Assembly: GCA_944324225.1 (NCBI GenBank)
Contig: CALUVL010000001.1
Location: 1 to 64,000 of the forward strand
DNA length: 64,000 nt
DNA from: Candidatus Gastranaerophilales bacterium
Lineage (GTDB): Bacteria; Cyanobacteriota; Vampirovibrionia; Gastranaerophilales; Gastranaerophilaceae
Direction: 5' to 3'
Positions 1 to 64,000 of this stretch are shown one piece after another. How positions within the stretch are numbered: the stretch's first letter is position 1; the number at the start of each line of letters is the position of its first letter. The translations under genes were made by a program, and so were the position numbers. Below the pieces are notes generated by a model, which was not told where the DNA came from, did not search any database, and saw only the letters and a program-made list of their open reading frames with translations.

Positions 1-75
1 ATTCTGACAAAGGATTCACCGGAAAAATCTAAAAAGAAAACTTTCTTTGAAAAACTATTCGGCTGGTTAAAATAA
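1..75 (+). CDS. C-terminal end of an unrecognised protein (partial)
   Basis: Frame 1 is open from the first base to a TAA at 73-75 and encodes 24 residues ending KKTFFEKLFGWLK. The tail is basic and then amphipathic/aromatic. Too little is present to name a family. A hairpin at 184-203 lies downstream and could end its transcript. Confidence 0.5.
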   Translation: MLTKDSPEKSKKKTFFEKLFGWLK

Positions 76-183
76 TCGGCTCTGCATCTATATTGCTTTT
101 TTGTTGCGGTAAATTAAAATTTACCACAACCTACACTGACAGTTTAACAGGGAATATTTAACAATATTTAGTTAAATAAGTAG

Positions 184-203
184 GTCGGATTTACTAATCC
201 GAC
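184..203 (+). terminator. Possible terminator of the left-edge gene
   Basis: An 8-bp perfect stem (GTCGGATT / AATCCGAC) with a TACT loop is followed by ATTTTAT. The U tract is weak, so this may be only a hairpin. It lies about 110 nt after the stop codon of the left-edge frame. Confidence 0.35.
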
Positions 204-210
204 ATTTTAT

Positions 211-435
211 CTGCACTTTAGCTCCTAATTCAAACAAAAGCACTCCTAGCCTAATTCAACTCCAGAGTGTAAGAGTGCACTTCGTGTAAAAACCGTTGCA
301 AGTCAAGGCAACAGTTCCGAAACATTAATCGTTCCGAGCGCCTTTGCCTAATCCTGCACTTTAGCTCCTAATCCAAATAAAAGCGCTCCTAACTTAATTC
401 CGCTCCAATGTATAGGGGTGCACTTCGTGCACTAG
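211..435. repeat. Imperfect direct repeat pair (units near 211-293 and 354-435)
   Basis: Two units of about 80 bp share the order CTGCACTTTAGCTCCTAAT, a CTCCTA block, and a terminal GTGCACTTCGTG. They are offset by about 143 bp and differ at scattered positions. The second ends in GTGCACTTCGTGCAC, an inverted repeat. A degenerate third copy of the second half lies near 13019-13065. There is no open frame. The region 76-431 contains nothing else I can name apart from an imperfect hairpin at 103-130. Confidence 0.6.
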
Positions 436-782
436 CGGCGGTCTGTAACTTTGATTAAGTGCCAGCCGAACGGTGAAAATACAGGGTCGGAAATTTGCCC
501 TACAGGCAGTGTAAAGGCTTTTCTTTCAAACTCCGGAACCATCTGTCCGCGTCCGAAGCAGCCGAGATCCCCTCCATTTTGGGCTGACGGGCAGATTGAA
601 TAAAGTTTTGCATAGTATGCAAAATCCCCGCCGTTATCAAGTTCTTTTTTTATATCCATTGCTTCTTTAGCAGTTTTAACAAGAATGTGGCTGGCGCAAA
701 CTTCCGTAACGTCATCATCTGCGAATGCAACAGAGGTCAGAAGTACAAGAGCCAAAAATAATTTAGTAATAGTCTTAATCAT
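432..782 (-). CDS. Secreted parvulin-type peptidyl-prolyl isomerase (PpiC family)
   Basis: The 116-residue protein starts with a signal peptide (basic MIKTITK, hydrophobic LFLALVLLTSVAFA, likely cleaved after about residue 21). One rotamase domain follows, with the family signatures CASHILVKT (residues 29-37), GGDLGCFGRGQMVPEFE and FGWHLIKV near the C-terminus. Parvulins catalyse cis-trans isomerisation of X-Pro bonds. This one should act in the periplasm on exported proteins and lacks the chaperone domain of SurA. The ATG has no SD; a TAATAT hexamer lies exactly 6 nt upstream, which suggests a leaderless mRNA. Confidence 0.9.
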   Translation of the reverse strand: MIKTITKLFLALVLLTSVAFADDDVTEVCASHILVKTAKEAMDIKKELDNGGDFAYYAKLYSICPSAQNGGDLGCFGRGQMVPEFERKAFTLPVGQISDPVFSPFGWHLIKVTDRR

Positions 783-788
783 AACTTG

Positions 789-794
789 ATATTA
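789..794 (-). promoter_or_regulatory. -10 element 6 nt before the ppiC-family start (leaderless type)
   Basis: The minus strand reads TAATAT, then CAAGTT, then ATG. There is no SD. A TTGCCT lies 16 nt further upstream and is a plausible -35 element. Confidence 0.5.
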
Positions 795-869
795 CAACAA
801 ATAAATAAAAAGGCAATCCATCATATGAATATTTTTTATTGCATTTAATCTTTTGAATTTGCACCCTGC

Positions 870-898
870 AACCCCTCTTCACTTGCGGGAGAGGGGTT
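870..898. repeat. Intergenic hairpin repeat (AACCCCTCT / AGAGGGGTT)
   Basis: A 9-bp perfect inverted repeat sits about 45 nt after the dapB stop codon. It resembles dispersed CCCTCTCCC-type intergenic repeats. A related C-rich block occurs near 40625-40645. It has no U tract, so it is not a canonical terminator. Confidence 0.4.
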
Positions 899-942
899 AA
901 CATATATGATTTTCGACCATCAGAAAATCTGTGTCAGTATTT

Positions 943-1692
943 TTACATAATATTGTCAAGTCCATATACAAAATTGTTTGCATGAACCGTATGTCTTACG
1001 GCAAGAAGAACTCCAGGCATATAGCATTTTCTGTCCATGGAATCGTGTCTGATTGTCAGAACCTGACCTGAAGAGCCGAGGATAACTTCCTGAGAAGCTG
1101 TGTAACCTGGCATTCTGACAGAATGTATATGGATGTTTGAATAAGAGTTGCCGCCTCTGGCACCTTCAACGGTTTCAACTTCATCGCAGGTATTTATGGC
1201 AAAATCTGGCTTAACTTCGGCCATCATCTGCGCTGTTTTAATCGATGTTCCGGACGGAGCGTCTTTCTTCTGGTTGTGGTGAAATTCAATAATTTCAGCG
1301 TTATCAAAGTATTTGGCTGCCTGACGCGCAAACATCATCATCAATACAGCGCCTGTAGAGAAGTTTGGGGCAATGAAACATCCTGTATTTTTTTCAACGG
1401 AAAGCTGCCTTAGTTTTTCAATTTGTTCGTCCGTAAGTCCTGTTGTACCAATGACTATTTTGATACCGTTATTAAGGCAGTAAAGAGCGTTTTCGTAAAT
1501 TGATTTGGGCTGAGTAAAGTCTATCAGGATGTCGATATCTTCAACCCTTGCGGCTTCTTCAATTGTTCTGTACATGTTGTCTGCTGCAATGTCGATTTTT
1601 GCGACAAGTTCCATATCTTCTGCCGCTTCTACTGCATTTACGACTTCGCATCCCATTTTGCCTAAAGCTCCGCATACTGCAACTTTTATCAT
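943..1692 (-). CDS. dapB: 4-hydroxy-tetrahydrodipicolinate reductase
   Basis: DapB reduces 4-hydroxy-tetrahydrodipicolinate with NAD(P)H in the lysine/meso-diaminopimelate branch and so feeds peptidoglycan and protein synthesis. The 249-residue length fits the family. Visible motifs are the nucleotide-binding VAVCGALGKMG at the N-terminus, the FTQP and IGTTGL loop segments, and the substrate/catalytic region EIIEFHHNQKKDAPSGTS. The start has a strong AAGGAGAG SD. asd, which acts earlier in the same pathway, lies at 59.9 kb, so the genes are scattered rather than in one operon. Confidence 0.96.
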   Translation of the reverse strand: MIKVAVCGALGKMGCEVVNAVEAAEDMELVAKIDIAADNMYRTIEEAARVEDIDILIDFTQPKSIYENALYCLNNGIKIVIGTTGLTDEQIEKLRQLSVEKNTGCFIAPNFSTGAVLMMMFARQAAKYFDNAEIIEFHHNQKKDAPSGTSIKTAQMMAEVKPDFAINTCDEVETVEGARGGNSYSNIHIHSVRMPGYTASQEVILGSSGQVLTIRHDSMDRKCYMPGVLLAVRHTVHANNFVYGLDNIM

Positions 1693-1805
1693 AAGTTTTC
1701 TCTCCTTGGTTATTAAAGATATAATTATTTTTTTACATTCATTCTAAACTTTTTCAGGATTTTTTATATCTTAATTTTAAATTAACATAAAAACAATTTT
1801 TCTGG

Positions 1806-1811
1806 TAAAAT
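1806..1811 (+). promoter_or_regulatory. Promoter of the PC4-like gene and priA
   Basis: TAAAAT at 1806-1811 is preceded by TTAACA at 1782-1787 with an 18-nt spacer. Transcription would start near 1818 and give a leader of about 30 nt carrying the AAGGAGAG SD. Confidence 0.4.
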
Positions 1812-1846
1812 AAAAATCGTAACAGTTATTTAAGGAGAGAAGAATA

Positions 1847-2077
1847 ATGGCAGATGCAAAAATTTTGGCAACAATTGAAAGATCTGATACTGAACAGCTT
1901 CAGATTTCAATCAGTGAGTATAAGGGAAGAAGCTATTTGAATATGAGAATATTCTATACAACAGACGAAGGTGCAAGTTGGCTTCCGACAAAAAAAGGTG
2001 TAACTTTTACGCCTGATCAGCTTGATTTGCTGGAAGAAGCTATTCAGGAAGCTAAAAAAGAGTTTATGGAAGAATAA
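1847..2077 (+). CDS. PC4/YdbC-like single-stranded DNA-binding protein
   Basis: The 76-residue protein matches the bacterial version of the transcriptional coactivator p15/PC4 fold. Visible features are an N-terminal beta-rich part with EYKGRSYLNMRIFYTTDEGASW, a TKKGVTF turn, and a C-terminal helix LDLLEEAIQEAKKEFMEE. In this family the curved sheet binds ssDNA and the helix dimerises the protein. The stop overlaps the priA start by one base (TAATG), so the two are probably translationally coupled. That pairing suggests a role at ssDNA during replication restart, which is inference. Confidence 0.75.
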   Translation: MADAKILATIERSDTEQLQISISEYKGRSYLNMRIFYTTDEGASWLPTKKGVTFTPDQLDLLEEAIQEAKKEFMEE

Positions 2078-4302
2078 TGAAATATGCGCTTGCGCTTGTA
2101 AATATTACTGGTTTGGGAGTTAAGACTTTTTCGTATTTAATTCCCGATGAAATTAAAGAGAAAATTCAAATTGGACAGGCTATTTCTGTACCATTTGGAA
2201 GGCAGGGGCTTGTCCATGCTTTTTGTGTTGGGTTCTCGGACTATTTGCCGGAAGGGATAAAGGCAAAAAAAGTCAGCAAAATTCTGGATGAAACCCCCTT
2301 GTTTTCTATTGATTACCTGAAACTTCTTGAGTGGATTGCAAACTATTATTGCTGCGATCTTGTTACAGTTTTAAATGCTGCTATTCCGATGAAATTGATT
2401 GAAAAAGTTTCTAAAACGGAATTTTCTATTGAATTTATAAGTGATGACGGGGCGTCAAAGCGTCAGTCGGAAATTCTTGCAGTGCTTAAAAAATCCGGTA
2501 AAATGCCTCTTATAATGTTCGAAAAAATGGCAAAAACAACAAGAACAACGATTAAAAAGCTTGAGTCGCAAGGGTTTGTAAGACTAACGGAAGAAGATAT
2601 TTACAGAAATCCACTAGATATACTTCAAATCAGTACAAGAGAACCGTTGTTTGAACTTTCTGGCGACCAGCAGAAAGTTTATGAAGGGATAGAGCAAAAA
2701 ATCGGCGGGTTTAATCTGCCAAAAGAAGAGTCGATTTCGCAAACACTTCTCCTTCACGGAGTTACAGCTTCCGGAAAAACTGAGGTTTATTTCAAGCTTA
2801 TTAAGGATTGTATTGATGCAGGCAAAAATGTTCTTTTTCTTGCGCCAGAGATTGCACTTGCCTCCCAGTTGACCAAAAGGTTAGCCAAAAAATTCGGAAC
2901 TGAGGACGTTGCAATATGGCACAGCAGTATTTCCGACGGCGAGCGCTATGATGTCTGGCAAAAGCTTTACAAAAATGAGATTAAAATTCTAGCAGGTGCC
3001 CGCTCGGCCGTTTTTGCACCATTAAAAAACATCGGGCTTATAATAATTGACGAAGAACATGAAAGCGCTTATAAACAGACTTCTCCGGCACCAAGATATG
3101 ACGCAAGGGTTGTGGCACAGAAGCTTGCAGAATTTCACAACTGCCCGATGCTTTTAGGCTCTGCAACCCCTGATATTTCATCCTACTACCGCGCAATAAA
3201 TTCCGGAAATCTTTTTGAGCTTAAAAAACGATTTAATGATGCAAAGGTTCCGCCGGTTACTGTCATCAATATGCAGGAATACGGCCGTGCCGCATACAAA
3301 AATGTGATTTCAATCCCGCTTCAAAATGCGATAAAAGAAACCCTTGAGAAAGGTCAACAGGTTATACTTTTGATTAACCGTAGAGGATTTTCGACCTTCA
3401 CCCAGTGCAAGGCCTGCGGGCATGTTATTGAATGCCCGAACTGTGCGATTCCGATGATATGGCACGCAAAAGACCAGAGGTTAAAGTGCCACTATTGCAA
3501 CCATATTGAATATTTTCCGAACAGGTGCCCCGAGTGCGGGTCTGATGCTCTCAAAAACAGCGGAACGGGAACCCAAAAAATCGAACAGTATATTCAGGAT
3601 CTTTTCCCTGACAAAAATGTAGAAAGAATAGACAGCGACATTCTGGTAAGAAAAGGAGAACATATAAGGCTTCTGGATAAATTTCAAAAGGGAGGAATTG
3701 ATATTCTGGTCGGAACTCAGATGATTGCAAAAGGGTTGGACAACCCTAATGTAACTTTAGTCGGAGTAATTTCCGCAGACGCAAGCTTTAATCTCCCTGA
3801 CTTCAGGGCAAGTGAGAGAGGTTTTCAGCTTTTGACTCAGGTTGCAGGGCGTGCCGGAAGAGGCGAGTTTTCCGGAAAAGTTTTCTTTCAGACTTACAAC
3901 CCTGACTATTACGCACTCGCAAGTGCAAAGTCACAAAATTACGATGAATTTTATGCAACGGAAATTATTGCAAGAGAAGAATTTGATTACCCGCCGTTTA
4001 GTCAGATAATTAGGCTTATCTTAAGCGGACAGAATAATTTCCGTGCTGAAAAATCTGCTCAGGAAATTGCGCTTAGAATGTGCACCATGGTCGAAAAGTA
4101 CGGAATTTCAGAAAGGCTTGAGGTTCTCGGCCCCACCCCCTGCGTAATCGAGAGAATTAACGGTATGTACAGGTTCCAGCTTATTATCAAAAACAAAATG
4201 GGCGATAAAGGTCATCAGTTTGTTTCAAGTTTTCTGGGCAGAATAACAATGCCAAAAGATGTAAAACTTACCGTAGATGTTGACCCGCTTGATATCTTGT
4301 AA
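2077..4302 (+). CDS. priA: Primosomal protein N' (replication restart helicase PriA)
   Basis: PriA recognises stalled forks and reloads the replicative helicase. The 741-residue length is typical. The N-terminal fork-binding domain comes first, followed by a winged-helix part, then the helicase core with Walker A GVTASGKT (about 228-235) and Walker B box IIIDEEHES (about 321-329). The zinc-binding insertion has paired cysteines (CKACG, CPNC, CHYC, CPECG, about 445-500), and the C-terminal helicase motifs include GTQMIAKGLD and QVAGRAGRG. The ATG overlaps the stop of the PC4-like gene, so expression is probably coupled. Confidence 0.97.
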   Translation: MKYALALVNITGLGVKTFSYLIPDEIKEKIQIGQAISVPFGRQGLVHAFCVGFSDYLPEGIKAKKVSKILDETPLFSIDYLKLLEWIANYYCCDLVTVLNAAIPMKLIEKVSKTEFSIEFISDDGASKRQSEILAVLKKSGKMPLIMFEKMAKTTRTTIKKLESQGFVRLTEEDIYRNPLDILQISTREPLFELSGDQQKVYEGIEQKIGGFNLPKEESISQTLLLHGVTASGKTEVYFKLIKDCIDAGKNVLFLAPEIALASQLTKRLAKKFGTEDVAIWHSSISDGERYDVWQKLYKNEIKILAGARSAVFAPLKNIGLIIIDEEHESAYKQTSPAPRYDARVVAQKLAEFHNCPMLLGSATPDISSYYRAINSGNLFELKKRFNDAKVPPVTVINMQEYGRAAYKNVISIPLQNAIKETLEKGQQVILLINRRGFSTFTQCKACGHVIECPNCAIPMIWHAKDQRLKCHYCNHIEYFPNRCPECGSDALKNSGTGTQKIEQYIQDLFPDKNVERIDSDILVRKGEHIRLLDKFQKGGIDILVGTQMIAKGLDNPNVTLVGVISADASFNLPDFRASERGFQLLTQVAGRAGRGEFSGKVFFQTYNPDYYALASAKSQNYDEFYATEIIAREEFDYPPFSQIIRLILSGQNNFRAEKSAQEIALRMCTMVEKYGISERLEVLGPTPCVIERINGMYRFQLIIKNKMGDKGHQFVSSFLGRITMPKDVKLTVDVDPLDIL

Positions 4303-4341
4303 GTTCTGTTTAAGTCAAAAAATGTTTTGTCCTTCCTGCTG

Positions 4342-5091
4342 CTATAACTTGCTCCAGTATGTTTTATCAGTCAGAGCCCTTTGTGTGCAGCCTATACCAT
4401 TAAGAGTGTTTGTTGAAGTTTTGGAGCAGTAATTGTCATAATCATAGGCGGTTCCGTCAGCACCCATGGGCAAAAGTCTGCCGTCGCTTACGATTTGGAA
4501 TGTAAATAAATCGTGCCCCCATGCATTCGGATTTTTGTTTTTGTTTTTGCCGTTGACGTCAACTGAAATTAATAAATCTGCAGGGCTTATTTCGGGATTT
4601 TCAATCAGAATTAACATTCCGTTTTTAAGTGCAAATTGACCGTCGTCAAGCAGATTCGAGCCGATTTTTTTTGAAGCTTTATTAAATGTACTATAAGCGT
4701 CAGATAGTTCACCTTCTGATCCCCAGGAACCGTCTTCCGCCTGTTCGCCCGTCATACAAAGATCAGAATTTGTAGTGGTCCAAACTCCGCCGGAGCCGCA
4801 GTCTATCGGACTGTCAAAATATTTTATAAAAGATTTTTTAAAGGTTCGCCCTTTGTAATTAAAATCAGACGGAAGTACAGGATATTCATTGTCAGCATTC
4901 ATTCTTGAAAGCGCCTGAGATATAAGAGAATATGCGACCTGAAGCTGGTTATAAAGTTCTGTTCTTCTTTTGTCTGCTATTAAGCCCGGAAGTGTCATTG
5001 CCGCAACCACTCCGATTATTCCGATTGTTATCAGAACTTCTGCCATGGTAAACCCTTTTGTTTGTTTTATAACAGTTAATCCACAATTCAT
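4342..5091 (-). CDS. Type IV pilin-like / pseudopilin protein
   Basis: The protein has a class III (prepilin) signal, KQTKG followed by FTMAEVLITIGIIGVVAA. The predicted cleavage is between G and F, with the conserved Glu at +5 and a hydrophobic N-terminal helix. The rest (249 residues in all) is a soluble C-terminal domain with cysteines near the end. I place the start at 5091 because TAAGG lies just upstream; a longer frame to 5133 has no SD and would begin just downstream of the -10 box. It could be a minor pilin, a competence pseudopilin or a type II secretion pseudopilin. No pilus assembly gene is nearby. Confidence 0.8.
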   Translation of the reverse strand: MNCGLTVIKQTKGFTMAEVLITIGIIGVVAAMTLPGLIADKRRTELYNQLQVAYSLISQALSRMNADNEYPVLPSDFNYKGRTFKKSFIKYFDSPIDCGSGGVWTTTNSDLCMTGEQAEDGSWGSEGELSDAYSTFNKASKKIGSNLLDDGQFALKNGMLILIENPEISPADLLISVDVNGKNKNKNPNAWGHDLFTFQIVSDGRLLPMGADGTAYDYDNYCSKTSTNTLNGIGCTQRALTDKTYWSKL

Positions 5092-5144
5092 AATATACCT
5101 TACTGTATTAATTAATATTGCTAATTTATACATCTATAGTTGTT

Positions 5145-5150
5145 ATTATA
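5145..5150 (-). promoter_or_regulatory. -10 box of the pseudopilin gene
   Basis: TATAAT on the minus strand lies 53 nt before the chosen ATG at 5091, giving a leader of about 47 nt with an SD. This supports 5091 over the upstream alternative at 5133. Confidence 0.45.
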
Positions 5151-5192
5151 ACATGTATAGATGTATTTTGCAAATCTAAAGATTTGAATTGC

Positions 5193-5198
5193 TAAAAT
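5193..5198 (+). promoter_or_regulatory. Extended -10 element 6 nt before the XRE start (leaderless type)
   Basis: TGC-TAAAAT followed by GAGAGC and ATG at 5205. The extended TGN motif strengthens the promoter reading. GAGAG is at most a weak SD. Confidence 0.5.
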
Positions 5199-5204
5199 GA
5201 GAGC

Positions 5205-5408
5205 ATGATTAAAAACAGGCTGTCTATAATACTAGGTGAACAGAGAATGAGAATTTCAGAGCTTTCTAAACTTTCAGGGATAAGTCAGAATGCTCTCAAT
5301 AAGATTTACCACAACAAGACAAAAGGTATTGATTTTGATACTCTTAACAAAATATGTAATATCCTTAACAGAAATACGCAGGAAGTTTTTGAATTTACGC
5401 CGGATTAA
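5205..5408 (+). CDS. Small XRE-family (Cro/CI-like) DNA-binding protein
   Basis: The 67 residues form a single helix-turn-helix domain. RISELSKLSGISQNALNKIYHNKTKGIDFDTLNKICNIL shows the usual scaffold and recognition helices followed by the conserved D-x-L-x-K-I-C-x-L helix seen in short Cro/CI-type regulators. No effector domain is present. It is transcribed divergently from the pseudopilin gene with about 113 nt between starts, so it may regulate that gene or itself. No partner toxin is visible. Confidence 0.85.
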   Translation: MIKNRLSIILGEQRMRISELSKLSGISQNALNKIYHNKTKGIDFDTLNKICNILNRNTQEVFEFTPD

Positions 5409-5580
5409 ATATTTTAATATGAAATTTTTTGTAAGCATTCGAATAGAATTTTTGTGTCATAACAATTAATTCTAAACATAGATTGCAACATTAAGATTTG
5501 TAACATTATACAACCGTAATGTAAATATTTTTTACCATTGTGCTAATAATGTAATAGATTTTAATTTGAAAGGTAAACGA

Positions 5581-6390
5581 ATGAATATTGTACCCCTTGG
5601 AACAGTGAGTAATACAATGCCTGCTGCTAAACGAGTTTCATTTCAAGCTTTAACACTTAAAAATGCTTCCGAAACTGATAATAACAGGATGAATCAAAGA
5701 ACTAAAATAGTATCCGGTATTATTGCAGCGGGTGTTTTGGCTGCCGGCGGTATAATGTTGCACAGGTATTTTAAAGCTCAAAAAGTTTTAAATACAGCAA
5801 GCAGAACTGATGATTATTTGAATATAACACAAGAAGATGTTATTCCGCAGATTCTTCGGAATATTGAAAAGTCAAAAGATCTTCCAAAAGGGCTTCCTGT
5901 TTCTGTAAACACGTATTCCCCAATAAGTATTTCTCAAAGAATTTCACAATATAAGACAAATGTAAATAACTTTATAAAAAAAGAATTATTACCTGTATCA
6001 AATATGAGGGGTACTGTGCAGGCACTGCCGCTGGAAAATTTTCATAAATGGGAGGATGCGGCTAAAAGACTGAATAATGTTACCAAACAGGCCGTTACAG
6101 ACACATATAAATCTTTCAAGATTTGTTTGAACACTTTTAAAAAAAGATACGGACTTCAGGATAGAGAAATCGGTTTTATTAAGGAAGCCATGAATATGTT
6201 TACAGACAGAACAAGGATGGCGATGATTGCAAAAGAGGATATTGATCCAAGAATTCTTAATAAACAAATTACTCCGGAGCAGCTGTTTGCTGAAAAAATA
6301 AGCAGTGCTTTTGTGCCATCAATGGAAACCAATAACGCTACAGTTATAAAAAATCTTTTAACAAAAGTTTCGGAAACTATTAATTACTAA
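5581..6390 (+). CDS. Lineage-specific membrane protein with N-terminal FQA motif
   Basis: The 269-residue protein is not recognised. ATG 5581 is preceded by AAAGG, whereas the longer frame begins with a TTG at 5566. The N-terminus carries a short disordered stretch with VSFQAL (residues 20-25), then one transmembrane helix (about 45-65, IVSGIIAAGVLAAGGIML) and a mostly helical, lysine-rich remainder. Two other proteins here (27477 and 37583, minus strand) have a comparable F-T-G/A or F-Q-A peptide near residue 13-25. Its end overlaps the end of dxr by 11 bp (convergent). Confidence 0.7.
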   Translation: MNIVPLGTVSNTMPAAKRVSFQALTLKNASETDNNRMNQRTKIVSGIIAAGVLAAGGIMLHRYFKAQKVLNTASRTDDYLNITQEDVIPQILRNIEKSKDLPKGLPVSVNTYSPISISQRISQYKTNVNNFIKKELLPVSNMRGTVQALPLENFHKWEDAAKRLNNVTKQAVTDTYKSFKICLNTFKKRYGLQDREIGFIKEAMNMFTDRTRMAMIAKEDIDPRILNKQITPEQLFAEKISSAFVPSMETNNATVIKNLLTKVSETINY

Positions 6391-7528
6391 ATTTTCTTAT
6401 ATTGTTCTGAGTTTTTTCTCTAACTTCTCTGTCAACTTCAAAAATCTCGTCTATGGACGGATTTTGAATAACTTTGTGTTCTGAAAGCATTTTTTCTACA
6501 ATATCAACAATCTTGCAGAGTGTAATTTTTCCATCTAAAAATGCAAATACAGCTTCTTCATTTGCAGCATTAAGGCAGGTCGTGGCGCTTCCTCCGGTTT
6601 TGCCGGCATGGTATGCAAGGTTAAGGGCCGGAAACTTTTCAAAATCCGGTTTTTCAAAGTCCAGCCGCGCAATTTCCGCAAAACTGAAGCTTTTGGATTT
6701 TATTCCTTCAAACCTTTCGGGGTACGAGATTGCATATTGAATCGGAATATGCATGCTCGGCAGACCTAATTGTGCGATTACGCTTCCGTCTTTGTATTCA
6801 ATTGCGGAGTGAACAATGCTTTGCGGATGTACAACAACTTCAATATCGTCATAATCCATTCCGAAAAGATGGTGCGCTTCTATTATTTCAAGCCCTTTAT
6901 TCATCAGGGTTGCGCTGTCAACGGTAATTTTTTTGCCCATGTGCCATCTGGGGTGGGAGAGTGCTTCCTTTACTGTAGCTTTTTGCATTTCTTCTCTGCT
7001 TTTGTGAAGGAACGGGCCGCCGCTTGCAGTTATAATAAGTTTGTCAACCTGTTTTATGTCTTTAATGCACTGGTGAATGGCACAGTGTTCGCTGTCCACG
7101 GGAATTATTTTAACTCCATTTTCACAGGCTTTTTGCATAACTATATCGCCCGCCATAACAAGGGTTTCTTTGTTTGCCAGTGCAATATCAATTCCGTTTT
7201 TAATGGCTTTCAGGGTCGGTTTAAGTCCGATTTTTCCGGAACATGCAACAAGAATGATGTCGTTTTCTTTGTTGGAGCAAATTTGTTCTAAACCTTCTTC
7301 GCCGTGTAAAATTTCAGCTGAAAGTCCGCTCGGCGTTTTGTCCTTTGCGTTGTGGCATAGGTATTTGGGGCTAAATTTTTTTGCCTGATGTTCCAGAAGT
7401 TCAACATTGCTGCCGCCGGCAAGTGCAATGATTTCAAATTTGTCTGATAATTTTTCAATAACTTCCAGCGCCTGGGTTCCGATTGAACCTGTCGAGCCTA
7501 TGATGCTGATTTTTCTCTTCTTTTCCAT
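6380..7528 (-). CDS. dxr: 1-deoxy-D-xylulose 5-phosphate reductoisomerase
   Basis: Dxr converts DXP to 2-C-methyl-D-erythritol 4-phosphate, the committed step of the MEP isoprenoid pathway, using NADPH and a divalent metal. The 382-residue length fits. Visible motifs are GSTGSIG (NADPH binding, residues 11-17), the metal-site region IIPVDSEHCAI, the ITASGGPF loop, and the HPRWHMGKKITVDSATLMN block followed by EIIEAHHLF. The start has no SD; TATAAT lies exactly 6 nt before the ATG. Confidence 0.97.
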   Translation of the reverse strand: MEKKRKISIIGSTGSIGTQALEVIEKLSDKFEIIALAGGSNVELLEHQAKKFSPKYLCHNAKDKTPSGLSAEILHGEEGLEQICSNKENDIILVACSGKIGLKPTLKAIKNGIDIALANKETLVMAGDIVMQKACENGVKIIPVDSEHCAIHQCIKDIKQVDKLIITASGGPFLHKSREEMQKATVKEALSHPRWHMGKKITVDSATLMNKGLEIIEAHHLFGMDYDDIEVVVHPQSIVHSAIEYKDGSVIAQLGLPSMHIPIQYAISYPERFEGIKSKSFSFAEIARLDFEKPDFEKFPALNLAYHAGKTGGSATTCLNAANEEAVFAFLDGKITLCKIVDIVEKMLSEHKVIQNPSIDEIFEVDREVREKTQNNIRKFSN

Positions 7529-7534
7529 AAAATT

Positions 7535-7540
7535 ATTATA
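7535..7540 (-). promoter_or_regulatory. -10 element 6 nt before dxr (leaderless type)
   Basis: The minus strand reads TATAAT, then AATTTT, then ATG. No purine-rich SD lies in the preceding 20 nt. No clear -35 element is visible. Confidence 0.5.
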
Positions 7541-7587
7541 TTACAAACAGATTTTCTTCGTCTTTGAGTGAGATTTTTTGAAAATAA

Positions 7588-7614
7588 GGCGCCCCGCTTT
7601 TTAAGCGGGGCGCC
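7588..7614 (-). terminator. Terminator after the group B-like hydrogenase gene
   Basis: A 12-bp GC-rich stem (GGCGCCCCGCTT / AAGCGGGGCGCC) with a 3-nt loop starts 12 nt after the stop codon. On the minus strand it is followed by TTATTTT. It ends the hydrogen locus. Confidence 0.85.
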
Positions 7615-7625
7615 ATTTGTTATAT

Positions 7626-9092
7626 TTAAACTTTATCCATTTCTTTTATTGATTCGCTTGAATTTACGTAATTTGTCAACTGTTTAAGCGCCGGTTTGTA
7701 GGCGTTGACTGTAGCATTTCCGCCGAGACACCCTCCCGGGCATGCCATAACTTCAATAAGGTTTCCGAGTTCACACATACCGTTTTTGGCATATTTTTTC
7801 AAATCACGGATTGATTGCTTGTCAAGCCCGTCAATTACAACCGGATGAGCCGGAATTTCTTCAGGCAGAAGTGTTTGAACTGCCTTTGCAACTCCGCCTG
7901 TGACTGCATAATTTCTGCCTTCAGCAGAAGCTTCGGTCTTAAATTTGCTTTCAGAACATTCTGCAACCTGAATTCCAAGAGCAATGAACCATGCACCGAT
8001 TTCTTCGTAATTCAAAACATAATCAACATTCGGGTTTTGAAGTGCTTCACGGCGTTTTGCAACACATGGGCTGAAGAATACGGTTACTGCTTCCGGATGT
8101 TCTTTTTTAACAATTTCTGCAGTGTAATAAAGCGGAGTTTTTGTATCTGATCTGAATGGTTTCAGTTCGGGAATATGTTTATCTACGAGTTCATTATAGC
8201 CTGCGCAGCACGATGTTGTCATAAATTCTGCACCGTGTTCCATTCTTTCCACAAATTCAGCGGATTCATTTTTTGTTGTAACGTCAGCACCCTGCGCAAC
8301 TTCATAAACATCGAAGAACCCGAGTTCCTGAATTGCTTCTTTCAATTGTTGCGGAGTGCATGGAAGTTGTCCCATTATTGCAGGTGCAACCATTGCTATA
8401 ACTTTTTTGCCAGCTTTGATATTTTTCAAAACATCAATTATCTGGCTTTTTTCATGAACTGCGCCGAACGGACAGGCTGATACGCATTTGCCGCATGAAA
8501 TACATTTGTCAAAATCTATTTTTGCATGACCGTCTTCCCCTTTTGCTATTGCGCCTACAGGGCAGGCATTTTCGCAAGGAACTATGATTTTTTGAATTGC
8601 CTGATACGGGCAAACCTGAGCACACATTCCGCAATTTTTGCATTTTTCGGGATCAATGACGGATTTTCCGTTGATTACGCTTATTGCACCGAATTTGCAA
8701 GTATTAACACAGGGTCTTGCAACACAACCCTGACAGAGATCTGTTACATAAATTCTTGATGGTACACATCCTTTGCAGGCTGTTGTTAATACTGTCAACG
8801 GTTTTTCATCAGGTTGTTTTCTTTCAAGAGCGTTTTGAGCCAAATCTGACAAAAGTTCACTGTCATCTGTTTCTTCAATAGAGTGTCCGAGTCCTGCCAC
8901 CGCTCTATCTCTTAAGATTGCACGTTCTTTATAAATGCAGCATCTGTATGGAACTTCATGTCCTTTCGGTCGCATATCGAACGGGATAAGTCGTGTGTTT
9001 TCTTCAAAATTGTCACTCAAAAATGCTTTTATAAGCCTTACCAAAATCTCTCTTTTCAGGTGAGATGTTTGTTTCGGGGTGTTTATTGCCAT
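7626..9092 (-). CDS. Monomeric [FeFe] hydrogenase, group B-like
   Basis: The 488-residue enzyme has the layout of group B [FeFe] hydrogenases: an N-terminal region with RCCIYKERAILRDR (50-63), several Fe-S cysteine motifs (CKGC at 106, CQGCVARPC at 120, CKNCGMCAQVC at 151, CENACP at 173, CISCGKCVSAC at 197), then the H-cluster domain. The H-cluster loops are TTSCCAGY (L1, ligand C296, proton-relay C295), SPCVAK (L2, C343) and EVMACPGGC (L3, C451 and C455), so all four ligands are present. L1 has Ala-Gly where classical enzymes have Pro-Ala. It should make or oxidise H2 with ferredoxin in the cytoplasm. It is the last gene of the hydrogen locus and needs HydE/F/G for maturation; hydF is at 20.3 kb. 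Confidence 0.92.
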   Translation of the reverse strand: MAINTPKQTSHLKREILVRLIKAFLSDNFEENTRLIPFDMRPKGHEVPYRCCIYKERAILRDRAVAGLGHSIEETDDSELLSDLAQNALERKQPDEKPLTVLTTACKGCVPSRIYVTDLCQGCVARPCVNTCKFGAISVINGKSVIDPEKCKNCGMCAQVCPYQAIQKIIVPCENACPVGAIAKGEDGHAKIDFDKCISCGKCVSACPFGAVHEKSQIIDVLKNIKAGKKVIAMVAPAIMGQLPCTPQQLKEAIQELGFFDVYEVAQGADVTTKNESAEFVERMEHGAEFMTTSCCAGYNELVDKHIPELKPFRSDTKTPLYYTAEIVKKEHPEAVTVFFSPCVAKRREALQNPNVDYVLNYEEIGAWFIALGIQVAECSESKFKTEASAEGRNYAVTGGVAKAVQTLLPEEIPAHPVVIDGLDKQSIRDLKKYAKNGMCELGNLIEVMACPGGCLGGNATVNAYKPALKQLTNYVNSSESIKEMDKV

Positions 9093-9190
9093 ATTCCTAA
9101 TTTCCTTTTAATTTTATTCCACTATACAACCATTATTGCATAAACAAGAATTTTTTCAAAAAACTGTAACCTCGATAGATTTCTTGATAC

Positions 9191-9227
9191 AAAAATCCCC
9201 TGCTGTTATTGCCGGCGGGGGATTTTT
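9191..9227 (-). terminator. Hairpin terminator between the ferredoxin and hydrogenase genes
   Basis: Outer arms AAAAATCCCC / GGGGATTTTT enclose a GC-rich inner part. It lies 9 nt after the stop of the small ferredoxin gene, so the downstream hydrogenase may also use its own promoter (TATAGT near 9128-9133). Confidence 0.7.
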
Positions 9228-9235
9228 GTAAACTC

Positions 9236-9502
9236 TTATTTCATTGCTGCTAGTTTGTCGTCGATTGCTTTTAAAACTTTTTCAACAGTTGCTTCTTTAA
9301 TTACTTCATCGTCAACTTTTACATAAGGTGCTTTAGAAAATTCCCAGTCGATTGAGCATAACCCAAGACAAGGAACCCCTGAAACATCTACTTTGTCGCC
9401 GTATTTCTTCGGAACCATGTCAATCAATTCCTGCAAATTGGCAGACCCCATTACAAAACATGTTGTTCCCAAACACACTTTCACACTAACTTTCTTTTCC
9501 AT
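9236..9502 (-). CDS. Thioredoxin-like [2Fe-2S] ferredoxin (NuoE/HydC C-terminal type)
   Basis: The 88-residue protein has CLGTTC (C-x4-C) near residues 9-14 and CLGLC (C-x3-C) near 44-48. This is the exact cysteine spacing of thioredoxin-fold [2Fe-2S] ferredoxins related to NuoE. ATG 9502 is chosen because GGAAAGGA lies upstream; a longer frame starts with TTG at 9532. A second protein of this type is at 12668. Such proteins sit next to [FeFe] hydrogenases and their sensors in many anaerobes, where they are thought to pass electrons or report redox state. The flavoprotein partner (HydB/NuoF) is absent here. Confidence 0.85.
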   Translation of the reverse strand: MEKKVSVKVCLGTTCFVMGSANLQELIDMVPKKYGDKVDVSGVPCLGLCSIDWEFSKAPYVKVDDEVIKEATVEKVLKAIDDKLAAMK

Positions 9503-9627
9503 TTTTTTATCCTTTCCGTAAATTGTAGTCAAACTTTTTAAATTTTTGCCGGAGGTTTTGCCTCTGTTTTATCCTTTCTTATCAATATTAGTAATTTTTT
9601 AATTGTAGTCGAATTAATTTGTAATGG

Positions 9628-10791
9628 TTACATATACTGAACATTGACCTTCTTGAAATATTTATCCTGTAGTATGTTTGCCATTTTCTTGATAATGTTC
9701 TTGCGGATTTCAATTTCTATCGGAAGCGCTGGATCATAATGAGCCTGATTTAATTTCGCTCCGACCATGAAATTTATGCAGTCACTATCTAACAAGAATT
9801 TTACCAACTTACCCGCAGCATTGTCAATATCTGTTGTATTTGATTCCAGATACTCTAAGGTTTTGGTAAGTGTCAGAATACCTTCCGTTACAAGATCCAC
9901 GCCTTCCATATATGAACACGCCGGAAGTTTGCCAATACTGATTGTCGAATCCATTTCTATCGGACGTTTTAGTTCTCTTGATATTAGGTTGGCTGTTGTT
10001 CCGCCACAAATTGCTTTTTTACCTTTAAATTTGTCAAAAAGTTGTGCGTATTCAGCGTCTTTCTGCTGATGATACGGGGGGCCTGTAAAAATCAGAGATT
10101 CTCTTGGCTCTCTGAAATATAAAACGCATGCAGAAATGTCATCTTTAGGGTTTCTGTCAGTTTCGATGTTGCGGGCTTGATTAACAATATATTGTGCCAG
10201 CTCCGAGCTTGAAATATCCGGATGTTCTTTTAATTTATCCTCCAGAAGAACTATCAATCCTTCCCTTCTTAATCCGAGTTTGAGTCTTCCACCTCCTAGT
10301 CCTGCCTGTGTTACACCGTCAGAACAAAATATCAGTCTGTCGCCAAGGCGAAGTTGAATTTTATAAAGCTTCATCCTTCTGTTTTTAAAGGTTTTGGATT
10401 GAACTGTTTCGTATTCCGGCTTCATAACCTCGTTGTTGCGTATCCAGATGAATTCCGGGTTGCCTTCTTCAACTATTTTGGCGCTTCCGTAATCATCACA
10501 GTCAATTGCGGAAAATGTTGAATAGCTTATTTTTCTTACCTTGCACACCGGAAGCGAGTTCATTATAATTTCGGCGGCTTTTCGTATCGGAATCTGTCCG
10601 TTTTCTATAAATCTCAAAAGCATTGTTGCCGTCATGCAGGATAAAATGTTTGCCTTTATTCCGCTCCCGAGCCCGTCTGACAAAACCGCAATCAAACGTG
10701 CTTCGTCAGGGTATCTTTTGGAAATAAAGTAATCCCCGTAAGCATTCTGATTATATTTTTTCATCTGACTGCAATCTATATCAATAAACAT
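9628..10791 (-). CDS. SpoIIE/PP2C-type serine phosphatase linked to the hydrogenase sensor
   Basis: Residues 1-235 form a PP2C-like domain with the metal-binding signatures LSDGLGSG (D39), FCSDGVTQAG and DDISACVLYF. The C-terminal 150 residues contain KAICGGTTANLISRELKRPIE and no named domain. Phosphatases of this type are commonly encoded beside PAS-containing sensory [FeFe] hydrogenases, where they are proposed to pass the hydrogen signal to a Ser/Thr phosphorylation switch. The target and the opposing kinase are not in the window. It has its own SD (AAGGGT) and follows the sensor gene after about 109 nt. Confidence 0.85.
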   Translation of the reverse strand: MFIDIDCSQMKKYNQNAYGDYFISKRYPDEARLIAVLSDGLGSGIKANILSCMTATMLLRFIENGQIPIRKAAEIIMNSLPVCKVRKISYSTFSAIDCDDYGSAKIVEEGNPEFIWIRNNEVMKPEYETVQSKTFKNRRMKLYKIQLRLGDRLIFCSDGVTQAGLGGGRLKLGLRREGLIVLLEDKLKEHPDISSSELAQYIVNQARNIETDRNPKDDISACVLYFREPRESLIFTGPPYHQQKDAEYAQLFDKFKGKKAICGGTTANLISRELKRPIEMDSTISIGKLPACSYMEGVDLVTEGILTLTKTLEYLESNTTDIDNAAGKLVKFLLDSDCINFMVGAKLNQAHYDPALPIEIEIRKNIIKKMANILQDKYFKKVNVQYM

Positions 10792-10900
10792 GTTTTACCC
10801 TTATTTTATTTAAAGTCGTTTTGCTGTTATTAGGCATTTTACTTCTTCATATATTTTTTGCAGATATGCTGAAATAAATTCAGTCTGACAAAACACCTGA

Positions 10901-12622
10901 TTATTTAATTTCCTCATTTTCATCTTTGTCATCAAAGTCATTAGCAATTGAACTCAGCAGAGTTTCTGTTTCAACCATGTGCTCGCCTAAGAGGCATGCA
11001 ATTTCCTGAACAATTGAGATGTTTTTGGAAATTACTTCGTGAGCTTTTTGGGAAATCTTTTCTCTGTTTGATTCGATCTGGGTTACGTCAGTGATGACAG
11101 CGCCGACTATTTCGTGTTCTTCAATTGTGAATGCGCTGATGTCATAAAGTCTGTTTTTGCTTGGATAACGTTCTTTATGAAGATCTTTGCCGGTGTCCAG
11201 AATTGTTTTGAAGATGTCTGCAAAGTCTACAATTCTGTCTATGGCGGCACCTGCTACTCCATCGGGTCTTGTTTTGAAAACATCATACATATCACCTGTA
11301 AACATCCGCATAAATGCATCATTAGCTTCAATAATGTTCATATTACTGTCAACCATTACGGTGGCAGAAGGCATACATCTGAGCATTGCATTAGCTTTTC
11401 TCATTGCGATTTTTCTCATATAAGAAACACACATTGACGTTTCTGCATCCCCGTCAAGAAGTGCTTTTGCCAGATCCCGGCATGTTGCATATCCGCAGCC
11501 GCCACAGTTAAGTTCGTCATCAACCGTGTGTTTGCCGATTTTTTTGAGGGTTTTAAGGATGTCTTCTATCGGATATTCGCTTGTGACCACTTTCTTCGGT
11601 ACAACGTCCATATCAACGACGGTTTCCGGAACTTTTGGTATAATTTCACGTGTTTTAACATTAGCCAGAACGTCCGATACGATACTGATTCCCGCTTTTT
11701 CCGTTGAAATGCACGGCCCTGCAACACAGCCGCCTTCGCAGGAAAGTGCTTCAACAAAAATTATCTTATCCAGTTTGTCGGGATTAAGCTGGTTTAAGGC
11801 TCTTTCAAACGATAGAAGCCCGCTTATATCCATCAATTGGACTTCTTTTTTTATGCCGATTTTGCGGATTGTTTCGTTCATTCCGCCGTCTATAGGGTAA
11901 AGAGAACCCTCATATGCTGATTTTGGCACAAATTTGTTCTCAGGATCGGCCGGAATTGATGAAATATCTATTGCTTCATCATTCAGCCAGAGTTTTAATT
12001 CTTCAAACGTCAAAGCAACGTCGAAAAGTTTGTATTCATCAGCTTCGTTTTTTTTGCCGATACAGGGGCCTATGAATACAATAGAAATATTTTCGCCGTA
12101 TTTGTCCTTAAGCATTCTGGCATGTGTCATAGCGGGCGAGCCTACGGGAGTTACGCATGCTGCAAATTCCGGACGGTATTTTCTTATAAAGTTTACAATG
12201 ACGGGGCAGGCGCTTGAGATAAAAAGCCCTTTTTCTGCATTGTTAAGCATTTCCGCTGTTTTTATGGAAACTTCCTGTGCGCCGAGGGCGGTTTCGGAAA
12301 CCCCCTTGAAGCCGAGTCTTTTCAGGATGGAAACCATCTTCTCCTCACTCACATCAAAAACTCCGCTCCAGCTTGGCGCAAGTGATACATAGACATCTTT
12401 CTGTGCTCGGATAAGGTTTTTGGCTTTATCTATATCTGTGCGGACTCTTTTTGCATTGGATGGACAGGCTTTAACACAGTTTCCGCAGGCAATACAGCGT
12501 TCGCCTATAACTGAAGCATGTCCGTTTTCAATTTTGATTGCTTTGACAGGACATTCCCTGATGCATTTGTAACAGTCGTGACACTCGTTTGAAAGCGTGT
12601 AAACCGGATTTGTACTATTCAT
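10901..12622 (-). CDS. Sensory [FeFe] hydrogenase with PAS domain (HydS-like, group C)
   Basis: The 573-residue protein has two N-terminal 4Fe-4S motifs (cysteines 14-24 and 43-53) and an H-cluster domain with SSACPV (C139), GPCIGKKNE (C187) and ALSCEGGC (C295, C299). Next come a 4Fe-4S domain CGGCGYATC...C (373, 376, 381, 398), a PAS domain (about 409-515), and a C-terminal helical output region with ISIVQEIACLLGEH. The proton-relay Cys of catalytic hydrogenases is Ala here (A138), a known mark of HydS-type sensors with slow turnover. It is inferred to sense H2 or redox state and signal to the adjacent phosphatase. Confidence 0.92.
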   Translation of the reverse strand: MNSTNPVYTLSNECHDCYKCIRECPVKAIKIENGHASVIGERCIACGNCVKACPSNAKRVRTDIDKAKNLIRAQKDVYVSLAPSWSGVFDVSEEKMVSILKRLGFKGVSETALGAQEVSIKTAEMLNNAEKGLFISSACPVIVNFIRKYRPEFAACVTPVGSPAMTHARMLKDKYGENISIVFIGPCIGKKNEADEYKLFDVALTFEELKLWLNDEAIDISSIPADPENKFVPKSAYEGSLYPIDGGMNETIRKIGIKKEVQLMDISGLLSFERALNQLNPDKLDKIIFVEALSCEGGCVAGPCISTEKAGISIVSDVLANVKTREIIPKVPETVVDMDVVPKKVVTSEYPIEDILKTLKKIGKHTVDDELNCGGCGYATCRDLAKALLDGDAETSMCVSYMRKIAMRKANAMLRCMPSATVMVDSNMNIIEANDAFMRMFTGDMYDVFKTRPDGVAGAAIDRIVDFADIFKTILDTGKDLHKERYPSKNRLYDISAFTIEEHEIVGAVITDVTQIESNREKISQKAHEVISKNISIVQEIACLLGEHMVETETLLSSIANDFDDKDENEEIK

Positions 12623-12667
12623 CTTAACCCCTGTAATTTAATTGTAAGGATGTTTTTAAAATAAATT

Positions 12668-12916
12668 TTATTTAACTTTAACAAGTTCATCTAAAGTTTG
12701 TTTGAGTTTTTCTTCATCAACTTCAGTATATTCAATACCGTTGATAATAACATTAGGTCCTGTAACACATTTACCTTCGCAGCGAGAGCCTGCAAGGTCG
12801 ATATCTGCTTCAAGTCCGTTTTCTTTAATGTATTTTTCAATAAACTCAAGATTGGATGCATTTCCTCTTGCAAAACATGAACTTCCCATACATACGGTAA
12901 TATTTAATTTTGCCAT
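12668..12916 (-). CDS. Thioredoxin-like [2Fe-2S] ferredoxin, first gene of the hydrogen locus
   Basis: The 82-residue protein has CMGSSC (C-x4-C, residues 9-14) and CEGKC (C-x3-C, near 46-50), the NuoE-type thioredoxin-fold [2Fe-2S] ligand set. It is related to the 88-residue ferredoxin at 9236 but clearly diverged from it. It starts with a GAGGGT SD and stands 45 nt before the sensory hydrogenase gene. Its likely role is electron transfer to or from the sensor; this is inferred from position. Confidence 0.87.
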   Translation of the reverse strand: MAKLNITVCMGSSCFARGNASNLEFIEKYIKENGLEADIDLAGSRCEGKCVTGPNVIINGIEYTEVDEEKLKQTLDELVKVK

Positions 12917-12932
12917 GTGACCCTCTTTTAAG

Positions 12933-13012
12933 TTTACCTGATATACATTTCTTTCTATATATTACTCCAATTAAAATTTTTAAGCAAGCTTTATTTGGTT
13001 ATATCAGGTAAA
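12933..13012. promoter_or_regulatory. Promoter of the hydrogen locus flanked by a 13-bp inverted repeat
   Basis: TTTACCTGATATA at 12933-12945 and TATATCAGGTAAA at 13000-13012 are perfect inverted copies 54 nt apart. Between them, on the minus strand, lie TTGCTT (12982-12987) and TAATAT (12959-12964) separated by 17 nt, a good -35/-10 pair. One arm lies just downstream of the expected transcription start and the other just upstream of the -35 element, as expected for paired operator sites. Confidence 0.6.
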
Positions 13013-13018
13013 TTACCA

Positions 13019-13065
13019 TAGGCCTAATTCGACTATGGATACGGAGATGCACTTTTGAGTGCAAA
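13019..13065. repeat. Degenerate third copy of the 211-435 repeat
   Basis: CCTAATTC-ACT, then GGTGCACTT-like sequence (here GATGCACTTTTGAGTGC), matches the second half of the repeat units at 211-293 and 354-435 with several changes. Confidence 0.4.
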
Positions 13066-13109
13066 TATGGAGTCCACTCACCCGGCAGTTCACTTTGTGC
13101 ACAAAAATA

Positions 13110-13136
13110 AGCCCCTAAATCCTAAATTTAAGGGCT
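13110..13136 (-). terminator. Terminator after the small tandem frames
   Basis: Arms AGCCCCTAAAT / ATTTAAGGGCT (one mismatch) with a 5-nt loop. On the minus strand the hairpin is followed by TATTTTTG. It ends a minus-strand transcript covering 13159-13349 and perhaps the gene at 13390. Confidence 0.6.
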
Positions 13137-13158
13137 CCTATTTGCACTAACCTGCTCT

Positions 13159-13296
13159 TCACTTTCGTTCTAATTTGCTGCGGTTTGAGGAATTACCAAA
13201 TCGACAGTTTTTAAGTTGCACTACAACAAATCTTACAGGATTTTTAAATCTGTGTGATTGTATTTTTCCCGTAAGATTTGTGCAATCTGATTTCAT
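13159..13296 (-). CDS. Possible 45-residue basic protein
   Basis: ATG at 13296 is preceded by AGGAAGAGG with 7-nt spacing, and the frame runs 45 codons to TGA. The product is rich in Lys, Arg and Asn and matches no family I know. The frame overlaps the preceding 18-codon frame by ATGA and is followed by a terminator, which supports a real small gene. Against it, the frame contains an 11-bp inverted repeat (13226-13236 / 13271-13281) that could mean a structured RNA instead. Confidence 0.35.
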   Translation of the reverse strand: MKSDCTNLTGKIQSHRFKNPVRFVVVQLKNCRFGNSSNRSKLERK

Positions 13297-13349
13297 AATA
13301 AACCTCTTCCTATATATTTAGATATAGAATTTTTTTCTTGATTAACCAT
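13293..13349 (-). CDS. Possible 18-residue leader peptide
   Basis: ATG at 13349 follows AGGGG with 7-nt spacing and encodes MVNQEKNSISKYIGRGLL. Its TGA overlaps the ATG of the 45-residue frame (ATGA), as in a translationally coupled leader. No homologue is recognised. Confidence 0.25.
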   Translation of the reverse strand: MVNQEKNSISKYIGRGLL

Positions 13350-13389
13350 TATTTTCCCCTATAAAAAACTGTGTATAACTTTTTTTTAA

Positions 13390-14520
13390 TCAGGCTTGCT
13401 GAGATTTGCTCAGTCCTAGTCTTTTAAGAATTTCTTTTACATTAACAGGAGCCTTCTCTAATGCTTCTTTGCCATTGTATGTGAATTTTACTGTCAGAAT
13501 TTTACCGGAGGTATCTTTATCTATTGAGGCTGTTATTTTATCTGCAATTTCAGGAACTGCATTCATAAATTGCTGTGACATGACATTCAAATATTCATCA
13601 GGATATTTTTCAGCGAATTGAACCGGAGTTAGTTGTTTACCAGTATTGTCACGATATAAAACGTTTTCTCCGTTTGCCCAAACTCTTGCTGAGTATCCGT
13701 CTTTCAGTTTCATTTCTGTACCGAGAGCGTATTGAGCATTCAGTTCTGTTCCGTCATAGGCGGAGTAATATTTTCCTTCTTTGATAATTGTACCGTTCGG
13801 GCCGGCTTCTCCTTCAATTTTTGTGCCGTCTGTTTTTACAACTGACTGTGGTTTAATTTCAGTTTTTGGTTGTTCCGGTTTTTCTTCTGCGGCCGGAGGT
13901 GTTGTACCTTCCGGATTTTCAGGAGCTTCAGGAGCTTCTGTGCCGGAAAGTTCTTCTTTTATTGTTTCAATAACATTTGCGGCTTTGTCATGAAGTGTTT
14001 TTATGTCTTCCTGAATTTGTTTGAAATCCTCTCTAAGAGCATCTTTGTCTGCATTTGGTTTTTGCATTGCTTTTTTGTATTCAGAAAGTTTTTTCTCCAA
14101 AGCTTTTGCTTCATCTATAATTTTTTGGATTTCTGCTTTTTGTTCGTCATTCAGGTTTTTGTCTTTTATAAGTGCTCCAAATTGACCTTTAATTGTGCCA
14201 AGGTTTTTAGTGGCTTCATTAAAGTTCATTCCGTCCATGATTTCTGCCATTCGGTTTTTGCCCCAGTCATAAGCCTGTTGAAGTCCTTGCTGTGTTAAAG
14301 CAGGATTTGTAACATTATTCTGAATCGGAATTGAAAACAGAGGGTTCCACTGGCTTACATGATTAGGGTTAAGAATGCCATGAAACAGTCTTGCTTCCTG
14401 CGGTGTTGCATATTCAGGCAAAACATTCAGCTGCATTTCATATCCGTAATTTGAAGACCATGCGTAAGGGCCCATCCCCATCCATATGTATGGATTTGTA
14501 AAATCTGTAAGTCCAGACAT
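13390..14520 (-). CDS. Hypothetical protein with coiled coil and Pro/Glu-rich linker
   Basis: The 376-residue protein is not recognised. There is no signal peptide. Residues 1-65 are rich in Trp, Tyr and Pro (DFTNPYIWMGMGPYAW). About 85-200 is strongly helical and charged (likely coiled coil), about 195-230 is a Pro/Glu-rich linker, and about 235-376 is a globular tail starting with VVKTDGTKIEGEAGPNG. The start has an AAGGAGA SD. The architecture (aromatic N-terminus, coiled coil, linker, tail) looks like a structural or surface-associated protein, but no function can be assigned. Confidence 0.75.
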   Translation of the reverse strand: MSGLTDFTNPYIWMGMGPYAWSSNYGYEMQLNVLPEYATPQEARLFHGILNPNHVSQWNPLFSIPIQNNVTNPALTQQGLQQAYDWGKNRMAEIMDGMNFNEATKNLGTIKGQFGALIKDKNLNDEQKAEIQKIIDEAKALEKKLSEYKKAMQKPNADKDALREDFKQIQEDIKTLHDKAANVIETIKEELSGTEAPEAPENPEGTTPPAAEEKPEQPKTEIKPQSVVKTDGTKIEGEAGPNGTIIKEGKYYSAYDGTELNAQYALGTEMKLKDGYSARVWANGENVLYRDNTGKQLTPVQFAEKYPDEYLNVMSQQFMNAVPEIADKITASIDKDTSGKILTVKFTYNGKEALEKAPVNVKEILKRLGLSKSQQA

Positions 14521-14612
14521 AACTTTTAATCTCCTTAATTAATTCCCGTACTTATATAAAGTATTTTCAGGCGGAGATATTGCTTATTTTAAATTTTTAT
14601 TCTTAATGAATC

Positions 14613-15263
14613 TTAATAATTTGAAAATAAATCTATTAGACTATCAACAGTCAAATCGGGTGCAATTTCTTTTATAGAAGTGATTTCGGCAGTATCAATG
14701 TTTTCACGGAAAATTTTTTCCAGTAATGTTTTATCATAATCCATCAGGATGGAGCCGTGCTGTAAAATATAACCGTTTTTGCGGCACTGGGCGGAGCCGA
14801 TAAGCTTCTTGCCGTTGTAACAAAGGTCAGCGCCTGTTGAAAGAAGCATGCAGTATTCAAATTTGGTTCTTACGGCCTTTTGGGTGCCAAAATCAAGATT
14901 TATGCCGAGTCTGGAAAATTTATCAATTAAAAATTTAGAGATTTCAATGTAGGATTCTTTAATGTTTTCGCCATGTTTGAGGTATTCGGCCGGACATATA
15001 AAGCTATAGGTTAATTCTTTGTCATGCAAAAGCGCCCGTCCGCCTGTCATCCGTCTTACGATATCAATGCCGTTGGATTTAAGAAATTCTTTGTCGAGAA
15101 AATCATCTTTCTGGTTTCTGCCGAGGCTGACGCAGGCGGGCGACCAGCCGTAAAGTCGAAAAATTGCGTCTTTAAAATTAGTTTCAATGGCCTCATCAAG
15201 CAAATCGCTGTCGATTTGCATGTTTTCGGCGCCTGTTTTGATTTCAAACGGAATAAATTTCAC
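14613..15263 (-). CDS. Lipoate-protein ligase A-like protein
   Basis: The 216-residue protein belongs to the biotin/lipoate A/B ligase fold. Visible motifs are IVRRMTGGRALLHDKELTYSF (about residues 69-89; the RR-x-TGG-x-x-x-H lipoyl-AMP loop) and NGKKLIGSAQCRKNGYILQHGSIL with the catalytic Lys. It attaches lipoate or octanoate to carrier lysines. It lacks the extra C-terminal domain of E. coli LplA. It starts with GTG overlapping the TAG of the preceding gene, so it is translationally coupled to two secreted-protein genes. No lipoylated enzyme is encoded in the window. Confidence 0.88.
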   Translation of the reverse strand: MKFIPFEIKTGAENMQIDSDLLDEAIETNFKDAIFRLYGWSPACVSLGRNQKDDFLDKEFLKSNGIDIVRRMTGGRALLHDKELTYSFICPAEYLKHGENIKESYIEISKFLIDKFSRLGINLDFGTQKAVRTKFEYCMLLSTGADLCYNGKKLIGSAQCRKNGYILQHGSILMDYDKTLLEKIFRENIDTAEITSIKEIAPDLTVDSLIDLFSNY

Positions 15264-16144
15264 TATTCTTCTTTTTTATCTCTCTCATTAAGTATTTTTT
15301 CAAACTCGACAAAGGTTTCGTTCCCGACAAATTGTTCTAAGGCCGCACGTTTTGCCATATAATCCGATCTGGCTTTTGTCTGCTGATCTACAGCAGATCG
15401 GTAGTAGGCATCTGTTATCATAATTACATCACGGGATTTTTCCTGAGCATTGTCATAATTTTTCTTCCGCTGAAGGACTACTTTGTCAAGCAATCCTAGC
15501 ATTTTTCGTGAAGTCATGTAGTTGTAATACAGGTTTACTGTCGTCTGCTGAAGCTCTTCAATTTTTCTGACCAGAATTATCATGTCGGCATCCGTAACAC
15601 GTGTATATTTGTAGTTCATTGCTTTTGTGTCCTGCGACATGATGCCAAGGATATTTCCTCCAACAAGGGAGCCTGTTGCGATAAGAGGATTGCCGATTCC
15701 GGCGCCGACAAGGGTCGACATGCTTGCAATAGTCGTTAGAATATTTTTTACTGATTTTTCATCGGGTTTGTTTTCATCAGGATTTGAAAGTTTATACAGG
15801 GCAAAGGCTATCGTGTCGCTTTTTGATGCTGCACCACGCCATAGCAGCGATAAATCCTCCATCATTGTCTTTTCTTCATAACCCAGTTCCTGTGCGATTT
15901 CTTTTGAGATTTTTTTTATGCTTAAATCCGCATAGGTTAAGTCTGTTGAATCGTAATCGGTTTCTTCTTTTTGAACGTATTCTTGCTCAAGCGGAGCCAC
16001 TTCTTCAATATATTTTTTCTCAGGAAGTTCGGAAAGTCCTGTTCTGTATGCCGGCGGTTTGGGGTCCGTAATCTCATCGAGGGTTACGGCATAGGAAGGC
16101 AGGCAGAGTGAAACAAGCAGTAATAAAACAAATATTTTCTTCAT
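15263..16144 (-). CDS. Secreted helical protein, paralogue of the next gene
   Basis: A signal peptide (MKKIFVLLLLVSLCLPSYA) precedes 270 mostly helical residues. A central Gly/Ala-rich segment (about 140-175) could insert in a membrane. The C-terminal part with YYNYMTSRKMLGLLDKVVLQ resembles TolC-type outer-membrane factor helices, but the beta-barrel and repeat are not evident. It aligns along most of its length with the 270-residue protein at 16144 (LWRG/LWKG, IAFALYKL/IGFALKKL, YYNY, and a shared spacing of helices), so the two arose by tandem duplication. The ATG overlaps the preceding TAA. Confidence 0.75.
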   Translation of the reverse strand: MKKIFVLLLLVSLCLPSYAVTLDEITDPKPPAYRTGLSELPEKKYIEEVAPLEQEYVQKEETDYDSTDLTYADLSIKKISKEIAQELGYEEKTMMEDLSLLWRGAASKSDTIAFALYKLSNPDENKPDEKSVKNILTTIASMSTLVGAGIGNPLIATGSLVGGNILGIMSQDTKAMNYKYTRVTDADMIILVRKIEELQQTTVNLYYNYMTSRKMLGLLDKVVLQRKKNYDNAQEKSRDVIMITDAYYRSAVDQQTKARSDYMAKRAALEQFVGNETFVEFEKILNERDKKEE

Positions 16145-16956
16145 TATTTTTCTGCTCCTTTCAGTAATGCAGAATCAAAATTATACTGGTATAAATTCAG
16201 GTTGTCTACAACCTTTTTTCCTGCAAGACGCTGAAGTTCCAGATGATATTTTTTTGCGTTCTGCATATAGTAAAATTCTTCAAGTGCCATATTGTCATAC
16301 AATGATGAAGAAATGGTTATTTCAAGAAGGTCATCATTTTCAAGTGCTTTTGAGTAGTTTTTGTTGTAAAGAAGAAGGCGTTCCCGGGTTTCTTTGAGCT
16401 GTGTAAGAGAACTTTTGTAGTTATAATACGCATCAATAATTTTGTCCTGAAGGTTTTCAATCAGCCCTGCAAGCTCAATCAATTCCGTATCTGTCAGCGG
16501 AATTTCCTGCGGGATATTTTTGCGGTTGATGAGATTTTGCGCAAGTCTTCCGGCGGCAAATGCCGACGACTGTACAAGATAGTCCGACCCCATCATCATA
16601 GGAGCAAAAGAGGCTCCTGCAATTACCGCATTCAAAGTTTTTGCCATAAGAGAGGAGTGAATTCTTCTCTGACTTTCTGGTGTTGCAAGTTTTTTGAGGG
16701 CAAATCCGATTACCTGATTGTTTTCTACTGTTCCTTTCCAGAGGTTTTCGATGTCTTCAAGGTCTTTTTCCCGCTGGCGTTTTATGAGTTCCTGCATAAC
16801 CTGTTCATCGCTTATGACAAGTGAACTTTTCATCTTCACATTTGTTTTTGGAAGCTCAATCTGCTGCTTCTCGACATTCCCGAGAGTAACCTCGTTACTT
16901 TCCGCAAATACAGGCATACCCGCTAACATAATCAACAAAATAAACAGCTTTTTCAT
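16144..16956 (-). CDS. Secreted helical protein, first of a duplicated pair
   Basis: A signal peptide (MKKLFILLIMLAGMPVFA) is followed by a helical domain with LEDIENLWKG, VIGFALKKLATPE, a Gly/Met-rich stretch (AGASFAPMMMG) and a long C-terminal coiled region with DAYYNYKSSLTQL and YHLELQRLAGKK. It is a paralogue of the downstream gene. The periplasm is the likely location. The function is unknown; the TolC-like helices are only suggestive. A TATAAG hexamer lies 7 nt before the ATG with no classical SD. Confidence 0.75.
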   Translation of the reverse strand: MKKLFILLIMLAGMPVFAESNEVTLGNVEKQQIELPKTNVKMKSSLVISDEQVMQELIKRQREKDLEDIENLWKGTVENNQVIGFALKKLATPESQRRIHSSLMAKTLNAVIAGASFAPMMMGSDYLVQSSAFAAGRLAQNLINRKNIPQEIPLTDTELIELAGLIENLQDKIIDAYYNYKSSLTQLKETRERLLLYNKNYSKALENDDLLEITISSSLYDNMALEEFYYMQNAKKYHLELQRLAGKKVVDNLNLYQYNFDSALLKGAEK

Positions 16957-16963
16957 ACCAACA

Positions 16964-16969
16964 CTTATA
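16964..16969 (-). promoter_or_regulatory. -10-like element 7 nt before the secreted-pair operon
   Basis: The minus strand reads TATAAG, then TGTTGGT, then ATG. It is similar to the 6-nt leaderless starts elsewhere but less exact. Confidence 0.3.
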
Positions 16970-17077
16970 ACACAATCAAATAAATAAATCCAATGATTGA
17001 GTTTTCTCTACACCAAATGGTGGTTAAACACAATTGCCCTGAAAAGTATAATCAATGTATAAGAAGAAGAGGCCGGA

Positions 17078-17830
17078 GTGGGTAACGATAATTTTAACAA
17101 ATCGAAATATATGACGACTAATGCCGGAAAAAAAGAATTGAACTTTTTTGAGCGTGCTGATGGGCTTTTACGTGAAAAATCCTACAATGAAGCTGCTGCA
17201 AATTATCTGAATGCAATTTTGATATCAAGAGATGATGCAAAGTCTTACTTTGGACTTGGAATGTGCTGCAAAAATACGAAAAATTATGCAAAGGCAATCA
17301 AATATCTTGATAAAGCTGTTCAGATTGATGAGAATTATTTTGAAGCTTATTATGAACTTGGAATTTGCCATCTTTTGGAGGGGATTCCCTGCGGTGCAAT
17401 CAAGAATTTCGTCCGTGCCGTGCAGGTTAATCCTGAAAATCCGGATGCAATTTTGCAGCTTGGAATTGCCCATGAAATGTGTGATGAATACGATATGGCT
17501 TTGATGATTTATCAAAAACTTATCGAGAATTCTCCTGAGTACAAAAAGGCTTACGAGCACAAATCCGCACTTTTGATGAAGATGAACAGGTATAAAGAAG
17601 CTTCGTTTGTTTTGAATGAACTTGTTAAAAGAAATCCGTCCGACACGGAGGCTTTTGCGGGCATCGGAGTCTGCTTTGACAAACTCGGCAAGCGTCTTGA
17701 GGCTCAAAGATATTACAGAAAATTTTTGCAGAAAAATCCGCTTTCATCGCAGGCGCAGTTTATTAAATCCAGACTTGAAAAATTGAAATCTTTGTCTGTT
17801 GAAAAGGTCAAAAAATTCAGTATTGTGTAA
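17078..17830 (+). CDS. TPR-repeat protein (250 residues)
   Basis: At least five tetratricopeptide repeats are visible from about residue 30 to 225 (for example AAANYLNAILISRDDAKSYFGLG and AIKYLDKAVQIDENYFEAYYELG). They form a protein-interaction solenoid. There is no signal peptide and no catalytic domain. The GTG at 17078 is supported by an AAGAGG-type SD; an internal ATG at 17111 has none. Its partner is unknown. A larger TPR protein lies at 25101. Confidence 0.88.
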   Translation: MGNDNFNKSKYMTTNAGKKELNFFERADGLLREKSYNEAAANYLNAILISRDDAKSYFGLGMCCKNTKNYAKAIKYLDKAVQIDENYFEAYYELGICHLLEGIPCGAIKNFVRAVQVNPENPDAILQLGIAHEMCDEYDMALMIYQKLIENSPEYKKAYEHKSALLMKMNRYKEASFVLNELVKRNPSDTEAFAGIGVCFDKLGKRLEAQRYYRKFLQKNPLSSQAQFIKSRLEKLKSLSVEKVKKFSIV

Positions 17831-17862
17831 AAAATGTGCCGGATATGGCTAAATAATGAAAA

Positions 17863-19155
17863 TTATAAAATTCTTTTATAAATCTCGTTGATGTTTTTCA
17901 AGAATGCCTGTTTGTCAAAAATTTTGTCGATTTCTTCAACAGAAAGAAGTTGTGTCACATCTTCGTCTTTCATAAGATTTACTTTAAAATCGCCGTCGTT
18001 TTCGAAAGCGTCGAGGGCATTGCGCTGAACTATTTTGTAGGCGTTTTCTCTGGTCAAACCTTTTTCGACAAGTTCAAGGAGAACTTTTTGAGAAAATACA
18101 ATTCCTCCGAAACGGTCTGCGTTTCTGAGCATATTTTTTTCGTGCACAACAAGATTTTGTACTATTTCGTTGAAGCGGTTCAGCATAAAATCAATAAGAA
18201 TAAGACTGTCAGGGAAGATTATTCTTTCTGCCGAACTGTGCGAGATATCTCTTTCGTGCCAGAGCGGAATGTTTTCAAGTGCCGCAAGCGAATTGCATCT
18301 GACAACACGTGCGAGCCCGCATAGGTTTTCGGACAAGACCGGATTTTTCTTATGAGGCATAGCAGACGACCCTTTTTGTCCTTTTGTAAAGCCTTCTTCC
18401 ACCTCAAGAACTTCTGTTCTCTGGAGGTGTCGGATTTCTGTTGCGAATTGTTCAAGTACACTTGCAATCAGAGCGAGCGACTGCATAAAGTATGCGTGAT
18501 AATCCCTTGCGATTACCTGAGTCGAAATTCTGGCGGGTTTAAGCCCGAGGTTTTTGCAGGTATTTTTTTCAACTTCCGGTGAAATATTACTGTAAGTTCC
18601 CACGGGGCCGGAAATCTGTCCGACACGGATTTGTTCGAGCGCGTGTTCAAAGTTGTCCCTCTGACGTTCTAAAATATCTATCCAGCTGCATAGCTTAACC
18701 CCGAAGGTCATAACTTCCGCAATAACACCGTGTGAACGTCCGATACAGATTGTATCTTTGTGTTTTTTGGCCAGTTCTTTCAATGATTTAATTGTTTCAT
18801 CAAGGTCATTTTTGATAATTTTTCCGCTGTCTTGAATTTGCATTGCAAACGCTGTGTCAATTACATCAGAACTGGTCATTCCGACATGCATGTGGCGCGC
18901 AAGATCTTCGCCGAGGCTTTCGTTCACGCAGGTCAGAAAAGCAATAACATCATGCTTTACTTCCCGCTCAATTTCGTCAATTCGTTCAATGTTAAATTTT
19001 GCACGTTTCTTAATTTCTTCTAAATCTCTTTTAGGGATTCTGCCCATTTTGGTGTAAGCTTCACAAACAGCAATTTCGACTTTCAGGTAGTAGTCGAATT
19101 TGGTGTTCAAATCCCATATTTTCTTCATTTCTTCACGTGAATATCTGTCAATCAT
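17863..19155 (-). CDS. purB: Adenylosuccinate lyase
   Basis: PurB cleaves SAICAR and adenylosuccinate, releasing fumarate, in de novo purine and AMP synthesis. The 430-residue length is typical. The fumarase/aspartase superfamily signature is KGSSAMPHKKNP, and other conserved blocks are VGMTSSDVIDT, IGRSHG and GPVGTYSNI. The ATG has no SD; an extended -10 (TGC-TAATAT) lies exactly 6 nt upstream. Confidence 0.97.
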   Translation of the reverse strand: MIDRYSREEMKKIWDLNTKFDYYLKVEIAVCEAYTKMGRIPKRDLEEIKKRAKFNIERIDEIEREVKHDVIAFLTCVNESLGEDLARHMHVGMTSSDVIDTAFAMQIQDSGKIIKNDLDETIKSLKELAKKHKDTICIGRSHGVIAEVMTFGVKLCSWIDILERQRDNFEHALEQIRVGQISGPVGTYSNISPEVEKNTCKNLGLKPARISTQVIARDYHAYFMQSLALIASVLEQFATEIRHLQRTEVLEVEEGFTKGQKGSSAMPHKKNPVLSENLCGLARVVRCNSLAALENIPLWHERDISHSSAERIIFPDSLILIDFMLNRFNEIVQNLVVHEKNMLRNADRFGGIVFSQKVLLELVEKGLTRENAYKIVQRNALDAFENDGDFKVNLMKDEDVTQLLSVEEIDKIFDKQAFLKNINEIYKRIL

Positions 19156-19161
19156 AAGTTT

Positions 19162-19167
19162 ATATTA
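19162..19167 (-). promoter_or_regulatory. Extended -10 element 6 nt before purB (leaderless type)
   Basis: The minus strand reads TGC-TAATAT, then AAACTT, then ATG, with no SD. Confidence 0.5.
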
Positions 19168-19238
19168 GCACAAATAATTTTGTTTTTGTTTTGTAACATT
19201 TCTTCATAAAAAAGGCAATTTTTCAGGGAATAAATACT

Positions 19239-19255
19239 TTATATATATATATATT
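19239..19255. repeat. Short (TA)n tract
   Basis: About eight TA units lie just before the SD of the 174-residue gene. Length variation could shift the promoter region, but there is no direct sign of that. Confidence 0.5.
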
Positions 19256-19274
19256 AAGAGAAAAGGGATCGGCT

Positions 19275-19799
19275 ATGGCAATAGAATTTGTATCACTGAG
19301 TAAATTTAATGAAAGTCCTGAACTGCAAAAAGAATACGGCAGTTATGACAAGTTTATCACAGCTTATACAAATCAGTTGAGCAAAACATCATTGATGACT
19401 TTTGTAAAAGAGAACAAAAGTGCACTGTATGCAGTGCCAAAATCAATCCGTGATGACATTTGGTCCCGTTCAAAGGAAGCTGATGCGAAAAAAGCTGCAG
19501 CGGAAGATGCTTATTATACAGCAAGAGATGCTGAATATGCCGCAAACTGGGCAAAAGATAAGGCTTTATCCGAACTTACCAAAAGACAAACAGAATTAAA
19601 TCAAAACCAGAACAGTTTCAGAGCCGAAAGCGACTATAATAAAGCGCAGATTGCTTATGTTGATGCAACAAGAAGCGCTTCAAGCGCAGAATTAAACAGA
19701 GAGCTTCTCGGTGAAAGAATGGTCAGAGCTTCAAAAAATGCAACAAATGCTTTCATGACCGGAATGTTTGCCGACAGGGCTTTGAATTTTGATGCATAA
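19275..19799 (+). CDS. Hypothetical Ala-rich coiled-coil protein
   Basis: The 174-residue protein is not recognised. It has no signal peptide. Residues about 70-160 are a long Ala/Lys/Glu-rich helix (for example KEADAKKAAAEDAYYTARDA) likely to form a coiled coil. The start follows AAAGGGATCGG. It lies between divergent purB and rpsO and shares no obvious functional link with either. Confidence 0.7.
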   Translation: MAIEFVSLSKFNESPELQKEYGSYDKFITAYTNQLSKTSLMTFVKENKSALYAVPKSIRDDIWSRSKEADAKKAAAEDAYYTARDAEYAANWAKDKALSELTKRQTELNQNQNSFRAESDYNKAQIAYVDATRSASSAELNRELLGERMVRASKNATNAFMTGMFADRALNFDA

Positions 19800-19842
19800 T
19801 TTTTTAGTTAAAAAGCTTAATTTTTATTAATATATCTTGAGT

Positions 19843-19872
19843 TTGCATGTTGCAATTTTTTCTTGATATAAT
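19843..19872 (+). promoter_or_regulatory. Promoter of rpsO
   Basis: TTGCAT at 19843-19848 and TATAAT at 19867-19872 are separated by 18 nt. The resulting leader of about 54 nt could carry the usual S15 autoregulation site, but I cannot define a structure. Confidence 0.55.
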
Positions 19873-19932
19873 AAAATTCCTTATGTAGAGTGCTTACGCC
19901 AATAATCACTCAACAAGAAAAGGAAAAACATT

Positions 19933-20202
19933 ATGTCAATCAATTTGAAAAACAAGCAGGAAATAATCAAAGAATTCGGCGCAAACGAAAAAGATACAGG
20001 TTCAGCAGCCGTTCAAATCGCTTTGATGAGCAAGAAAATTTCTGAACTTACCGAACATTTGAAAAATAACAAAAAAGACTTTGCAACAAAAAGAGGTCTT
20101 TTGATGATGGTAGGTAAAAGAAAAAGATTGCTTTCTTACTTGAAAGATCAAAACCTTGATGAATACAGAGCTCTTGTTAAAAAACTCGGTATCAGAGGTT
20201 AG
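19933..20202 (+). CDS. rpsO: 30S ribosomal protein S15
   Basis: S15 binds the central domain of 16S rRNA early in 30S assembly. The 89-residue length is canonical. Visible blocks are TGSAAVQIALMSKKISELTEHL, the LLMMVGKRKRLLSYLK helix pair and a C-terminal LVKKLGIRG. An AAAAGGA SD precedes the ATG. It is followed by a strong terminator and then hydF. Confidence 0.98.
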   Translation: MSINLKNKQEIIKEFGANEKDTGSAAVQIALMSKKISELTEHLKNNKKDFATKRGLLMMVGKRKRLLSYLKDQNLDEYRALVKKLGIRG

Positions 20203-20222
20203 TCTTACAAAATCGACAATGG

Positions 20223-20250
20223 AAAAGGCTGTCATTAGACGGCCTTTTTT
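20223..20250 (+). terminator. Terminator of rpsO
   Basis: AAAAGGCTGTC / GACGGCCTTTT with an ATTA loop (one G-U pair) followed by a T run. hydF starts 23 nt later, so it is either attenuated or has a promoter overlapping this region (AGTATAAAAA near 20251). Confidence 0.85.
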
Positions 20251-20272
20251 AGTATAAAAAGGAGAGGGATTT

Positions 20273-21475
20273 ATGAAAACTTTAAAATCAATGCGGCTGC
20301 ATATTGGAATTTTCGGCAAAACAAACGTCGGAAAATCGTCGCTGCTGAACAGAATTACCTCCCAGAACATTTCGATTGTGTCTGAAATCGCCGGAACAAC
20401 AACAGATGTAGTTGAAAAATCAATGGAACTTTTGCCGGTCGGGCCTGTAACGTTTCTGGATACGGCCGGGATAAATGACGAAACAGCACTCGGAGAAAAA
20501 CGGCTTGAAAAAACAATGTCAGTCATAAACAGAACGGATGTTGCGGTTATCGTCTGCGATTTTCAGGGGATTGACGACTATGAAAAAGAGTTGATAAAAA
20601 AGTTTGAAGAACTAAAAATTCCATATCTTGTTGTGGTTAATAAAATTGACGAAAAACCGCTTTCTGATGAGAAGTTTGAGGAGATTTTGAAAGTTGTTCA
20701 GAATGAAAGCAGAATCTTGAAAACGTCGGTCAAGACAGATAAAGATATTGTTTTCAGATTTAAGGACACACTTGTAAAGCTTCTGCCGGAAGATTTTGTG
20801 AATTCTCCGAAAATCGCAGGCGACCTTGTGCCCCAGAAAAGCACCGTAATTCTTGTAATTCCGATAGATAAAGAGGCGCCGAAAGGAAGAATAATTCTTC
20901 CGCAGGTGCAGACGTTGAGGGATTTGCTGGACAGTGACTGCCTGACTTATGTCGTCAAAGAAACCGAACTTAAAGATGCGCTTGACAACCTGAAAACTCC
21001 ACCGTCGCTTGTCGTAACAGACAGTCAGGCATTTAAGCAGGTGTCGGAAATTGTGCCTGAGAATATTCCGCTCACATCTTTTTCAATTCTTTTTGCAAGG
21101 CTGAAAGGTGATTTACAGGCGTTTATTGACGGCGCAAGAGCGATTGAAAACCTCAAAGACGGCGACAGAGTTCTTATTTTGGAAAGCTGCACACACCATG
21201 CAATTGAAGATGATATAGGCAGAGTCAAAATTCCTCGCTGGCTTAAGCAGAAAACGGGCAAAAAACTTGTGATTGAAAACTTTGCAGGACATGATTTTCC
21301 TGATATCTCTGGTTATGCGCTCGTAATCCACTGTGGGGCATGTATGACAAACAGACGTGAGGTTTTGTCAAGGATTTTAATTGCGCAGGAAAAGAATATT
21401 CCGATAACAAACTACGGGATTGTGATTTCGTATTGTCTTGGAATTTTACCGAGAGCAGTGAAGATTTTTAAGTAA
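20273..21475 (+). CDS. hydF: [FeFe]-hydrogenase H-cluster maturation GTPase HydF
   Basis: HydF is the scaffold GTPase on which the 2Fe subcluster is held before insertion into the hydrogenase. The 400-residue protein has an N-terminal Era-like G domain (FGKTNVGKSS, about 14-23; GTT; DTAG; NKID) and a C-terminal domain with C306-T-H308 and H353-C354-x-x-C357, the [4Fe-4S] ligand set. It supports the hydrogenases at 7.6 and 10.9 kb. HydE and HydG, the radical-SAM partners, are not in the window. The start has a GGAGAGGG SD. Confidence 0.95.
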   Translation: MKTLKSMRLHIGIFGKTNVGKSSLLNRITSQNISIVSEIAGTTTDVVEKSMELLPVGPVTFLDTAGINDETALGEKRLEKTMSVINRTDVAVIVCDFQGIDDYEKELIKKFEELKIPYLVVVNKIDEKPLSDEKFEEILKVVQNESRILKTSVKTDKDIVFRFKDTLVKLLPEDFVNSPKIAGDLVPQKSTVILVIPIDKEAPKGRIILPQVQTLRDLLDSDCLTYVVKETELKDALDNLKTPPSLVVTDSQAFKQVSEIVPENIPLTSFSILFARLKGDLQAFIDGARAIENLKDGDRVLILESCTHHAIEDDIGRVKIPRWLKQKTGKKLVIENFAGHDFPDISGYALVIHCGACMTNRREVLSRILIAQEKNIPITNYGIVISYCLGILPRAVKIFK

Positions 21476-21480
21476 TTATT

Positions 21481-21717
21481 TTAATAATTTTTAGGTGCAT
21501 AAAGCTCAATATTTATTTGCTGGATGTAATCAAACAGGTTTTCGTCAGTTTTTTCGAGCATAATGAGAAGAATTTCGGAAAACACAAGCGCATTGGAGCA
21601 GGTTTCATTGCAGACAGTATTTGCGTCAAGGTAAGTTTTCAGTACAACTGCAAGCTGGCACAGCCTTGTAAGCTCGCTGCTTATGTCAATAAGTTTTTTA
21701 AGGTTATGCTTTATCAT
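21481..21717 (-). CDS. Hypothetical 78-residue helical protein
   Basis: It is not recognised. It is predicted all-helical with three cysteines (for example VCNETCSNALVFSE). I chose ATG 21717 because GGTGG lies 8 nt upstream; a longer frame would start with TTG at 21732. It is convergent with hydF (5 nt gap) and divergent from the XRE gene at 21838. Confidence 0.6.
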   Translation of the reverse strand: MIKHNLKKLIDISSELTRLCQLAVVLKTYLDANTVCNETCSNALVFSEILLIMLEKTDENLFDYIQQINIELYAPKNY

Positions 21718-21825
21718 ACAAAATTCCACCAATACAATTCATTTTGAGCATAATAATATTCAAAATTTCACCTGTAGAGTATATATTTATATCTATAACA
21801 TATAGAACCATGCGTGTCAATAGAA

Positions 21826-21831
21826 TAATAT
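21826..21831 (+). promoter_or_regulatory. -10 element 6 nt before the XRE start (leaderless type)
   Basis: TAATAT, then ACTTTT, then ATG at 21838. There is no SD. Confidence 0.5.
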
Positions 21832-21837
21832 ACTTTT

Positions 21838-22059
21838 ATGAATAATGAATCTCTTGTAACCTTTGGTGCCAATTTATGTGCGGAAAGACACCGCAAAAAG
21901 CTTTCACAGGAAGATCTTGCGGCAAAAGCCGGTTTGCAAATGCAGCAGATCAGTAAAATCGAAAACGGTAAAGCGGATTTTAAATTTACTACATTGCTCA
22001 GATTGATGAAAGCATTGGATGTGAAATTCGAGCAGTTATTTGACATTGATGCTCAGTAA
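21838..22059 (+). CDS. Small XRE-family DNA-binding protein
   Basis: The 73 residues form one Cro/CI-type helix-turn-helix domain: LCAERHRKKLSQEDLAAKAGLQMQQISKIENGKADFKFTTLLRLMKAL. There is no effector domain. The gene is divergent from the 78-residue gene, with about 120 nt between starts containing AT-rich sequence, so it could control that gene or itself. Confidence 0.88.
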   Translation: MNNESLVTFGANLCAERHRKKLSQEDLAAKAGLQMQQISKIENGKADFKFTTLLRLMKALDVKFEQLFDIDAQ

Positions 22060-22074
22060 ATTCGTCATTTAGAG

Positions 22075-22430
22075 TCTGTAATATCAGATTCTTCGGTCGT
22101 AAACTCCCTCAGAATGACGTACAAGAGTCCCTACGTCATCAGAATGACATGCCTAAATTTAACTGGATTGTTCGCTTCCTTCAGAATGACAATAAGAGTC
22201 ACTACGTCATCCTGAGGCGCCAGCCGAAGGATCTTCAAAAAATTCGAGTGGATTCTTCGATTTGCTCAGAATAACAAGAAGCCATTTTGTCATGCTGAAT
22301 TTAGGCGACTGCTTTTGTCGAAATCTTGGATTCCGTGCAAAATGTATGTTTACACAGCATCTCAAAGTAATCCTGAAATACAGATGTTAATCTGAACTTC
22401 AGAATGTCAGTGAAGACAAAAGGATATAAA
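22075..22430. repeat. Dispersed intergenic repeats (CTTCAGAATGAC / ACGTCATCCTGAGG type)
   Basis: This 450-bp gap has no gene. It contains several copies of TCAGAATGAC and ACGTCATC, and the block CCTGAGGCGCCAGCCGAAGG, whose inverse appears near 40460-40485. Related pieces are at 40455-40570, 53585-53655 and 59255-59310. They look like decayed REP-like elements. I see nothing else in this gap except the promoter of the next gene. Confidence 0.6.
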
Positions 22431-22497
22431 AAATGAAAAAATCCTGCAATTTGCCTAATTAATTCAAAAATATGATATAAAAATAACTGCTTTCGGG

Positions 22498-22503
22498 TAA
22501 AAT
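22498..22503 (+). promoter_or_regulatory. -10 element 6 nt before the 107-residue gene (leaderless type)
   Basis: TAAAAT, then AAAATT, then ATG at 22510. No SD lies at normal distance. Confidence 0.45.
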
Positions 22504-22509
22504 AAAATT

Positions 22510-22833
22510 ATGTACGACTATCTGCCCGAAAATGAAGATAAAGATTTACGCGCTGTCGGCCTTGAATTGATGTTTATGACTCCTCAAAAGGGATCTAAAG
22601 AAGAAGGTGTGACAGCGGTTGAGCTTGCCAAAATGGTGGATTTGCCATTGGAAATTGTAAAAAAGAAGCTTACCATTTTGAAAGATGCAGGTATTGTGAG
22701 GGTTAAGGGGATAAATCCGAAGTATTGGAAGTTTGACAATTACAGTTTCCAGAGAATGGATGAGCACGACGAAGTTTTTAAACTGTTGTGCAGCTTTGAC
22801 GATGTGGATTTTGACAAGTATTTTCAGTACTGA
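22510..22833 (+). CDS. Predicted winged-helix protein (107 residues)
   Basis: Residues about 35-80 (GVTAVELAKMVDLPLEIVKKKLTILKDAGIVRVKG) fit a winged helix-turn-helix of the ArsR/MarR type: two short helices, a recognition helix and the start of a wing. The rest is short and acidic. It may be a transcription factor. No ligand site is evident. It is convergent with mnmE. Confidence 0.65.
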   Translation: MYDYLPENEDKDLRAVGLELMFMTPQKGSKEEGVTAVELAKMVDLPLEIVKKKLTILKDAGIVRVKGINPKYWKFDNYSFQRMDEHDEVFKLLCSFDDVDFDKYFQY

Positions 22834-22893
22834 TATGGAACCTGAATGGTAGGAACTAAAAAGAACAAATCCCTGCAAAAGTCTGTCACCGTT

Positions 22894-24228
22894 TTATTTA
22901 CCGATGCAAAAATGGTCAAAAATATTGTTCAAAATGTCGTCTGTGATTACTTCGCCTGTAATTTCGTCCAGAAATAAAAGCGCTGATTTCAAATCAATCG
23001 AAATCAAATCCTGAAGTTCACCTATTCTTGCCGCCTCTAACGCTCGGATTAAACTTTCACGGCATTTTTTAAGACAGTCTGCCTGACGTTCATTTGTTAT
23101 GTATTCGGTGTCTTCCAGCGAAAAGTCACAAACTCTGGTCTTTATAAGTTCTCGGAGTTCAGAAATTCCTTCGCCTGTTTTTGTTGAAATATATATTTTG
23201 TCGTCATTGCGCTTATCAAGCAGATCGCATTTGTTCGCAACTTCAAGATGCGGTTTGTTTTTGACAAGTTCAAAAATTTCTTTGTCTTCAGCTGTAAGCC
23301 CAGCAGAGGCATCATAAAGAAAAATTACAAGGTCGGCTTCATCTGCTGATTGTTTGGAAAATTCAATGCCGATTTCTTCGACCTTTCCGACGTCTTCCGA
23401 ATCTCTTATGCCTGCTGTATCAATCAGTGTGACTGCAATGTCAAGGTCAAGCGTTTCCTTAATTACATCCCTTGTTGTGCCTGCAATGTCTGTTACTATA
23501 GCTCTGTTTGCATTTAATAGCGAGTTGAAAAGTGATGATTTCCCGACATTCGGACGTCCGACTATTGCAACTTTTATCCCCTGCCGCATTATGTTTGATG
23601 AGCGAACGCAGGATAAAATTTTATCAATTTCTGACAGAGATTTTTCGAAACTTTCTATCAGATAAGAATATTCAGGCTCGGCAACGTCTTCAGGAAAATC
23701 AATGCCGGCAACTATCCTTGATAAAGTTTCAAAAATACCGCCTTTAATCTCAAGAATTTTATCTCTCAGAACTCCGGAAAGGTTTTTAGCTGATTGAATT
23801 GCGAAATTTCTTGTTTTTGCATGTATTAAGTCCGCAACCGCTTCTGCCTGCGAAAGATCCATTTTTTTATTTAGAAATGCACGTTTGGTAAATTCTCCTC
23901 TTTCGGCAATTCTTGCGCCATTTTTGAGCACAAGCGAGAGGATGTTTTTTACTACATTAACTCCGCCATGGCAGTGGATTTCAATAACATCTTCGCCTGT
24001 ATAGCTGTGTGGTTTCTTGAACGGAAGAACAAGCACTTCATCTACTTTTTTATCTCCGTCCAAAATCCAGCCGTGTGTAATTCGACCTGCTTCCAGCGTT
24101 TGTTTTGAAAAGATTCTACTTATTATTTCAAAAGTTTTGTCACCTGAAATTCTGATTACTCCGACTCCGCCTGTACCAAGAGGTGTGGCTATTGCTGCTA
24201 TTGTGTCAAATTCCTGTAAAATATTCAT
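22894..24228 (-). CDS. mnmE: tRNA uridine-5-carboxymethylaminomethyl modification GTPase MnmE
   Basis: MnmE with MnmG modifies U34 of tRNAs. The 444-residue protein has the N-terminal formyl-THF-binding domain (IAAIATPLGTGGVGVIRISG and ETIEIHCHGG-like sequence), helical domains, an inserted G domain (GRPNVGKSSLFNS, IAGTTRD, DTAGIRDSE, NKCD), and the C-terminal FCIGK signature. I place the start at ATG 24228; a GTG at 24243 would extend it by five residues. Neither has an SD, and TATAAT lies exactly 6 nt before 24228. mnmG is not in the window. Confidence 0.96.
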   Translation of the reverse strand: MNILQEFDTIAAIATPLGTGGVGVIRISGDKTFEIISRIFSKQTLEAGRITHGWILDGDKKVDEVLVLPFKKPHSYTGEDVIEIHCHGGVNVVKNILSLVLKNGARIAERGEFTKRAFLNKKMDLSQAEAVADLIHAKTRNFAIQSAKNLSGVLRDKILEIKGGIFETLSRIVAGIDFPEDVAEPEYSYLIESFEKSLSEIDKILSCVRSSNIMRQGIKVAIVGRPNVGKSSLFNSLLNANRAIVTDIAGTTRDVIKETLDLDIAVTLIDTAGIRDSEDVGKVEEIGIEFSKQSADEADLVIFLYDASAGLTAEDKEIFELVKNKPHLEVANKCDLLDKRNDDKIYISTKTGEGISELRELIKTRVCDFSLEDTEYITNERQADCLKKCRESLIRALEAARIGELQDLISIDLKSALLFLDEITGEVITDDILNNIFDHFCIGK

Positions 24229-24234
24229 AATATA

Positions 24235-24240
24235 ATTATA
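24235..24240 (-). promoter_or_regulatory. -10 element 6 nt before mnmE (leaderless type)
   Basis: The minus strand reads TATAAT, then TATATT, then ATG. It lies directly downstream of the terminator of the preceding gene, so mnmE must have its own promoter here. Confidence 0.6.
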
Positions 24241-24243
24241 CAC

Positions 24244-24277
24244 AAAAAAAGAACGGACTTAGCAAGTAAGCCCGTTC
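24244..24277 (-). terminator. Terminator after the Ser/Asn-rich protein gene
   Basis: GAACGG-A-CTTA / TAAG-C-CCGTTC stem (24251-24277). On the minus strand it is followed by seven U (24244-24250). Confidence 0.85.
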
Positions 24278-24308
24278 TCCTTTTACATCCGAAAAATAAA
24301 AGAAATGA

Positions 24309-24950
24309 TTATCTTCTTGTGAATAATGTTGAAGCAAGGCTTGCCGCAAGTCTTGCGTAATCTCCTATGCCCGAACTGCTGGAATAGTTGCTGTTATTAT
24401 AAGAATTTCCTGAATGGCTATTGTTTGCGGCCTGCTGCATATAGCTCAGGATATTTGAGGTGGTCTGGTTTTGAATTCCGTTTAAGAAATCAAGATAATT
24501 GTAACGTTTGTTTAGTTCATCATTTATGAGTTCATTTTGTTTTGCCAGAATATCCTGTGTCAAAGAGTTCATTGCATCAGCTCTGTTGGATTCAATAGAG
24601 TTGAGGTTGTTCATAAATATTGAATTGTCAAAGTTGCCGAAACGTGATGCGATGTCTGTCTTCATATCATTAAGCATCGGAGTGTAAATGTCATTAATCG
24701 TATCAATACCTTTTTGAGTATATGCACTAAGCTGATTTTGCATCTGCTTTTGCGTGTCTTCTGAAAATACATTTACTTTTGGAAGATTTTCCAGAAAAGA
24801 ATTCTGCGCATAGTCATAAATATTCTTTTCAGCATCAGACATATTGTAATTGGAATAAACAGTATTTCCGTTTTTGTATTGAGAAGCTTTTTCTTCTCCG
24901 TTAATTGTAACTACACCGCTTGAATATGCGGGTTTTGATGATTTTCCCAT
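24309..24950 (-). CDS. Hypothetical Ser/Asn/Gln-rich protein
   Basis: The 213-residue protein is not recognised. ATG 24950 has AAAGGGA upstream. A longer frame reaches 25007, but a TATAAT only 3 nt before that ATG makes it unlikely to be used. The N-terminus MGKSSKPAYSSGVVTING is followed by a Tyr/Asn-rich part, a helical middle (about 60-165) and a Ser/Asn-rich low-complexity tail ending ARLAASLASTLFTRR. The overall look (small, helical, low complexity) resembles phage virion or injected proteins, but there is no phage context. Confidence 0.65.
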   Translation of the reverse strand: MGKSSKPAYSSGVVTINGEEKASQYKNGNTVYSNYNMSDAEKNIYDYAQNSFLENLPKVNVFSEDTQKQMQNQLSAYTQKGIDTINDIYTPMLNDMKTDIASRFGNFDNSIFMNNLNSIESNRADAMNSLTQDILAKQNELINDELNKRYNYLDFLNGIQNQTTSNILSYMQQAANNSHSGNSYNNSNYSSSSGIGDYARLAASLASTLFTRR

Positions 24951-25088
24951 TTTTGTCCCTTTCATTGTTTTTAAGGGACAACATTTGATATACTGATAAG
25001 GCTGCATTTAATTATACCATACTTTTGGGGATTTTGTCCAGGGGTAATGATGGTTTTGTCAGGAGAATAGACTTTAAAATTTTTATAT

Positions 25089-25094
25089 TATAAT
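25089..25094 (+). promoter_or_regulatory. -10 element 6 nt before the large TPR gene (leaderless type)
   Basis: TATAAT, then AAAATT, then ATG at 25101, with no SD. Confidence 0.5.
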
Positions 25095-25100
25095 AAAATT

Positions 25101-26867
25101 ATGGATAAGATGAAATTAGATGAAATTAATCAGCTTGTTGTAGAAAAGAAGTTTAAAGAAGCAAAAGCTGAATTGGAAAAGTACAATCTTGATGAAGAGA
25201 AAGAAACGGAAGCTCTTAAACTTTTAGGGCTTTGCAACGTAAATCTGGAAAAATATAAGGAAGGTCAGAGTAATTTTGAAACAGTTGTCAAATATGATCC
25301 GGATGATGCCTCAAGCTGGTTTTACCTTGCAAACTGTTACGACAATCTTGATGATGTAATTCACGCAAAAGCAGCCTATCAGAAGGTTATCGAATTAAGA
25401 GAAAATTTCATTGATGCTTATAAAAATCTTTGCGTGCTTTATGTGAGATGTGAAGAACCGGAAAATGCCATTGAACTCGCTAAAAAAGCACTTGAACTTG
25501 AAAAAGAGGACTACACGCTTTATTACATAATCGGCACGGCCTATATGTCTATGAAAAATTTTAAAGACAGTGTTGAGTATCTGGAAAAGGCTCTTAAATT
25601 AAATCCTGAGCATTCGCAATTATATAACAATCTTGGAACTTCCTACATTACAATAGGTAAACTTGATAAAGCTTACAAAAATTTTGTTAAAGCAAGTGAA
25701 TTAGATCCGAATAATTCTATCACTTATTTTAATATCGCCTCAATTTTGCAGTTGAAAAACAAACACAAAAAAGCCTGTGAATACTTTGAAAAAGCATATG
25801 CAATCGAGCCTGCGGACAGTTATTTAATAGCGCTTGCGCTTTCTGAAACCAAATGTGGAAAATATGATAGTGCAATTAACCACTATAAAACTCTTATAAG
25901 CCATCATCCAGAGAAAGATACTTATCAGTACAATCTTGCCTGCTGTTACGAAATGAAGGGTGACTACAATTATGCTATCGGTATTCTTGCACATCTTGTT
26001 ATGCTCAATCCGAAATCGGTCAGTATGGCACAAAAACTTGCAAATCTCTATGTTAAAGTTAAAAAGCCTGTTCAGGCAAAAGAGATTTATGAAAAGATTC
26101 TTCTGCAGGGGAACGTAAATGTTGATTTGTATTATGAATTTGCCCATATTTGCATAATGACAAACGACACAGACAAGGCAGAAAAAATTTTGAGAAAAGT
26201 CATAGAACTTAATTCCAACCATGCGCAGGCTCATAAAGATCTCGGTGTAATTTATCTTAGCAAACGTCTTTTTGACTATGCAAAAGATGAGTTTGAAATT
26301 TCATATAAAATTGCGCCGGACAATTTCAGTATAGTTTTTGAATATGCAAACTACCTTCATGCAACAACTGATTTTCAAAAGGCTGACGAAATGTATGCTA
26401 AAGCTCTTGAACTTGAACCTGAAAATCCTGAAGCACTTGCATTTTCTGCATTGAATAAGCTCCATACAAATGATTACGAAAAAGCTCTGGAGCAAATTAA
26501 CCATGCAATTGCCCATTCTGTGCACAATGCTTTTATGCTTTATATTGCAGGCAAAGTAAGATTTGTTATGAAAGATTATGAGGGCGCAAAAGACTTTTTG
26601 ATTAAATCTTATGAATTAGAAAAAATTGAAGATGTGGAAAATTTGCTTGGATTTTGTTATATGGAACTCGGTAATTTCGGTCAGGCAAATGTTATTTTTG
26701 AAAATCTTTTAAAAACCAATCCCGGCAATATTAATCTTATGCTTAATCGTGCAAAATGTTTTGAAGGGATGAATGACAATGAATCTGCGCTTGCAGAGCT
26801 GGAAAAAGCCGTAGAAATTTTCCCTGATTTTGAAGAAGCACATGAGATGATAAGAAGGCTCTCTTGA
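25101..26867 (+). CDS. Large TPR-repeat protein (588 residues)
   Basis: The whole protein is a tetratricopeptide solenoid with about 14-16 repeats (for example SVEYLEKALKLNPEHSQLYNNLGTSY, ADEMYAKALELEPENPEALAF, ALAELEKAVEIFPDFEEAHEMI). There is no signal peptide, transmembrane segment or catalytic domain. It is likely a scaffold for protein complexes; the partner is unknown. It is related in type to the 250-residue TPR protein at 17078. Confidence 0.92.
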   Translation: MDKMKLDEINQLVVEKKFKEAKAELEKYNLDEEKETEALKLLGLCNVNLEKYKEGQSNFETVVKYDPDDASSWFYLANCYDNLDDVIHAKAAYQKVIELRENFIDAYKNLCVLYVRCEEPENAIELAKKALELEKEDYTLYYIIGTAYMSMKNFKDSVEYLEKALKLNPEHSQLYNNLGTSYITIGKLDKAYKNFVKASELDPNNSITYFNIASILQLKNKHKKACEYFEKAYAIEPADSYLIALALSETKCGKYDSAINHYKTLISHHPEKDTYQYNLACCYEMKGDYNYAIGILAHLVMLNPKSVSMAQKLANLYVKVKKPVQAKEIYEKILLQGNVNVDLYYEFAHICIMTNDTDKAEKILRKVIELNSNHAQAHKDLGVIYLSKRLFDYAKDEFEISYKIAPDNFSIVFEYANYLHATTDFQKADEMYAKALELEPENPEALAFSALNKLHTNDYEKALEQINHAIAHSVHNAFMLYIAGKVRFVMKDYEGAKDFLIKSYELEKIEDVENLLGFCYMELGNFGQANVIFENLLKTNPGNINLMLNRAKCFEGMNDNESALAELEKAVEIFPDFEEAHEMIRRLS

Positions 26868-26880
26868 CTTTTCCTAAATG

Positions 26881-27477
26881 CTAATTTCCTGAAGCCATCC
26901 TTCTCAGATACCTGTTCACGGTTGAATATGAAATGCCAAGGGCTTTTGCTATTTCTGTTTTTTCTAATCCTTCATTGATTTTTTCTATTATTTTTTTCAT
27001 CATATTTTCTTTTTTTCTTTTGATGTTTCCGAGGTGATATTTTTGTCTGAAGTATTTTACAGTGTTAATACTCAATTGCATTTTTTCAGCTATTTCTTTA
27101 TTAGTAAGATCTGATTTCAACAGTTCTATAGTTGTATTAAGTTTCATTTTGTGCGGACTTGATGAGAAGTTGTCTTTATACCATTTGTTAACCATGTATG
27201 CGCTTAAGCCTGTTTCCTGTGTTATTTGTCTTAAAGAAGAATTCTGCGTTGTATAAGGCATTAAAACCTCATCAATATTTTCTTTAATTTTTTTGCCCGG
27301 GGTTTCTATGTCAAAATTCTTAATTAGCCTGGAAATTGTGCTTGTACTGACTCCGAATTTTTCGGCAATTTCCTTTTTTGTCAGACCTTCTGCCAGATAC
27401 TGCTCTAATCTGGAAAGAGATATTTTTTTATAGCCCGTGAATGTTTGGGGTGTAATGTTGTAATTTGTGTTAATCAT
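26881..27477 (-). CDS. Multi-helix-turn-helix protein with N-terminal FTG motif
   Basis: The 198-residue protein strings together about four helix-turn-helix units: LTKKEIAEKFGVSTSTISRLIK, LRQITQETGLSAYMVNKWYK, LTNKEIAEKMQLSINTVKYFRQ and LEKTEIAKALGISYSTVNRYLR. This is a resolvase/Trp-repressor-like repeat without a catalytic or ligand domain. The first 17 residues (MINTNYNITPQTFTGYK) carry the short FTG peptide seen in other lineage-specific proteins. Repeated DNA-reading heads suggest binding to a long or repeated site. It is convergent with the TPR gene (13 nt gap). Confidence 0.8.
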   Translation of the reverse strand: MINTNYNITPQTFTGYKKISLSRLEQYLAEGLTKKEIAEKFGVSTSTISRLIKNFDIETPGKKIKENIDEVLMPYTTQNSSLRQITQETGLSAYMVNKWYKDNFSSSPHKMKLNTTIELLKSDLTNKEIAEKMQLSINTVKYFRQKYHLGNIKRKKENMMKKIIEKINEGLEKTEIAKALGISYSTVNRYLRRMASGN

Positions 27478-27564
27478 ACTTATATAAAACAGCAGAAAAA
27501 AAATTTGTTATCTGATTAATCCCCTGAAAATATTATTTTTTGAAATTCTTTATTTAAAGTAAAA

Positions 27565-27590
27565 AGGCGATTTAGTTTTGAAATCGCCTG
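27565..27590 (-). terminator. Terminator downstream of the GGDEF gene
   Basis: AGGCGATTT / AAATCGCCT stem with a 7-nt loop. On the minus strand it is followed by TTTTTACTTT. Confidence 0.75.
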
Positions 27591-27818
27591 ATAACCAGAT
27601 TTACACTATTGTAAGTGTTCAGAAAGGAAGTCTTTTAATATAGCTTACGGTTTCTTATGAACCGCCTTGTCATTGTTTTAGTAATCTATTGCCAACTTGC
27701 ATTCAGCCGGCTTTATTTGTTTTATGCACCCGAGTATTCCCTTTTCTATCAAATACTCTTTTGAAAGCAAATTTACGCTACAGGTAAAATTTCACTTCCA
27801 TTTCCTGTGCTTAACTCT
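27565..27818 (-). ncRNA. Structured 3' region or small RNA downstream of the GGDEF gene
   Basis: Between the GGDEF stop and a terminator lie about 250 nt without a convincing frame. The minus strand folds into a series of local hairpins: CACAGG...CCTGTAG, GAGTATT...AATACTC, GCCGGCT...AGTTGGC, CGGTT...AACCG and CACT...AGTG. A final hairpin AGGCGATTT / AAATCGCCT follows, with TTTTTACTTT after it. No known riboswitch, 6S, tmRNA, RNase P or SRP signature is recognisable. It could be a long 3' UTR, a small RNA, or chance pairing in AT-rich DNA. Confidence 0.35.
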
Positions 27819-28691
27819 TTAGTCACCCAGATTTAGTTGTGAAAACTGAACAATTTTATTTTTTCCGCGTTTTTTTGCATTGTACAAAGCGTGTTCTGCA
27901 TAGCGGATGATTGTATTTACATCTTCGTCAGTATCTTCAAGGCACGGGTACGTTGAAATTCCGCCTGAAATCGTAATAGGATGTCTTTCTTCTTCTCCTG
28001 CCGGTATAAATTCCATCTTCTCGATGTCACGTCTGAATCTTTCGGCAAAAAGAAATGCATTTTCTTCTGATGTATTCGGAAGTATTAACAAAAACTCTTC
28101 GTCCCCGTAACGTGTCAGAATATCTTCTTTTCTGATTAATTGTTTGAGTTTGTCTGCGATAGATCTTAAAAGAACATCCCCCCAGTCATAGCCGTAAATA
28201 TCGTTTACGACTTTGAAGAAATCAAGGTCAAACAACAGGCATGAAAGCTTTGTTCCGTAACGTTTTGCTCTGGATATTTCCTGCTCAAGACGTTCATGAA
28301 GATATTTTCTGTTGTGAAGTCCTGTTAATTCGTCAGTTGTTGATACCTGAAGAAGTTTTTCTCTAAGGTCACGGATTTTGAGCATTGATTTTGCTCTTAT
28401 CAGAAGTTCGTCATTATCAACAGGTGTTTTTATCATATCGTAAGTGTATGCTCTGACTGTTGAGCCTTTGAAGACTTCACCGACAAAAAGTACAGGAGCT
28501 TTGAATTTTACAACCATTAAAACATCTTTGATATCAGGCACATCCTCAACCACAATCAAAGCAGGGTTAAGCATTTCATAATCCCTTAACTTTGATGCGT
28601 CTTCTATACGTACATTAACTTCCTCAAGTCCGGACAATACATCAGCCAGCGAGGATGCTTTTTTGCTTGTGTAAACAATTATATTTCTCAT
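27819..28691 (-). CDS. GGDEF-domain protein with atypical GDEEF active site
   Basis: The 290-residue protein has an N-terminal receiver-like fold without obvious phosphorylation chemistry (about 1-105), then a GGDEF domain. The domain start DELTGLHNRKYL, the metal/substrate segment LFDLDFFKVVNDIYGYDWGD and the tail ISTYPCLE...AEHALYNAKKRGKN are all conserved. The signature itself reads YGDEEF (G196-D197-E198-E199-F200), so the second Gly is Asp. An I-site RxxD (R187-D190) is kept. It could be an active variant, a weak cyclase, or a c-di-GMP-binding receptor. It has an AAGGAT SD and is divergent from the large gene at 28819. Confidence 0.85.
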   Translation of the reverse strand: MRNIIVYTSKKASSLADVLSGLEEVNVRIEDASKLRDYEMLNPALIVVEDVPDIKDVLMVVKFKAPVLFVGEVFKGSTVRAYTYDMIKTPVDNDELLIRAKSMLKIRDLREKLLQVSTTDELTGLHNRKYLHERLEQEISRAKRYGTKLSCLLFDLDFFKVVNDIYGYDWGDVLLRSIADKLKQLIRKEDILTRYGDEEFLLILPNTSEENAFLFAERFRRDIEKMEFIPAGEEERHPITISGGISTYPCLEDTDEDVNTIIRYAEHALYNAKKRGKNKIVQFSQLNLGD

Positions 28692-28818
28692 CTTAAATCC
28701 TTACTGTCAACTTACTCTTATTTTGAATATTATCACGCACCGTACTTTAAAATCAATTTGTAAAGAATTTTTAATAAAGCTAAAGTTTTGATGATTAAAG
28801 CCCGTAAGTAAAATTATT

Positions 28819-31800
28819 ATGACAGAGGTTAGTAAAATAAATTCGGCAATTCGTTCTTTTTTATCCAAAAACGAGTCGCTAAAATCATTGCCGAAAGGCA
28901 AACTATTATCAATAATGGTTATGCAGGGTATAATCAGTCATACTGATGCCTCTGAATATTTAAAAAATTCTACATTTGATACAGGATACGCAAGTAATTT
29001 TCAGGTTATTCCGCAGTGGGAAGGGGATAAGAAAGCATTTGATGAGTCCCTTGGAGTTCTGAATTCTGCACTGATGAGTGCCCGCCAAAAACTTGCTAAT
29101 CAGGATAATTCAGAAGGTGTTGTATCAAAAGCTGTGAATTATTTTAAGGAAATTTTTGATACTGATAACAAAAAATCTGATATGACCGCCGGAATTAGTG
29201 ATACCGAAAAAATTATATCAGAACTTGAAAAGTCATCAAGTCCGGAGGAGTTCAAGGCAAGGTTTAAAGATTATCTCGGGGTTGAATTCTCAGCCTCAAA
29301 AGTTCAGGACTGCAAAGAAAAAGCAGAGATTTTTAATAAAGCGGAAAGTATAAAATCTACGCTCGACGGGATAAAATCAAAACTTAATACAACTTCATTT
29401 AATGATCTGAACAGCGGAATTATTGAGTCGTTTCAGGCACTAGGTATCAGTGACATAGATGAAATAAATGCAATTATAAAAGATATTGAAGCCTCTCATA
29501 AAGATGATGAAGCAATTCAAACCTGGGGCGGGGATTTCAGGTTTGAGAAAAACTATTACGGAAATTATGTTCTCAACATGACCCGCAAAAACGGAAGACC
29601 GTTGACTGCAAACACTGAACAATTAAAACTGGTGGCAGAAGAAATGCTTTTACGGCTTAATAAAGCAGAAGCAGCCGCAATGGGGGTTGAAGTTCCGGAA
29701 GAGGCCACAAGCAAAGATATAGAACAACTTACAGAACAAAAATACAATAAAGTAAGAAGTGAATATAAAGATTCTTTTAAGGAGGCCTACGGGAACAAAA
29801 ACATTGAAACTATGGCCGAGGATTATATAAATTCTCAAAAACAAAATACGGCTTATGTACAGACAGCACTGGATGTGGCATCAATAGCGACTATGTTTAT
29901 GGGCGGCGGAGTTGTTTTGAAAGGTGTAAGTTTATTAACAAAGAGCGGTAAAGTTTTGAAAGCAGTTCAGACTGCGACAAATATTGCTGCCAAGGCGGCT
30001 CCTGCAGCAGCGGCCGTTCAGATTACAAGGCCGGTTGATCTTGTTGAAAATCTGTCATCAAAGGAGCCGGACTGGAAAGCTTACGGTATGAGTGTGGCAG
30101 AAGGCACAATGTGGATGGCTTTAGGTATGGCGACAGGAGCCATTGGCGACAAGGCAAGAATGTTCCTCGGACAAAAAGGGCTTTCGGCTGTTGCAAAAAA
30201 TTCTGGCAAATCAATTGATGAACTTATTGATGTGTATAAATCAGGCCATAAATTGCCTGCGAATTTAAAAAAATCTTTAGGCTTAATAGACAATGCCTCC
30301 AAAATCAGCGGTACAAGCGCAGAATTCACGGCGGATATCCTTGCAACCTACGCAATTCAGAAAGGCAGAGGCGAAGATTTAACTTTTATGGATTATCTGG
30401 GATCTGCCAACGGCGCTTTGATGGGAACCGTTATGCACAAAACTTTCGCTAAAATTTCCGATTCTGAAAAGCTTAAGGTAATCCAAAAAGGGCTTGTTGA
30501 AGCAAATCCGAATATGTCAAAAGCCGAACTTGAAAAAGCATCAAAAACGCTTCTGGAGGTTCACCGGCTTGCAGAAGAAAAGAGAGCGGAAGGGGTTTCA
30601 GAACCTGAAACAGCTGCAAAACCCGCCGGAACGGAAAAACCTGCGGAAGTCAAAAAAGTTGACAATTCATCTGAAATCGTTCTGGTAAAAGAAGCCTTGG
30701 ATAAAGACGGAAATAAAATTTTGCTGTTAAACGAAGCAGGTGAAGCAAAAGCCAGAGCTTCAGCTGATGAAATTCACGCAAAAGCAGTCGAGGCAGAATC
30801 CGGAATTTTGAAGTTGATGAAGGACGCAGGACTTGGCGAAGCAGGAGTGAATATGACCCACCGCCCCAAAAGCGCCCAGAGTCTTTATGACAAAATCCGG
30901 AACGCAATGACGGATGTAAAATCTCCTGCAACATTTGACGAAGCCCTCAAATCTGTCCGTGATGCCGTCGGTACAAGAACGGAACTTGCAGATTTCGATT
31001 ACAAAAAACATCCGGATATTGTCGAAATGTATAAAAAAGACCCCAAAAGAGCAATTCAAATGGCTTCTGAAAGACAGTCGGAAGAATATGTTCAAAAAGT
31101 GATGAATGTAATTAAAATGCAGGCTGAAAATCCGACGGATGCTCCTCTTAGTGCGATTAATATTTCAAACTATATGGGCAAAGACGGGATTCCTTATTTC
31201 TCGGCAAAACAGGTTGCAATATTAAGAGATTACGCAGCGCAGTTTGGAATTGAACTTAATGTGAAAGATAAACTTACAAAAGTGCGCCCATCAGGTTATA
31301 CTGCACTCCAGATGAATTTTGTAACCCAAGAAGGATTCACATTTGAGTGGCAGTTAAGGGGTTCAAAAGTCAACACCTTTGCAGAATGCGAACATGTCCC
31401 GTATGACATTAGAGAAGGCAAAGATGTGACAGGGGGCAAAAAGATTCTGGAAAGGCTTTATGCGCCGATTAAAGATGCAGTTGAGCATTTGGACGACAAG
31501 CAGTATGAGAAATACAACAACTACCTGACAGTACATTATGAACACCTGAGAAAACAGGAACTCGGTTTTGAAAGCACACCGCCGAAACTTGAAGATTACG
31601 GTCTGACAGACCCGAAACTCAAAGCCGAAAATCTCGAACTTCTACATGATTTGGCAGAAAAACTTAAAAAAGGCAAGTTAGACGAAAATACGGCACTTTA
31701 CACCTACGTTTCAAAGACGGAAAATAAATCGGGAATAAAAATTCCCTCAGGACGCCTTGCAGCCGAAAATGAAAAATTTGCAGAAACTGATAATGCTTTT

Positions 31801-32466
31801 GCAAATTTCATTAAAAACAGACAAGAAGATTTTAAAGCACTTTCAAAAATAGAAGATACCGACGAATTTATTGAACAGGGCGCAAAGTTGATTTTTGCCG
31901 AAATGGGGCTTGAAGGAGCTCCTATCAAAATTGAAATTACTGACAACCTGAACGAGTTTGATATGAATAGCGCTACTCTCAGAATTTCACGCAATTGGAC
32001 AGGAAAAGGTCACACCGCAGGCAAGGGCGACCGTGCTGAAATTCTTGGCGGAATTGCGCATGAAATGAACCATTTTCTTCAAAATAAAGAAATTTATCTG
32101 AATGCACTTCTTAGGGCTGATGAGTTCAAATACAAACTTGCTATGTCAGATGAATGTCAAAATTTGATGCTTTGGACTCTCGGTGCGGATGACTCTGGCA
32201 GCGCAAAATTCCCATATCCTCAGGAACAGCCGGACTACAATTTTGACAAAGCTAACGAATATATGGAAAGCTTTTTGAATTATATTGAACCTTACAAAAT
32301 ACAGGACTCTAATGGCAAAATGGCTTATGCACAGGATAAAAACGGAAATTATGTTATAAATGATGAAGCCTTTGAAGCATATCAGCGCCAGCTTGTGGAA
32401 GCAGAATCAATCAGGCGTGGCGATATTGTCAGAGATGAATACAAAAAATTAATAAACGGACAATAA
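28819..32466 (+). CDS. Large protein with RelA/SpoT-like domain and HExxH metallopeptidase-like domain
   Basis: The 1215-residue protein has no signal peptide. Residues 1-340 are helical and charged, 344-402 form an Ala/Gly-rich hydrophobic stretch, and 585-615 is an Ala/Pro/Glu linker. Residues about 678-870 carry the RelA/SpoT synthetase pattern: RPKSAQSLYDK (682-692), VRDAVGTRTE (713-722, Asp715), PSGYTAL (824-830), FEWQLRG (842-848, Glu843) and FAECEHVPY (854-862). Residues about 1020-1215 contain GGIAHEMNH (HExxH, 1081-1085) and QLVEAES (1191-1197) as a possible third zinc ligand. This mix of nucleotidyltransferase and peptidase domains is typical of effectors or polymorphic toxins, not of housekeeping ppGpp synthetases. 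The ATG has no SD; TAAAAT lies 4 nt upstream. A 145-residue gene follows after 35 nt. Confidence 0.75.
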   Translation: MTEVSKINSAIRSFLSKNESLKSLPKGKLLSIMVMQGIISHTDASEYLKNSTFDTGYASNFQVIPQWEGDKKAFDESLGVLNSALMSARQKLANQDNSEGVVSKAVNYFKEIFDTDNKKSDMTAGISDTEKIISELEKSSSPEEFKARFKDYLGVEFSASKVQDCKEKAEIFNKAESIKSTLDGIKSKLNTTSFNDLNSGIIESFQALGISDIDEINAIIKDIEASHKDDEAIQTWGGDFRFEKNYYGNYVLNMTRKNGRPLTANTEQLKLVAEEMLLRLNKAEAAAMGVEVPEEATSKDIEQLTEQKYNKVRSEYKDSFKEAYGNKNIETMAEDYINSQKQNTAYVQTALDVASIATMFMGGGVVLKGVSLLTKSGKVLKAVQTATNIAAKAAPAAAAVQITRPVDLVENLSSKEPDWKAYGMSVAEGTMWMALGMATGAIGDKARMFLGQKGLSAVAKNSGKSIDELIDVYKSGHKLPANLKKSLGLIDNASKISGTSAEFTADILATYAIQKGRGEDLTFMDYLGSANGALMGTVMHKTFAKISDSEKLKVIQKGLVEANPNMSKAELEKASKTLLEVHRLAEEKRAEGVSEPETAAKPAGTEKPAEVKKVDNSSEIVLVKEALDKDGNKILLLNEAGEAKARASADEIHAKAVEAESGILKLMKDAGLGEAGVNMTHRPKSAQSLYDKIRNAMTDVKSPATFDEALKSVRDAVGTRTELADFDYKKHPDIVEMYKKDPKRAIQMASERQSEEYVQKVMNVIKMQAENPTDAPLSAINISNYMGKDGIPYFSAKQVAILRDYAAQFGIELNVKDKLTKVRPSGYTALQMNFVTQEGFTFEWQLRGSKVNTFAECEHVPYDIREGKDVTGGKKILERLYAPIKDAVEHLDDKQYEKYNNYLTVHYEHLRKQELGFESTPPKLEDYGLTDPKLKAENLELLHDLAEKLKKGKLDENTALYTYVSKTENKSGIKIPSGRLAAENEKFAETDNAFANFIKNRQEDFKALSKIEDTDEFIEQGAKLIFAEMGLEGAPIKIEITDNLNEFDMNSATLRISRNWTGKGHTAGKGDRAEILGGIAHEMNHFLQNKEIYLNALLRADEFKYKLAMSDECQNLMLWTLGADDSGSAKFPYPQEQPDYNFDKANEYMESFLNYIEPYKIQDSNGKMAYAQDKNGNYVINDEAFEAYQRQLVEAESIRRGDIVRDEYKKLINGQ

Positions 32467-32501
32467 TTGCAAAATAATGTATAATAAAAAGTGAGGTAAA
32501 A

Positions 32502-32939
32502 ATGGAACCTGTAAGAAATTCAAAATTGCATAATATAACCCAAACCGGAGCAAAGATAAAAATGGAAAAATTTGAAGATCGACTTGCCAGAATGATTAAC
32601 GCCCTTAAGACCCGTGCGGAACGTGAGGTGTGCGAATACGGAAGCTTTAAAATCGTCAAGGAAAGCTTAAAAGCCCAAAAGCCGGAAAGTCTTGTACGGG
32701 AACTGACACTTCAGGTCACTCCGCTCCCGAAAGAACTAAAAAGCGAGGTTGAAAATTTTGAAAAGCTCCGCTACCTTGAACTTGTCGGAGAAGGCCCGCA
32801 GGGACAGACTTCAAGCGTTATTCTAAAGCGCGGCACAAAAGACGATATCCTTAAAAAACTTTCGGAAGATGATTTGATATCTAAATTGAGAGAAAAGACA
32901 GACGATTTTAATATAAGTTTCAGAGAAGATCAATTATAA
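32502..32939 (+). CDS. Unknown 145-residue protein following the RelA/SpoT-like gene
   Basis: It is not recognised. The protein is soluble and charged with a central beta-rich part (LVRELTLQVTPLPKELKSEV, RYLELVGEGPQGQTSSVILKRG) and a helical C-terminus. GTGAGG gives a good SD for ATG 32502; an internal ATG at 32562 is weaker. It lies 35 nt after the large gene with no terminator between them, so the two are probably co-transcribed. That makes it a candidate immunity protein, chaperone or adaptor; this is inference from position only. Confidence 0.7.
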   Translation: MEPVRNSKLHNITQTGAKIKMEKFEDRLARMINALKTRAEREVCEYGSFKIVKESLKAQKPESLVRELTLQVTPLPKELKSEVENFEKLRYLELVGEGPQGQTSSVILKRGTKDDILKKLSEDDLISKLREKTDDFNISFREDQL

Positions 32940-32954
32940 GATATTTTTGAATAC

Positions 32955-32993
32955 AATTAAAGCCGGCTGATTTAATTGCCGGCTTTAATTTTT
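32955..32993 (+). terminator. Terminator of the RelA/SpoT-like operon
   Basis: A perfect 13-bp stem (AATTAAAGCCGGC / GCCGGCTTTAATT) with a 10-nt loop is followed by TTT. It lies between convergent genes and may act in both directions. Confidence 0.85.
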
Positions 32994-33375
32994 ACCAGAT
33001 AACTTTTTCTATTAATTCGATTTCGTAACCGTCTGGATCTTTAATAAATGCGATTTTAGTGCCTTTGCCGTTCAAATCAAATGGTTCGTATAAATATTCA
33101 TAACCAAGATGATTAAGTTTTTCAGTGAATTCATCAAGTGATTTTACCGAAAACGCAAAATGCCCGAATCCTGATCCCAATTGATAGCCGTTTTGTGGAG
33201 TTTCGTCGTTCTGGGTCAGTTCAATCTGACAAACTCCGTCTTCGTCGTTTAAAAAGTAAAGCCAGCAATCGTCAAGTCTTTTCTTTTTGTCCAGAGTCAT
33301 ATTCAAAAGTTCGGTATAAAATTTGACTGATTTTTCAGCATCTTTTACCCTGATCATCGTGTGTAAAAATCTCAT
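32992..33375 (-). CDS. Lactoylglutathione lyase (glyoxalase I)-like protein
   Basis: The 127-residue VOC-fold protein keeps all four metal-ligand positions: His in MRFLHTMIRV, Glu in CQIELTQN, His in GHFAFSV and Glu in GYEIELIE. It should detoxify methylglyoxal as a hemithioacetal adduct. ATG 33375 is chosen because AAGGAG lies upstream, which removes eight residues from the longest frame. Methylglyoxal arises from triose phosphates; tpiA and pgk lie within 7 kb. Confidence 0.93.
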   Translation of the reverse strand: MRFLHTMIRVKDAEKSVKFYTELLNMTLDKKKRLDDCWLYFLNDEDGVCQIELTQNDETPQNGYQLGSGFGHFAFSVKSLDEFTEKLNHLGYEYLYEPFDLNGKGTKIAFIKDPDGYEIELIEKVIW

Positions 33376-33432
33376 AATTTTCTCCTTATTTTTGCACACC
33401 TATTTTAGCATAAATTCTGTGAGATTTTAAGC

Positions 33433-33894
33433 TTACTTTATGTCTTTTGCTATAACATCGGTGATATCTTCACCACCGTAGAATACCATACTTTTGGGAA
33501 GAACCAGATTGTAATTAAGACTTTTAGCTTTTTCCACGACAGCAGTACGGATTTCTGAGTCGATTTTGGTCAGCTTGTCATTGTAATCTTTATCAAGTGC
33601 AACTTTTTGCTCGTTAATCTGGTTTCGGTATTTTTCTTCTAAAGCTGTAATTTTAGCAGGATCCTTTTCTTTAGAAATTTCGGATTGTGCCTGCTGGATA
33701 GTTTTTTGCATTTCGCCAAGTTTCTTTTCCTGATCGGCTTTAAGCTGTTTTACCTGAGAAGAGTTTGCAACGATTTTTTGAACATCAACGACCGCAATTT
33801 TTGGTGCCGTATCCGAGATTGCTATGTTGTTAATCGAGTAGCCGAGCGCAAACGCCATAAGACAAACAAATAAAAAACTGATTTTTTTAGTCAT
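33433..33894 (-). CDS. OmpH/Skp-like periplasmic chaperone
   Basis: The 153-residue protein has a signal peptide (MTKKISFLFVCLMAFALGYSI) and the Skp layout: a short beta strand IAVVDVQKIVANSSQ, a long charged coiled-coil hairpin (about 50-125) and a closing KSLNYNLVLPKS strand. Skp trimers hold unfolded outer-membrane proteins in the periplasm. This fits an envelope with porin-like proteins and lipid A. The start has AAAGGAT. Confidence 0.85.
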   Translation of the reverse strand: MTKKISFLFVCLMAFALGYSINNIAISDTAPKIAVVDVQKIVANSSQVKQLKADQEKKLGEMQKTIQQAQSEISKEKDPAKITALEEKYRNQINEQKVALDKDYNDKLTKIDSEIRTAVVEKAKSLNYNLVLPKSMVFYGGEDITDVIAKDIK

Positions 33895-33993
33895 GGTAAA
33901 TCCTTTCTTTTTTAGTGCGATTTAACAATAACGCTTCAAATAAGAGATTTGAATAGCCTGTCCGGGGAATAAATTTTAATGAAATCTACCTGA

Positions 33994-34022
33994 TTGAATT
34001 CAAATTATGTTTTTCGTAAAAT
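33994..34022 (+). promoter_or_regulatory. Promoter of pgk
   Basis: TTGAAT (33994-33999), 17 nt, TAAAAT (34017-34022). The leader of about 35 nt carries AAGGAG. Confidence 0.55.
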
Positions 34023-34063
34023 ATCAATGCAGGATTTTTTATTTTTAAATAAGGAGAAAAAAT

Positions 34064-35266
34064 ATGAAAAAATCTATTCTTGATTTAGGAGACATCAAAG
34101 GTAAACGTGCATTAGTCCGTGTTGATATTAACGTTCCTCTTGATGCAGACAAAAACGTTACTGATGATACAAGAATTCAGGCAATTTTGCCGACAATCAA
34201 ATACTTAAAAGATAAAGGCGCAAAAATTATTCTTATGGCACATTTAGGTCGTCCGAAAGGCGAATGGAATATGGAATTTTCACTTGCTCCTGTTGCAAAA
34301 TACATGTCAAAAGTTCTGGGTGAAGATGTGTTGTTTGTTTCATCAAAAGTTGGCGAAGGCGCAGAAAAAGAATTGGCTGATTTGAAAGACGGACAGGTTG
34401 CATTGCTTGAAAACATCCGTTTCTACAAGGCTGAAGAAGCAAAAGATGATGATATGACTTTTGCAAACGAACTTGCAAAACTCGGCGACTTCTACGTAAA
34501 TGACGCATTTGGCGCAGCACACAGAAACCACACTTCAACAGCTAAACTGGCTAAAGTTCTTAAACCGGCAGTTTCAGGTCTTTTGATGGAAAAAGAAATC
34601 AGATGTCTTTCTCAGGCACTTGACAATCCAACCCGTCCGTTCACTGCAGTTGTCGGCGGTGCTAAGGTTTCATCAAAAATTGGTGTACTGGAAAACTTGT
34701 TAGACAAAGTTGACAATATGATTATCGGCGGCGGTATGGCTTATACATTCGTGAAAGCTAACGGCGGCAAAATCGGCAACTCAATTTGCGAAGACGACCA
34801 GCTTGAAGTTGCAAAAGCAATTGAAAAGAAAGCTGCTGACAAAGGCGTTAAACTCGTTATGGCAACAGATGTACTTGCAACAGACGACTTTTCCGGCAAC
34901 GGCAAAAACGAATTCGTAAAAATCAACGAAATTCCTGACGGATTTGAAGGCGTAGACGCAGGCCCTGAGTCAAGAAAAGCATTTGCGGAAGTTTTGAAAT
35001 CTTCAAAAACAATCTTGATGAATGGACCAGTTGGCGCATTTGAAAATCCGAAATTCGCTGAAGGTACAAAAGCTGTATTACAGGCTATTGTTGACGCTAC
35101 AAAAAATGGTGCAACTTCAGTTATTGGCGGTGGTGACTCAGTTTCAGCTGCTAAGAAATTCTTCAAAGCTGAAGACTTCACACACGTATCAACAGGCGGT
35201 GGTGCTTCTCTTGAATTTATTGAAGGAAAAGTTCTTCCTGGCGTTGCAGCTCTTGATGACAAGTAA
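34064..35266 (+). CDS. pgk: Phosphoglycerate kinase
   Basis: Pgk transfers phosphate from 1,3-bisphosphoglycerate to ADP, an ATP-yielding step of glycolysis. The 400-residue length fits. Visible blocks are GKRALVRVDINVPLD (substrate loop), MAHLGRPKG, FVNDAFG-type sequence (YVNDAFGAAHRNHTS), VGGAKVSSK, NGPVGAFE and the C-terminal VIGGGDSVSA...STGGGASLEFIEGK nucleotide-binding region. It has a strong SD and its own promoter and terminator, so it is monocistronic. Confidence 0.98.
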   Translation: MKKSILDLGDIKGKRALVRVDINVPLDADKNVTDDTRIQAILPTIKYLKDKGAKIILMAHLGRPKGEWNMEFSLAPVAKYMSKVLGEDVLFVSSKVGEGAEKELADLKDGQVALLENIRFYKAEEAKDDDMTFANELAKLGDFYVNDAFGAAHRNHTSTAKLAKVLKPAVSGLLMEKEIRCLSQALDNPTRPFTAVVGGAKVSSKIGVLENLLDKVDNMIIGGGMAYTFVKANGGKIGNSICEDDQLEVAKAIEKKAADKGVKLVMATDVLATDDFSGNGKNEFVKINEIPDGFEGVDAGPESRKAFAEVLKSSKTILMNGPVGAFENPKFAEGTKAVLQAIVDATKNGATSVIGGGDSVSAAKKFFKAEDFTHVSTGGGASLEFIEGKVLPGVAALDDK

Positions 35267-35287
35267 GTTGAATAAATTTTACAAACC

Positions 35288-35315
35288 AAAAGGACCGATG
35301 AAAATCGGTCCTTTT
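35288..35315 (+). terminator. Terminator of pgk
   Basis: AAAAGGACCGAT / ATCGGTCCTTTT, a perfect 12-bp stem with a GAAA tetraloop, 21 nt after the stop codon. Confidence 0.9.
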
Positions 35316-35342
35316 GTATAATTAAAAAATTATAATTAAAGT

Positions 35343-35708
35343 TTATGAATGCGGCATAGTTGACAAAGCTGCACCCATGATGCTTAATACTATGAACAGA
35401 ACACCAAAAATTGCGAACAGTATAAAGATAGTAGCCACTATACGCAAGTTTTTACTTACTGTAGCATCGGCATTTATCAACGGTTGGTCGCTTGCGTCTT
35501 TGTATTTATTCAGCAATATTGCGATAAGATCAATAAAAACCCAGATTGCGCCGATACCAAACAAGCTCAAAATCAGCTGCAATATTCCAAGTCCAATATA
35601 GCCTGTGTAATATCTGTGTGCGCCAAATCCGCCTAAAAACATACAAAGAAGCAGTGCAACAGGATAATCTGCACGAGCTGTTTGTACTTGTGTACTTTCA
35701 TTAGCCAT
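35343..35708 (-). CDS. TM2-domain membrane protein
   Basis: The 121-residue protein begins with a short polar segment, then the TM2 pattern: ALLLCMFLGGFGAHRYYTGYIGLGILQLILSL, a turn, and a second helix IWVFIDLIAILL. A third hydrophobic helix ends the protein (IVATIFILFAIFGVLFIVLSIM). TM2 proteins are small inner-membrane proteins of unknown biochemical role. It has an AAAGGAG SD. Confidence 0.9.
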   Translation of the reverse strand: MANESTQVQTARADYPVALLLCMFLGGFGAHRYYTGYIGLGILQLILSLFGIGAIWVFIDLIAILLNKYKDASDQPLINADATVSKNLRIVATIFILFAIFGVLFIVLSIMGAALSTMPHS

Positions 35709-35769
35709 AGTTTTTCTCCTTTCATACTTTAACTATTTATTTAATGCAGTAACTGTATAAACTTTGTGT

Positions 35770-35798
35770 ACTATATCATTGGATTTGAAATAAGTCAA
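35770..35798 (-). promoter_or_regulatory. Promoter of the TM2 gene
   Basis: On the minus strand TTGACT (35793-35798), 17 nt, TATAGT (35770-35775). The leader is about 55 nt. Confidence 0.55.
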
Positions 35799-35901
35799 CG
35801 AATTTTGTAAAAGTATATACTTTAGTTTGAGGTAAATCCTTCAATTGAATTTCTGACAAGTGCACTGTGTCTGCATAATTCTGATGGGGGGTAAATATAT
35901 C

Positions 35902-35930
35902 TTGCAAATCTGTAAAACATTTCTTATAAT
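35902..35930 (+). promoter_or_regulatory. Promoter of the alcohol dehydrogenase gene
   Basis: TTGCAA (35902-35907), 17 nt, TATAAT (35925-35930). The short leader carries AAAGGAGAG. Confidence 0.65.
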
Positions 35931-35960
35931 GTTGGTGTAATTAAGAAAGGAGAGTTTAAT

Positions 35961-37169
35961 ATGTTTGAAAAAGATATTAACATTAAAGACATTAAAGAAA
36001 TAAGAACCCGCACCACAGTTTATTTTGGTGTCGGCGCAATCCAAAAAATTCATGACATTGCGAAAGTTTTGAAAGATAAAGGAATTGATAAAGTAATCGT
36101 AATGTCCGGCAGAAACGCCTATAAAGCAACTGGCGCATGGGATGTTGTAGAAAAAGCCTTAAAAGAAAACGGAATCGGATACGTAAACTATGATCAGGTA
36201 ACACCGAATCCGACAACACACCACGTAAATGATGCTGTAAAAATGGCAAGAGATTTTGGTGCAAAAGCTGTTATTGCAATAGGTGGAGGCTCTCCGACAG
36301 ATGCAGGCAAATCTGTTACAATTTTGCTTGAATATCCTGACAAAACTGCAAATGACATTTACGAATTTACATTCACACCGGAAAAGGCTGCTCCGATTGT
36401 ATCAATCAACCTGACTCATGGAACAGGAACAGAAACGAACAGATTTGCAGTAGTAACCGTTCCGGAAAAGAACTTCAAGCCGGCAATTGCTTATGATTGC
36501 ATCTATCCGATGTTCGCAATTGATGACCCGCAACTGATGACAAAATTAAGCCCGAAACAGACAAGATACGTTTCAATTGATGCAGTAAACCATGTAATTG
36601 AAGCTGCAACTTCAACAGTAATGTCACCATACAGCATCACACTTGCCCGTGAAGTTATCTCGCTTGTCCACAAATACCTTCCGAAAGCAATTGAAAATCC
36701 GGATGATTTGGAAGCAAGATACTATCTGGCTTATGCAGCAATGATGGGCGGTGTATGTTTTGATAACGGTCTGCTCCATTACACTCATGCGCTTGAACAC
36801 CCGTTGAGTGCCGTAAAACCTGAACTTGCACACGGCCTCGGGCTTGCAATGCTTCTGCCTGCCGTAATCAAAACTATGTACAAAGATAGATCTCACGTGC
36901 TGGCTGAAATTCTTAAACCGATTAACCCTGATTTGGAAGGGTGCCCTGAAGAAGCTTATCAGGCTGCAAAATCCGTTCAGGATTGGCTGTTCTCTGTTGA
37001 CGTAACTTCAAAACTTGAAGATGAAGGCTTTACTGACGCAGATGTTGAAAAATTGACTAATCTTGTTTACACAACACCTTCTCTCAGCGGACTTCTTGAT
37101 ATTGCACCGTCAGGAAATGGCAAAGAAGTTGTTGAAACTATTTACAAAGAGTCAATCAAACCTTTGTAA
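35961..37169 (+). CDS. Iron-containing (group III) alcohol dehydrogenase
   Basis: The 402-residue enzyme reduces aldehydes to alcohols with NAD(P)H, probably for fermentative redox balance. The nucleotide region is AVIAIGGGSPTDAGKS. The metal-binding residues lie in DAVNHVIEAATS (Asp and His) and in the family signature around GLLHYTHALEHPLSAV and ELAHGLGLAMLLP (two His). It belongs to the butanol/lactaldehyde dehydrogenase-like branch; the exact substrate cannot be read from sequence. It has its own promoter and terminator. Confidence 0.93.
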   Translation: MFEKDINIKDIKEIRTRTTVYFGVGAIQKIHDIAKVLKDKGIDKVIVMSGRNAYKATGAWDVVEKALKENGIGYVNYDQVTPNPTTHHVNDAVKMARDFGAKAVIAIGGGSPTDAGKSVTILLEYPDKTANDIYEFTFTPEKAAPIVSINLTHGTGTETNRFAVVTVPEKNFKPAIAYDCIYPMFAIDDPQLMTKLSPKQTRYVSIDAVNHVIEAATSTVMSPYSITLAREVISLVHKYLPKAIENPDDLEARYYLAYAAMMGGVCFDNGLLHYTHALEHPLSAVKPELAHGLGLAMLLPAVIKTMYKDRSHVLAEILKPINPDLEGCPEEAYQAAKSVQDWLFSVDVTSKLEDEGFTDADVEKLTNLVYTTPSLSGLLDIAPSGNGKEVVETIYKESIKPL

Positions 37170-37192
37170 TTGTTGAAAATTATCATAAAGAG

Positions 37193-37228
37193 GGCGCCGC
37201 AACTTTTGTTGCGGCGCCTTTATTTTTT
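37193..37228 (+). terminator. Terminator of the alcohol dehydrogenase gene
   Basis: GGCGCCGCAAC / GTTGCGGCGCC, an 11-bp perfect stem with a TTTT loop followed by TTTATTTTTT. Confidence 0.92.
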
Positions 37229-37250
37229 CCTTCTTTAAATAAATAAACTT

Positions 37251-37583
37251 TTAACCTTCTTTTCTGGCTCGCCAGAAAGCCATTGCGCCCATAACAGCAC
37301 CAAAAACACCGTTCCAGATAAGTGAAGATTTTATATTAGTTTTCATAGGTTTGAATATTGCTCCGACAAGCCTGTCAAGTCCTACTCCAATCCCGAACCA
37401 TACTAAACCGCTGGTCAGCCCGACAGCTGCAGGAGGCATGTTTTCAAATTTTTTAAGAAATTCATCTGCTTTTTGTTCACCGTTTTTTTGTGGTGTTTGA
37501 GCTGCAGACTGCTGCTGAGCCGTAAAGGCGGTATTTTTATTTGAAATATTTTGATTGTTATATGAAACCGGACTAATAGCCAT
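37251..37583 (-). CDS. Small membrane protein with N-terminal FTA motif
   Basis: The 110-residue protein is not recognised. Its disordered N-terminus (MAISPVSYNNQNISNKNTAFTAQQQ) has the short FTA peptide, then a Gln/Lys-rich stretch. Two hydrophobic segments (VGLTSGLVWFGIGVGLDRLVG about 54-74, and LIWNGVFGAVMGAMAFW about 88-104) and a basic C-terminus follow. It is probably an inner-membrane protein of lineage-specific function. The SD is AGGTAG. Confidence 0.7.
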   Translation of the reverse strand: MAISPVSYNNQNISNKNTAFTAQQQSAAQTPQKNGEQKADEFLKKFENMPPAAVGLTSGLVWFGIGVGLDRLVGAIFKPMKTNIKSSLIWNGVFGAVMGAMAFWRARKEG

Positions 37584-37644
37584 AATACTACCTGCTTTCT
37601 TGTTTATAATAAATAAAAAAGTTTAAAAAATTGCTAATTTATAA

Positions 37645-37650
37645 TATAAT
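37645..37650 (+). promoter_or_regulatory. -10 element 6 nt before the U32 peptidase gene (leaderless type)
   Basis: TATAAT, then TGCTTT, then ATG at 37657, with no SD. Confidence 0.5.
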
Positions 37651-37656
37651 TGCTTT

Positions 37657-39471
37657 ATGAAACTTAACAAGACAGTTGAATTATTGGCGCCTGCAAAGGA
37701 TAAAGAAACCGCTATTGCTGCAATAAATTCAGGTGCTGATGCGATTTATATAGGTGCCGTAAGGTTTGGAGCAAGGCAGAACGCTTCAAACTCAATTGAT
37801 GATATAAAAGAAATCGTTGATTATGCCCATAAATTTAATGTCAGAGTCCACGTAACTTTGAATACAATTTTGTCGGATTATGAGCTTCAAGAGGCGGTTA
37901 AACTTATAAATGAACTGTATCAAATCGGTGTTGATGCAATAATCGTTCAGGATATGGGGATTTTTGAACTTGCAATAGAGGGTAAACTTCCGCCGATAGA
38001 GCTTCATGCTAGCACCCAGTGCAATAATAGAACTTTAGAAAAAGTTAAATTTTTCCAAAAAATGGGAGTGAAGCGTGTAATTTTGGCACGGGAACTTACA
38101 CTTGGCGAAATAGAGAATATCTGTCAGGAAGTAAGAAAATCGGACTTTAACCCGGATATGGAAATCGAAGTTTTTATCCACGGTGCACTTTGTGTATCAT
38201 ACAGCGGACAGTGTTATTTAAGCGCCTCAATTGGCGGAAGATCAGCAAATAGAGGTGAATGTGCACAACCTTGTCGCAAAAAATATACACTTGTGGATGA
38301 AGATGGCAACGTTTATGCAAAAGATAAATACCTTTTGAATTTGAAAGATTTCAACGCCTCAAAACATATTGAAAGACTTATAAATGCCGGCGTAAAATCC
38401 TTTAAAATAGAGGGCAGGCTGAAAGATTCAGGTTATGTAAAAAATGTGACAGCTTATTATCGAAAAGAAATCGATAAATTTGCGGATAAAACTTCCTCCG
38501 GTACGTTTTTTATTGATTTTGAGCCGGATTTGAACAAAAGCTTTAACAGAGGATTTACGGATTATTTTCTGCCCTCTGCGACGCCTGACAGAAAAGGCAG
38601 ACGAAAAAATATCAACAACTTTGACACTCCAAAATCTCTCGGCGAAAAACTTGGACGGGTTGAGAAAATATTTAAAGACAGTTTTATTTTGAACGGAGGA
38701 AGGGTAAATCCTCAGGACGGGCTTTGTTATTTTGAAGGCGGAGAGCTTTTCGGATGCCTTGTGAACCGTGCAGATGGGAGCCGAATTTATCCTAATAATA
38801 TCGGAAAAATCAAAGCAGGAACGGTTATTTTCAGAAATTTCAACAGTGAATTTAACAGGGTTTTGCAACACAGCAAAACAAAACGCAGATTAGGCGTGAA
38901 ATTTTGTTTGAATGCTCACAAATTAACAGCACGGGATGAGGACGGAAACTCCATAGAAATACAGGTTTTAGCCACAGAAGAAGCCAAAAATCCTGACAAA
39001 ATGAAAGAAACATTTTCAACCCAGCTTGCTAAAACTGGAGAAAGCGGCTTTTATGCCAAAGATATTGAAATAGAGGAACTCCCTGGTTTTATGCCAGTTT
39101 CCGCAATTAATGAAGTCAGACGAAAAATTCTGGAAAAATTGACAGCAAAAAGACTCGAAAATTACGCCCGCCCGGAGCAAACTCCGCTGAATTATGCGGA
39201 ATTTCCGCTCAAAACATACGGATATCAAGCAAATGTTATGAATGATAAAGCAAAAAATTTCTACCATAATTGCGGTTGCGAAATAATCGAATATGCGCCC
39301 GAAAAATCTCTTGATTTCGGAGGCAAAGAATTAATGTGTACAAAATACTGCCTGAAATTTGCTTTTGATATGTGCGGAGTTAAGAAAAAATTCTTTCTTA
39401 TAGATGCAAAAGGGCACAGGTATAATTTGAATTTTGACTGTAAAAACTGCCGTATGATAATCTCTGATTAA
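37657..39471 (+). CDS. U32-family peptidase-like protein (RlhA/TrhP group)
   Basis: The 604-residue protein has the U32 TIM-barrel start VELLAPAKDKETAIAAINSGADAIYIG, EIEVFIHGALCVSYSGQCYLSA and the Cys-rich SANRGECAQPCRKKY signature (about 205-220). Further cysteines at the C-terminus (NCGC, CTKYC and CGV-type segments, CKNC) may complete an Fe-S or metal site. Relatives in E. coli (RlhA, TrhP/TrhO pathway) hydroxylate rRNA or tRNA with prephenate rather than cut peptides, so the peptidase name may mislead. The ATG shows the leaderless pattern. Confidence 0.9.
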   Translation: MKLNKTVELLAPAKDKETAIAAINSGADAIYIGAVRFGARQNASNSIDDIKEIVDYAHKFNVRVHVTLNTILSDYELQEAVKLINELYQIGVDAIIVQDMGIFELAIEGKLPPIELHASTQCNNRTLEKVKFFQKMGVKRVILARELTLGEIENICQEVRKSDFNPDMEIEVFIHGALCVSYSGQCYLSASIGGRSANRGECAQPCRKKYTLVDEDGNVYAKDKYLLNLKDFNASKHIERLINAGVKSFKIEGRLKDSGYVKNVTAYYRKEIDKFADKTSSGTFFIDFEPDLNKSFNRGFTDYFLPSATPDRKGRRKNINNFDTPKSLGEKLGRVEKIFKDSFILNGGRVNPQDGLCYFEGGELFGCLVNRADGSRIYPNNIGKIKAGTVIFRNFNSEFNRVLQHSKTKRRLGVKFCLNAHKLTARDEDGNSIEIQVLATEEAKNPDKMKETFSTQLAKTGESGFYAKDIEIEELPGFMPVSAINEVRRKILEKLTAKRLENYARPEQTPLNYAEFPLKTYGYQANVMNDKAKNFYHNCGCEIIEYAPEKSLDFGGKELMCTKYCLKFAFDMCGVKKKFFLIDAKGHRYNLNFDCKNCRMIISD

Positions 39472-39476
39472 TTTTG

Positions 39477-39505
39477 TTGCATTTGGATTTTGTCTTGACT
39501 ATAAT
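39477..39505 (+). promoter_or_regulatory. Promoter of tpiA
   Basis: TTGCAT (39477-39482), 17 nt, TATAAT (39500-39505). The leader is about 30 nt and carries AGGAGAG. Confidence 0.65.
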
Positions 39506-39541
39506 GTTGGTGGCTCGTTAACAAAAAATAGGAGAGAAATT

Positions 39542-40342
39542 ATGTCAAGAAAACCAATTATTGCAGGAAACTGGAAAATGAATCTTATCCGTTCAGAAGC
39601 TGAAAAAGTTTTTGAAGGAATCAAAGAATTCGTAAACGACTACACAGCAGTTGAATTGCCGACAATCGTAATTGCTCCGGTATTCACATCAATCAGCGCT
39701 GTAAGAACAGTAAAATGCACATGCGGATGCGGCGGAAACAAAATTTCAATCGCCGGACAAAACTGTCACTGGGAAAATTCCGGTGCTTACACAGGCGAAA
39801 TTTCTGTTGAAATGCTTAAAGATGCAGGATGTGATTATGTAATTATCGGTCACTCAGAAAGAAGACAGTATTTTGCAGAAACTGACGAAATGATTAACAA
39901 AAAAGCAAAAGCTATCCTTGCAGGCGGCTTGATTCCGATTATCTGCTGCGGCGAAACTCTTGAACAAAGAGAAGCAGGCATTACTGACAAATGGATTGCT
40001 GGCCAGATTAAAGCAGCATTAGACGGTATTTCATCAGAAGATGTTGCAAAATCAGTAATCGCTTATGAACCTATCTGGGCTATCGGAACAGGTAAAACCT
40101 GCGATTCTGACGAAGCTAACAGAGTTATTGCTATGATTAGAGGAGTTGTTAAAGAAGTTGCAGGTGCTGAAGCTGCTGATTCTATCAGAATTCTCTACGG
40201 CGGTTCTGTTAAACCTTCTACAATAGCAGAACAAATGTCTAAATCAGATATCGACGGCGCTCTTGTTGGTGGAGCTTCTTTGAAAGCTGAAAGCTTCAAC
40301 GAAATCATTGCTAATACGATGAAAGTTGCTGCTAAAGTTTAG
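39542..40342 (+). CDS. tpiA: Triosephosphate isomerase
   Basis: TpiA interconverts dihydroxyacetone phosphate and glyceraldehyde 3-phosphate. The 266-residue protein has the substrate Lys in AGNWKMN, the catalytic His in IIGHSERR, the catalytic Glu in AYEPIWAIGTG, and the phosphate loop LYGGSV...GALVGGASL. A short insert near residues 57-67 reads VKCTCGCGGNK and contains three cysteines (59, 61, 63), not usual in the family. It has its own promoter and terminator. Confidence 0.97.
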   Translation: MSRKPIIAGNWKMNLIRSEAEKVFEGIKEFVNDYTAVELPTIVIAPVFTSISAVRTVKCTCGCGGNKISIAGQNCHWENSGAYTGEISVEMLKDAGCDYVIIGHSERRQYFAETDEMINKKAKAILAGGLIPIICCGETLEQREAGITDKWIAGQIKAALDGISSEDVAKSVIAYEPIWAIGTGKTCDSDEANRVIAMIRGVVKEVAGAEAADSIRILYGGSVKPSTIAEQMSKSDIDGALVGGASLKAESFNEIIANTMKVAAKV

Positions 40343-40368
40343 TTTTTTACAGAAACAAATATATAATT

Positions 40369-40397
40369 AAAGAGGCCATATTTTCGGCCTCTTTTTT
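40369..40397 (+). terminator. Terminator of tpiA
   Basis: AAAGAGGCC / GGCCTCTTT stem with an 8-nt loop, followed by TTT. Confidence 0.88.
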
Positions 40398-40454
40398 AAT
40401 TCTTTTCGCAATTAGCCCTTGACGTACACAATAGTCATTGTTAGTCTATTATAA

Positions 40455-40844
40455 AAGATCCTTCGGCTGGCGCCTCAGGATGACGTAGGAACTTTTCTGT
40501 CATTCTGAGCGAAGCGAAGAATCCATTTAGATTTTCTTTGAATCCTTTGGTTGGTGCCTCAGCATGACAGGTTTAAGAATCGGATGGATTGCTGCGTCTT
40601 TGGCGCGTAATGACTGAAATAATTCCCTCCCCGACTTGGGATGGTTGTGGGGTGAGTGGTAGGCTTGTAAGTTGTGCTGAAAGCCCAACCAGCATTTTTA
40701 TTAAGCCCAAAAAACTGTGGCATTTTTCTCTCCGAATGATGGAAAAACAACTAAAAATCAGAATTCTTTTGGACAAAGCACCAAAAATGACCGTTAGGCA
40801 AAAATCCCATAACTATGAATAATTAGATTTTAAATACTGTCGGA
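40455..40844. repeat. Intergenic repeat remnants, no supported gene
   Basis: The 500-bp gap between tpiA and the decarboxylase contains GATCCTTCGGCTGGCGCCTCAG (inverse of a block near 22220), GTCATTCTGAGCGAAGCGAAG and a C-rich CTCCCCGACTTGGGA stretch. A 77-codon plus-strand frame at 40589 and two opposing frames have no SD and are built from these repeats, so I do not call them genes. Confidence 0.55.
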
Positions 40845-42287
40845 TTACTTAATAACTTCAATATATTCATAATCCTGAAGATATGGAAGATGTTCTTCGG
40901 TTATGAGTTCGCCGGGGAGAAGAATTGCAATTCCGGGAGGGCATTCTGCGATTACTTCCGCCGCAATTCTGCCGATTGCCTGAGTTTTCGGAATTCGTTC
41001 TTTCGGCGCATAAAAGCTGTCCTGAAGACTCATTTTGATAATTGGTGTCAGCATCGGCATGTGTTTTTTCTTTTCCAGATAGCAGATGTCCGAGTAGTTT
41101 GTTTTGTCGATTTTGTAGAGGCAGTCAACAAGATATTTTATGTCGTTTCTTGAGTTGCCGATATTTGAAAGCACCAGAAGTCCTGCGTCTGAAGCGCTTT
41201 CAACCTCTATGTTAAAATCTATTTCCAAGATGGATTCAAGACGCTTGCCTGAAAGTCCGTCAGCTTTGATGAATACCTTTGTAATATCAGTCATATAGCC
41301 AAAATCAGGCTTAAGATGATGGATATGTTCCATATTATCAATTTCACGTCTTAAGAATTTTGCGTTTTCAACAGCACGGCTCAACTGTTTTCGGCCTCTG
41401 GGACTGTCGAGATTTGCACGTGCAGCGTCAAGGCTTGCAAGAAGCATTATGGAAGGGCTTGTTGTATGAAGAAGTTTCAAAGCTTTTTCAACCGCATCAA
41501 CATCAAGCATAGAGTTTTCAGCTATATGGAGCATTGAACTCTGACTCATGGAACCGCCTGTTTTGTGTAATGAATGAACAACCGCATCAGCACCGAGTTT
41601 GAGGGCAGATGTTGGAAGGTGTTTGTTAAAGTTCCACAGGCATGCGTGTGCTTCGTCCACAATCAGCGGAACATTGTATCTTTTGCAGACTGCTGAAATC
41701 GATTTGATATCAGACACAACCCCTTCATAAGTCGGGTTTGTAATCCATACCATTGAAATATCGTTATTGCGTCTGAGTTGTTCTTCAACGCTTTCAGGTG
41801 TAACGTTGCCCCAGATTCCCCATTCTTCAAACCTTTCGGGTATAAGCCAGACAGGTTCGGCACCTGAGATAATCATACCTGTCAAGACCGAACGGTGGCA
41901 GTTTCTGTTTGTGAGAATTCTCTGGCCTTTTTTAGTTAAACCCATTGCAAGAGCAAGGTTTCCTGCGGTTGACCCGTTGAGAAGGAAGAAAGTTCTTTTT
42001 GCGCCAAACGCCTGAGCTGCCAACTCTTGAGCTTCTTTAATCGGGCCTGTCGCAGGGTGAAGTGTGCCAAGACCGTCAAATTCATCAGTTGTATCAAGCG
42101 CAAGCGCTTTTTTGCCGACAAGTTTGCGAAAATCAGGCAGTGTTCCGCTTCCTTTGGTATGTCCAGGAATATGAAACTGGTAAGTGGGGTTTTCATAAGC
42201 TCGTTTAAGAGCTTCTACAATCGGGGCTTTTATTTTGACCGCTTCTTTAGCCCTGGCCGGGTTTTTAATTTTTGTTACATCTGTCAT
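40845..42287 (-). CDS. Orn/Lys/Arg decarboxylase family protein (PLP-dependent)
   Basis: The 480-residue protein is a fold-type I PLP enzyme of the short Orn/Lys/Arg decarboxylase class without the N-terminal wing domain. Visible motifs are FHIPGHTKGSG (about residue 40), LNGSTAGN, WITNPTYEGVV, VDEAHACLWNF and the Schiff-base Lys in VHSLHKTGGSMSQSS. It probably decarboxylates arginine or lysine to agmatine or cadaverine (polyamine synthesis); the substrate is undecided. I place the start at ATG 42287, which has TATATT 6 nt upstream; the frame extends 12 more residues to 42323 with no supporting signal. Confidence 0.92.
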   Translation of the reverse strand: MTDVTKIKNPARAKEAVKIKAPIVEALKRAYENPTYQFHIPGHTKGSGTLPDFRKLVGKKALALDTTDEFDGLGTLHPATGPIKEAQELAAQAFGAKRTFFLLNGSTAGNLALAMGLTKKGQRILTNRNCHRSVLTGMIISGAEPVWLIPERFEEWGIWGNVTPESVEEQLRRNNDISMVWITNPTYEGVVSDIKSISAVCKRYNVPLIVDEAHACLWNFNKHLPTSALKLGADAVVHSLHKTGGSMSQSSMLHIAENSMLDVDAVEKALKLLHTTSPSIMLLASLDAARANLDSPRGRKQLSRAVENAKFLRREIDNMEHIHHLKPDFGYMTDITKVFIKADGLSGKRLESILEIDFNIEVESASDAGLLVLSNIGNSRNDIKYLVDCLYKIDKTNYSDICYLEKKKHMPMLTPIIKMSLQDSFYAPKERIPKTQAIGRIAAEVIAECPPGIAILLPGELITEEHLPYLQDYEYIEVIK

Positions 42288-42293
42288 AACTAC

Positions 42294-42299
42294 AATATA
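42294..42299 (-). promoter_or_regulatory. -10 element 6 nt before the decarboxylase gene (leaderless type)
   Basis: The minus strand reads TATATT, then GTAGTT, then ATG, with no SD. Confidence 0.45.
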
Positions 42300-42335
42300 C
42301 AATAAAAAAATCATGAATTTCAATATGTTTTATGA

Positions 42336-42341
42336 TATAAT
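42336..42341 (+). promoter_or_regulatory. -10 element 8 nt before the porin-like gene
   Basis: TATAAT, then TAATATTT, then GTG at 42350, with no SD. The spacing is slightly longer than in the 6-nt set. Confidence 0.35.
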
Positions 42342-42349
42342 TAATATTT

Positions 42350-43678
42350 GTGAACAGAATTTTACGAATAGCTTTGATAATACTGTGTTTTTCGGCATTT
42401 AACTGCCTTCCAGCATCTGCCAGGACTTCCTCAAAAGTCAAAAAAGAAGATGTAATAATTCTTGACGTAACAAAAAATGAAACAATTTCTTCTGACGAAA
42501 ACAAAGAAAAGAGCAAGCATTCAAGCAGTTTAATGGATAAAATTAAAAATTATGACGCCGGAGATGTTGAAAATGATACAGTGAATGACAACGTAGACGT
42601 TGAGTTTTCAATTTTTGATAATCTTATTGACAAAGATAAAGATGCAGATCATCCTTTTAAAATAGAAGAAGAATCTTTATTCGGGCGTATTTACAACAAA
42701 AAGCTTGAGCGAACTTCAATCCCGTCGTATCTGTTGCAGGATGAATTGACTTTCAGATATAAAAAGGGACCTGTGGATAAAGTACAATTTTACGGTGCAT
42801 TTCAGGGAAATTTTAATTCTTTGTTTGCGGGAAGTGATTATGATACAACTTATGACCTGAATATTTTTGAGGCCGGTGTTGTCGGAAGTCTGAAAAAGGT
42901 GAATACTGATTTCAAATTGCAGATGAATTTTAAGCCGGTCGAGGGCGTAAATTTTTTTCAAGGGTTCATAACGGATGCGTATTTGATGAATCTTTCAATT
43001 CCTCATCATAAAATAATTGTCGGAAACTCCAGAAATCAGGTCGGAGTTGATGGAGGTGCAAGCTCATATACCCTTCCTTTTGCAATGCGCTCCCAGATTG
43101 CAAGGAATTTCGGCAACACAAGGGCTCTCGGTGTTCGTGTTGTAGGGGATTATTCTCTTGTTGACTACAGTTTGGCATTGAACAGTTCTGACAGGTTTTT
43201 TCAGGAGTTTTTCCCCGGAGCCGAATTTACAGGCTGGGTAAACTTTAAGCCTCTTGGCAGAACCGGCGGTAAATACGGGCATCTTGTTCTGGGGACGGGG
43301 TTGAATGCAGGGCATAGAAATGAAAATTATACTGTAGGCGGTGCTTATGTCGGATATTCATACAAAAAATTTGCGGCAAATGCTGAGTATTCAATAGCGG
43401 ACGGATATAATGGGCGTAATTTCAGTACAAATAAAGCAACAGGTTTTTATACAACCGTTTCTTACCGTCTTACTCAGAAACTACATGTTCTGGCACGTTT
43501 TGATCAGTTTGATCCGAACCGTGACATAAGTGGAGATTTGAGAAGAGAATATACCGCGGGTTTAAATTATTTTATAAAAGGTCAGGCTCTGCGTCTTATT
43601 TTAAATTATGTTTTCTGTGACAATGAAAATGAAGAAGACAGCCATAGAATTATTATGGGTACACAGATATTATTATAA
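42350..43678 (+). CDS. Predicted outer-membrane beta-barrel (porin-like) protein
   Basis: The 442-residue protein starts with GTG and a signal peptide (NRILRIALIILCFSAFNCLPASA). A charged, disordered linker (about 30-115) is followed by alternating polar/hydrophobic beta strands with aromatic girdles (for example KVQFYGAFQGNFNSLF, ALGVRVVGDYSLVDYSLAL, HLVLGTGLNAGHRNENYTVGGAYVGYSYKKF). The last strand ends in Leu (MGTQILL), not the usual Phe. It could be a phosphate/polyphosphate- or general-type porin; substrate not inferable. No S-layer homology domain of cyanobacterial OprB type is present. Confidence 0.75.
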   Translation: MNRILRIALIILCFSAFNCLPASARTSSKVKKEDVIILDVTKNETISSDENKEKSKHSSSLMDKIKNYDAGDVENDTVNDNVDVEFSIFDNLIDKDKDADHPFKIEEESLFGRIYNKKLERTSIPSYLLQDELTFRYKKGPVDKVQFYGAFQGNFNSLFAGSDYDTTYDLNIFEAGVVGSLKKVNTDFKLQMNFKPVEGVNFFQGFITDAYLMNLSIPHHKIIVGNSRNQVGVDGGASSYTLPFAMRSQIARNFGNTRALGVRVVGDYSLVDYSLALNSSDRFFQEFFPGAEFTGWVNFKPLGRTGGKYGHLVLGTGLNAGHRNENYTVGGAYVGYSYKKFAANAEYSIADGYNGRNFSTNKATGFYTTVSYRLTQKLHVLARFDQFDPNRDISGDLRREYTAGLNYFIKGQALRLILNYVFCDNENEEDSHRIIMGTQILL

Positions 43679-43820
43679 AATACAAAAAGACATTAAGAAA
43701 AATCATGTAAATCGTCACTGTCATGTTGCATAAATTTGAAAAATACGGTATAATCTGAAAAATAAGAAGAATTTAGCAACAGATTTTTCTTAAAAAGTAC
43801 TAAATCAGGAGATTACAACA

Positions 43821-44096
43821 ATGTACCAAGACGAAAAATTAGTATGTGAAGATTGCGGAGCAGAATTTATCTTCACAGCAGGCGAACAGGAATTTTATGC
43901 TGAAAAAGGGCTTGTCAACAAGCCGAAAAGATGCCCTGATTGCCGTAAAGCCCGCAGACAGCACAACAGAAGATCAAGAAAAATGTATGATGCGGTTTGT
44001 TCAAAATGCGGAGCGCAAACTCAGGTTCCTTTTAAGCCGATTCCCGGTAAAGAAGTCTATTGCAAAGATTGTTTTTCAACTCTAAAAGCTGAATAG
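43821..44096 (+). CDS. Zinc-ribbon protein with two treble CxxC pairs
   Basis: The 91-residue protein has four CxxC knuckles: CEDC (residues 9-12), CPDC (about 38-41), CSKC (about 60-63) and CKDC (about 77-80), forming two zinc ribbons linked by a basic stretch (RKARRQHNRRSRK). The sequence LVCEDCGAEFIFTAGEQEFY and VPFKPIPGKEVYCKDCF are typical of a widespread family of small zinc-ribbon proteins of unknown function, probably nucleic-acid-binding. It has an AGGAG SD and a terminator directly after it. Confidence 0.85.
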   Translation: MYQDEKLVCEDCGAEFIFTAGEQEFYAEKGLVNKPKRCPDCRKARRQHNRRSRKMYDAVCSKCGAQTQVPFKPIPGKEVYCKDCFSTLKAE

Positions 44097-44123
44097 AATT
44101 TTATATATAGATTTTAATAATTT

Positions 44124-44160
44124 AATAGGGCAAAACCATTTTATGTGTTTTGCCCTATTT
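44124..44160 (+). terminator. Terminator of the zinc-ribbon gene
   Basis: AATAGGGCAAAAC / GTTTTGCCCTATT, a perfect 13-bp stem followed by TTAG. It lies between convergent genes and may act both ways. Confidence 0.82.
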
Positions 44161-44180
44161 TAGTTTTATTATAAGAAAAA

Positions 44181-44489
44181 CTAAGCCCCGATACAGCTGT
44201 TTAAATATTCTATAGTACTGATTTTTTCGTCATAGAGATATTTAATAAAGTTTAAATATGCTGCATCATAAGACGTTATGACAAGGTTTATTTCAAACCC
44301 GTCGGTGCAGAATGGTTCGTAATCATATACAACATAGCTGTTATATTTGCTTTTCCATTCTTTTCTTTCTACATGACTGTTGTTTTCCTCGACTATGTCT
44401 TCTAGCCAGGCAACAATATCTTTATTTACATTTTTCATTTCCATTCGATTGTATCTTGCACAATCATGACAATTATTTCCCATCAGCAT
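44181..44489 (-). CDS. Hypothetical 102-residue acidic protein
   Basis: It is not recognised. The N-terminus MLMGNNCHDCARYNR has a C-x2-C pair. The remainder is acidic and aromatic (YVVYDYEPFCTDGFEINLVITSYDAAYLNF). ATG 44489 is preceded by AAGGAG. It is divergent from the ZorA-like gene with about 180 nt between starts. Confidence 0.6.
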   Translation of the reverse strand: MLMGNNCHDCARYNRMEMKNVNKDIVAWLEDIVEENNSHVERKEWKSKYNSYVVYDYEPFCTDGFEINLVITSYDAAYLNFIKYLYDEKISTIEYLNSCIGA

Positions 44490-44615
44490 AAAAATTACTC
44501 CTTGTCTAAGGCAGATTTCTTATATTGAAATTGTAAATGTTTTTTTTACTTAAATAATCCCCTGCAGGTATAAGTCAATATAGTAGGTTTTGCTAATATT
44601 ACAAACTTTAACATT

Positions 44616-44644
44616 TTGCCTATTTACAGCTCTTATGCTATAAT
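44616..44644 (+). promoter_or_regulatory. Promoter of the ZorA/ZorB-like operon
   Basis: TTGCCT (44616-44621), 17 nt, extended TGC-TATAAT (44639-44644), the clearest promoter in the window. The leader of about 18 nt carries GGAGAGAG. Confidence 0.7.
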
Positions 44645-44668
44645 TCTGCCAGAATGGAGAGAGCTTAA

Positions 44669-45574
44669 ATGAATTTAGCGCATATATTTACCGATATTCC
44701 TATTTTGATTGTATTGTCAACTTTTGTTTTATCTATAATTTTTTGTTTAAACAGATACCTTTTTGTAAATAAAAATTTGCGCAACTTTCAGAAATTTTTG
44801 GCTAATTTTAAAAAGACGGATCTTAACTTCCGCTTTAAAGAAATTGATGAATGGATGTCAATGAATCCTTATGTTTCTGGAGCTTGGATGGAGTTTAAAA
44901 ACACTCTTGTTTTCTCGGAATCCGTAGCCTTAAGAGGTCAAAACAATAACCTTACTTACAAAGAAGTTTCTACAACGGTGCAAAATATTCAAACAACAGT
45001 TGATCCATTATATTTCTTTAATGAAGAAACTTTAATTACATCAAAATTCAATTTTAAATTTCTTCAGACTGTGCCGACAATCCTTACTGGTTGCGGTCCG
45101 TTGTTTACATTTTTGAATATCGCAATAGCATTCGGTAAAATTGACTTTTCATCTCAGGAAAAAACAATATCTTCAGTTGCCAACTTGATGACATCAATGC
45201 AGGTTGCTGCTCTTGTATCAGTATTTGCGGTAGGATCTTCTCTTTTGTTTTTGATTATTGAAAAAGTTACTTACAACAATATTTGCAAAAGATATCTTTT
45301 TAAATGTCAGGATTTGATTTCCAAACTATTTGATAATGTATCATCAGAAAAATTCTTATTTGAACTTCTTCGTGAAACAAAAATCCAGAATAATAATCTC
45401 CAGCATTTGATTGCGGGAATGCCGGATCACTTTAAGGTAGCATTGAATTCAGGTATTGCCGCAAATCTTGTACCGTATTTGGAAAACCTTATTTTTGGTA
45501 TAAACCTTCTGAATAAGCAAATGAAAGAATCCGTTAAAAAAAGTGGCGGTGATGAAGTGGACGAGCTGTTTTAG
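44669..45574 (+). CDS. MotA/ExbB-superfamily membrane protein (ZorA-like)
   Basis: The 301-residue protein has an N-terminal transmembrane helix (about 9-31), a cytoplasmic helical region, then a pair of helices with the proton-channel pattern TVPTILTGCGPLFTFLNIAIAF (about 135-155) and LMTSMQVAALVSVFAVGSSLLFLIIEK (about 174-200), and a C-terminal helical tail. This layout, with PTILTG-C-G in the third helix, matches ZorA-type relatives of MotA/TolQ. It should form an ion-driven stator with the next protein. ZorA's very long tail is absent, and zorC, zorD and zorE do not follow. Confidence 0.75.
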   Translation: MNLAHIFTDIPILIVLSTFVLSIIFCLNRYLFVNKNLRNFQKFLANFKKTDLNFRFKEIDEWMSMNPYVSGAWMEFKNTLVFSESVALRGQNNNLTYKEVSTTVQNIQTTVDPLYFFNEETLITSKFNFKFLQTVPTILTGCGPLFTFLNIAIAFGKIDFSSQEKTISSVANLMTSMQVAALVSVFAVGSSLLFLIIEKVTYNNICKRYLFKCQDLISKLFDNVSSEKFLFELLRETKIQNNNLQHLIAGMPDHFKVALNSGIAANLVPYLENLIFGINLLNKQMKESVKKSGGDEVDELF

Positions 45575-45589
45575 GAAGGGGATTAGCAG

Positions 45590-46291
45590 ATGGCGATTTC
45601 GGGCAAAAAATCAGTACAGGAAGAAGCTGCAGATAATATTTTTTGGACCACTATGGCTGACTTGATGCTTGGTCTGGCAATTATCTTTATGACTTTATTT
45701 GTGTTTGCAATGACAGGGTTTACGCAGGAAACGATCAAGCTTCAGGAAAGCCAGATGAAGGCAACCGAAGAACTTGCTGCCAAGCTTAAAGAAGCAAAAA
45801 TTGACGCTGAAATCGATAGATTGACAGGTAATGTTAAAATTTCAAACCTTGAACTTTTTGAATTGAACAGTTATACTCTTTCAGATAAAGGTAAAGCTTA
45901 TCTTGATAAATTTATACCCATTTATCTTGATACAATTTATTCAAAAGAAATTTTGCGTGACAACATTGCGGATATTGTAATTCAGGGGCATACCGATTCA
46001 CAGTCCTTTGCTGGTCTTAAGACAAAAGATGAGCAGTATGCCAAGAATATGGAATTGAGTTTGTTGAGAGCTAATTCCGTTGCGCAGTATGCCTTATTAA
46101 AGACAAACTATGACAAAACAAACAGTGAAAAACTTCGCAAAATGCTTGTTGTAGAAGGAAAAAGCTTTTCCGATCCTATTATTGTCGACGGGAAGGAAGA
46201 TTATAATAAAAGCCGTCGTGTAGAGTTGAAATTGAGAGTTAAGGCACGTAATTTTGCACAGGTATTCGGATTGAATTTTGGAAATGATTAA
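45590..46291 (+). CDS. MotB/OmpA-family protein (ZorB-like)
   Basis: The 233-residue protein has one N-terminal transmembrane helix (about 25-43) preceded by FWTTMADLM, in which Asp24 sits where MotB/ZorB keep the proton-binding Asp. A short linker follows, then an OmpA-like peptidoglycan-binding domain with [23 protein letters not shown] and [11 protein letters not shown]. It would anchor the stator to the cell wall. It lies 15 nt after the ZorA-like gene with an AAGGGG SD, and its end overlaps the UPF0210 gene by 8 nt. Confidence 0.82.
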
Positions 46292-47645
46292 CGAAAATTA
46301 TATATTGGAAACAATAAATATGATAAAGCTTTACAACCTTGATATAAGGACAGTAACGCTTGCTTTAAGTTTAAGAGATTGTATAGATTCTGAAATTGAA
46401 AGAGTTTGTGAAAATATCTATAACAAGATTAAAAAATACGCTAAAAATCTTGTGGAATATGCGAATGAACTTGAGAATGAATATTCTATACCGATAATAA
46501 ACAAGAGGATTTCTGTGACACCTATATCTTTGATAGGTGAGGCTTGCAAAAATCCTGATTATGTAAGAATTGCACAGATTTTGGATTTGGCGGGAAAAGA
46601 AGTCGGGGTGAATTTTATCGGAGGGTTTTCGGCACTTGTAGAGAAGGGCTGTACAAAAGGCGACAGACTGTTGATAGAAAGTATTCCTGAGGCATTATCA
46701 AAAACGGATTTTTTATGTTCATCTGTAAATCTTGCTTCGTCCAAGGCCGGGATAAACATGGATGCTGTTTTGAAAATGGCAGAAACAATCAAAAAATCTG
46801 CGGAATTAACTAAGGATAAAGATTGTATAGGTGCGGCAAAGCTTGTATGTTTTTGTAATTCACCTGGAGACAACCCGTTCATGGCAGGAGCATTCTGCGG
46901 GTATGGCGAACCTGAATGCGCTTTAAATGTTGGGGTTTCAGGCCCGGGAGTTGTCAGAGCGGCAATAGAAAGTTTGCCCGGGGATGCTGATATGAGCATT
47001 CTTGCTAATAAAATTAAACAAATAGCCTTTAAAATAACAACAACAGGGGAACTTGTCGGCAGAAAACTGGCCAAAAGATTGGAAATTCCTTTTGGCGTAG
47101 TTGATTTGTCGCTCGCCCCAACCCCTGCAATCGGGGACAGTGTTGCAGGCATTTTTCAAGCAATGGGGCTTGAACATGCAGGTGCACACGGTACAACTGC
47201 AGCGCTTGCAATGCTGAATGATGCCGTCAAAAAAGGTGGAATTATGGCAAGTTCACATGTTGGCGGATTATCAGGTGCTTTTATTCCTGTATCAGAGGAT
47301 GCCGGAATGATTGAGGCCGCTTCAAGAGGATGTTTGACATTTGATAAACTTGAGGCAATGACATCAGTTTGTTCTGTCGGACTTGATATGATTGCAATAC
47401 CGGGTGACACTCCTGTTGACACAATTGCAGGTATTATAGCTGATGAAATGGCTATCGGGATGATTAATAAAAAAACAACCGCTGTCAGAATTATTCCGGC
47501 TATCGGAAAATCAATAGGGGATAAAGTAAGTTGGGGCGGATTATTGGGGGAAGCTCCGATTATGAGTGTAAACGGACTTTCATCCACAGCGTTTGTAAGA
47601 CGTGGCGGAAGAATTCCAGCACCTATTCATGCCCTTAATAATTAA
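46284..47645 (+). CDS. UPF0210/DUF711 (PFL family) protein
   Basis: The 453-residue protein matches the DUF711 family, related in fold to glycyl-radical PFL/RNR barrels but without a known reaction. Typical blocks are [64 protein letters not shown] and [17 protein letters not shown] 46284 overlaps the preceding stop (ATGATTAA), so it is translated together with the ZorB-like gene. The small ACT-domain protein (UPF0237) that usually precedes this family is replaced by the ZorAB-like pair. Confidence 0.92.
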
Positions 47646-47814
47646 TAATACAAGTGAATATTTTTATATATATTGGGAATAATAATGTATATATAGCATA
47701 TTAACAAGAAAGAGATTAAAATGGATAAGTTGTAAAGATGTAAAATTGATATTGAATTAGGACATCAAATATGCTATGATTTTAGTATCAAACGTATGTG
47801 ATTGGATAAGAAAT

Positions 47815-48144
47815 ATGGGTAAAACGTTTAACGAGTTGGCATTAGATTTAAAAGATTATATTGTAGAAAAACATTCAAACTATCGAGGTTTGAAACACAT
47901 GAGTTTGCAAAGATACAATAACCTTACTGTTAGTATGAACACCAGAAGATATTCAAACCCTCATGTAATAATAAAAGTAGGTATTTCTGAAGCAGCATTT
48001 TCTTTCCCGTATGTTAATAAAATAGACGGTGGATTAGGAATGGACGAAAGATATGTTATGCAATGGATTGGTACAGATGTTGTAATTCAGTCTTTGAACG
48101 ATCAATGGAAGACTATTAAACTTGCAGAATTGGATAATGCTTAA
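47815..48144 (+). CDS. Hypothetical 109-residue protein
   Basis: It is not recognised. It is a mixed alpha/beta protein (MGKTFNELALDLKDYIV helix, then basic beta strands YNNLTVSMNTRRYSNPHVIIKVGISE). I prefer ATG 47815 over 47776 because a TATGAT hexamer at 47775-47780 overlaps the upstream ATG and would act as its -10. The end overlaps the uvrC stop by 4 bp (convergent). Confidence 0.6.
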   Translation: MGKTFNELALDLKDYIVEKHSNYRGLKHMSLQRYNNLTVSMNTRRYSNPHVIIKVGISEAAFSFPYVNKIDGGLGMDERYVMQWIGTDVVIQSLNDQWKTIKLAELDNA

Positions 48145-49811
48145 TTGGGATTTGCTTTAGTCATAGATTTAGATCTTAATGTTCTATGATAGGTAATAGC
48201 AAATCTGTGTGCTTCATCTCGAATTCTCTGAAAAAGGAAGAGCGCACTGGAATTTTGCGGAAGAATTACTGGATCTGATTTTTTTGGCAGGAATACTTCT
48301 TCATGTTTTTTTGCCAAACTTACGACGTCTATTCCTGTGATGCCGAGTTCTTCAATAATCTGCATTACGCTTGATAACTGGCCTTTTCCACCATCAATTA
48401 TCATCAGATCGGGTTTATCCCAGTTTTTATCGCCGAGGTGTTTAAGCCGGCGGGTCAGAACTTCTTTCATCGAAAGAAAATCATCTGGTTTTCCTTCTGT
48501 TGTGCGGATTTTGAATTTTTTATATTCGGATTTTTTGCTCTGCCCGTTAATGAATGTAATCATTGAGGCTACTGTATTTGTACCTTGAATATGTGAAATA
48601 TCATAGCATTCAATCCGGTGCGGAAAATTTTGCAGATGTAATTTTTCTGCAAGATAGGAGCCGATTTCATTAAAATCGTCACGAATTTTGGACATCTTTT
48701 TGAGTTTTGCATTGTCAAGCACAACTCTGGCGTTTTTGTCAGCAAGAGCTTGAAGTTCTTTCCCTTGAGCGGATTTACCATAGCTTATTTTTACTTTCTT
48801 TTTGGCTAATATTTCAAGCCATTCTTCGTAGAGGGCTTTTTCTCCGATGTTTTCCAGTTCGTTTGAAACGATTTTTTCAGGGTAGCCAAGGGTAAGCGAA
48901 TTGTAGTATTCCTTGAAAAATGTTGCAAAAAATTCTGTTTTATCTTCTTCTTCAACCTCGTAGACAAAATCTTTTTTGTCAATGAGTCTTCCTTCTCTTA
49001 TCATCAAAATTACGATTGCGAAGATGCCATCTTCAGAGAGAAATGATATTATGTCTTCATTTAGCTTTGTATTTTCATAGACAACCTGCTGTTTTTCGAG
49101 AGTTTTTTTAAGATCCAGATAGCTGTCCCTGAGCCTTGCAGCTTTTTCAAATTGTTCTTCAGAGGCATATTTTTCCATTCGGGTTTTAATTTGTTCCATA
49201 AGTTCTGATTGTTTGCCGGAGAGGAAGAGTTCTGCCTGATGTACAAGTGCCTTGTATTCTTCGCTGGACACTTTTCCCTGACATGGTGCCATACAGCGTC
49301 CTATATGATAATATAGACAGGGGCGGTCTTTGAATTTCGGGGTTTTGCACTGTTTGAGAGGAAAGATTTTTTTCAGAAAATCAAGTGTGGAATACATTGC
49401 CCGAATGTCTGTGTAGGGGCCATAGTATCTGCCTTTTTCGGGGTTCATGTTTTTTTTGCGCACGACCTGAATACGTGGAAAATCTTCGTCCGTAATTAAA
49501 AAATAAGGGTATTTTTTGTCGTCTTTCAGCAGAATATTATATTTGGGCTTATGCTTTTTAATCAGATGGCTTTCTAAGATAAGCGCCTCGACTTCCGTGT
49601 TTGTGATGATGTATTCCAGACGTTCGATTTGCGATACAAGCACCTGAACTTTTACGCTGTCGTGGTGTTTTTTATTAAAATAACTCATTACACGGCGCTT
49701 GAGAATTTTTGCTTTTCCGACGTAGATTATCTCATTATCTTTATTGTAATAAATGTAACAGCCAGGAAGCGATGGCAAAAGTTTTAATGTTTGTCGTAAA
49801 TTTTCATTCAT
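48141..49811 (-). CDS. uvrC: Excinuclease ABC subunit C, lacking the C-terminal HhH region
   Basis: UvrC makes both incisions in nucleotide excision repair. The 556-residue protein has the N-terminal GIY-YIG nuclease (LPGCYIYYNKDNEIIYVGKAK), the Cys-rich PCLYYHIGRCMAPC segment, the UvrB-interacting UVR helix pair (about 200-235) and the RNase H-like second nuclease (IECYDISHIQGTNTVASM, MIIDGGKGQLS). It ends at YHRTLRSKSMTKANPN, where other UvrC proteins continue for about 50-60 residues into a tandem helix-hairpin-helix DNA-binding domain. The missing part is not found in another frame downstream, which is occupied by a convergent gene. Confidence 0.95.
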   Translation of the reverse strand: MNENLRQTLKLLPSLPGCYIYYNKDNEIIYVGKAKILKRRVMSYFNKKHHDSVKVQVLVSQIERLEYIITNTEVEALILESHLIKKHKPKYNILLKDDKKYPYFLITDEDFPRIQVVRKKNMNPEKGRYYGPYTDIRAMYSTLDFLKKIFPLKQCKTPKFKDRPCLYYHIGRCMAPCQGKVSSEEYKALVHQAELFLSGKQSELMEQIKTRMEKYASEEQFEKAARLRDSYLDLKKTLEKQQVVYENTKLNEDIISFLSEDGIFAIVILMIREGRLIDKKDFVYEVEEEDKTEFFATFFKEYYNSLTLGYPEKIVSNELENIGEKALYEEWLEILAKKKVKISYGKSAQGKELQALADKNARVVLDNAKLKKMSKIRDDFNEIGSYLAEKLHLQNFPHRIECYDISHIQGTNTVASMITFINGQSKKSEYKKFKIRTTEGKPDDFLSMKEVLTRRLKHLGDKNWDKPDLMIIDGGKGQLSSVMQIIEELGITGIDVVSLAKKHEEVFLPKKSDPVILPQNSSALFLFQRIRDEAHRFAITYHRTLRSKSMTKANPN

Positions 49812-49827
49812 AAGCCTGTTACCGTAA

Positions 49828-51135
49828 TTATCTGAAATTCACTTCTTCCATAAAAATGCCGACCCATTTGACAAGATTGGAAAGCTCATAGGGTTTTGGA
49901 AGATAAAGATCAGCCCCGCTGTTCAGGATAAGTTCCTTGTCATGTAAAACGGAAGTCATAATTATTTTTGTGTTTTTAAATTCCGGATTTTCGCTCAATT
50001 TTTTGCAAATTTCCAACCCTTTTAAGTTGTCGGCACTTCCGGCATCAAGAATAATAACGGCTGGAGCTGAGCCGTAATTCTCAAATCCTTCATGGTGTTC
50101 GATTATTGTTGTCTGGTACCCCTGAAGTTCAAGAATTGTTTTCAGGAGAACTTTCATTGCCTCATCAGGTTCAATGACAACAATTTTGTTGTTAAAAATA
50201 TTTTCTTCAACAGAATTTTTGCCTGAAATCTTTGCTCTTTCTATAAGATAGTTTGACCTGTCCGGAAGATTTGCAAGATTATGGATGTGAACAAGGGAAG
50301 TTAAAAGCGAATTTACATCTGTGTATTTCCTGAATTCATTAGTAACAATCCCGATTGTTGTATGAACAAAGCTTGACCTTCTGCCTGCAAGATCGTCGCC
50401 TTCAACGATTATGTAGCCACGTTTAAGGTCAGGCTGAGAGTAAAACTTTTGGGCAACAGAATCGAAGGCAAAGGTTAGAAAATTTGCAATTTTTTCAGCT
50501 TTTAGAGGGTTTGTGATGATAATGAAGTCATTTTCTGACAGTCCGCCAAGATAATCATTTTCGTTCAGCGCAGATTGTATGATTGCGCAGAAGGTTTGCA
50601 CGAGTTTGTCTGAAGCAAGCGGAGTATAAGCTTCTTTATATGTTTTGAAATTTTCAATACTTATATAAAGACATCCCCAGATATTTTTAGAGGTTACGGT
50701 ACGTCTTAGGGCGCGCATTGTGTAGTTTTTATTCGGCAGAAGGCTTTTGCTCTCTAAGTTAGACTCAAATTCACGTCTTAAGTGCGCTTTCATCCTCATT
50801 ACAAACTCTTCGTTATTGACTGGTTCACTTAAAAAGTCATCTGCTCCGCAGGTAAGAGCATCCAGACGATCTTGAATTTCCGAAGACTTTGATAGTGCTA
50901 CGATTACGGGACGCATGTTATATGTCAAAGCCCTTATTTTTTTGCAATAATCCCCGAGATTGCCGTCAACACTGTCTGAAATTATTATCAAATCCGGCTC
51001 TTTGTCCTGAATAATTTTCATAGCAGAAAGCAGGCTCCGGCTGATGATAACTGTTGAAAGTTCATTTTCCAGAAGCTTTTTATATTTAACCGAAAGTTCA
51101 CGGCGTTTGTCGATAATAAGAGTTACATACTGCAT
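49828..51135 (-). CDS. Double-receiver response regulator with degenerate GGDEF middle
   Basis: The 435-residue protein has receiver-like domain 1 (about 1-120, Asp54 in IIISDSVDGN, CGADDFLSEPV), a degenerate GGDEF-like middle (about 135-305, with YLGGLSENDFIII where GGDEF would be) and a second receiver (about 318-435, Asp in VIILDAGSAD, Lys in YLPKPYEL). The broken signature suggests a binding or interaction role rather than c-di-GMP synthesis. Its start overlaps the end of the histidine kinase gene by 13 nt, so the two form a two-component pair. Confidence 0.85.
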   Translation of the reverse strand: MQYVTLIIDKRRELSVKYKKLLENELSTVIISRSLLSAMKIIQDKEPDLIIISDSVDGNLGDYCKKIRALTYNMRPVIVALSKSSEIQDRLDALTCGADDFLSEPVNNEEFVMRMKAHLRREFESNLESKSLLPNKNYTMRALRRTVTSKNIWGCLYISIENFKTYKEAYTPLASDKLVQTFCAIIQSALNENDYLGGLSENDFIIITNPLKAEKIANFLTFAFDSVAQKFYSQPDLKRGYIIVEGDDLAGRRSSFVHTTIGIVTNEFRKYTDVNSLLTSLVHIHNLANLPDRSNYLIERAKISGKNSVEENIFNNKIVVIEPDEAMKVLLKTILELQGYQTTIIEHHEGFENYGSAPAVIILDAGSADNLKGLEICKKLSENPEFKNTKIIMTSVLHDKELILNSGADLYLPKPYELSNLVKWVGIFMEEVNFR

Positions 51136-51869
51136 TTTGCCCTCGCCTGTTTTTCAACGTCGCTTGCGGGCATCAGGATTTCAAATGTGGTTAAATATCT
51201 GCCGTTTTTGTCCGGAACTGATTTTACGGATATTTTTCCGCCCATTTTGTCTACAAGTGTTTTTGTTATGTACAAACCCAGTCCGCTTCCTTGAACCCTG
51301 CGGGTCAGCGGATTGTCCAGTCTTGAAAATTTGGTGAATATTTTGTCGTAATCTTCTTCACTGATTCCGATGCCTGTGTTTGTGATTTTCATTGATACAA
51401 AGTCTTCATTGCCGGAAAAGCCTGTGTTAATATGAATTGTCGAATTTTCGTCACCGTATTTCGCCGCATTTTCAACTAAATTAGTTATTATTTGAAGAAA
51501 TTTATCTTTATCCGCCAGAATATATGGTGTTTTAGGATCTATTTCAATAACAAAATTTTTATCGGGATACTGACTTTTTATAACCGAAACTGCCATTTGC
51601 GCAACCGGTTGTATCGAAATTTCTTTCAGAACAAGATTATCCTTGCCGTGAGAAAGTTTGGTGGCTGAGAGCATGTTCTCTACAAGATTTATCAATCTGT
51701 TTGACTGGTCTTCAATTATTTTGAGAAATCTTTTTTTGCTCTCATCGTCCAGTTTGTCCCATGAGGCAAGCATCGTTTGAGAAAATCCTCTGATGGAAGT
51801 CAAAGGTGTTCTCAATTCGTGGCTTACTGTTGAGATAAAGTCTTCGTAATTTTTTTCGATATCGCTCAT
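51123..51869 (-). CDS. Soluble histidine kinase without sensor domain
   Basis: The 248-residue protein contains only the HisKA dimerisation domain (FISTVSHELRTPLTSIRGF, phospho-acceptor His17) and the HATPase domain (N box LVENAAKYG, G1-type NTGIGISEEDYDKIF, G2 GSGLGLYI). There is no transmembrane helix and no PAS or GAF domain, so input must come from a partner protein. It is co-transcribed with the double-receiver regulator. The ATG has no SD; an extended TGC-TATAAT lies exactly 6 nt upstream. Confidence 0.93.
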   Translation of the reverse strand: MSDIEKNYEDFISTVSHELRTPLTSIRGFSQTMLASWDKLDDESKKRFLKIIEDQSNRLINLVENMLSATKLSHGKDNLVLKEISIQPVAQMAVSVIKSQYPDKNFVIEIDPKTPYILADKDKFLQIITNLVENAAKYGDENSTIHINTGFSGNEDFVSMKITNTGIGISEEDYDKIFTKFSRLDNPLTRRVQGSGLGLYITKTLVDKMGGKISVKSVPDKNGRYLTTFEILMPASDVEKQARAKCSM

Positions 51870-51875
51870 ACATTC

Positions 51876-51881
51876 ATTATA
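51876..51881 (-). promoter_or_regulatory. Extended -10 element 6 nt before the histidine kinase (leaderless type)
   Basis: The minus strand reads TGC-TATAAT, then GAATGT, then ATG, with no SD. Sequence match and spacing make it one of the strongest members of the set. Confidence 0.6.
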
Positions 51882-51978
51882 GCAAATTTTTATCGAATGT
51901 GAATACTACATCATTTGGAGGATATTTAGGAGTAATTGTTAAATAATTTTTTTGCGGGGTCGTATAAAAAAATATAGA

Positions 51979-52053
51979 TATGAAAAACGAAAGTTTTTCA
52001 TACCTCCTCCCCAAGTCTGGTAGCCGTTCTTATTAAAAAGACGGCTTTTTTTT
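51979..52053 (+). ncRNA. Predicted small RNA with exposed CCUCCUCCCC motif
   Basis: A perfect 10-bp hairpin (TATGAAAAAC, GAAA loop, GTTTTTCATA; 51979-52002) is followed directly by CCTCCTCCCC (52003-52012) and, 9 nt later, by a terminator hairpin with a run of eight T. The C-rich single-stranded part is complementary to SD sequences. The layout resembles CCUCC-motif small RNAs such as the CcsR/cuckoo type. Possible -10 elements are TATAAA at 51963 or TATAGA at 51973; the -35 is unclear. It lies in the divergent gap between the histidine kinase and a 53-residue gene. Confidence 0.55.
52022..52053 (+). terminator. Terminator of the predicted small RNA
   Basis: AGCCGT(T)CTT / AAGACGGCT stem with one bulge and an ATTAAA-type loop, followed by TTTTTTTT. 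No coding gene precedes it on this strand, which is the main support for a small RNA. Confidence 0.82.
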
Positions 52054-52195
52054 GTGTAATTTTTTCTGAAAATTTTAAAATTGATACCTCAATTCTTTAG
52101 AAGTAATCCTTAAGAGTGTAGAAAAGCCGTGCCGGATACGTTATAATAATACAATACATTAGGGGTAATATGAAATTTAAAAGGAGAAGGATTAC

Positions 52196-52357
52196 ATGAA
52201 AACTGCAGTAAAAAAGGATATGAGAACCGGGAAAGTCAGATCAAAATTTAATGATGAATTTGAAAAATATCTTAAAGCTCAGTGTTTGAAAACTACGTTT
52301 AACGGGCTGGAATTGGAAACATTTTCCTGGTACAAAAAAGTTTTAGGTCTTGTATAG
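52196..52357 (+). CDS. Small 53-residue protein
   Basis: ATG 52196 has a strong SD (AAGGAGAAGG) and an upstream TATAAT at 52142-52147. The frame ends at TAG 52357, and a perfect terminator follows 16 nt later. The product begins MKTAVKKDMRTGKVRSKF and ends SWYKKVLGLV; it is basic, with an amphipathic helix NDEFEKYLKAQCLK. No family is recognised. Promoter, SD and terminator together make it a likely real gene. Confidence 0.65.
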   Translation: MKTAVKKDMRTGKVRSKFNDEFEKYLKAQCLKTTFNGLELETFSWYKKVLGLV

Positions 52358-52373
52358 TGTTTATTAAATAAAG

Positions 52374-52411
52374 CAAAACGTCCGGTAAAATTGCTTTTGC
52401 CGGACGTTTTG
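52374..52411. terminator. Bidirectional terminator
   Basis: CAAAACGTCCGGTAAAA / TTTTGCCGGACGTTTTG, a 17-bp stem with one T-G pair and a TTGC loop. It lies between the convergent 53-residue gene and the M29 aminopeptidase gene, with T-rich sequence on both sides. Confidence 0.9.
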
Positions 52412-52417
52412 TTATAC

Positions 52418-53524
52418 CTATATCAAAAATTTTCCGTTTTCATAGATCAAAATATCGTCGGCATAAATTTTGCCGTCTGATTGCATGCCTTTAATCATGT
52501 CCCAGTGAAGACCGGATACGTTTTTACCGCCGGTTTCGGGGTATGATGCGCCTGCTGCCATATGGATTGAGCCTCCGATTTTTTCGTCAAATAGAATATT
52601 TCCGGTTACATCTTTTATGCAGTCGTTTGTGCCGATTGCGATTTCTCCGATTCCTCTGGAGCCTTCGTCTGTGTCAAGCATGGCATTTAAAAAGTCTTCG
52701 CCTTTGTCGGCTTTTGCTTTTACGATTTTTCCGCCTTCAATCCACAGGTGAACCCCGTGAGCTTCATTGCCTCTGTAAAGCTGTGGAAAATCAAAGTAAA
52801 TTTCGCCGTTTATATCGTTTTCGACCGGAGAGGTGAAGACTTCTCCGTCAGGATAGTTGTTTAAGCCTGAACAGCTTATCCATTTTCTCCCTTCGACTCC
52901 GAAGGTTATATCTGTTCTGTCGCCTGTGATGCGGACTTTTTTGACATTATTCAGATAATCCGCCCATTTGGTTTGTTTTTCGTCCATTTCTTTCAGTTTT
53001 GCAACAGGGTCGTCAAGGTCAAGATAGCAGGCTTTGAAAAGAAAATCAGCATATTCATCAAATGACATTTTGGCTTCCTGCGCCAGAGCATGCGTCGGAA
53101 CATCTGCAATAACCCAGCTTGCTTCTCCCTGTGCGGAACGGGTCAGAAGTTTTTCAGATAAGGGTTTTGTCGCAGCTGACCTGCGGGCAAGTTTTTTCAT
53201 ATCTGCACGTGCCATGTTTTTTGTGTTCATAGGCCCGCCGATTGAGATGAATTTGTCTATTGTTTCGTATTCAAGTTTTGTTATCGGGTCGATATAATCC
53301 AACTGTTCGTCCGTTGCGTATTTTATGAATGTATCTGACAAATCTTCGATTGAAGTTCTTACAATCGGGTGTCCGCCTCTTTCCAGAACCCTTTTATAAA
53401 CTGCTTTTACAAGTTCTTTTGTATAAACGCTTGTTCCTCTGATTTGAACAAGGTCGTCTTTTTGAACATTTGTTGAATAGTCGACAAGGACTTTTGCGTA
53501 TTTTTCCCAGATTGGATTTTCCAT
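52418..53524 (-). CDS. M29-family (thermophilic-type) metallo-aminopeptidase
   Basis: The 368-residue enzyme removes N-terminal residues from peptides using two metal ions. M29 features are the N-terminal WEKYAKVLVDYS start, FPQLYRGNEAHGVHLWIEGG (metal Glu), DEGSRGIGEIAIGTN (metal Glu) and FDEKIGGSIHMAAGASYPETGGKNVSGLHWDMI (metal His and Asp). It is cytoplasmic, with no signal peptide. The start has AAGGAAAA. It is monocistronic between a terminator and a repeat-rich gap. Confidence 0.93.
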   Translation of the reverse strand: MENPIWEKYAKVLVDYSTNVQKDDLVQIRGTSVYTKELVKAVYKRVLERGGHPIVRTSIEDLSDTFIKYATDEQLDYIDPITKLEYETIDKFISIGGPMNTKNMARADMKKLARRSAATKPLSEKLLTRSAQGEASWVIADVPTHALAQEAKMSFDEYADFLFKACYLDLDDPVAKLKEMDEKQTKWADYLNNVKKVRITGDRTDITFGVEGRKWISCSGLNNYPDGEVFTSPVENDINGEIYFDFPQLYRGNEAHGVHLWIEGGKIVKAKADKGEDFLNAMLDTDEGSRGIGEIAIGTNDCIKDVTGNILFDEKIGGSIHMAAGASYPETGGKNVSGLHWDMIKGMQSDGKIYADDILIYENGKFLI

Positions 53525-53584
53525 AGTTTTTCCTTCTTAATTTATCTGCATAATCTATAATATATTTTTTAATCTTGCAATAAG

Positions 53585-53655
53585 CTGGATTCTTTCGGGC
53601 TTCGCCCTCAGAATGACGTCATTGCGAGCCGGAGGCGAAGCAATCCAGCCTTTTA
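53585..53655. repeat. Intergenic repeat (GGATTCTTTCGGGCTTCGCC...GAAGCAATCC)
   Basis: The block contains CCTCAGAATGACGTCATTGCGAGCC and closes with GGCGAAGCAATCCAGCC, making an imperfect inverted repeat with GCTGGATTC at 53583. It belongs to the same dispersed family as 22075-22430, 40455-40570 and 59255-59310. Confidence 0.6.
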
Positions 53656-53939
53656 AATCAATTCTTCATATAAATCCTGCCAGTTTGGATTTATAGTTTC
53701 TATAAGATCAAGTTTTTTCTTGCGGGAGGTGCCTTTTAATTTTTTCTCCCGTATTATTGCTGAAGCTATATCGTCATAGACTTCATAATAATCAAGTTTA
53801 TCGACACCATATTTTTTGTAAATCCGTCTATAAGGTTATTTTTATGTTTGTATATTCTTTTTACAAGGTTTGACATCACTTCGACAAACAAAGTTCCGTT
53901 ACGCTTATTAAACAATATATAAATAAAAACGCTTATAAT
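53653..53939 (-). pseudogene. Broken GIY-YIG endonuclease gene (UPF0213-like)
   Basis: Two overlapping frames together encode a small GIY-YIG nuclease: IYILFNKRNGTLFVEVMSNL, YKHKNNLIDGFTK, then, after a shift, YGVDKLDYYEVYDDIAS, IIREKKLKGTSRKKKLDLIE, NPNWQDLYEELI and stop. The shift lies at a run of six T (53812-53817, plus strand), where seven would restore the frame. In addition there is no start codon in a good position, and the YIG segment reads LFVEVM with Glu in place of Gly. It is a decayed gene, or less likely a sequencing error plus divergence. Confidence 0.8.
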
Positions 53940-53952
53940 TTGTCTTTTAGTT

Positions 53953-53990
53953 AATTGCTCCGGTATTTAAACCGGAGCAATTATTTTATT
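53953..53990 (+). terminator. Hairpin between the broken nuclease gene and lpxA
   Basis: AATTGCTCCGGT / ACCGGAGCAATT, a perfect 12-bp stem. It is followed on the plus strand by ATTTTATTT and lies 12 nt after the lpxA stop on the minus strand, so it probably ends the lipid A operon even though the minus-strand U tract is poor. Confidence 0.6.
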
Positions 53991-53994
53991 TAAC

Positions 53995-54804
53995 TTATTC
54001 CTCGCTTTCGAGGGATTCGTGGCCTGATTTGTGCGATTTGAGAAGTACACCCCGTTTTGATGTTTTGATAAATTCTATCATTTTTTCAATATACGGGTTC
54101 ATCGGGATTTCAGCCTTAATTTTTTCAATTGCCTGAGTTGTGTTGTATTCTTCCGAAATCAAAAGTTTGAAAGCTTCGTTTGTATGTGTTCTGATTTCCA
54201 GCGGAACCCCTCTGCGCTTCATCGCAACAATGTTAAGTCCACGTGGAACCGGCGGTCTGCCTTCTCCTTTTGAGTATGGCAAAATATCCTGACGTGAGGC
54301 TGAAAATCCGCTTATGATAGCCATATCGCCGATACGAATGTTCTGATGGAACACACTCATTCCGCCGACAAATGCGCCAAATCCAACGTGAACATGTCCG
54401 CCTAATGTTACAAGGTTTGCAAGGATAACTTCGTCAGCAAGAACACAATTGTGTGCAACATGCGAGCCGACCATTAATAAACATTTTTTACCGACTCTTG
54501 TTGTAAAATCTCCACAGGCTGCTCCTCTATGGATAGTTACGTTTTCTTTAATTATTGTACCATCACCGATTACAACTTTTGTCGGTTCACCTTTGTACCC
54601 CAGATCTTGAGGTTCAGAGCCGATTGTCGCAAATGGGGATATTGTACAATTTTCTCCAATTTCTGCAAACTCAATGTGTGCGTTTGATATTACTCTTGTA
54701 CCGCTTCCGATTTTTACATTCTCGCCTATTACAACATAAGGTCCTATAACCGCATCATCCGCAATTTCTGCCGATGGATGGATAATTGCTGTTTTGTCTA
54801 TCAT
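53995..54804 (-). CDS. lpxA: UDP-N-acetylglucosamine acyltransferase LpxA
   Basis: LpxA adds the first acyl chain to UDP-GlcNAc, starting lipid A synthesis. The 269-residue protein is a left-handed beta-helix of hexapeptide repeats (IHPSAEIADDAVIGPYVVIGENVKIG...) followed by the C-terminal helical domain. The catalytic-His region is MVGSHVAHNCVLADEV (HVAHNC). The start has GAGAGG. It closes the group lpxD-lpxC-fabZ-(unknown)-lpxA, which implies an outer membrane with lipopolysaccharide. Confidence 0.96.
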   Translation of the reverse strand: MIDKTAIIHPSAEIADDAVIGPYVVIGENVKIGSGTRVISNAHIEFAEIGENCTISPFATIGSEPQDLGYKGEPTKVVIGDGTIIKENVTIHRGAACGDFTTRVGKKCLLMVGSHVAHNCVLADEVILANLVTLGGHVHVGFGAFVGGMSVFHQNIRIGDMAIISGFSASRQDILPYSKGEGRPPVPRGLNIVAMKRRGVPLEIRTHTNEAFKLLISEEYNTTQAIEKIKAEIPMNPYIEKMIEFIKTSKRGVLLKSHKSGHESLESEE

Positions 54805-54894
54805 AAATTACCTCTCTTACTGTATATGTGTCAATTATAGTACAAATCGAGGTATTCAACAAGAATTTTATATTATTTTAATATGCCGGATTAA

Positions 54895-56067
54895 TTAATT
54901 TATTGATTTATCGATGATACTTTTATATACAATCCATGCCGATATCGTGTGTTGAACGTAATCTATTCTTATCTCTTTTTCTGAATTTTTGGCTTCAGGC
55001 TTTTCCCAGTCCGGGCTTGACGGAATTCCGCCTTCAAATGGGCCTGTTTTAATCTGATGTTTTGATAAAAATTCAACTCCTGATTTTATTGAATACAGAA
55101 CTTTTTTCTGTAAAACTTTATCGTCAAGGCACTGATATGCAGCAGTTAGACCTTCAAGTATTGTTGCATTTCCGCATAAGGAACGGGTATTTGTGAATGA
55201 TCCGAACTTTTCATCTCTGGTATTAAGGTTTTGTTTTGCAATAACTGATTTTATGTTTCTTTCTACAAAACTTCTGAGATATTTTTTCTGAGGAATATTC
55301 AAAGCATTGTCTGGAGTCGCAAAAAGTTTTTGAACTGCAAGCATGCCCCAGTGATCGAATTTCCAGCCTGCGCCACCGGTTGCTTCAGCTTTTTCGGCAA
55401 GTCTGAATAATCCTTTCTTTGCTGTATCCAGCCACTTGTCTTGTTTGTCAAATTCATACAAATACAATAACCCTAGACATGATTCTCCTGGATAATATCT
55501 GGCAGAATGAAGTTCTGATTTTTCTTTTTTTACAAGTTCAAAACTCGGGCAAAAATCTCCTTGAGGGGTTTGCATAAATATCAAAAAATTCCCCATTTTT
55601 TCAAGAATATGTTTTGAAATTTTGTTGTCTTTCAGAAGATTTGAAAGTGCTATTAAGGCAAGTCCTGTTCCGCCTGACGTTGCAAGAAGTGCGGGGGCTT
55701 CTTCTTCCGGTTTTGATAAAAGGCCGTACATATCCTTACCAACTTTTTTAATATAATTTTTTACAAGATATTCTGAAGATAAGAGCCGTTTATTATAGAG
55801 TGCCTCTTTCCCGAGCAGTCTTTCGCAAAGATACATTGAATACAGGGTGCCTGCGTGTCTTAGCGAACTGTAATATTTTGCGGAATATTTCTTTTTGGGA
55901 TTCAGGCTGTTTCTATAAACAAACCTGCCGTCCTGCTGAATATTTTTGGATATATACAACATAGCAAGAATTATGGCATTTTCCAGCTCATCCGCACTCT
56001 CGGGTGTAAGTGTAATGCTGTCTTTTTGTCCAAATAAATTAGAAAGTATGGGAAACGGATTTCTCAT
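54895..56067 (-). CDS. Unknown alpha/alpha-barrel-like protein inside the lipid A cluster
   Basis: The 390-residue protein is rich in repeated helix pairs with SGGTGLALIALSNL, GESCLGLLYLYEFDKQDKWLDTAKKGL, GGAGWKFDHWGMLAVQKL and LCGNATILEGLTAAYQCL. This is the pattern of an (alpha/alpha) toroid as in glycoside hydrolases, lanthionine cyclases or terpenoid cyclases. Conserved Trp, His and Asp near FDHWG could form an active site. It has no signal peptide. Its ATG has TATAAT 7 nt upstream, so it may have its own promoter although it lies between fabZ and lpxA on the same strand. A glycan- or lipid-A-related role is only a positional guess. Confidence 0.7.
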   Translation of the reverse strand: MRNPFPILSNLFGQKDSITLTPESADELENAIILAMLYISKNIQQDGRFVYRNSLNPKKKYSAKYYSSLRHAGTLYSMYLCERLLGKEALYNKRLLSSEYLVKNYIKKVGKDMYGLLSKPEEEAPALLATSGGTGLALIALSNLLKDNKISKHILEKMGNFLIFMQTPQGDFCPSFELVKKEKSELHSARYYPGESCLGLLYLYEFDKQDKWLDTAKKGLFRLAEKAEATGGAGWKFDHWGMLAVQKLFATPDNALNIPQKKYLRSFVERNIKSVIAKQNLNTRDEKFGSFTNTRSLCGNATILEGLTAAYQCLDDKVLQKKVLYSIKSGVEFLSKHQIKTGPFEGGIPSSPDWEKPEAKNSEKEIRIDYVQHTISAWIVYKSIIDKSIN

Positions 56068-56074
56068 ACTTTCT

Positions 56075-56080
56075 ATTATA
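56075..56080 (-). promoter_or_regulatory. -10 element 7 nt before the toroid-like gene
   Basis: The minus strand reads TATAAT, then AGAAAGT, then ATG. There is no clear SD. It is a near-member of the leaderless set. Confidence 0.4.
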
Positions 56081-56103
56081 CGCAGAACTATATAAATTGT
56101 CTA

Positions 56104-56556
56104 TTACTTTAATGCGAAAGTCATATCTGCTTCGACACAAATTTTGCCGTCGACTTTACCGATTCCGTGAGCTTTGCATACAGGGCCTTTCACCTTTGTA
56201 AGTTCGACTTCCATTTCAAATTTGTCGCCGGGGCGGACGATATTTTTAAATCTTACACCGTCAACACCTGCGTAAAGTGTTAATTTGCCTTCGAACTCCG
56301 GCATCGTCATCAATATGGGTGCTGAACATTGAGCCATGGCTTCAAGCTGTAAAACCCCAGGCATTATCGGATTGCCTGGAAAATGCCCCTGGAAAAATTG
56401 TTCATTCATTGTCATGTTTTTGTAGCCTTTGGCATATTTCCCCGGAACGCATTCTGTAATTCTGTCTACAAGCAAAAACGGATATCTGTGAGGGATCATT
56501 TCCATTATTTGCATTGTATCAAATTGCAATACTTTTTCTTCCGTTTGTTCTGTCAT
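56104..56556 (-). CDS. fabZ: (3R)-hydroxyacyl-ACP dehydratase FabZ
   Basis: FabZ dehydrates 3-hydroxyacyl-ACP in fatty acid elongation and competes with LpxA/LpxD for acyl-ACP, which explains its place in the lipid A operon. The 150-residue hot-dog-fold protein has HRYPFLLVDRI and FFQGHFPGNPIMPGVLQLEAMAQ, with the catalytic His and Glu. ATG 56556 is chosen because AGGAGAG lies upstream; a TTG at 56562 gives two more residues. Confidence 0.96.
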   Translation of the reverse strand: MTEQTEEKVLQFDTMQIMEMIPHRYPFLLVDRITECVPGKYAKGYKNMTMNEQFFQGHFPGNPIMPGVLQLEAMAQCSAPILMTMPEFEGKLTLYAGVDGVRFKNIVRPGDKFEMEVELTKVKGPVCKAHGIGKVDGKICVEADMTFALK

Positions 56557-56588
56557 AATCAATCTCTCCTATTATCTTTAACTTTTAA

Positions 56589-57464
56589 TTATTTACATTC
56601 TATCAGTTTATCTTTTAACATTCTGGCTGTTTTGATATGAACAGCATGTCCGGCTTCTTTTACCAGAATCTGGCATTTCATATTAAGAGGATTAACTCCT
56701 GTCAGATAAAAATCTCCAATTAAATCAAGAATTTTATGTTTGACAGGTTCTAAGTCGCTTCTTAATGGCGATGTATAGCCTTCGTCCTGAAGCCCAAGGG
56801 TGTTTTCAATATTCACACCTCTTGCAAACCCGAGCATCTGGAATTTTTTCAGGTCTTTATAAAATCCGAATGTTCTGGCTTCTATAATTTCGTCTTTATT
56901 TTTAGGATTGTATGCAACCCAGCGTCTTGTTAAGTCCGGATGGTCATAGTTTACGGCATATGATATGTAAAGTTCATCCGACGGCAGGACTACAAGACTT
57001 GTTTTTCCGTTTAAATAATATACTGGTTCTTTGACAGTATAATATTTTTTCTTTTCAAAAAGATGTTTTTCAATTCCTGCTTTTTCAAAAAGTTCAACCC
57101 ACTGTTTTGAACTTCCGTCGAGTGCCGGAACTTCTTCTTCGGTCATAAAAATATCTATGCTGTCTATCCCGCAAAAGGCCAGTGCTGCTGTTAAATGTTC
57201 GGTCAACATGGCTTTTGACTTTTTATTTCCGAGGACAACACAATGATCTGTTGACAAAACATTATCCGCTATAGCTTCAAAGGGTTCGATTTTTCCGTTA
57301 GCGCAAAGTTTTGACAATTCTTCCTTTGTTAAATTCGGGGTTGTGTCTTTACAAATGTAATATCTGATTTTTCCTGAGTTTGACGGGAAAAATTTTACAG
57401 AACACGGTTTGTTTTTCATCAAACCGTGTCCATGAATTGTTATTTCATTAAGAATTGTGGTCAT
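56589..57464 (-). CDS. lpxC: UDP-3-O-acyl-N-acetylglucosamine deacetylase LpxC
   Basis: LpxC performs the committed zinc-dependent deacetylation of lipid A synthesis. The 291-residue protein has [17 protein letters not shown] at the start, the zinc/catalytic segments [11 protein letters not shown] (His) and [13 protein letters not shown] (His and Asp), and the catalytic His in [14 protein letters not shown] start it at ATG 57464, so it overlaps the 3' end of lpxD by 17 nt, with GAGG within lpxD as SD. The length is close to bacterial LpxC, and there is no fused FabZ. Confidence 0.96.
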
Positions 57465-58551
57465 TATTGATATTTTCCTCAAATTCTTTCAACAAGGGTT
57501 CGTATTTTCTGAATTTTGCAAAAATTTCCTGTGCATCTTTCATTGTCTTAAGCTGTTTTATGAATTCTTTTCTCGGAACAGCCGGAATGCCGACAATGAT
57601 TGATTTTTCAGGGAATGATTTCGTAACACCGGCTTTTGCCGTAATAATTGTGTCGGAACCGATTTCAATATGATCGGCAAGACCTGCCTGACCTGCGATT
57701 ACAACTCTGTCGCCGATTACACAGCTTCCGGCAATGCCTACCTGAGAAACTATCAGGCAGCCTTCGCCTATTTTACAATTGTGGCCTATCATTACAAGGT
57801 CATCAATTTTGGTGTTGTCGCCGATTGTGGTGTTTTCTATGGTTCCTCTGTCGATTGTGCTGTTTGCACCGATTTCGACATTGTTGCCGATTTTAACCGA
57901 ACCGATTGAAGGAATTTTGAAGATTACATGTTTCTGGTTAGCTTCTTTGATTTCGCCTTCTTTTCTTGCCTGTTCGATGTTGTCGGGATTTTCGGTTACA
58001 AAGCTGAAACCGTCAGCACCTAATGATACACCGTGATGAAGGATTACATCATTCCCGATATCTACTCTGTCACCTATGTTTACGCCGGCATGAAAAAAGC
58101 AGTTTTTGCCGATTTTAGCACCGCCGCCGATGTAGGAATTTGCAAGAATTTTGGTGTTGTCACCGATTACGGCATCGTGTGAAATAACTACATTCGGCCC
58201 TATTTGAACATTTTCGCCGAGTTTTGCGGTTTCATGAACTACAGCTGTAGGGTGAATTCCTTTATTAACTTCAGGTGCTGTATAGAAAAGGTTCAGAAGT
58301 TTCATCATCGCAAGACGCGGGCGCTCAACTTCTATGGTTGTTAATCCGTCAATTTGTACACCTAAAGGTACAAGTGCTGCTTTGGCCTTTGATTTTGCAA
58401 GATTGGCAATTTCATCTTCGCCAAGTGCCAATGCAAGAGTATTTTCATCCGACAATAGAGGCGGAGCTATCTGCGAAATTTTTACATCCTGTGCTTTTGT
58501 AAGCATTCCGCCCACAATCTGTGAAATTTCATCAACCGTAAAACTTTTCAT
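57448..58551 (-). CDS. lpxD: UDP-3-O-(3-hydroxyacyl)glucosamine N-acyltransferase LpxD
   Basis: LpxD adds the N-linked acyl chain to lipid A precursor. The 367-residue protein has the N-terminal uridine-binding domain ([18 protein letters not shown]), a long hexapeptide left-handed helix ([21 protein letters not shown] onwards), the catalytic His near [14 protein letters not shown], and a C-terminal helix. It is the first gene of the lipid A operon, with a GGAGAT SD. Confidence 0.96.
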
Positions 58552-58648
58552 AAGCTTATCTCCTTAATTGTAATTTTTGTCTCTTGAACTTTTGTTTTAT
58601 TCAGGAAAACATAATTGATAAAGTTTTCCGTGAATATTATTGTTATTT

Positions 58649-59134
58649 CTAATTTTTGATATCAGAATTTTGTGATATTTTTTCAATGGTTTTTGTAGTT
58701 GATTTTCCCTCAACAAAGTCAATAAATTCAACTTTTGTTCCGTTTTTTTTCATAATATCCGCTTCCGGAAGGGTTTCCATTGTGTAATCTGCGCCTTTTG
58801 TATAAACATCCGGCTTTATTTCATCCAAAAGATTGCGCGGGCTGTCTTCATCAAAAAGAACAACATAATCTACACACCTGAGTGCACATAAAATTTCAGC
58901 ACGATCATTTTCGTTATTTATCGGGCGGCCTTCGCCTTTTATTGAACGGACTGATTTGTCTGAATTCAGAAGAACAATCATATAATCAGCAAAGGTCTTT
59001 GTTTTTTCCAGATATCTGACATGACCAACGTGCAGAATATCAAAACAGCCGTTTGTTGCAACAACGGTCTTTCCGCTTTTATGAAGGTTCGAAACAAATT
59101 CAGCAACCTTTTCTCTTCTCAAAACTTGTCCCAT
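58649..59134 (-). CDS. rfaE2: D-glycero-beta-D-manno-heptose 1-phosphate adenylyltransferase
   Basis: The 161-residue nucleotidyltransferase makes ADP-heptose for the LPS inner core. Motifs are TNGCFDILHVGHVRYLEKTK (HxGH signature), LLNSDKSVRSIKGEGRP and DVYTKGADYT. It corresponds to the stand-alone C-terminal half of HldE/RfaE; the kinase half is not in the window. It precedes lpxD on the same strand by about 100 nt, fitting a joint LPS region. It has an AAGGAG SD. Confidence 0.94.
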   Translation of the reverse strand: MGQVLRREKVAEFVSNLHKSGKTVVATNGCFDILHVGHVRYLEKTKTFADYMIVLLNSDKSVRSIKGEGRPINNENDRAEILCALRCVDYVVLFDEDSPRNLLDEIKPDVYTKGADYTMETLPEADIMKKNGTKVEFIDFVEGKSTTKTIEKISQNSDIKN

Positions 59135-59254
59135 ATTACTCCTTATTCAATTATTCTACCAGAAACAAGGAATAAAAACCCTACTATATTAACAAAAAGT
59201 AATAAATTTTTTTGTTGCGATTGTCCCTTGACGTACAGAACAGTAGCGGGATTC

Positions 59255-59310
59255 TTCGCCTAACTGTCATTCCGGAGGCAAAGCCCAAAATAGATTCGGA
59301 ATGACAAATT
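59255..59310. repeat. Intergenic repeat remnant
   Basis: GGGATTCTTCGCCTAACTGTCATTCCGGAGGC and AGATTCGGAATGAC are parts of the dispersed CATTC/GAATGAC family also seen at 22, 40 and 53 kb. The flanking 59135-59348 holds nothing else I can identify. Confidence 0.5.
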
Positions 59311-59348
59311 TATTCTACTTTCGTGTCTACCAAGGGGTAATTGCGATT

Positions 59349-59546
59349 TTATAAAAGTTTGTTTAGTTTTTCGCCAAGTTTGTCGCCTAATTTGTAATAG
59401 GAAATTGAGGCGGGAGATTTCATCAGCTTTTTGTATGCTTTAACTCCGGCTTTATCCATACGTATTTCTTTTGTGATATCATCAAATCTTGTGGGGATTT
59501 TTTGCGCAAATTTTTCAGCATTTTTTTCAAGAATTTTTATATACAT
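59349..59546 (-). CDS. Hypothetical small basic protein (65 residues)
   Basis: It is not recognised. It is Lys-rich and helical (ILEKNAEKFAQKIPTRF, VKAYKKLMKSPASISYYKLGDKLGEKLNKLL). ATG 59546 is preceded by AAGGAAGG. There is no signal peptide. It neighbours another small charged gene (59624-59755) on the same strand, 77 nt upstream. Confidence 0.6.
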   Translation of the reverse strand: MYIKILEKNAEKFAQKIPTRFDDITKEIRMDKAGVKAYKKLMKSPASISYYKLGDKLGEKLNKLL

Positions 59547-59623
59547 ACACTACCTTCCTTTTATATAATTTAAAGGAAATAATTTTGTTAAATTGCGTGT
59601 TTTAACTGTTTATTTAATTTTTG

Positions 59624-59755
59624 TTAAGCAATTTGTAAAGTCTGCTCAAGCATTTCTACGGTTGAGCGGGGGTAATTAAATTTCTGTTCGTCTTTAAGTT
59701 CTTTTTTGTCATTTTTTTTGTCTTCTTTTTCCATTATTAAAGTCCGGTTTTTCAT
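59624..59755 (-). CDS. Small charged protein (43 residues)
   Basis: ATG 59755 follows AAGGAG with 6-nt spacing, and the frame runs to TAA at 59624. The N-terminal half is almost only Lys, Asp and Glu (MEKEDKKNDKKELKDEQK); the C-terminal half (FNYPRSTVEMLEQTLQIA) could be an amphipathic interaction peptide. No family is recognised. Confidence 0.5.
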   Translation of the reverse strand: MKNRTLIMEKEDKKNDKKELKDEQKFNYPRSTVEMLEQTLQIA

Positions 59756-59897
59756 TATGTTCTCCTTAGGGGCATTATTATAAAATTCTTGAATTTTATT
59801 TTTTTGCCATTATGCAAATATATTGTTTTTTATTTTATTAAATTTATCATTGGATTTTTATTTTAACCTGTCCGCCAGTTCTAATTTAGTACAAAAA

Positions 59898-60914
59898 TTA
59901 AAATAAATCCATTTCAATTACTTTCCGGCAGATTCTGACAGTATTCAAAGCGGCGCCGATTCTAAGGTTGTCTGCAACGCACCAGAGTGAAATTCCGTTT
60001 TTGAAAGCCAGATTTTTTCTTATTCTGCCGACGAACACAGGATCAACCCCTGCTGCGTCTCTTGTGGTTGGATATTCATAGTTATCAGGGTTGTCAATAA
60101 CTTTTACACCGAATGAATTTTTCAAAATTTCACGTACCTCATCGGGGGTAATTTCTTTTTCAAATTCAATGTCGACAGCTTCGCTGTGGCCTTTGTAAAC
60201 CGGAACCCTGACTGCGGTACATGAAATCGGAAGGTCTGACGGAAGATGAAGGATTTTTTTAGTTTCATTTACAACTTTCATTTCTTCTTTTGTGTAACCG
60301 TTTTCGCAAAATACATCTATTTGCGGGATTACGTTGAAAGAAATCGGTTTTTTGAAACATTTGTTTTCAAAAGGTTCGCCTGCCAGATTAGCTTTTGTAT
60401 CTGCGGTGAGTTCCTTCATTGCGGCAAGACCTGCGCCTGATACAGCCTGATAAGTTGATACAAGCAATCTTTTTATTACAGCTTTTTCATGGAGAGGTTT
60501 TAAAACCAGCATTAACTGGGAAGTTGAACAATTAGGGTTTGAAATAATGCCTTTATGTTTTTTTAGATCTTCGTCATTAACATTGGCAATTACAAGAGGC
60601 ACATCTTCTTCCATTCTGAATGCTGAAGAATTATCTATCAAAACACCGCCTCGTTTTACGATTTCCGGAGCAAATTTTTGTGAGGTTGAACCGCCTGCTG
60701 AAGCAAGCACTATATTTACGCCGTCAAAGCTTTCAGGTTTTGCTTCTTCTACAATATATTTTTTCCCTTGAAATTTAATTTCTGTTCCTGCACTTTTTGC
60801 ACTGGATAAAAATTTAATTTCATTGTAAGGGATTTTCATTTCATCAACTATCTGTGTAATTTCCCTTCCTACAACACCTGTTGCACCTAAAATTGCAATG
60901 TTTGGTTTTCTCAT
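59898..60914 (-). CDS. asd: Aspartate-semialdehyde dehydrogenase
   Basis: Asd reduces aspartyl phosphate to the semialdehyde with NADPH, feeding lysine/DAP, threonine and methionine. The 338-residue protein has LGATGVVGREITQIVDE (nucleotide binding), the active-site Cys in ISNPNCSTSQL, YQAVSGAGLAAMKEL and the His-containing PVYKGHSEAVDIEFE. The start has AGAGG. dapB at 943-1692 acts later in the same branch. Confidence 0.96.
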   Translation of the reverse strand: MRKPNIAILGATGVVGREITQIVDEMKIPYNEIKFLSSAKSAGTEIKFQGKKYIVEEAKPESFDGVNIVLASAGGSTSQKFAPEIVKRGGVLIDNSSAFRMEEDVPLVIANVNDEDLKKHKGIISNPNCSTSQLMLVLKPLHEKAVIKRLLVSTYQAVSGAGLAAMKELTADTKANLAGEPFENKCFKKPISFNVIPQIDVFCENGYTKEEMKVVNETKKILHLPSDLPISCTAVRVPVYKGHSEAVDIEFEKEITPDEVREILKNSFGVKVIDNPDNYEYPTTRDAAGVDPVFVGRIRKNLAFKNGISLWCVADNLRIGAALNTVRICRKVIEMDLF

Positions 60915-61000
60915 TTGACAGCCTCTATCATTATTTGTAATTATTTTTTATTATATATTATCAGAAACAAAAATGATTAAAACTTCATATTACAAAACGT

Positions 61001-61030
61001 AAAAAAAGGCGGTTGAAATTTTCAACCGCC
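61001..61030 (-). terminator. Terminator of the ferritin/NfeD/flotillin cluster
   Basis: GGCGGTTGAAA / TTTCAACCGCC, an 11-bp perfect stem (61008-61030). On the minus strand it is followed by seven U (61001-61007), 26 nt after the flotillin stop. Confidence 0.9.
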
Positions 61031-61056
61031 GATTACTTTTACAGTAGAAATTTTAT

Positions 61057-62526
61057 TTATTTTTCTTCGTCTTTCTTTTCTGACTTTTTAGGAGCTGGTT
61101 GAACCGGTGTAGTTGTTACAATTGGTTCAGCTTCAATATCTTCTTGTGATGCAACTTTACCGAGAATTTGTGGAAGTTCTATTCCAGCCTGTCCTGCAAG
61201 GTCATGCATTGCAGGAAGAGCTTTAATTAAATCTCTCATAAAGTTTGCGGTTGTGCTGCCGCCTTTGGAGCCTGCGCCGCCGTCCCAAACAGTAATTTTA
61301 TCAAATTTGATATTTTTAATTGCTTCTACCTGCTTGCCTACAATATCTTCGATTTTTTCAATCATTAAAAAGCTTGTTGCTATTTCAGGTTTGTTATTTG
61401 AAATCTTAACAAGTTGATCGTAACCTTTTGCTTTTGCTTCCAGTACTGCACGGACACCTTCTGCTTCCGCAAAGTATTTGGCTTTGATTGCGTCTGCTTC
61501 ACCGTTTGCAATGCGTCTGAGTCTTTCTGCTTCTGCGTCTGCTTCTACCTGAATTTTAAGTTTTTCAACTTCCTGACGGGCAAGTTCTTCTTTTTTCAAT
61601 CTTGCTTCTTCACGTTCTTTTTGTGCCATTAAAACATCACGTTCAGCGTTAGCTTTTGCAACTTCACCAAGTTTCAGTGCGTCTGCCTGTTTGACGGCCA
61701 AGTTTGCGTTTGAATCTGCGATGTTGGCTTTTGCAATGTTTTCACCGTCTACTGCTTCTGCTTCAAGGCTTGCGGTTTTAATACGCTGTTCTTTTTCTGC
61801 GTTTGTTTTACCGATTTCTGTCTGGGCTGTTTGTTCTGCAACCTGAACTTCTTTTTCTTTATTAGCTTCTGCTTCACCGATTGCACCGAGTTTTTCCTGT
61901 TGTGCAACTTCTACTTTTGCCTTGTTAATTGCTTCTGCTGCTGCTTTTCTTCCGATTGCATCAATGTAGCCTGATTCATCAGTAATATCTTTGATGTTTA
62001 CGTTGATAATTTCAAGTCCGATTTTGTTAAGCTCTGTATTTACGTTTGCGTTAATCTGTTCAAGAAACTTTTCTCTGTCCTGGTTAATTTCTTCAATAGA
62101 AAGGGTTGCAATTGCAAGACGTAATTGACCTAATATGATGTCGCTTGCCTGAACGATTATATCGGGTTTTGTTAATCCCAGCAAACGTTCTGCCGCATTA
62201 ATCATTATGTTTTCTTTTGTCGAAATTCCGAATGTGAAGGTTGAAGGAACTGCTACACGAATGTTGCCTTTTGAAAGAGCACCTTTCAAATCAATATCTG
62301 TTGTCATAGGTTCCAGCGACAAAACCCCGTAATCCTGAATAAGCGGGATAATAAAGGTTCCTCCGCCGTGAACGCATTTTGCGGTAGATGTTCCGCCTGT
62401 TTTACCGTAAACAACAATGACTTTGTTTGACGGGCATCTTTTGTATTGATTGGCTATAAATATGAGTGCCGCAATTAATATAAGTGCGGGAACCACCACA
62501 AAAGCCATAAAACTTGCACTAAACAT
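61057..62526 (-). CDS. Flotillin-like SPFH-domain membrane protein
   Basis: The 489-residue protein has one N-terminal transmembrane helix (about 8-27), an SPFH domain (about 30-200, with PTFTFGISTKENIMINAAERLL and VNVNIKDITDESGYIDAIGRKAA-type sequence), a long Ala/Glu/Lys-rich coiled coil (about 190-380) and a C-terminal acidic/Pro tail. Flotillins (FloT/YuaG type) oligomerise on the inner membrane and organise microdomains. The NfeD-like gene directly upstream is the usual partner. The SD is GAGGAGG. Confidence 0.93.
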   Translation of the reverse strand: MFSASFMAFVVVPALILIAALIFIANQYKRCPSNKVIVVYGKTGGTSTAKCVHGGGTFIIPLIQDYGVLSLEPMTTDIDLKGALSKGNIRVAVPSTFTFGISTKENIMINAAERLLGLTKPDIIVQASDIILGQLRLAIATLSIEEINQDREKFLEQINANVNTELNKIGLEIINVNIKDITDESGYIDAIGRKAAAEAINKAKVEVAQQEKLGAIGEAEANKEKEVQVAEQTAQTEIGKTNAEKEQRIKTASLEAEAVDGENIAKANIADSNANLAVKQADALKLGEVAKANAERDVLMAQKEREEARLKKEELARQEVEKLKIQVEADAEAERLRRIANGEADAIKAKYFAEAEGVRAVLEAKAKGYDQLVKISNNKPEIATSFLMIEKIEDIVGKQVEAIKNIKFDKITVWDGGAGSKGGSTTANFMRDLIKALPAMHDLAGQAGIELPQILGKVASQEDIEAEPIVTTTPVQPAPKKSEKKDEEK

Positions 62527-62543
62527 TTTTCCTCCTCTTAATT

Positions 62544-63092
62544 TTAAACTCGTACAATATAAATTTTGTTATCTTCGACTTTTTCTATTTTGACAGACAT
62601 AAATGCATGAATTTCTTCATCTGTCATATTGATTGCATCAACCACTGAAAGCTGATCGTTGATGGTAATTTCTATCTGCCCCTGACCTTGCGGTTTGAAT
62701 GCTGTGTATGCTCTGCCGACTGTTCCCACAAAATCTTCCAAATTAATTTTTGTTCTTTTGTCCAGTTTTTTGATTAAAAACATCAGATATGCAGATAAAA
62801 ACATAAAAATAAGTCCGAATACAACTGCGGATATTATTGATATTGGAATGCTAAACTTAAACTGGCTTACTGCCGCAAGTCCGACCCATCCAAAGCCCAT
62901 CATAAAGGCCAGTATTGATTGAATGGACAAAAAGTCAAATGAAACATCAGTTTCACAAATAGATGTGAAATCGGTGTGAACTTCCACATCTCCGCCGGTG
63001 AAAAGGAACAGACACATTTTTATAATGTAAAACACTGTTGCAAACACTCCGACGGCCAAAAAGATGTTTGTAATATTCATAAATTCAGGCAT
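62544..63092 (-). CDS. NfeD-family membrane protein (flotillin partner)
   Basis: The 182-residue protein has three to four transmembrane helices (about 8-30, 60-80 and 84-110) and a C-terminal OB-fold-like domain (LEDFVGTVGRAYTAFKPQGQGQIEITINDQLSVVDAINM), as in YuaF/NfeD proteins that work with flotillins. ATG 63092 is chosen because AAAGGAG lies directly upstream; the frame extends five residues further. Its ribosome binding site lies entirely inside a perfect 17-bp hairpin (63093-63136), so translation or transcription into it is probably controlled. Confidence 0.87.
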   Translation of the reverse strand: MPEFMNITNIFLAVGVFATVFYIIKMCLFLFTGGDVEVHTDFTSICETDVSFDFLSIQSILAFMMGFGWVGLAAVSQFKFSIPISIISAVVFGLIFMFLSAYLMFLIKKLDKRTKINLEDFVGTVGRAYTAFKPQGQGQIEITINDQLSVVDAINMTDEEIHAFMSVKIEKVEDNKIYIVRV

Positions 63093-63136
63093 AAAAACTC
63101 CTTTCAAAGAAATATTGTACTTTGAAAGGAGTTTTT
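63093..63136 (-). promoter_or_regulatory. 17-bp hairpin covering the NfeD ribosome binding site (attenuator-like)
   Basis: AAAAACTCCTTTCAAAG (63093-63109) and CTTTGAAAGGAGTTTTT (63120-63136) pair perfectly around a 10-nt loop. On the minus strand the 3' arm contains CTCCTTT-complementary GAAAGGAG and ends in five U immediately before the ATG at 63092. It can act as a terminator of the ferritin mRNA and can also hide the SD of the next gene. Confidence 0.75.
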
Positions 63137-63161
63137 TGATGTCATACGTTTATAGTAAATT

Positions 63162-63671
63162 TTAGCCGATTACCGGAGCAACAAAAGTTCTTGCTGCAAG
63201 TTCTTTGTCAAGCATCAAAAGAGCTTTTGCGTCATCTTTTATCAATTTCAATGTCGCAAGAACACCGCCGACGTTTGATTCTTCTTCAACCTGTTCTTTC
63301 AGATACCAGTCAAGGAACGAAAGTGCGGCACGGTCTTTAACTTCTTCAGCTGTATCCATCAATGCGTTGATGCGTGAAGTTACGTATTCTTCGTGTTTGA
63401 GAACTTCTTCAAATACATGCAGAGGAGATGTCCAATCCACTTGAGGTTTTGCAATAGCTTCAAGTTCAACTTTTCCGCCTCTTTCGTGAACGTAATTAAA
63501 CATTCCCATTGCATGAGCGTGTTCTTCCTGAACCTGTACCGTCATCCAGTTTACAAAGCCTTTGAGGTTAAGTCTTTCGAAATATGCCTGCATTGAAAGA
63601 TAAAGATATTCTGAATAAAGTTCTTTGTTAATTTGATCATTAAAAGCTTTTTCTAATTTTTCTGAAATCAT
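63162..63671 (-). CDS. Ferritin (non-haem, FtnA type)
   Basis: Ferritin stores iron as ferric mineral in a 24-subunit shell. The 169-residue four-helix protein keeps the ferroxidase ligands: Glu in NKELYSEYLYLS, EEHAHAMGMFNYV (Glu, His) and the Gln/Glu of LKEQVEEESNV. ATG 63671 has an AAGGAGAG SD; the longer frame adds eight residues without one. It is followed by the attenuator hairpin and the NfeD-flotillin genes. Iron demand of the Fe-S-rich hydrogenases fits the context. Confidence 0.95.
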   Translation of the reverse strand: MISEKLEKAFNDQINKELYSEYLYLSMQAYFERLNLKGFVNWMTVQVQEEHAHAMGMFNYVHERGGKVELEAIAKPQVDWTSPLHVFEEVLKHEEYVTSRINALMDTAEEVKDRAALSFLDWYLKEQVEEESNVGGVLATLKLIKDDAKALLMLDKELAARTFVAPVIG

Positions 63672-63815
63672 TTTTCTCTCCTTTTTGTTAAACAACTATT
63701 CTATCGATTTTATTCTAACACTGAAATGAATAAATAAATATTAATTTTTAATTAAATTATCTTAACCTTATAAGTGAATGTAAAAATTATTGGAATTTTT
63801 TATAAAAAGTTTGTT

Positions 63816-64000
63816 ATGACAGTAAATTTTAACAACGGCAATTTACGTCCTGTGGAAAAACTTCTTTTAGTTTTGAGCGGGAGCACAAAACTCCATTTTG
63901 ACACCTGGGCCGAGGGAAGATGTTTTAGAGGTGTCGGTCGTGCTTCGAACAAAAGATGGATTGCCGGAGTGCATCCGTCAACTTTGCTCGGACGCACATT
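63816..64000 (+). CDS. N-terminal part of an unrecognised protein (runs off the window)
   Basis: A frame opens at ATG 63816 and stays open to the last base (61 codons). It begins MTVNFNNGNLRPVEKLLLVL and continues with FDTWAEGRCFRGVGRASNKR. I do not recognise it. There is no SD; TATAAA at 63801-63806 is 9 nt upstream. It is divergent from the ferritin gene. An opposing frame in the same region is a shadow. Confidence 0.55.
   Translation, partial: MTVNFNNGNLRPVEKLLLVLSGSTKLHFDTWAEGRCFRGVGRASNKRWIAGVHPSTLLGRT

What the first reader, a model, noticed from the sequence alone, without database searches (positions are those of the whole stretch)
28819..32466. Giant protein combining a RelA/SpoT-like domain with an HExxH peptidase-like domain
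Residues 678-870 keep the order of RelA/SpoT synthetase motifs (RPK...S...K, D715, PSGYTAL, FEWQLRG, FAEC...PY), and residues 1081-1085 are HEMNH with a following VEAES. There is no HD hydrolase, TGS or ACT domain, so it is not a housekeeping Rel. A nucleotide-modifying domain plus a protease behind a long helical N-terminus and an Ala/Gly hydrophobic stretch resembles effector or polymorphic-toxin architecture (compare ToxSAS enzymes and Tas1). I know of no described protein with this combination.
Basis: partly seen in the sequence, partly recalled or inferred. Interest (0 to 1): 0.78.

Follow-up and report, generated by a model that had tools for sequence, protein, structure and literature searches.

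The report
Giant modular toxin with immunity gene
A gut bacterium related to cyanobacteria carries a giant modular protein whose middle part is a well-conserved member of an enzyme family that makes alarm nucleotides or blocks tRNA, and the small gene that follows it is almost always inherited with that part, so the pair looks like a poison with its built-in antidote.

Summary
ORF 28819-32466 (1215 aa; Gastranaerophilales) holds a divergent RelA/SpoT synthetase (SYNTH) module (about residues 640-965) and a minigluzincin-like HExxH module (about 970-1215). In 38 relatives R682, K684, K692, D715, R720, Y827, Q831, E843, Q845, R847, E858 and H859 never vary. The profile matches small alarmone synthetases in the PDB (best E 4.6e-7).

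The next gene (32502-32939, 145 aa, unknown family) belongs to a family that tracks the Rel module alone. It follows 39/39 fetched Rel-bearing loci and 0/7 loci that share only the N-terminal or peptidase module. In 182 genomes, 98/105 strong Rel modules have it downstream and 107/112 copies have a Rel module upstream. Calpain-ending giants carry a second, different small gene. N- and C-terminal modules are swapped between relatives.

Best reading: a polymorphic toxin of the toxSAS/exported-alarmone-synthetase kind with a cognate immunity gene. The peptidase is a separately mobile module without a visible immunity partner, perhaps for processing. Toxicity, product (ppGpp, ppApp or pp-tRNA), delivery route and target are not shown. 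New variant of a known kind.

The parts
28819..32466 (+). Giant modular protein, 1215 aa
   Evidence: ORF; orthologues and module-sharing relatives
28819..28959 (+). N-terminal tag, residues 1-47, shared by giants with different payloads; possible export or targeting tag (function inferred)
   Evidence: profile of 14 N-termini; finds giants with and without the Rel module
28996..30618 (+). Head module, residues about 60-600, shared with giants that lack the Rel module
   Evidence: BLASTP to L051, L053, L072, L073, L075
29845..30153 (+). Hydrophobic Ala/Gly-rich stretch, residues about 343-445, possible membrane or translocation segment (inferred)
   Evidence: sequence
30736..31713 (+). RelA/SpoT-type synthetase (SYNTH) module, residues about 640-965; catalytic residues R682 K684 S688 K692 D715 R720 Y827 E843 Q845 R847 E858 H859
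31726..32463 (+). HExxH metallopeptidase-like module, residues about 970-1215; H1081 E1082 H1085, candidate third ligand E1194 or E1196
32480..32485 (+). TATAAT, -10-like element in the 35-bp gap, probable own promoter of the small gene
   Evidence: exact TATAAT in 20 of 38 homologous upstream stretches against 4.9 in shuffles
32502..32939 (+). Small gene, 145 aa, cognate partner of the Rel module; predicted immunity protein
   Evidence: predicted fold helix-4 strands-2 helices, pLDDT 81

Best explanation
The locus encodes a multi-domain polymorphic toxin and its immunity gene. Shown by sequence: the giant is built of interchangeable modules (N-terminal tag, head, Rel-type synthetase, HExxH peptidase); the synthetase keeps all catalytic residues; a small downstream gene follows the synthetase module and nothing else. 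Inferred: the protein leaves the cell by a route recognised through its N-terminal tag and head; in a target cell the Rel module moves pyrophosphate from ATP to GTP/GDP, to adenine nucleotides or to tRNA ends and stops growth; the 145-aa protein, made from its own promoter, binds the module in the producer and kin and keeps it off; the peptidase, which has no visible immunity partner, releases the toxin by cleavage or cuts a target the producer does not expose.
For: Catalytic residues invariant in 38 relatives. Profile match to small alarmone synthetases. Partner downstream in 39/39 Rel loci and 0/7 loci without the Rel module. 98/105 strong Rel modules have a downstream partner and 107/112 partners have an upstream Rel module in 182 genomes. 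Two exceptions are contig breaks, and at least three of the others have an unmatched or weakly matching small ORF in that place. Partner kept through swaps: L040 lacks a detectable match to the window N-module but shares the Rel module (61%) and the partner (61%); L037 has a GNAT-like domain instead of the peptidase and a partner 80% identical. Distances of Rel module and partner co-vary (rho 0.68, 0 of 2000 permutations). Calpain-ending giants L048 and L068 carry an extra homologous gene of about 100 aa between giant and Rel partner. Tandem and orphan partners occur (L105, L104). Own -10-like element. The genome keeps a separate housekeeping Rel of 744 aa.
Against: No experiment. No recognised secretion domain or signal peptide; delivery unknown. 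Partner fold unassigned, so its inhibitory role is inferred from linkage. Covariation of distances partly reflects species phylogeny. The window's own module scores 26.4 bits against Pfam's 27 cut-off, and the AF2 model rests on six sequences with modest Z. Some Rel modules are standalone proteins of about 450 aa with the same partner (L059-L061), which would also fit intracellular toxin-antitoxin pairs.
Confidence: 0.75

Rival explanations
1. An intracellular toxin-antitoxin or phage-defence toxSAS: the protein stays in the cell, and a trigger (perhaps proteolysis by the HExxH module) frees the Rel domain from the small antitoxin to stop growth.
For: Standalone Rel proteins of 442-461 aa with the same partner (L059, L060, L061). 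A cognate neutraliser is also the hallmark of toxSAS toxin-antitoxin pairs (PMC11782079).
Against: Giants of up to 4355 aa with shared N-terminal tag, head and varied payloads are not the size or build of known toxin-antitoxin pairs; no hit in PADLOC, phages or plasmids.
Confidence: 0.15
2. An effector aimed at the animal host, or an extracellular enzyme; the small gene only protects the producer before export.
For: Host lineage known for gut life (own knowledge); calpain-like, HD and GNAT-like modules in sister giants. An immunity gene shows only that the producer is at risk. Secreted alarmone synthetases that work outside cells exist (PMC12691689).
Against: No host-targeting signal found; partner-linked toxins are typical of antagonism between bacteria; tandem and orphan partners fit bacterial competition better.
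Confidence: 0.12
3. A regulatory alarmone synthetase (not toxic) with the small protein as its regulator or export chaperone.
For: Rel enzymes are often regulated by partner proteins (own knowledge); small genes next to effectors can be chaperones.
Against: Partner does not follow the N-module or the whole protein, only the Rel module; different payloads have different small genes; a housekeeping Rel is already present.
Confidence: 0.07
4. A degenerate, inactive Rel-like domain used as a scaffold.
For: Low score to RelA_SpoT; the usual H of the SLH motif is absent (Q831).
Against: The donor-site Arg/Lys, Mg-binding Asp, acceptor Tyr and catalytic Glu are invariant in 38 divergent relatives.
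Confidence: 0.04

Closest known systems
Exported alarmone synthetases (EAS; SaEAS, AaEAS, VpEAS; PMC12691689)
   Same: SYNTH domain tied to different export-associated domains; the T7SS-linked forms have a small downstream immunity-like gene; SaEAS (8vx3) is the best structural match of the model (Z 7.4, rmsd 4.3 over 178).
   Different: None of the five export domains listed there was found here; giants of 1200-4355 aa with several payloads; a partner family not matched in Pfam, NCBIfam or PADLOC; confined to Gastranaerophilales among 386 genomes of the phylum.
Tas1/Tis1 (Apk1), T6SS effector with immunity protein
   Same: SYNTH toxin domain with adjacent immunity gene; structural match 6ox6 (Z 5.6, rmsd 4.6 over 162).
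   Different: No PAAR/Rhs or T6SS link found; relation of the partner to Tis1 not established.
toxSAS toxin-antitoxin pairs (FaRel2/ATfaRel2, CapRel, PhRel)
   Same: Same catalytic residue blocks and spacing; dedicated neutraliser.
   Different: Domain embedded in giant modular proteins; no conserved YXXY motif seen in the partner alignment, none matched to pZFD.
Polymorphic toxin systems with C-terminal module swapping
   Same: Shared N-terminal part, exchanged payload modules, payload-specific small downstream genes, orphan partners.
   Different: Payload often in the middle of the protein, several payloads in one chain; lineage-specific N-terminal tag.
Minigluzincins (MJ1213, projannalysin) and DUF6782
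   Same: HExxH aligned to HExxH; weak Pfam DUF6782 hits for 3 of 7 relatives.
   Different: Extra C-terminal part with an invariant E-x-E; window member has no Pfam hit of its own.

Membership tests
RelA/SpoT synthetase (SYNTH, PF04607) | Sequence homology to SYNTH domains | tested here: met
   Profile vs PDB E 4.6e-7 to GTP pyrophosphokinase; 28/38 relatives match PF04607, two above the cut-off. The window protein alone is just under the cut-off (26.4 vs 27).
RelA/SpoT synthetase (SYNTH, PF04607) | Conserved donor, Mg and catalytic residues (R-x-K...S...K, D-x2-G-x-R, GY, E-x-Q-x-R, EH) | tested here: met
   Invariant or nearly invariant in 38 relatives
RelA/SpoT synthetase (SYNTH, PF04607) | SYNTH fold | tested here: inconclusive
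   AF2 model from 6 sequences, pLDDT 79.8; Foldseek E >= 0.15; VIA-align ranks SAS first but Z 7.4 is below 8
toxSAS / exported alarmone synthetase | Adjacent cognate immunity or antitoxin gene | tested here: met
   (linkage; inhibition itself not tested). SaEAS itself lacks one, so this defines toxSAS, not all EAS
toxSAS / exported alarmone synthetase | Pyrophosphokinase activity and growth arrest when expressed in the cytoplasm | not testable with these tools
   Needs expression
toxSAS / exported alarmone synthetase | Export signal or secretion-system domain | tested here: inconclusive
   No known domain in Pfam; conserved N-terminal tag of unknown function
Polymorphic toxin system | Common N-terminal region with exchanged payload modules | tested here: met
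Polymorphic toxin system | Payload-specific immunity gene directly downstream | tested here: met
   Rel partner; separate small gene with calpain payloads. Linkage only; inhibition not tested
Gluzincin metallopeptidase | HExxH plus downstream Glu ligand | tested here: met
   H1081 E1082 H1085 and E1194/E1196 invariant in 7 members; aligns to minigluzincin HExxH
Gluzincin metallopeptidase | Zinc binding and proteolysis | not testable with these tools
   Needs biochemistry
Housekeeping long RSH | HD hydrolase, TGS and ACT domains with SYNTH | tested here: not met
   None in Pfam scan; the genome's 744-aa Rel is elsewhere (G000:C22)

The most novel reading that the evidence does not exclude
Gastranaerophilales use a lineage-wide arsenal of giant multi-warhead toxins (Rel-type synthetase, calpain, HExxH, HD, GNAT combined in various chains) with payload-specific immunity genes, exported through a flagellum-derived type III apparatus that the family kept after losing most hook and filament genes, guided by the short N-terminal tag.
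Probability: 0.15. Interest if true: 0.85.

Novelty: new variant of a known kind. Interest (0 to 1): 0.62.

Why it matters
It would extend toxic alarmone synthetases to a common, uncultured gut lineage and add an unmatched family of SYNTH-domain partners, present in more than half of 182 sampled genomes of one family. The pair is small enough to test in E. coli directly, and the several-payload architecture, with one small gene per payload, gives a clean way to match toxin modules to their antidotes.

Tried and rejected
phmmer of the whole protein against the PDB: no hit. NCBIfam and PADLOC: nothing relevant. Phages, plasmids, viral contigs: no relative of the Rel module. Partner fold: Foldseek and VIA-align gave only weak, mixed matches (best Z 6.3), not interpreted; relation to Tis1 could not be judged. 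T4SS VirB4: none in 13 genomes. Phage sheath: present in 4 of 13 genomes only and not linked to the locus, so not taken as the delivery system. A lineage-wide N-terminal F-x-G motif seemed common on the small genes, but enrichment over background was weak (7.2% vs 4.5% of proteins), so not claimed. Substrate choice (ppGpp, ppApp, tRNA) could not be read from sequence.

Full report
Setting. The window is contig 1 of a 1.93-Mb, 28-contig genome whose nearest named relatives are Candidatus Gastranaerophilales MAGs. The gene at 28819-32466 (+) encodes 1215 aa. The genome has one canonical Rel (744 aa, G000:C22, E 9e-45), so the giant is an additional, divergent Rel-like protein.

Rel module. Residues about 640-965 were used to collect 38 relatives in the same GTDB family. 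R682, K684, K692, D715, R720, N784, Y785, Y827, Q831, G839, E843, Q845, R847, E858, H859, Y862, Y902, G916 and P922 are identical in all 38 although identity to the window falls to 24%. The blocks R-x-K-x3-S-x3-K, D-x2-G-x-R, Y and E-x-Q equal those of FaRel2 (R64, K66, S70, K74; D90, G93, R95; Y128; E145, Q147), which bind ATP, Mg and the acceptor base (PMC11782079). The profile finds GTP pyrophosphokinases and small alarmone synthetases in the PDB, and 28 of 38 members match Pfam RelA_SpoT. An AlphaFold2 model from six sequences (pLDDT 79.8) has as best matches SaEAS 8vx3 (Z 7.4, rmsd 4.3, 178 aligned), then B. subtilis SAS2 and SAS1, RelP and Tas1, with unrelated nucleotidyltransferases and an inositol phosphate synthase close behind. 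Foldseek alone gave nothing below E 0.15, so the fold evidence is supportive only; the sequence evidence carries the assignment.

Peptidase module. Residues 970-1215 have HExxH at 1081-1085, Q1088 and E1194/E1196 invariant in seven members, and the profile aligns to minigluzincin MJ1213 with HExxH in register (E 2.4e-4). The module is separately mobile. In 182 genomes most matches are standalone proteins of about 300 aa, others lie in giants of 1000-3300 aa. It sits behind Rel in the window's close relatives (L031, L032) and in L040, where an extra segment lies in between. In G122 a match lies upstream of Rel in what appears to be the same 1891-aa frame. In L056 it occurs without Rel, and the next downstream gene encodes an S-adenosylmethionine-synthetase-like protein (identified by eye), not a small partner. 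So Rel plus HExxH is one combination of exchangeable modules rather than a fixed two-domain enzyme.

Modularity. The N-terminal 47 residues form a tag recognisable in 18 of the fetched giants, with or without Rel; a second, differently worded tag marks ten others. The head (about 60-600) occurs in giants without any Rel module (L051, L053, L072). Behind Rel the peptidase is replaced by a weak GNAT-like match (L034, L037) or nothing (L036, L043), and distant sisters carry HD (L039, L041, L051) or calpain-like domains (L048 above Pfam's cut-off, L068 just under it).

The small gene. The 145-aa gene at 32502-32939 begins 35 bp after the giant. A profile of its relatives hits directly downstream, same strand, in 39 of 39 Rel-bearing loci (a few of these loci are the same or closely related genomes fetched from two collections) and in none of the 7 loci fetched for the N-module or the peptidase alone. 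These loci were picked with the giant as query, not the small gene. Independent searches of 182 genomes gave 105 strong Rel hits (E < 1e-40), 98 with a downstream partner, and 112 partners, 107 with an upstream Rel module. Two of the seven exceptions are contig breaks (partner at the start of another contig). One has a partner just above threshold (L096, E 2.4e-5), and L097 and L099 have an unmatched small ORF in the same place. The more distant Rel-like proteins of about 330 aa (L101-L103) also have unmatched small ORFs of 119-125 aa next to them. Giants ending in calpain-like domains (L048, L068) have an additional gene of about 100 aa, homologous between the two (E 2e-8), inserted before the Rel partner: one small gene per payload. 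A tandem pair and an orphan partner were seen (L105, L104). Rel-module and partner distances co-vary (rho 0.68, 0/2000 permutations), though species phylogeny contributes. The gap holds a TATAAT found in 20 of 38 homologous upstream stretches against 4.9 expected from shuffles, so the small gene probably has its own promoter in many loci. Its predicted fold is one helix, four strands, two helices (pLDDT 81), without a convincing structural match.

Mechanism. Shown: conserved active site, module exchange, module-specific partner. Inferred: the domain is a toxin, the partner its inhibitor, the protein is exported. The lack of a partner with the peptidase suggests that it does not endanger the producer, as expected for a processing protease or one with an external target. 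Product and target cell are open.

Delivery, a lead only. No Sec signal was seen in the N-terminus and no known secretion domain was found. VirB4 is absent in 13 genomes. The genome has FliE, FliF, FliH and full FlhA in a row (L090) and two further FlhA-C-like proteins of 492 and about 600 aa, but only two Flg_bbr_C proteins, against seven to nine in three of four other families of the order. A reduced flagellar-type export apparatus is therefore a candidate route; nothing links it to this locus yet.

Known and new. Exported alarmone synthetases and toxSAS enzymes with immunity genes are known (PMC12691689, PMC11782079). The EAS survey lists WXG/LXG, XopAD, MuF, DUF4157 and Rhs/PAAR export domains and its main text does not mention this lineage; its supplementary lists could not be read. 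In a sample of 386 genomes of the phylum the module was found only in the window's family and one other family of the order, and not in phage, plasmid or viral collections. This is a new variant: unmatched partner family, unmatched N-terminal tag, giant several-payload build.

Noticed in passing
L090:4992-11107 (G000:C4), L091, L092:5374-7149: Reduced flagellar-type export apparatus (FliE, FliF, FliH, FlhA) plus two FlhA-C-like paralogues, with only two Flg_bbr_C proteins in the genome; relatives in the order have two full FlhA proteins and up to nine. Possibly a flagellum-derived secretion system.
   Followed up: partly
L094:2460-5405 (G000:C3): Second tag-bearing protein of the same genome (981 aa) with a hydrophobic head and a C-terminal HExxH (RHEMAHTND); no Pfam hit.
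   Followed up: partly
L048:4325-4621 and L068:3580-3888: Homologous genes of about 100 aa between calpain-ending giants and the Rel partner; candidate immunity genes for a calpain-like toxin.
   Followed up: partly
L101:1628-3095, L102:1280-2643, L103:1560-2940: Second class of Rel-like proteins of about 320-340 aa, each followed by an unmatched ORF of 119-125 aa; may be a separate toxSAS pair.
   Followed up: partly
window 26881-27477 (-): 198-aa protein with three helix-turn-helix repeats, N-terminus with a TFTG motif seen on other proteins of this lineage.
   Followed up: no
L047, L054, L068 N-termini: EF-hand-like loops (DSDGNKILDSNE, NTNGDEKLDKTE) near the start of some sister giants, possible calcium control (by eye).
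   Followed up: no
G000:C19:29377-29904 (L093): Phage tail-sheath protein in the same genome, prophage or contractile particle.
   Followed up: no
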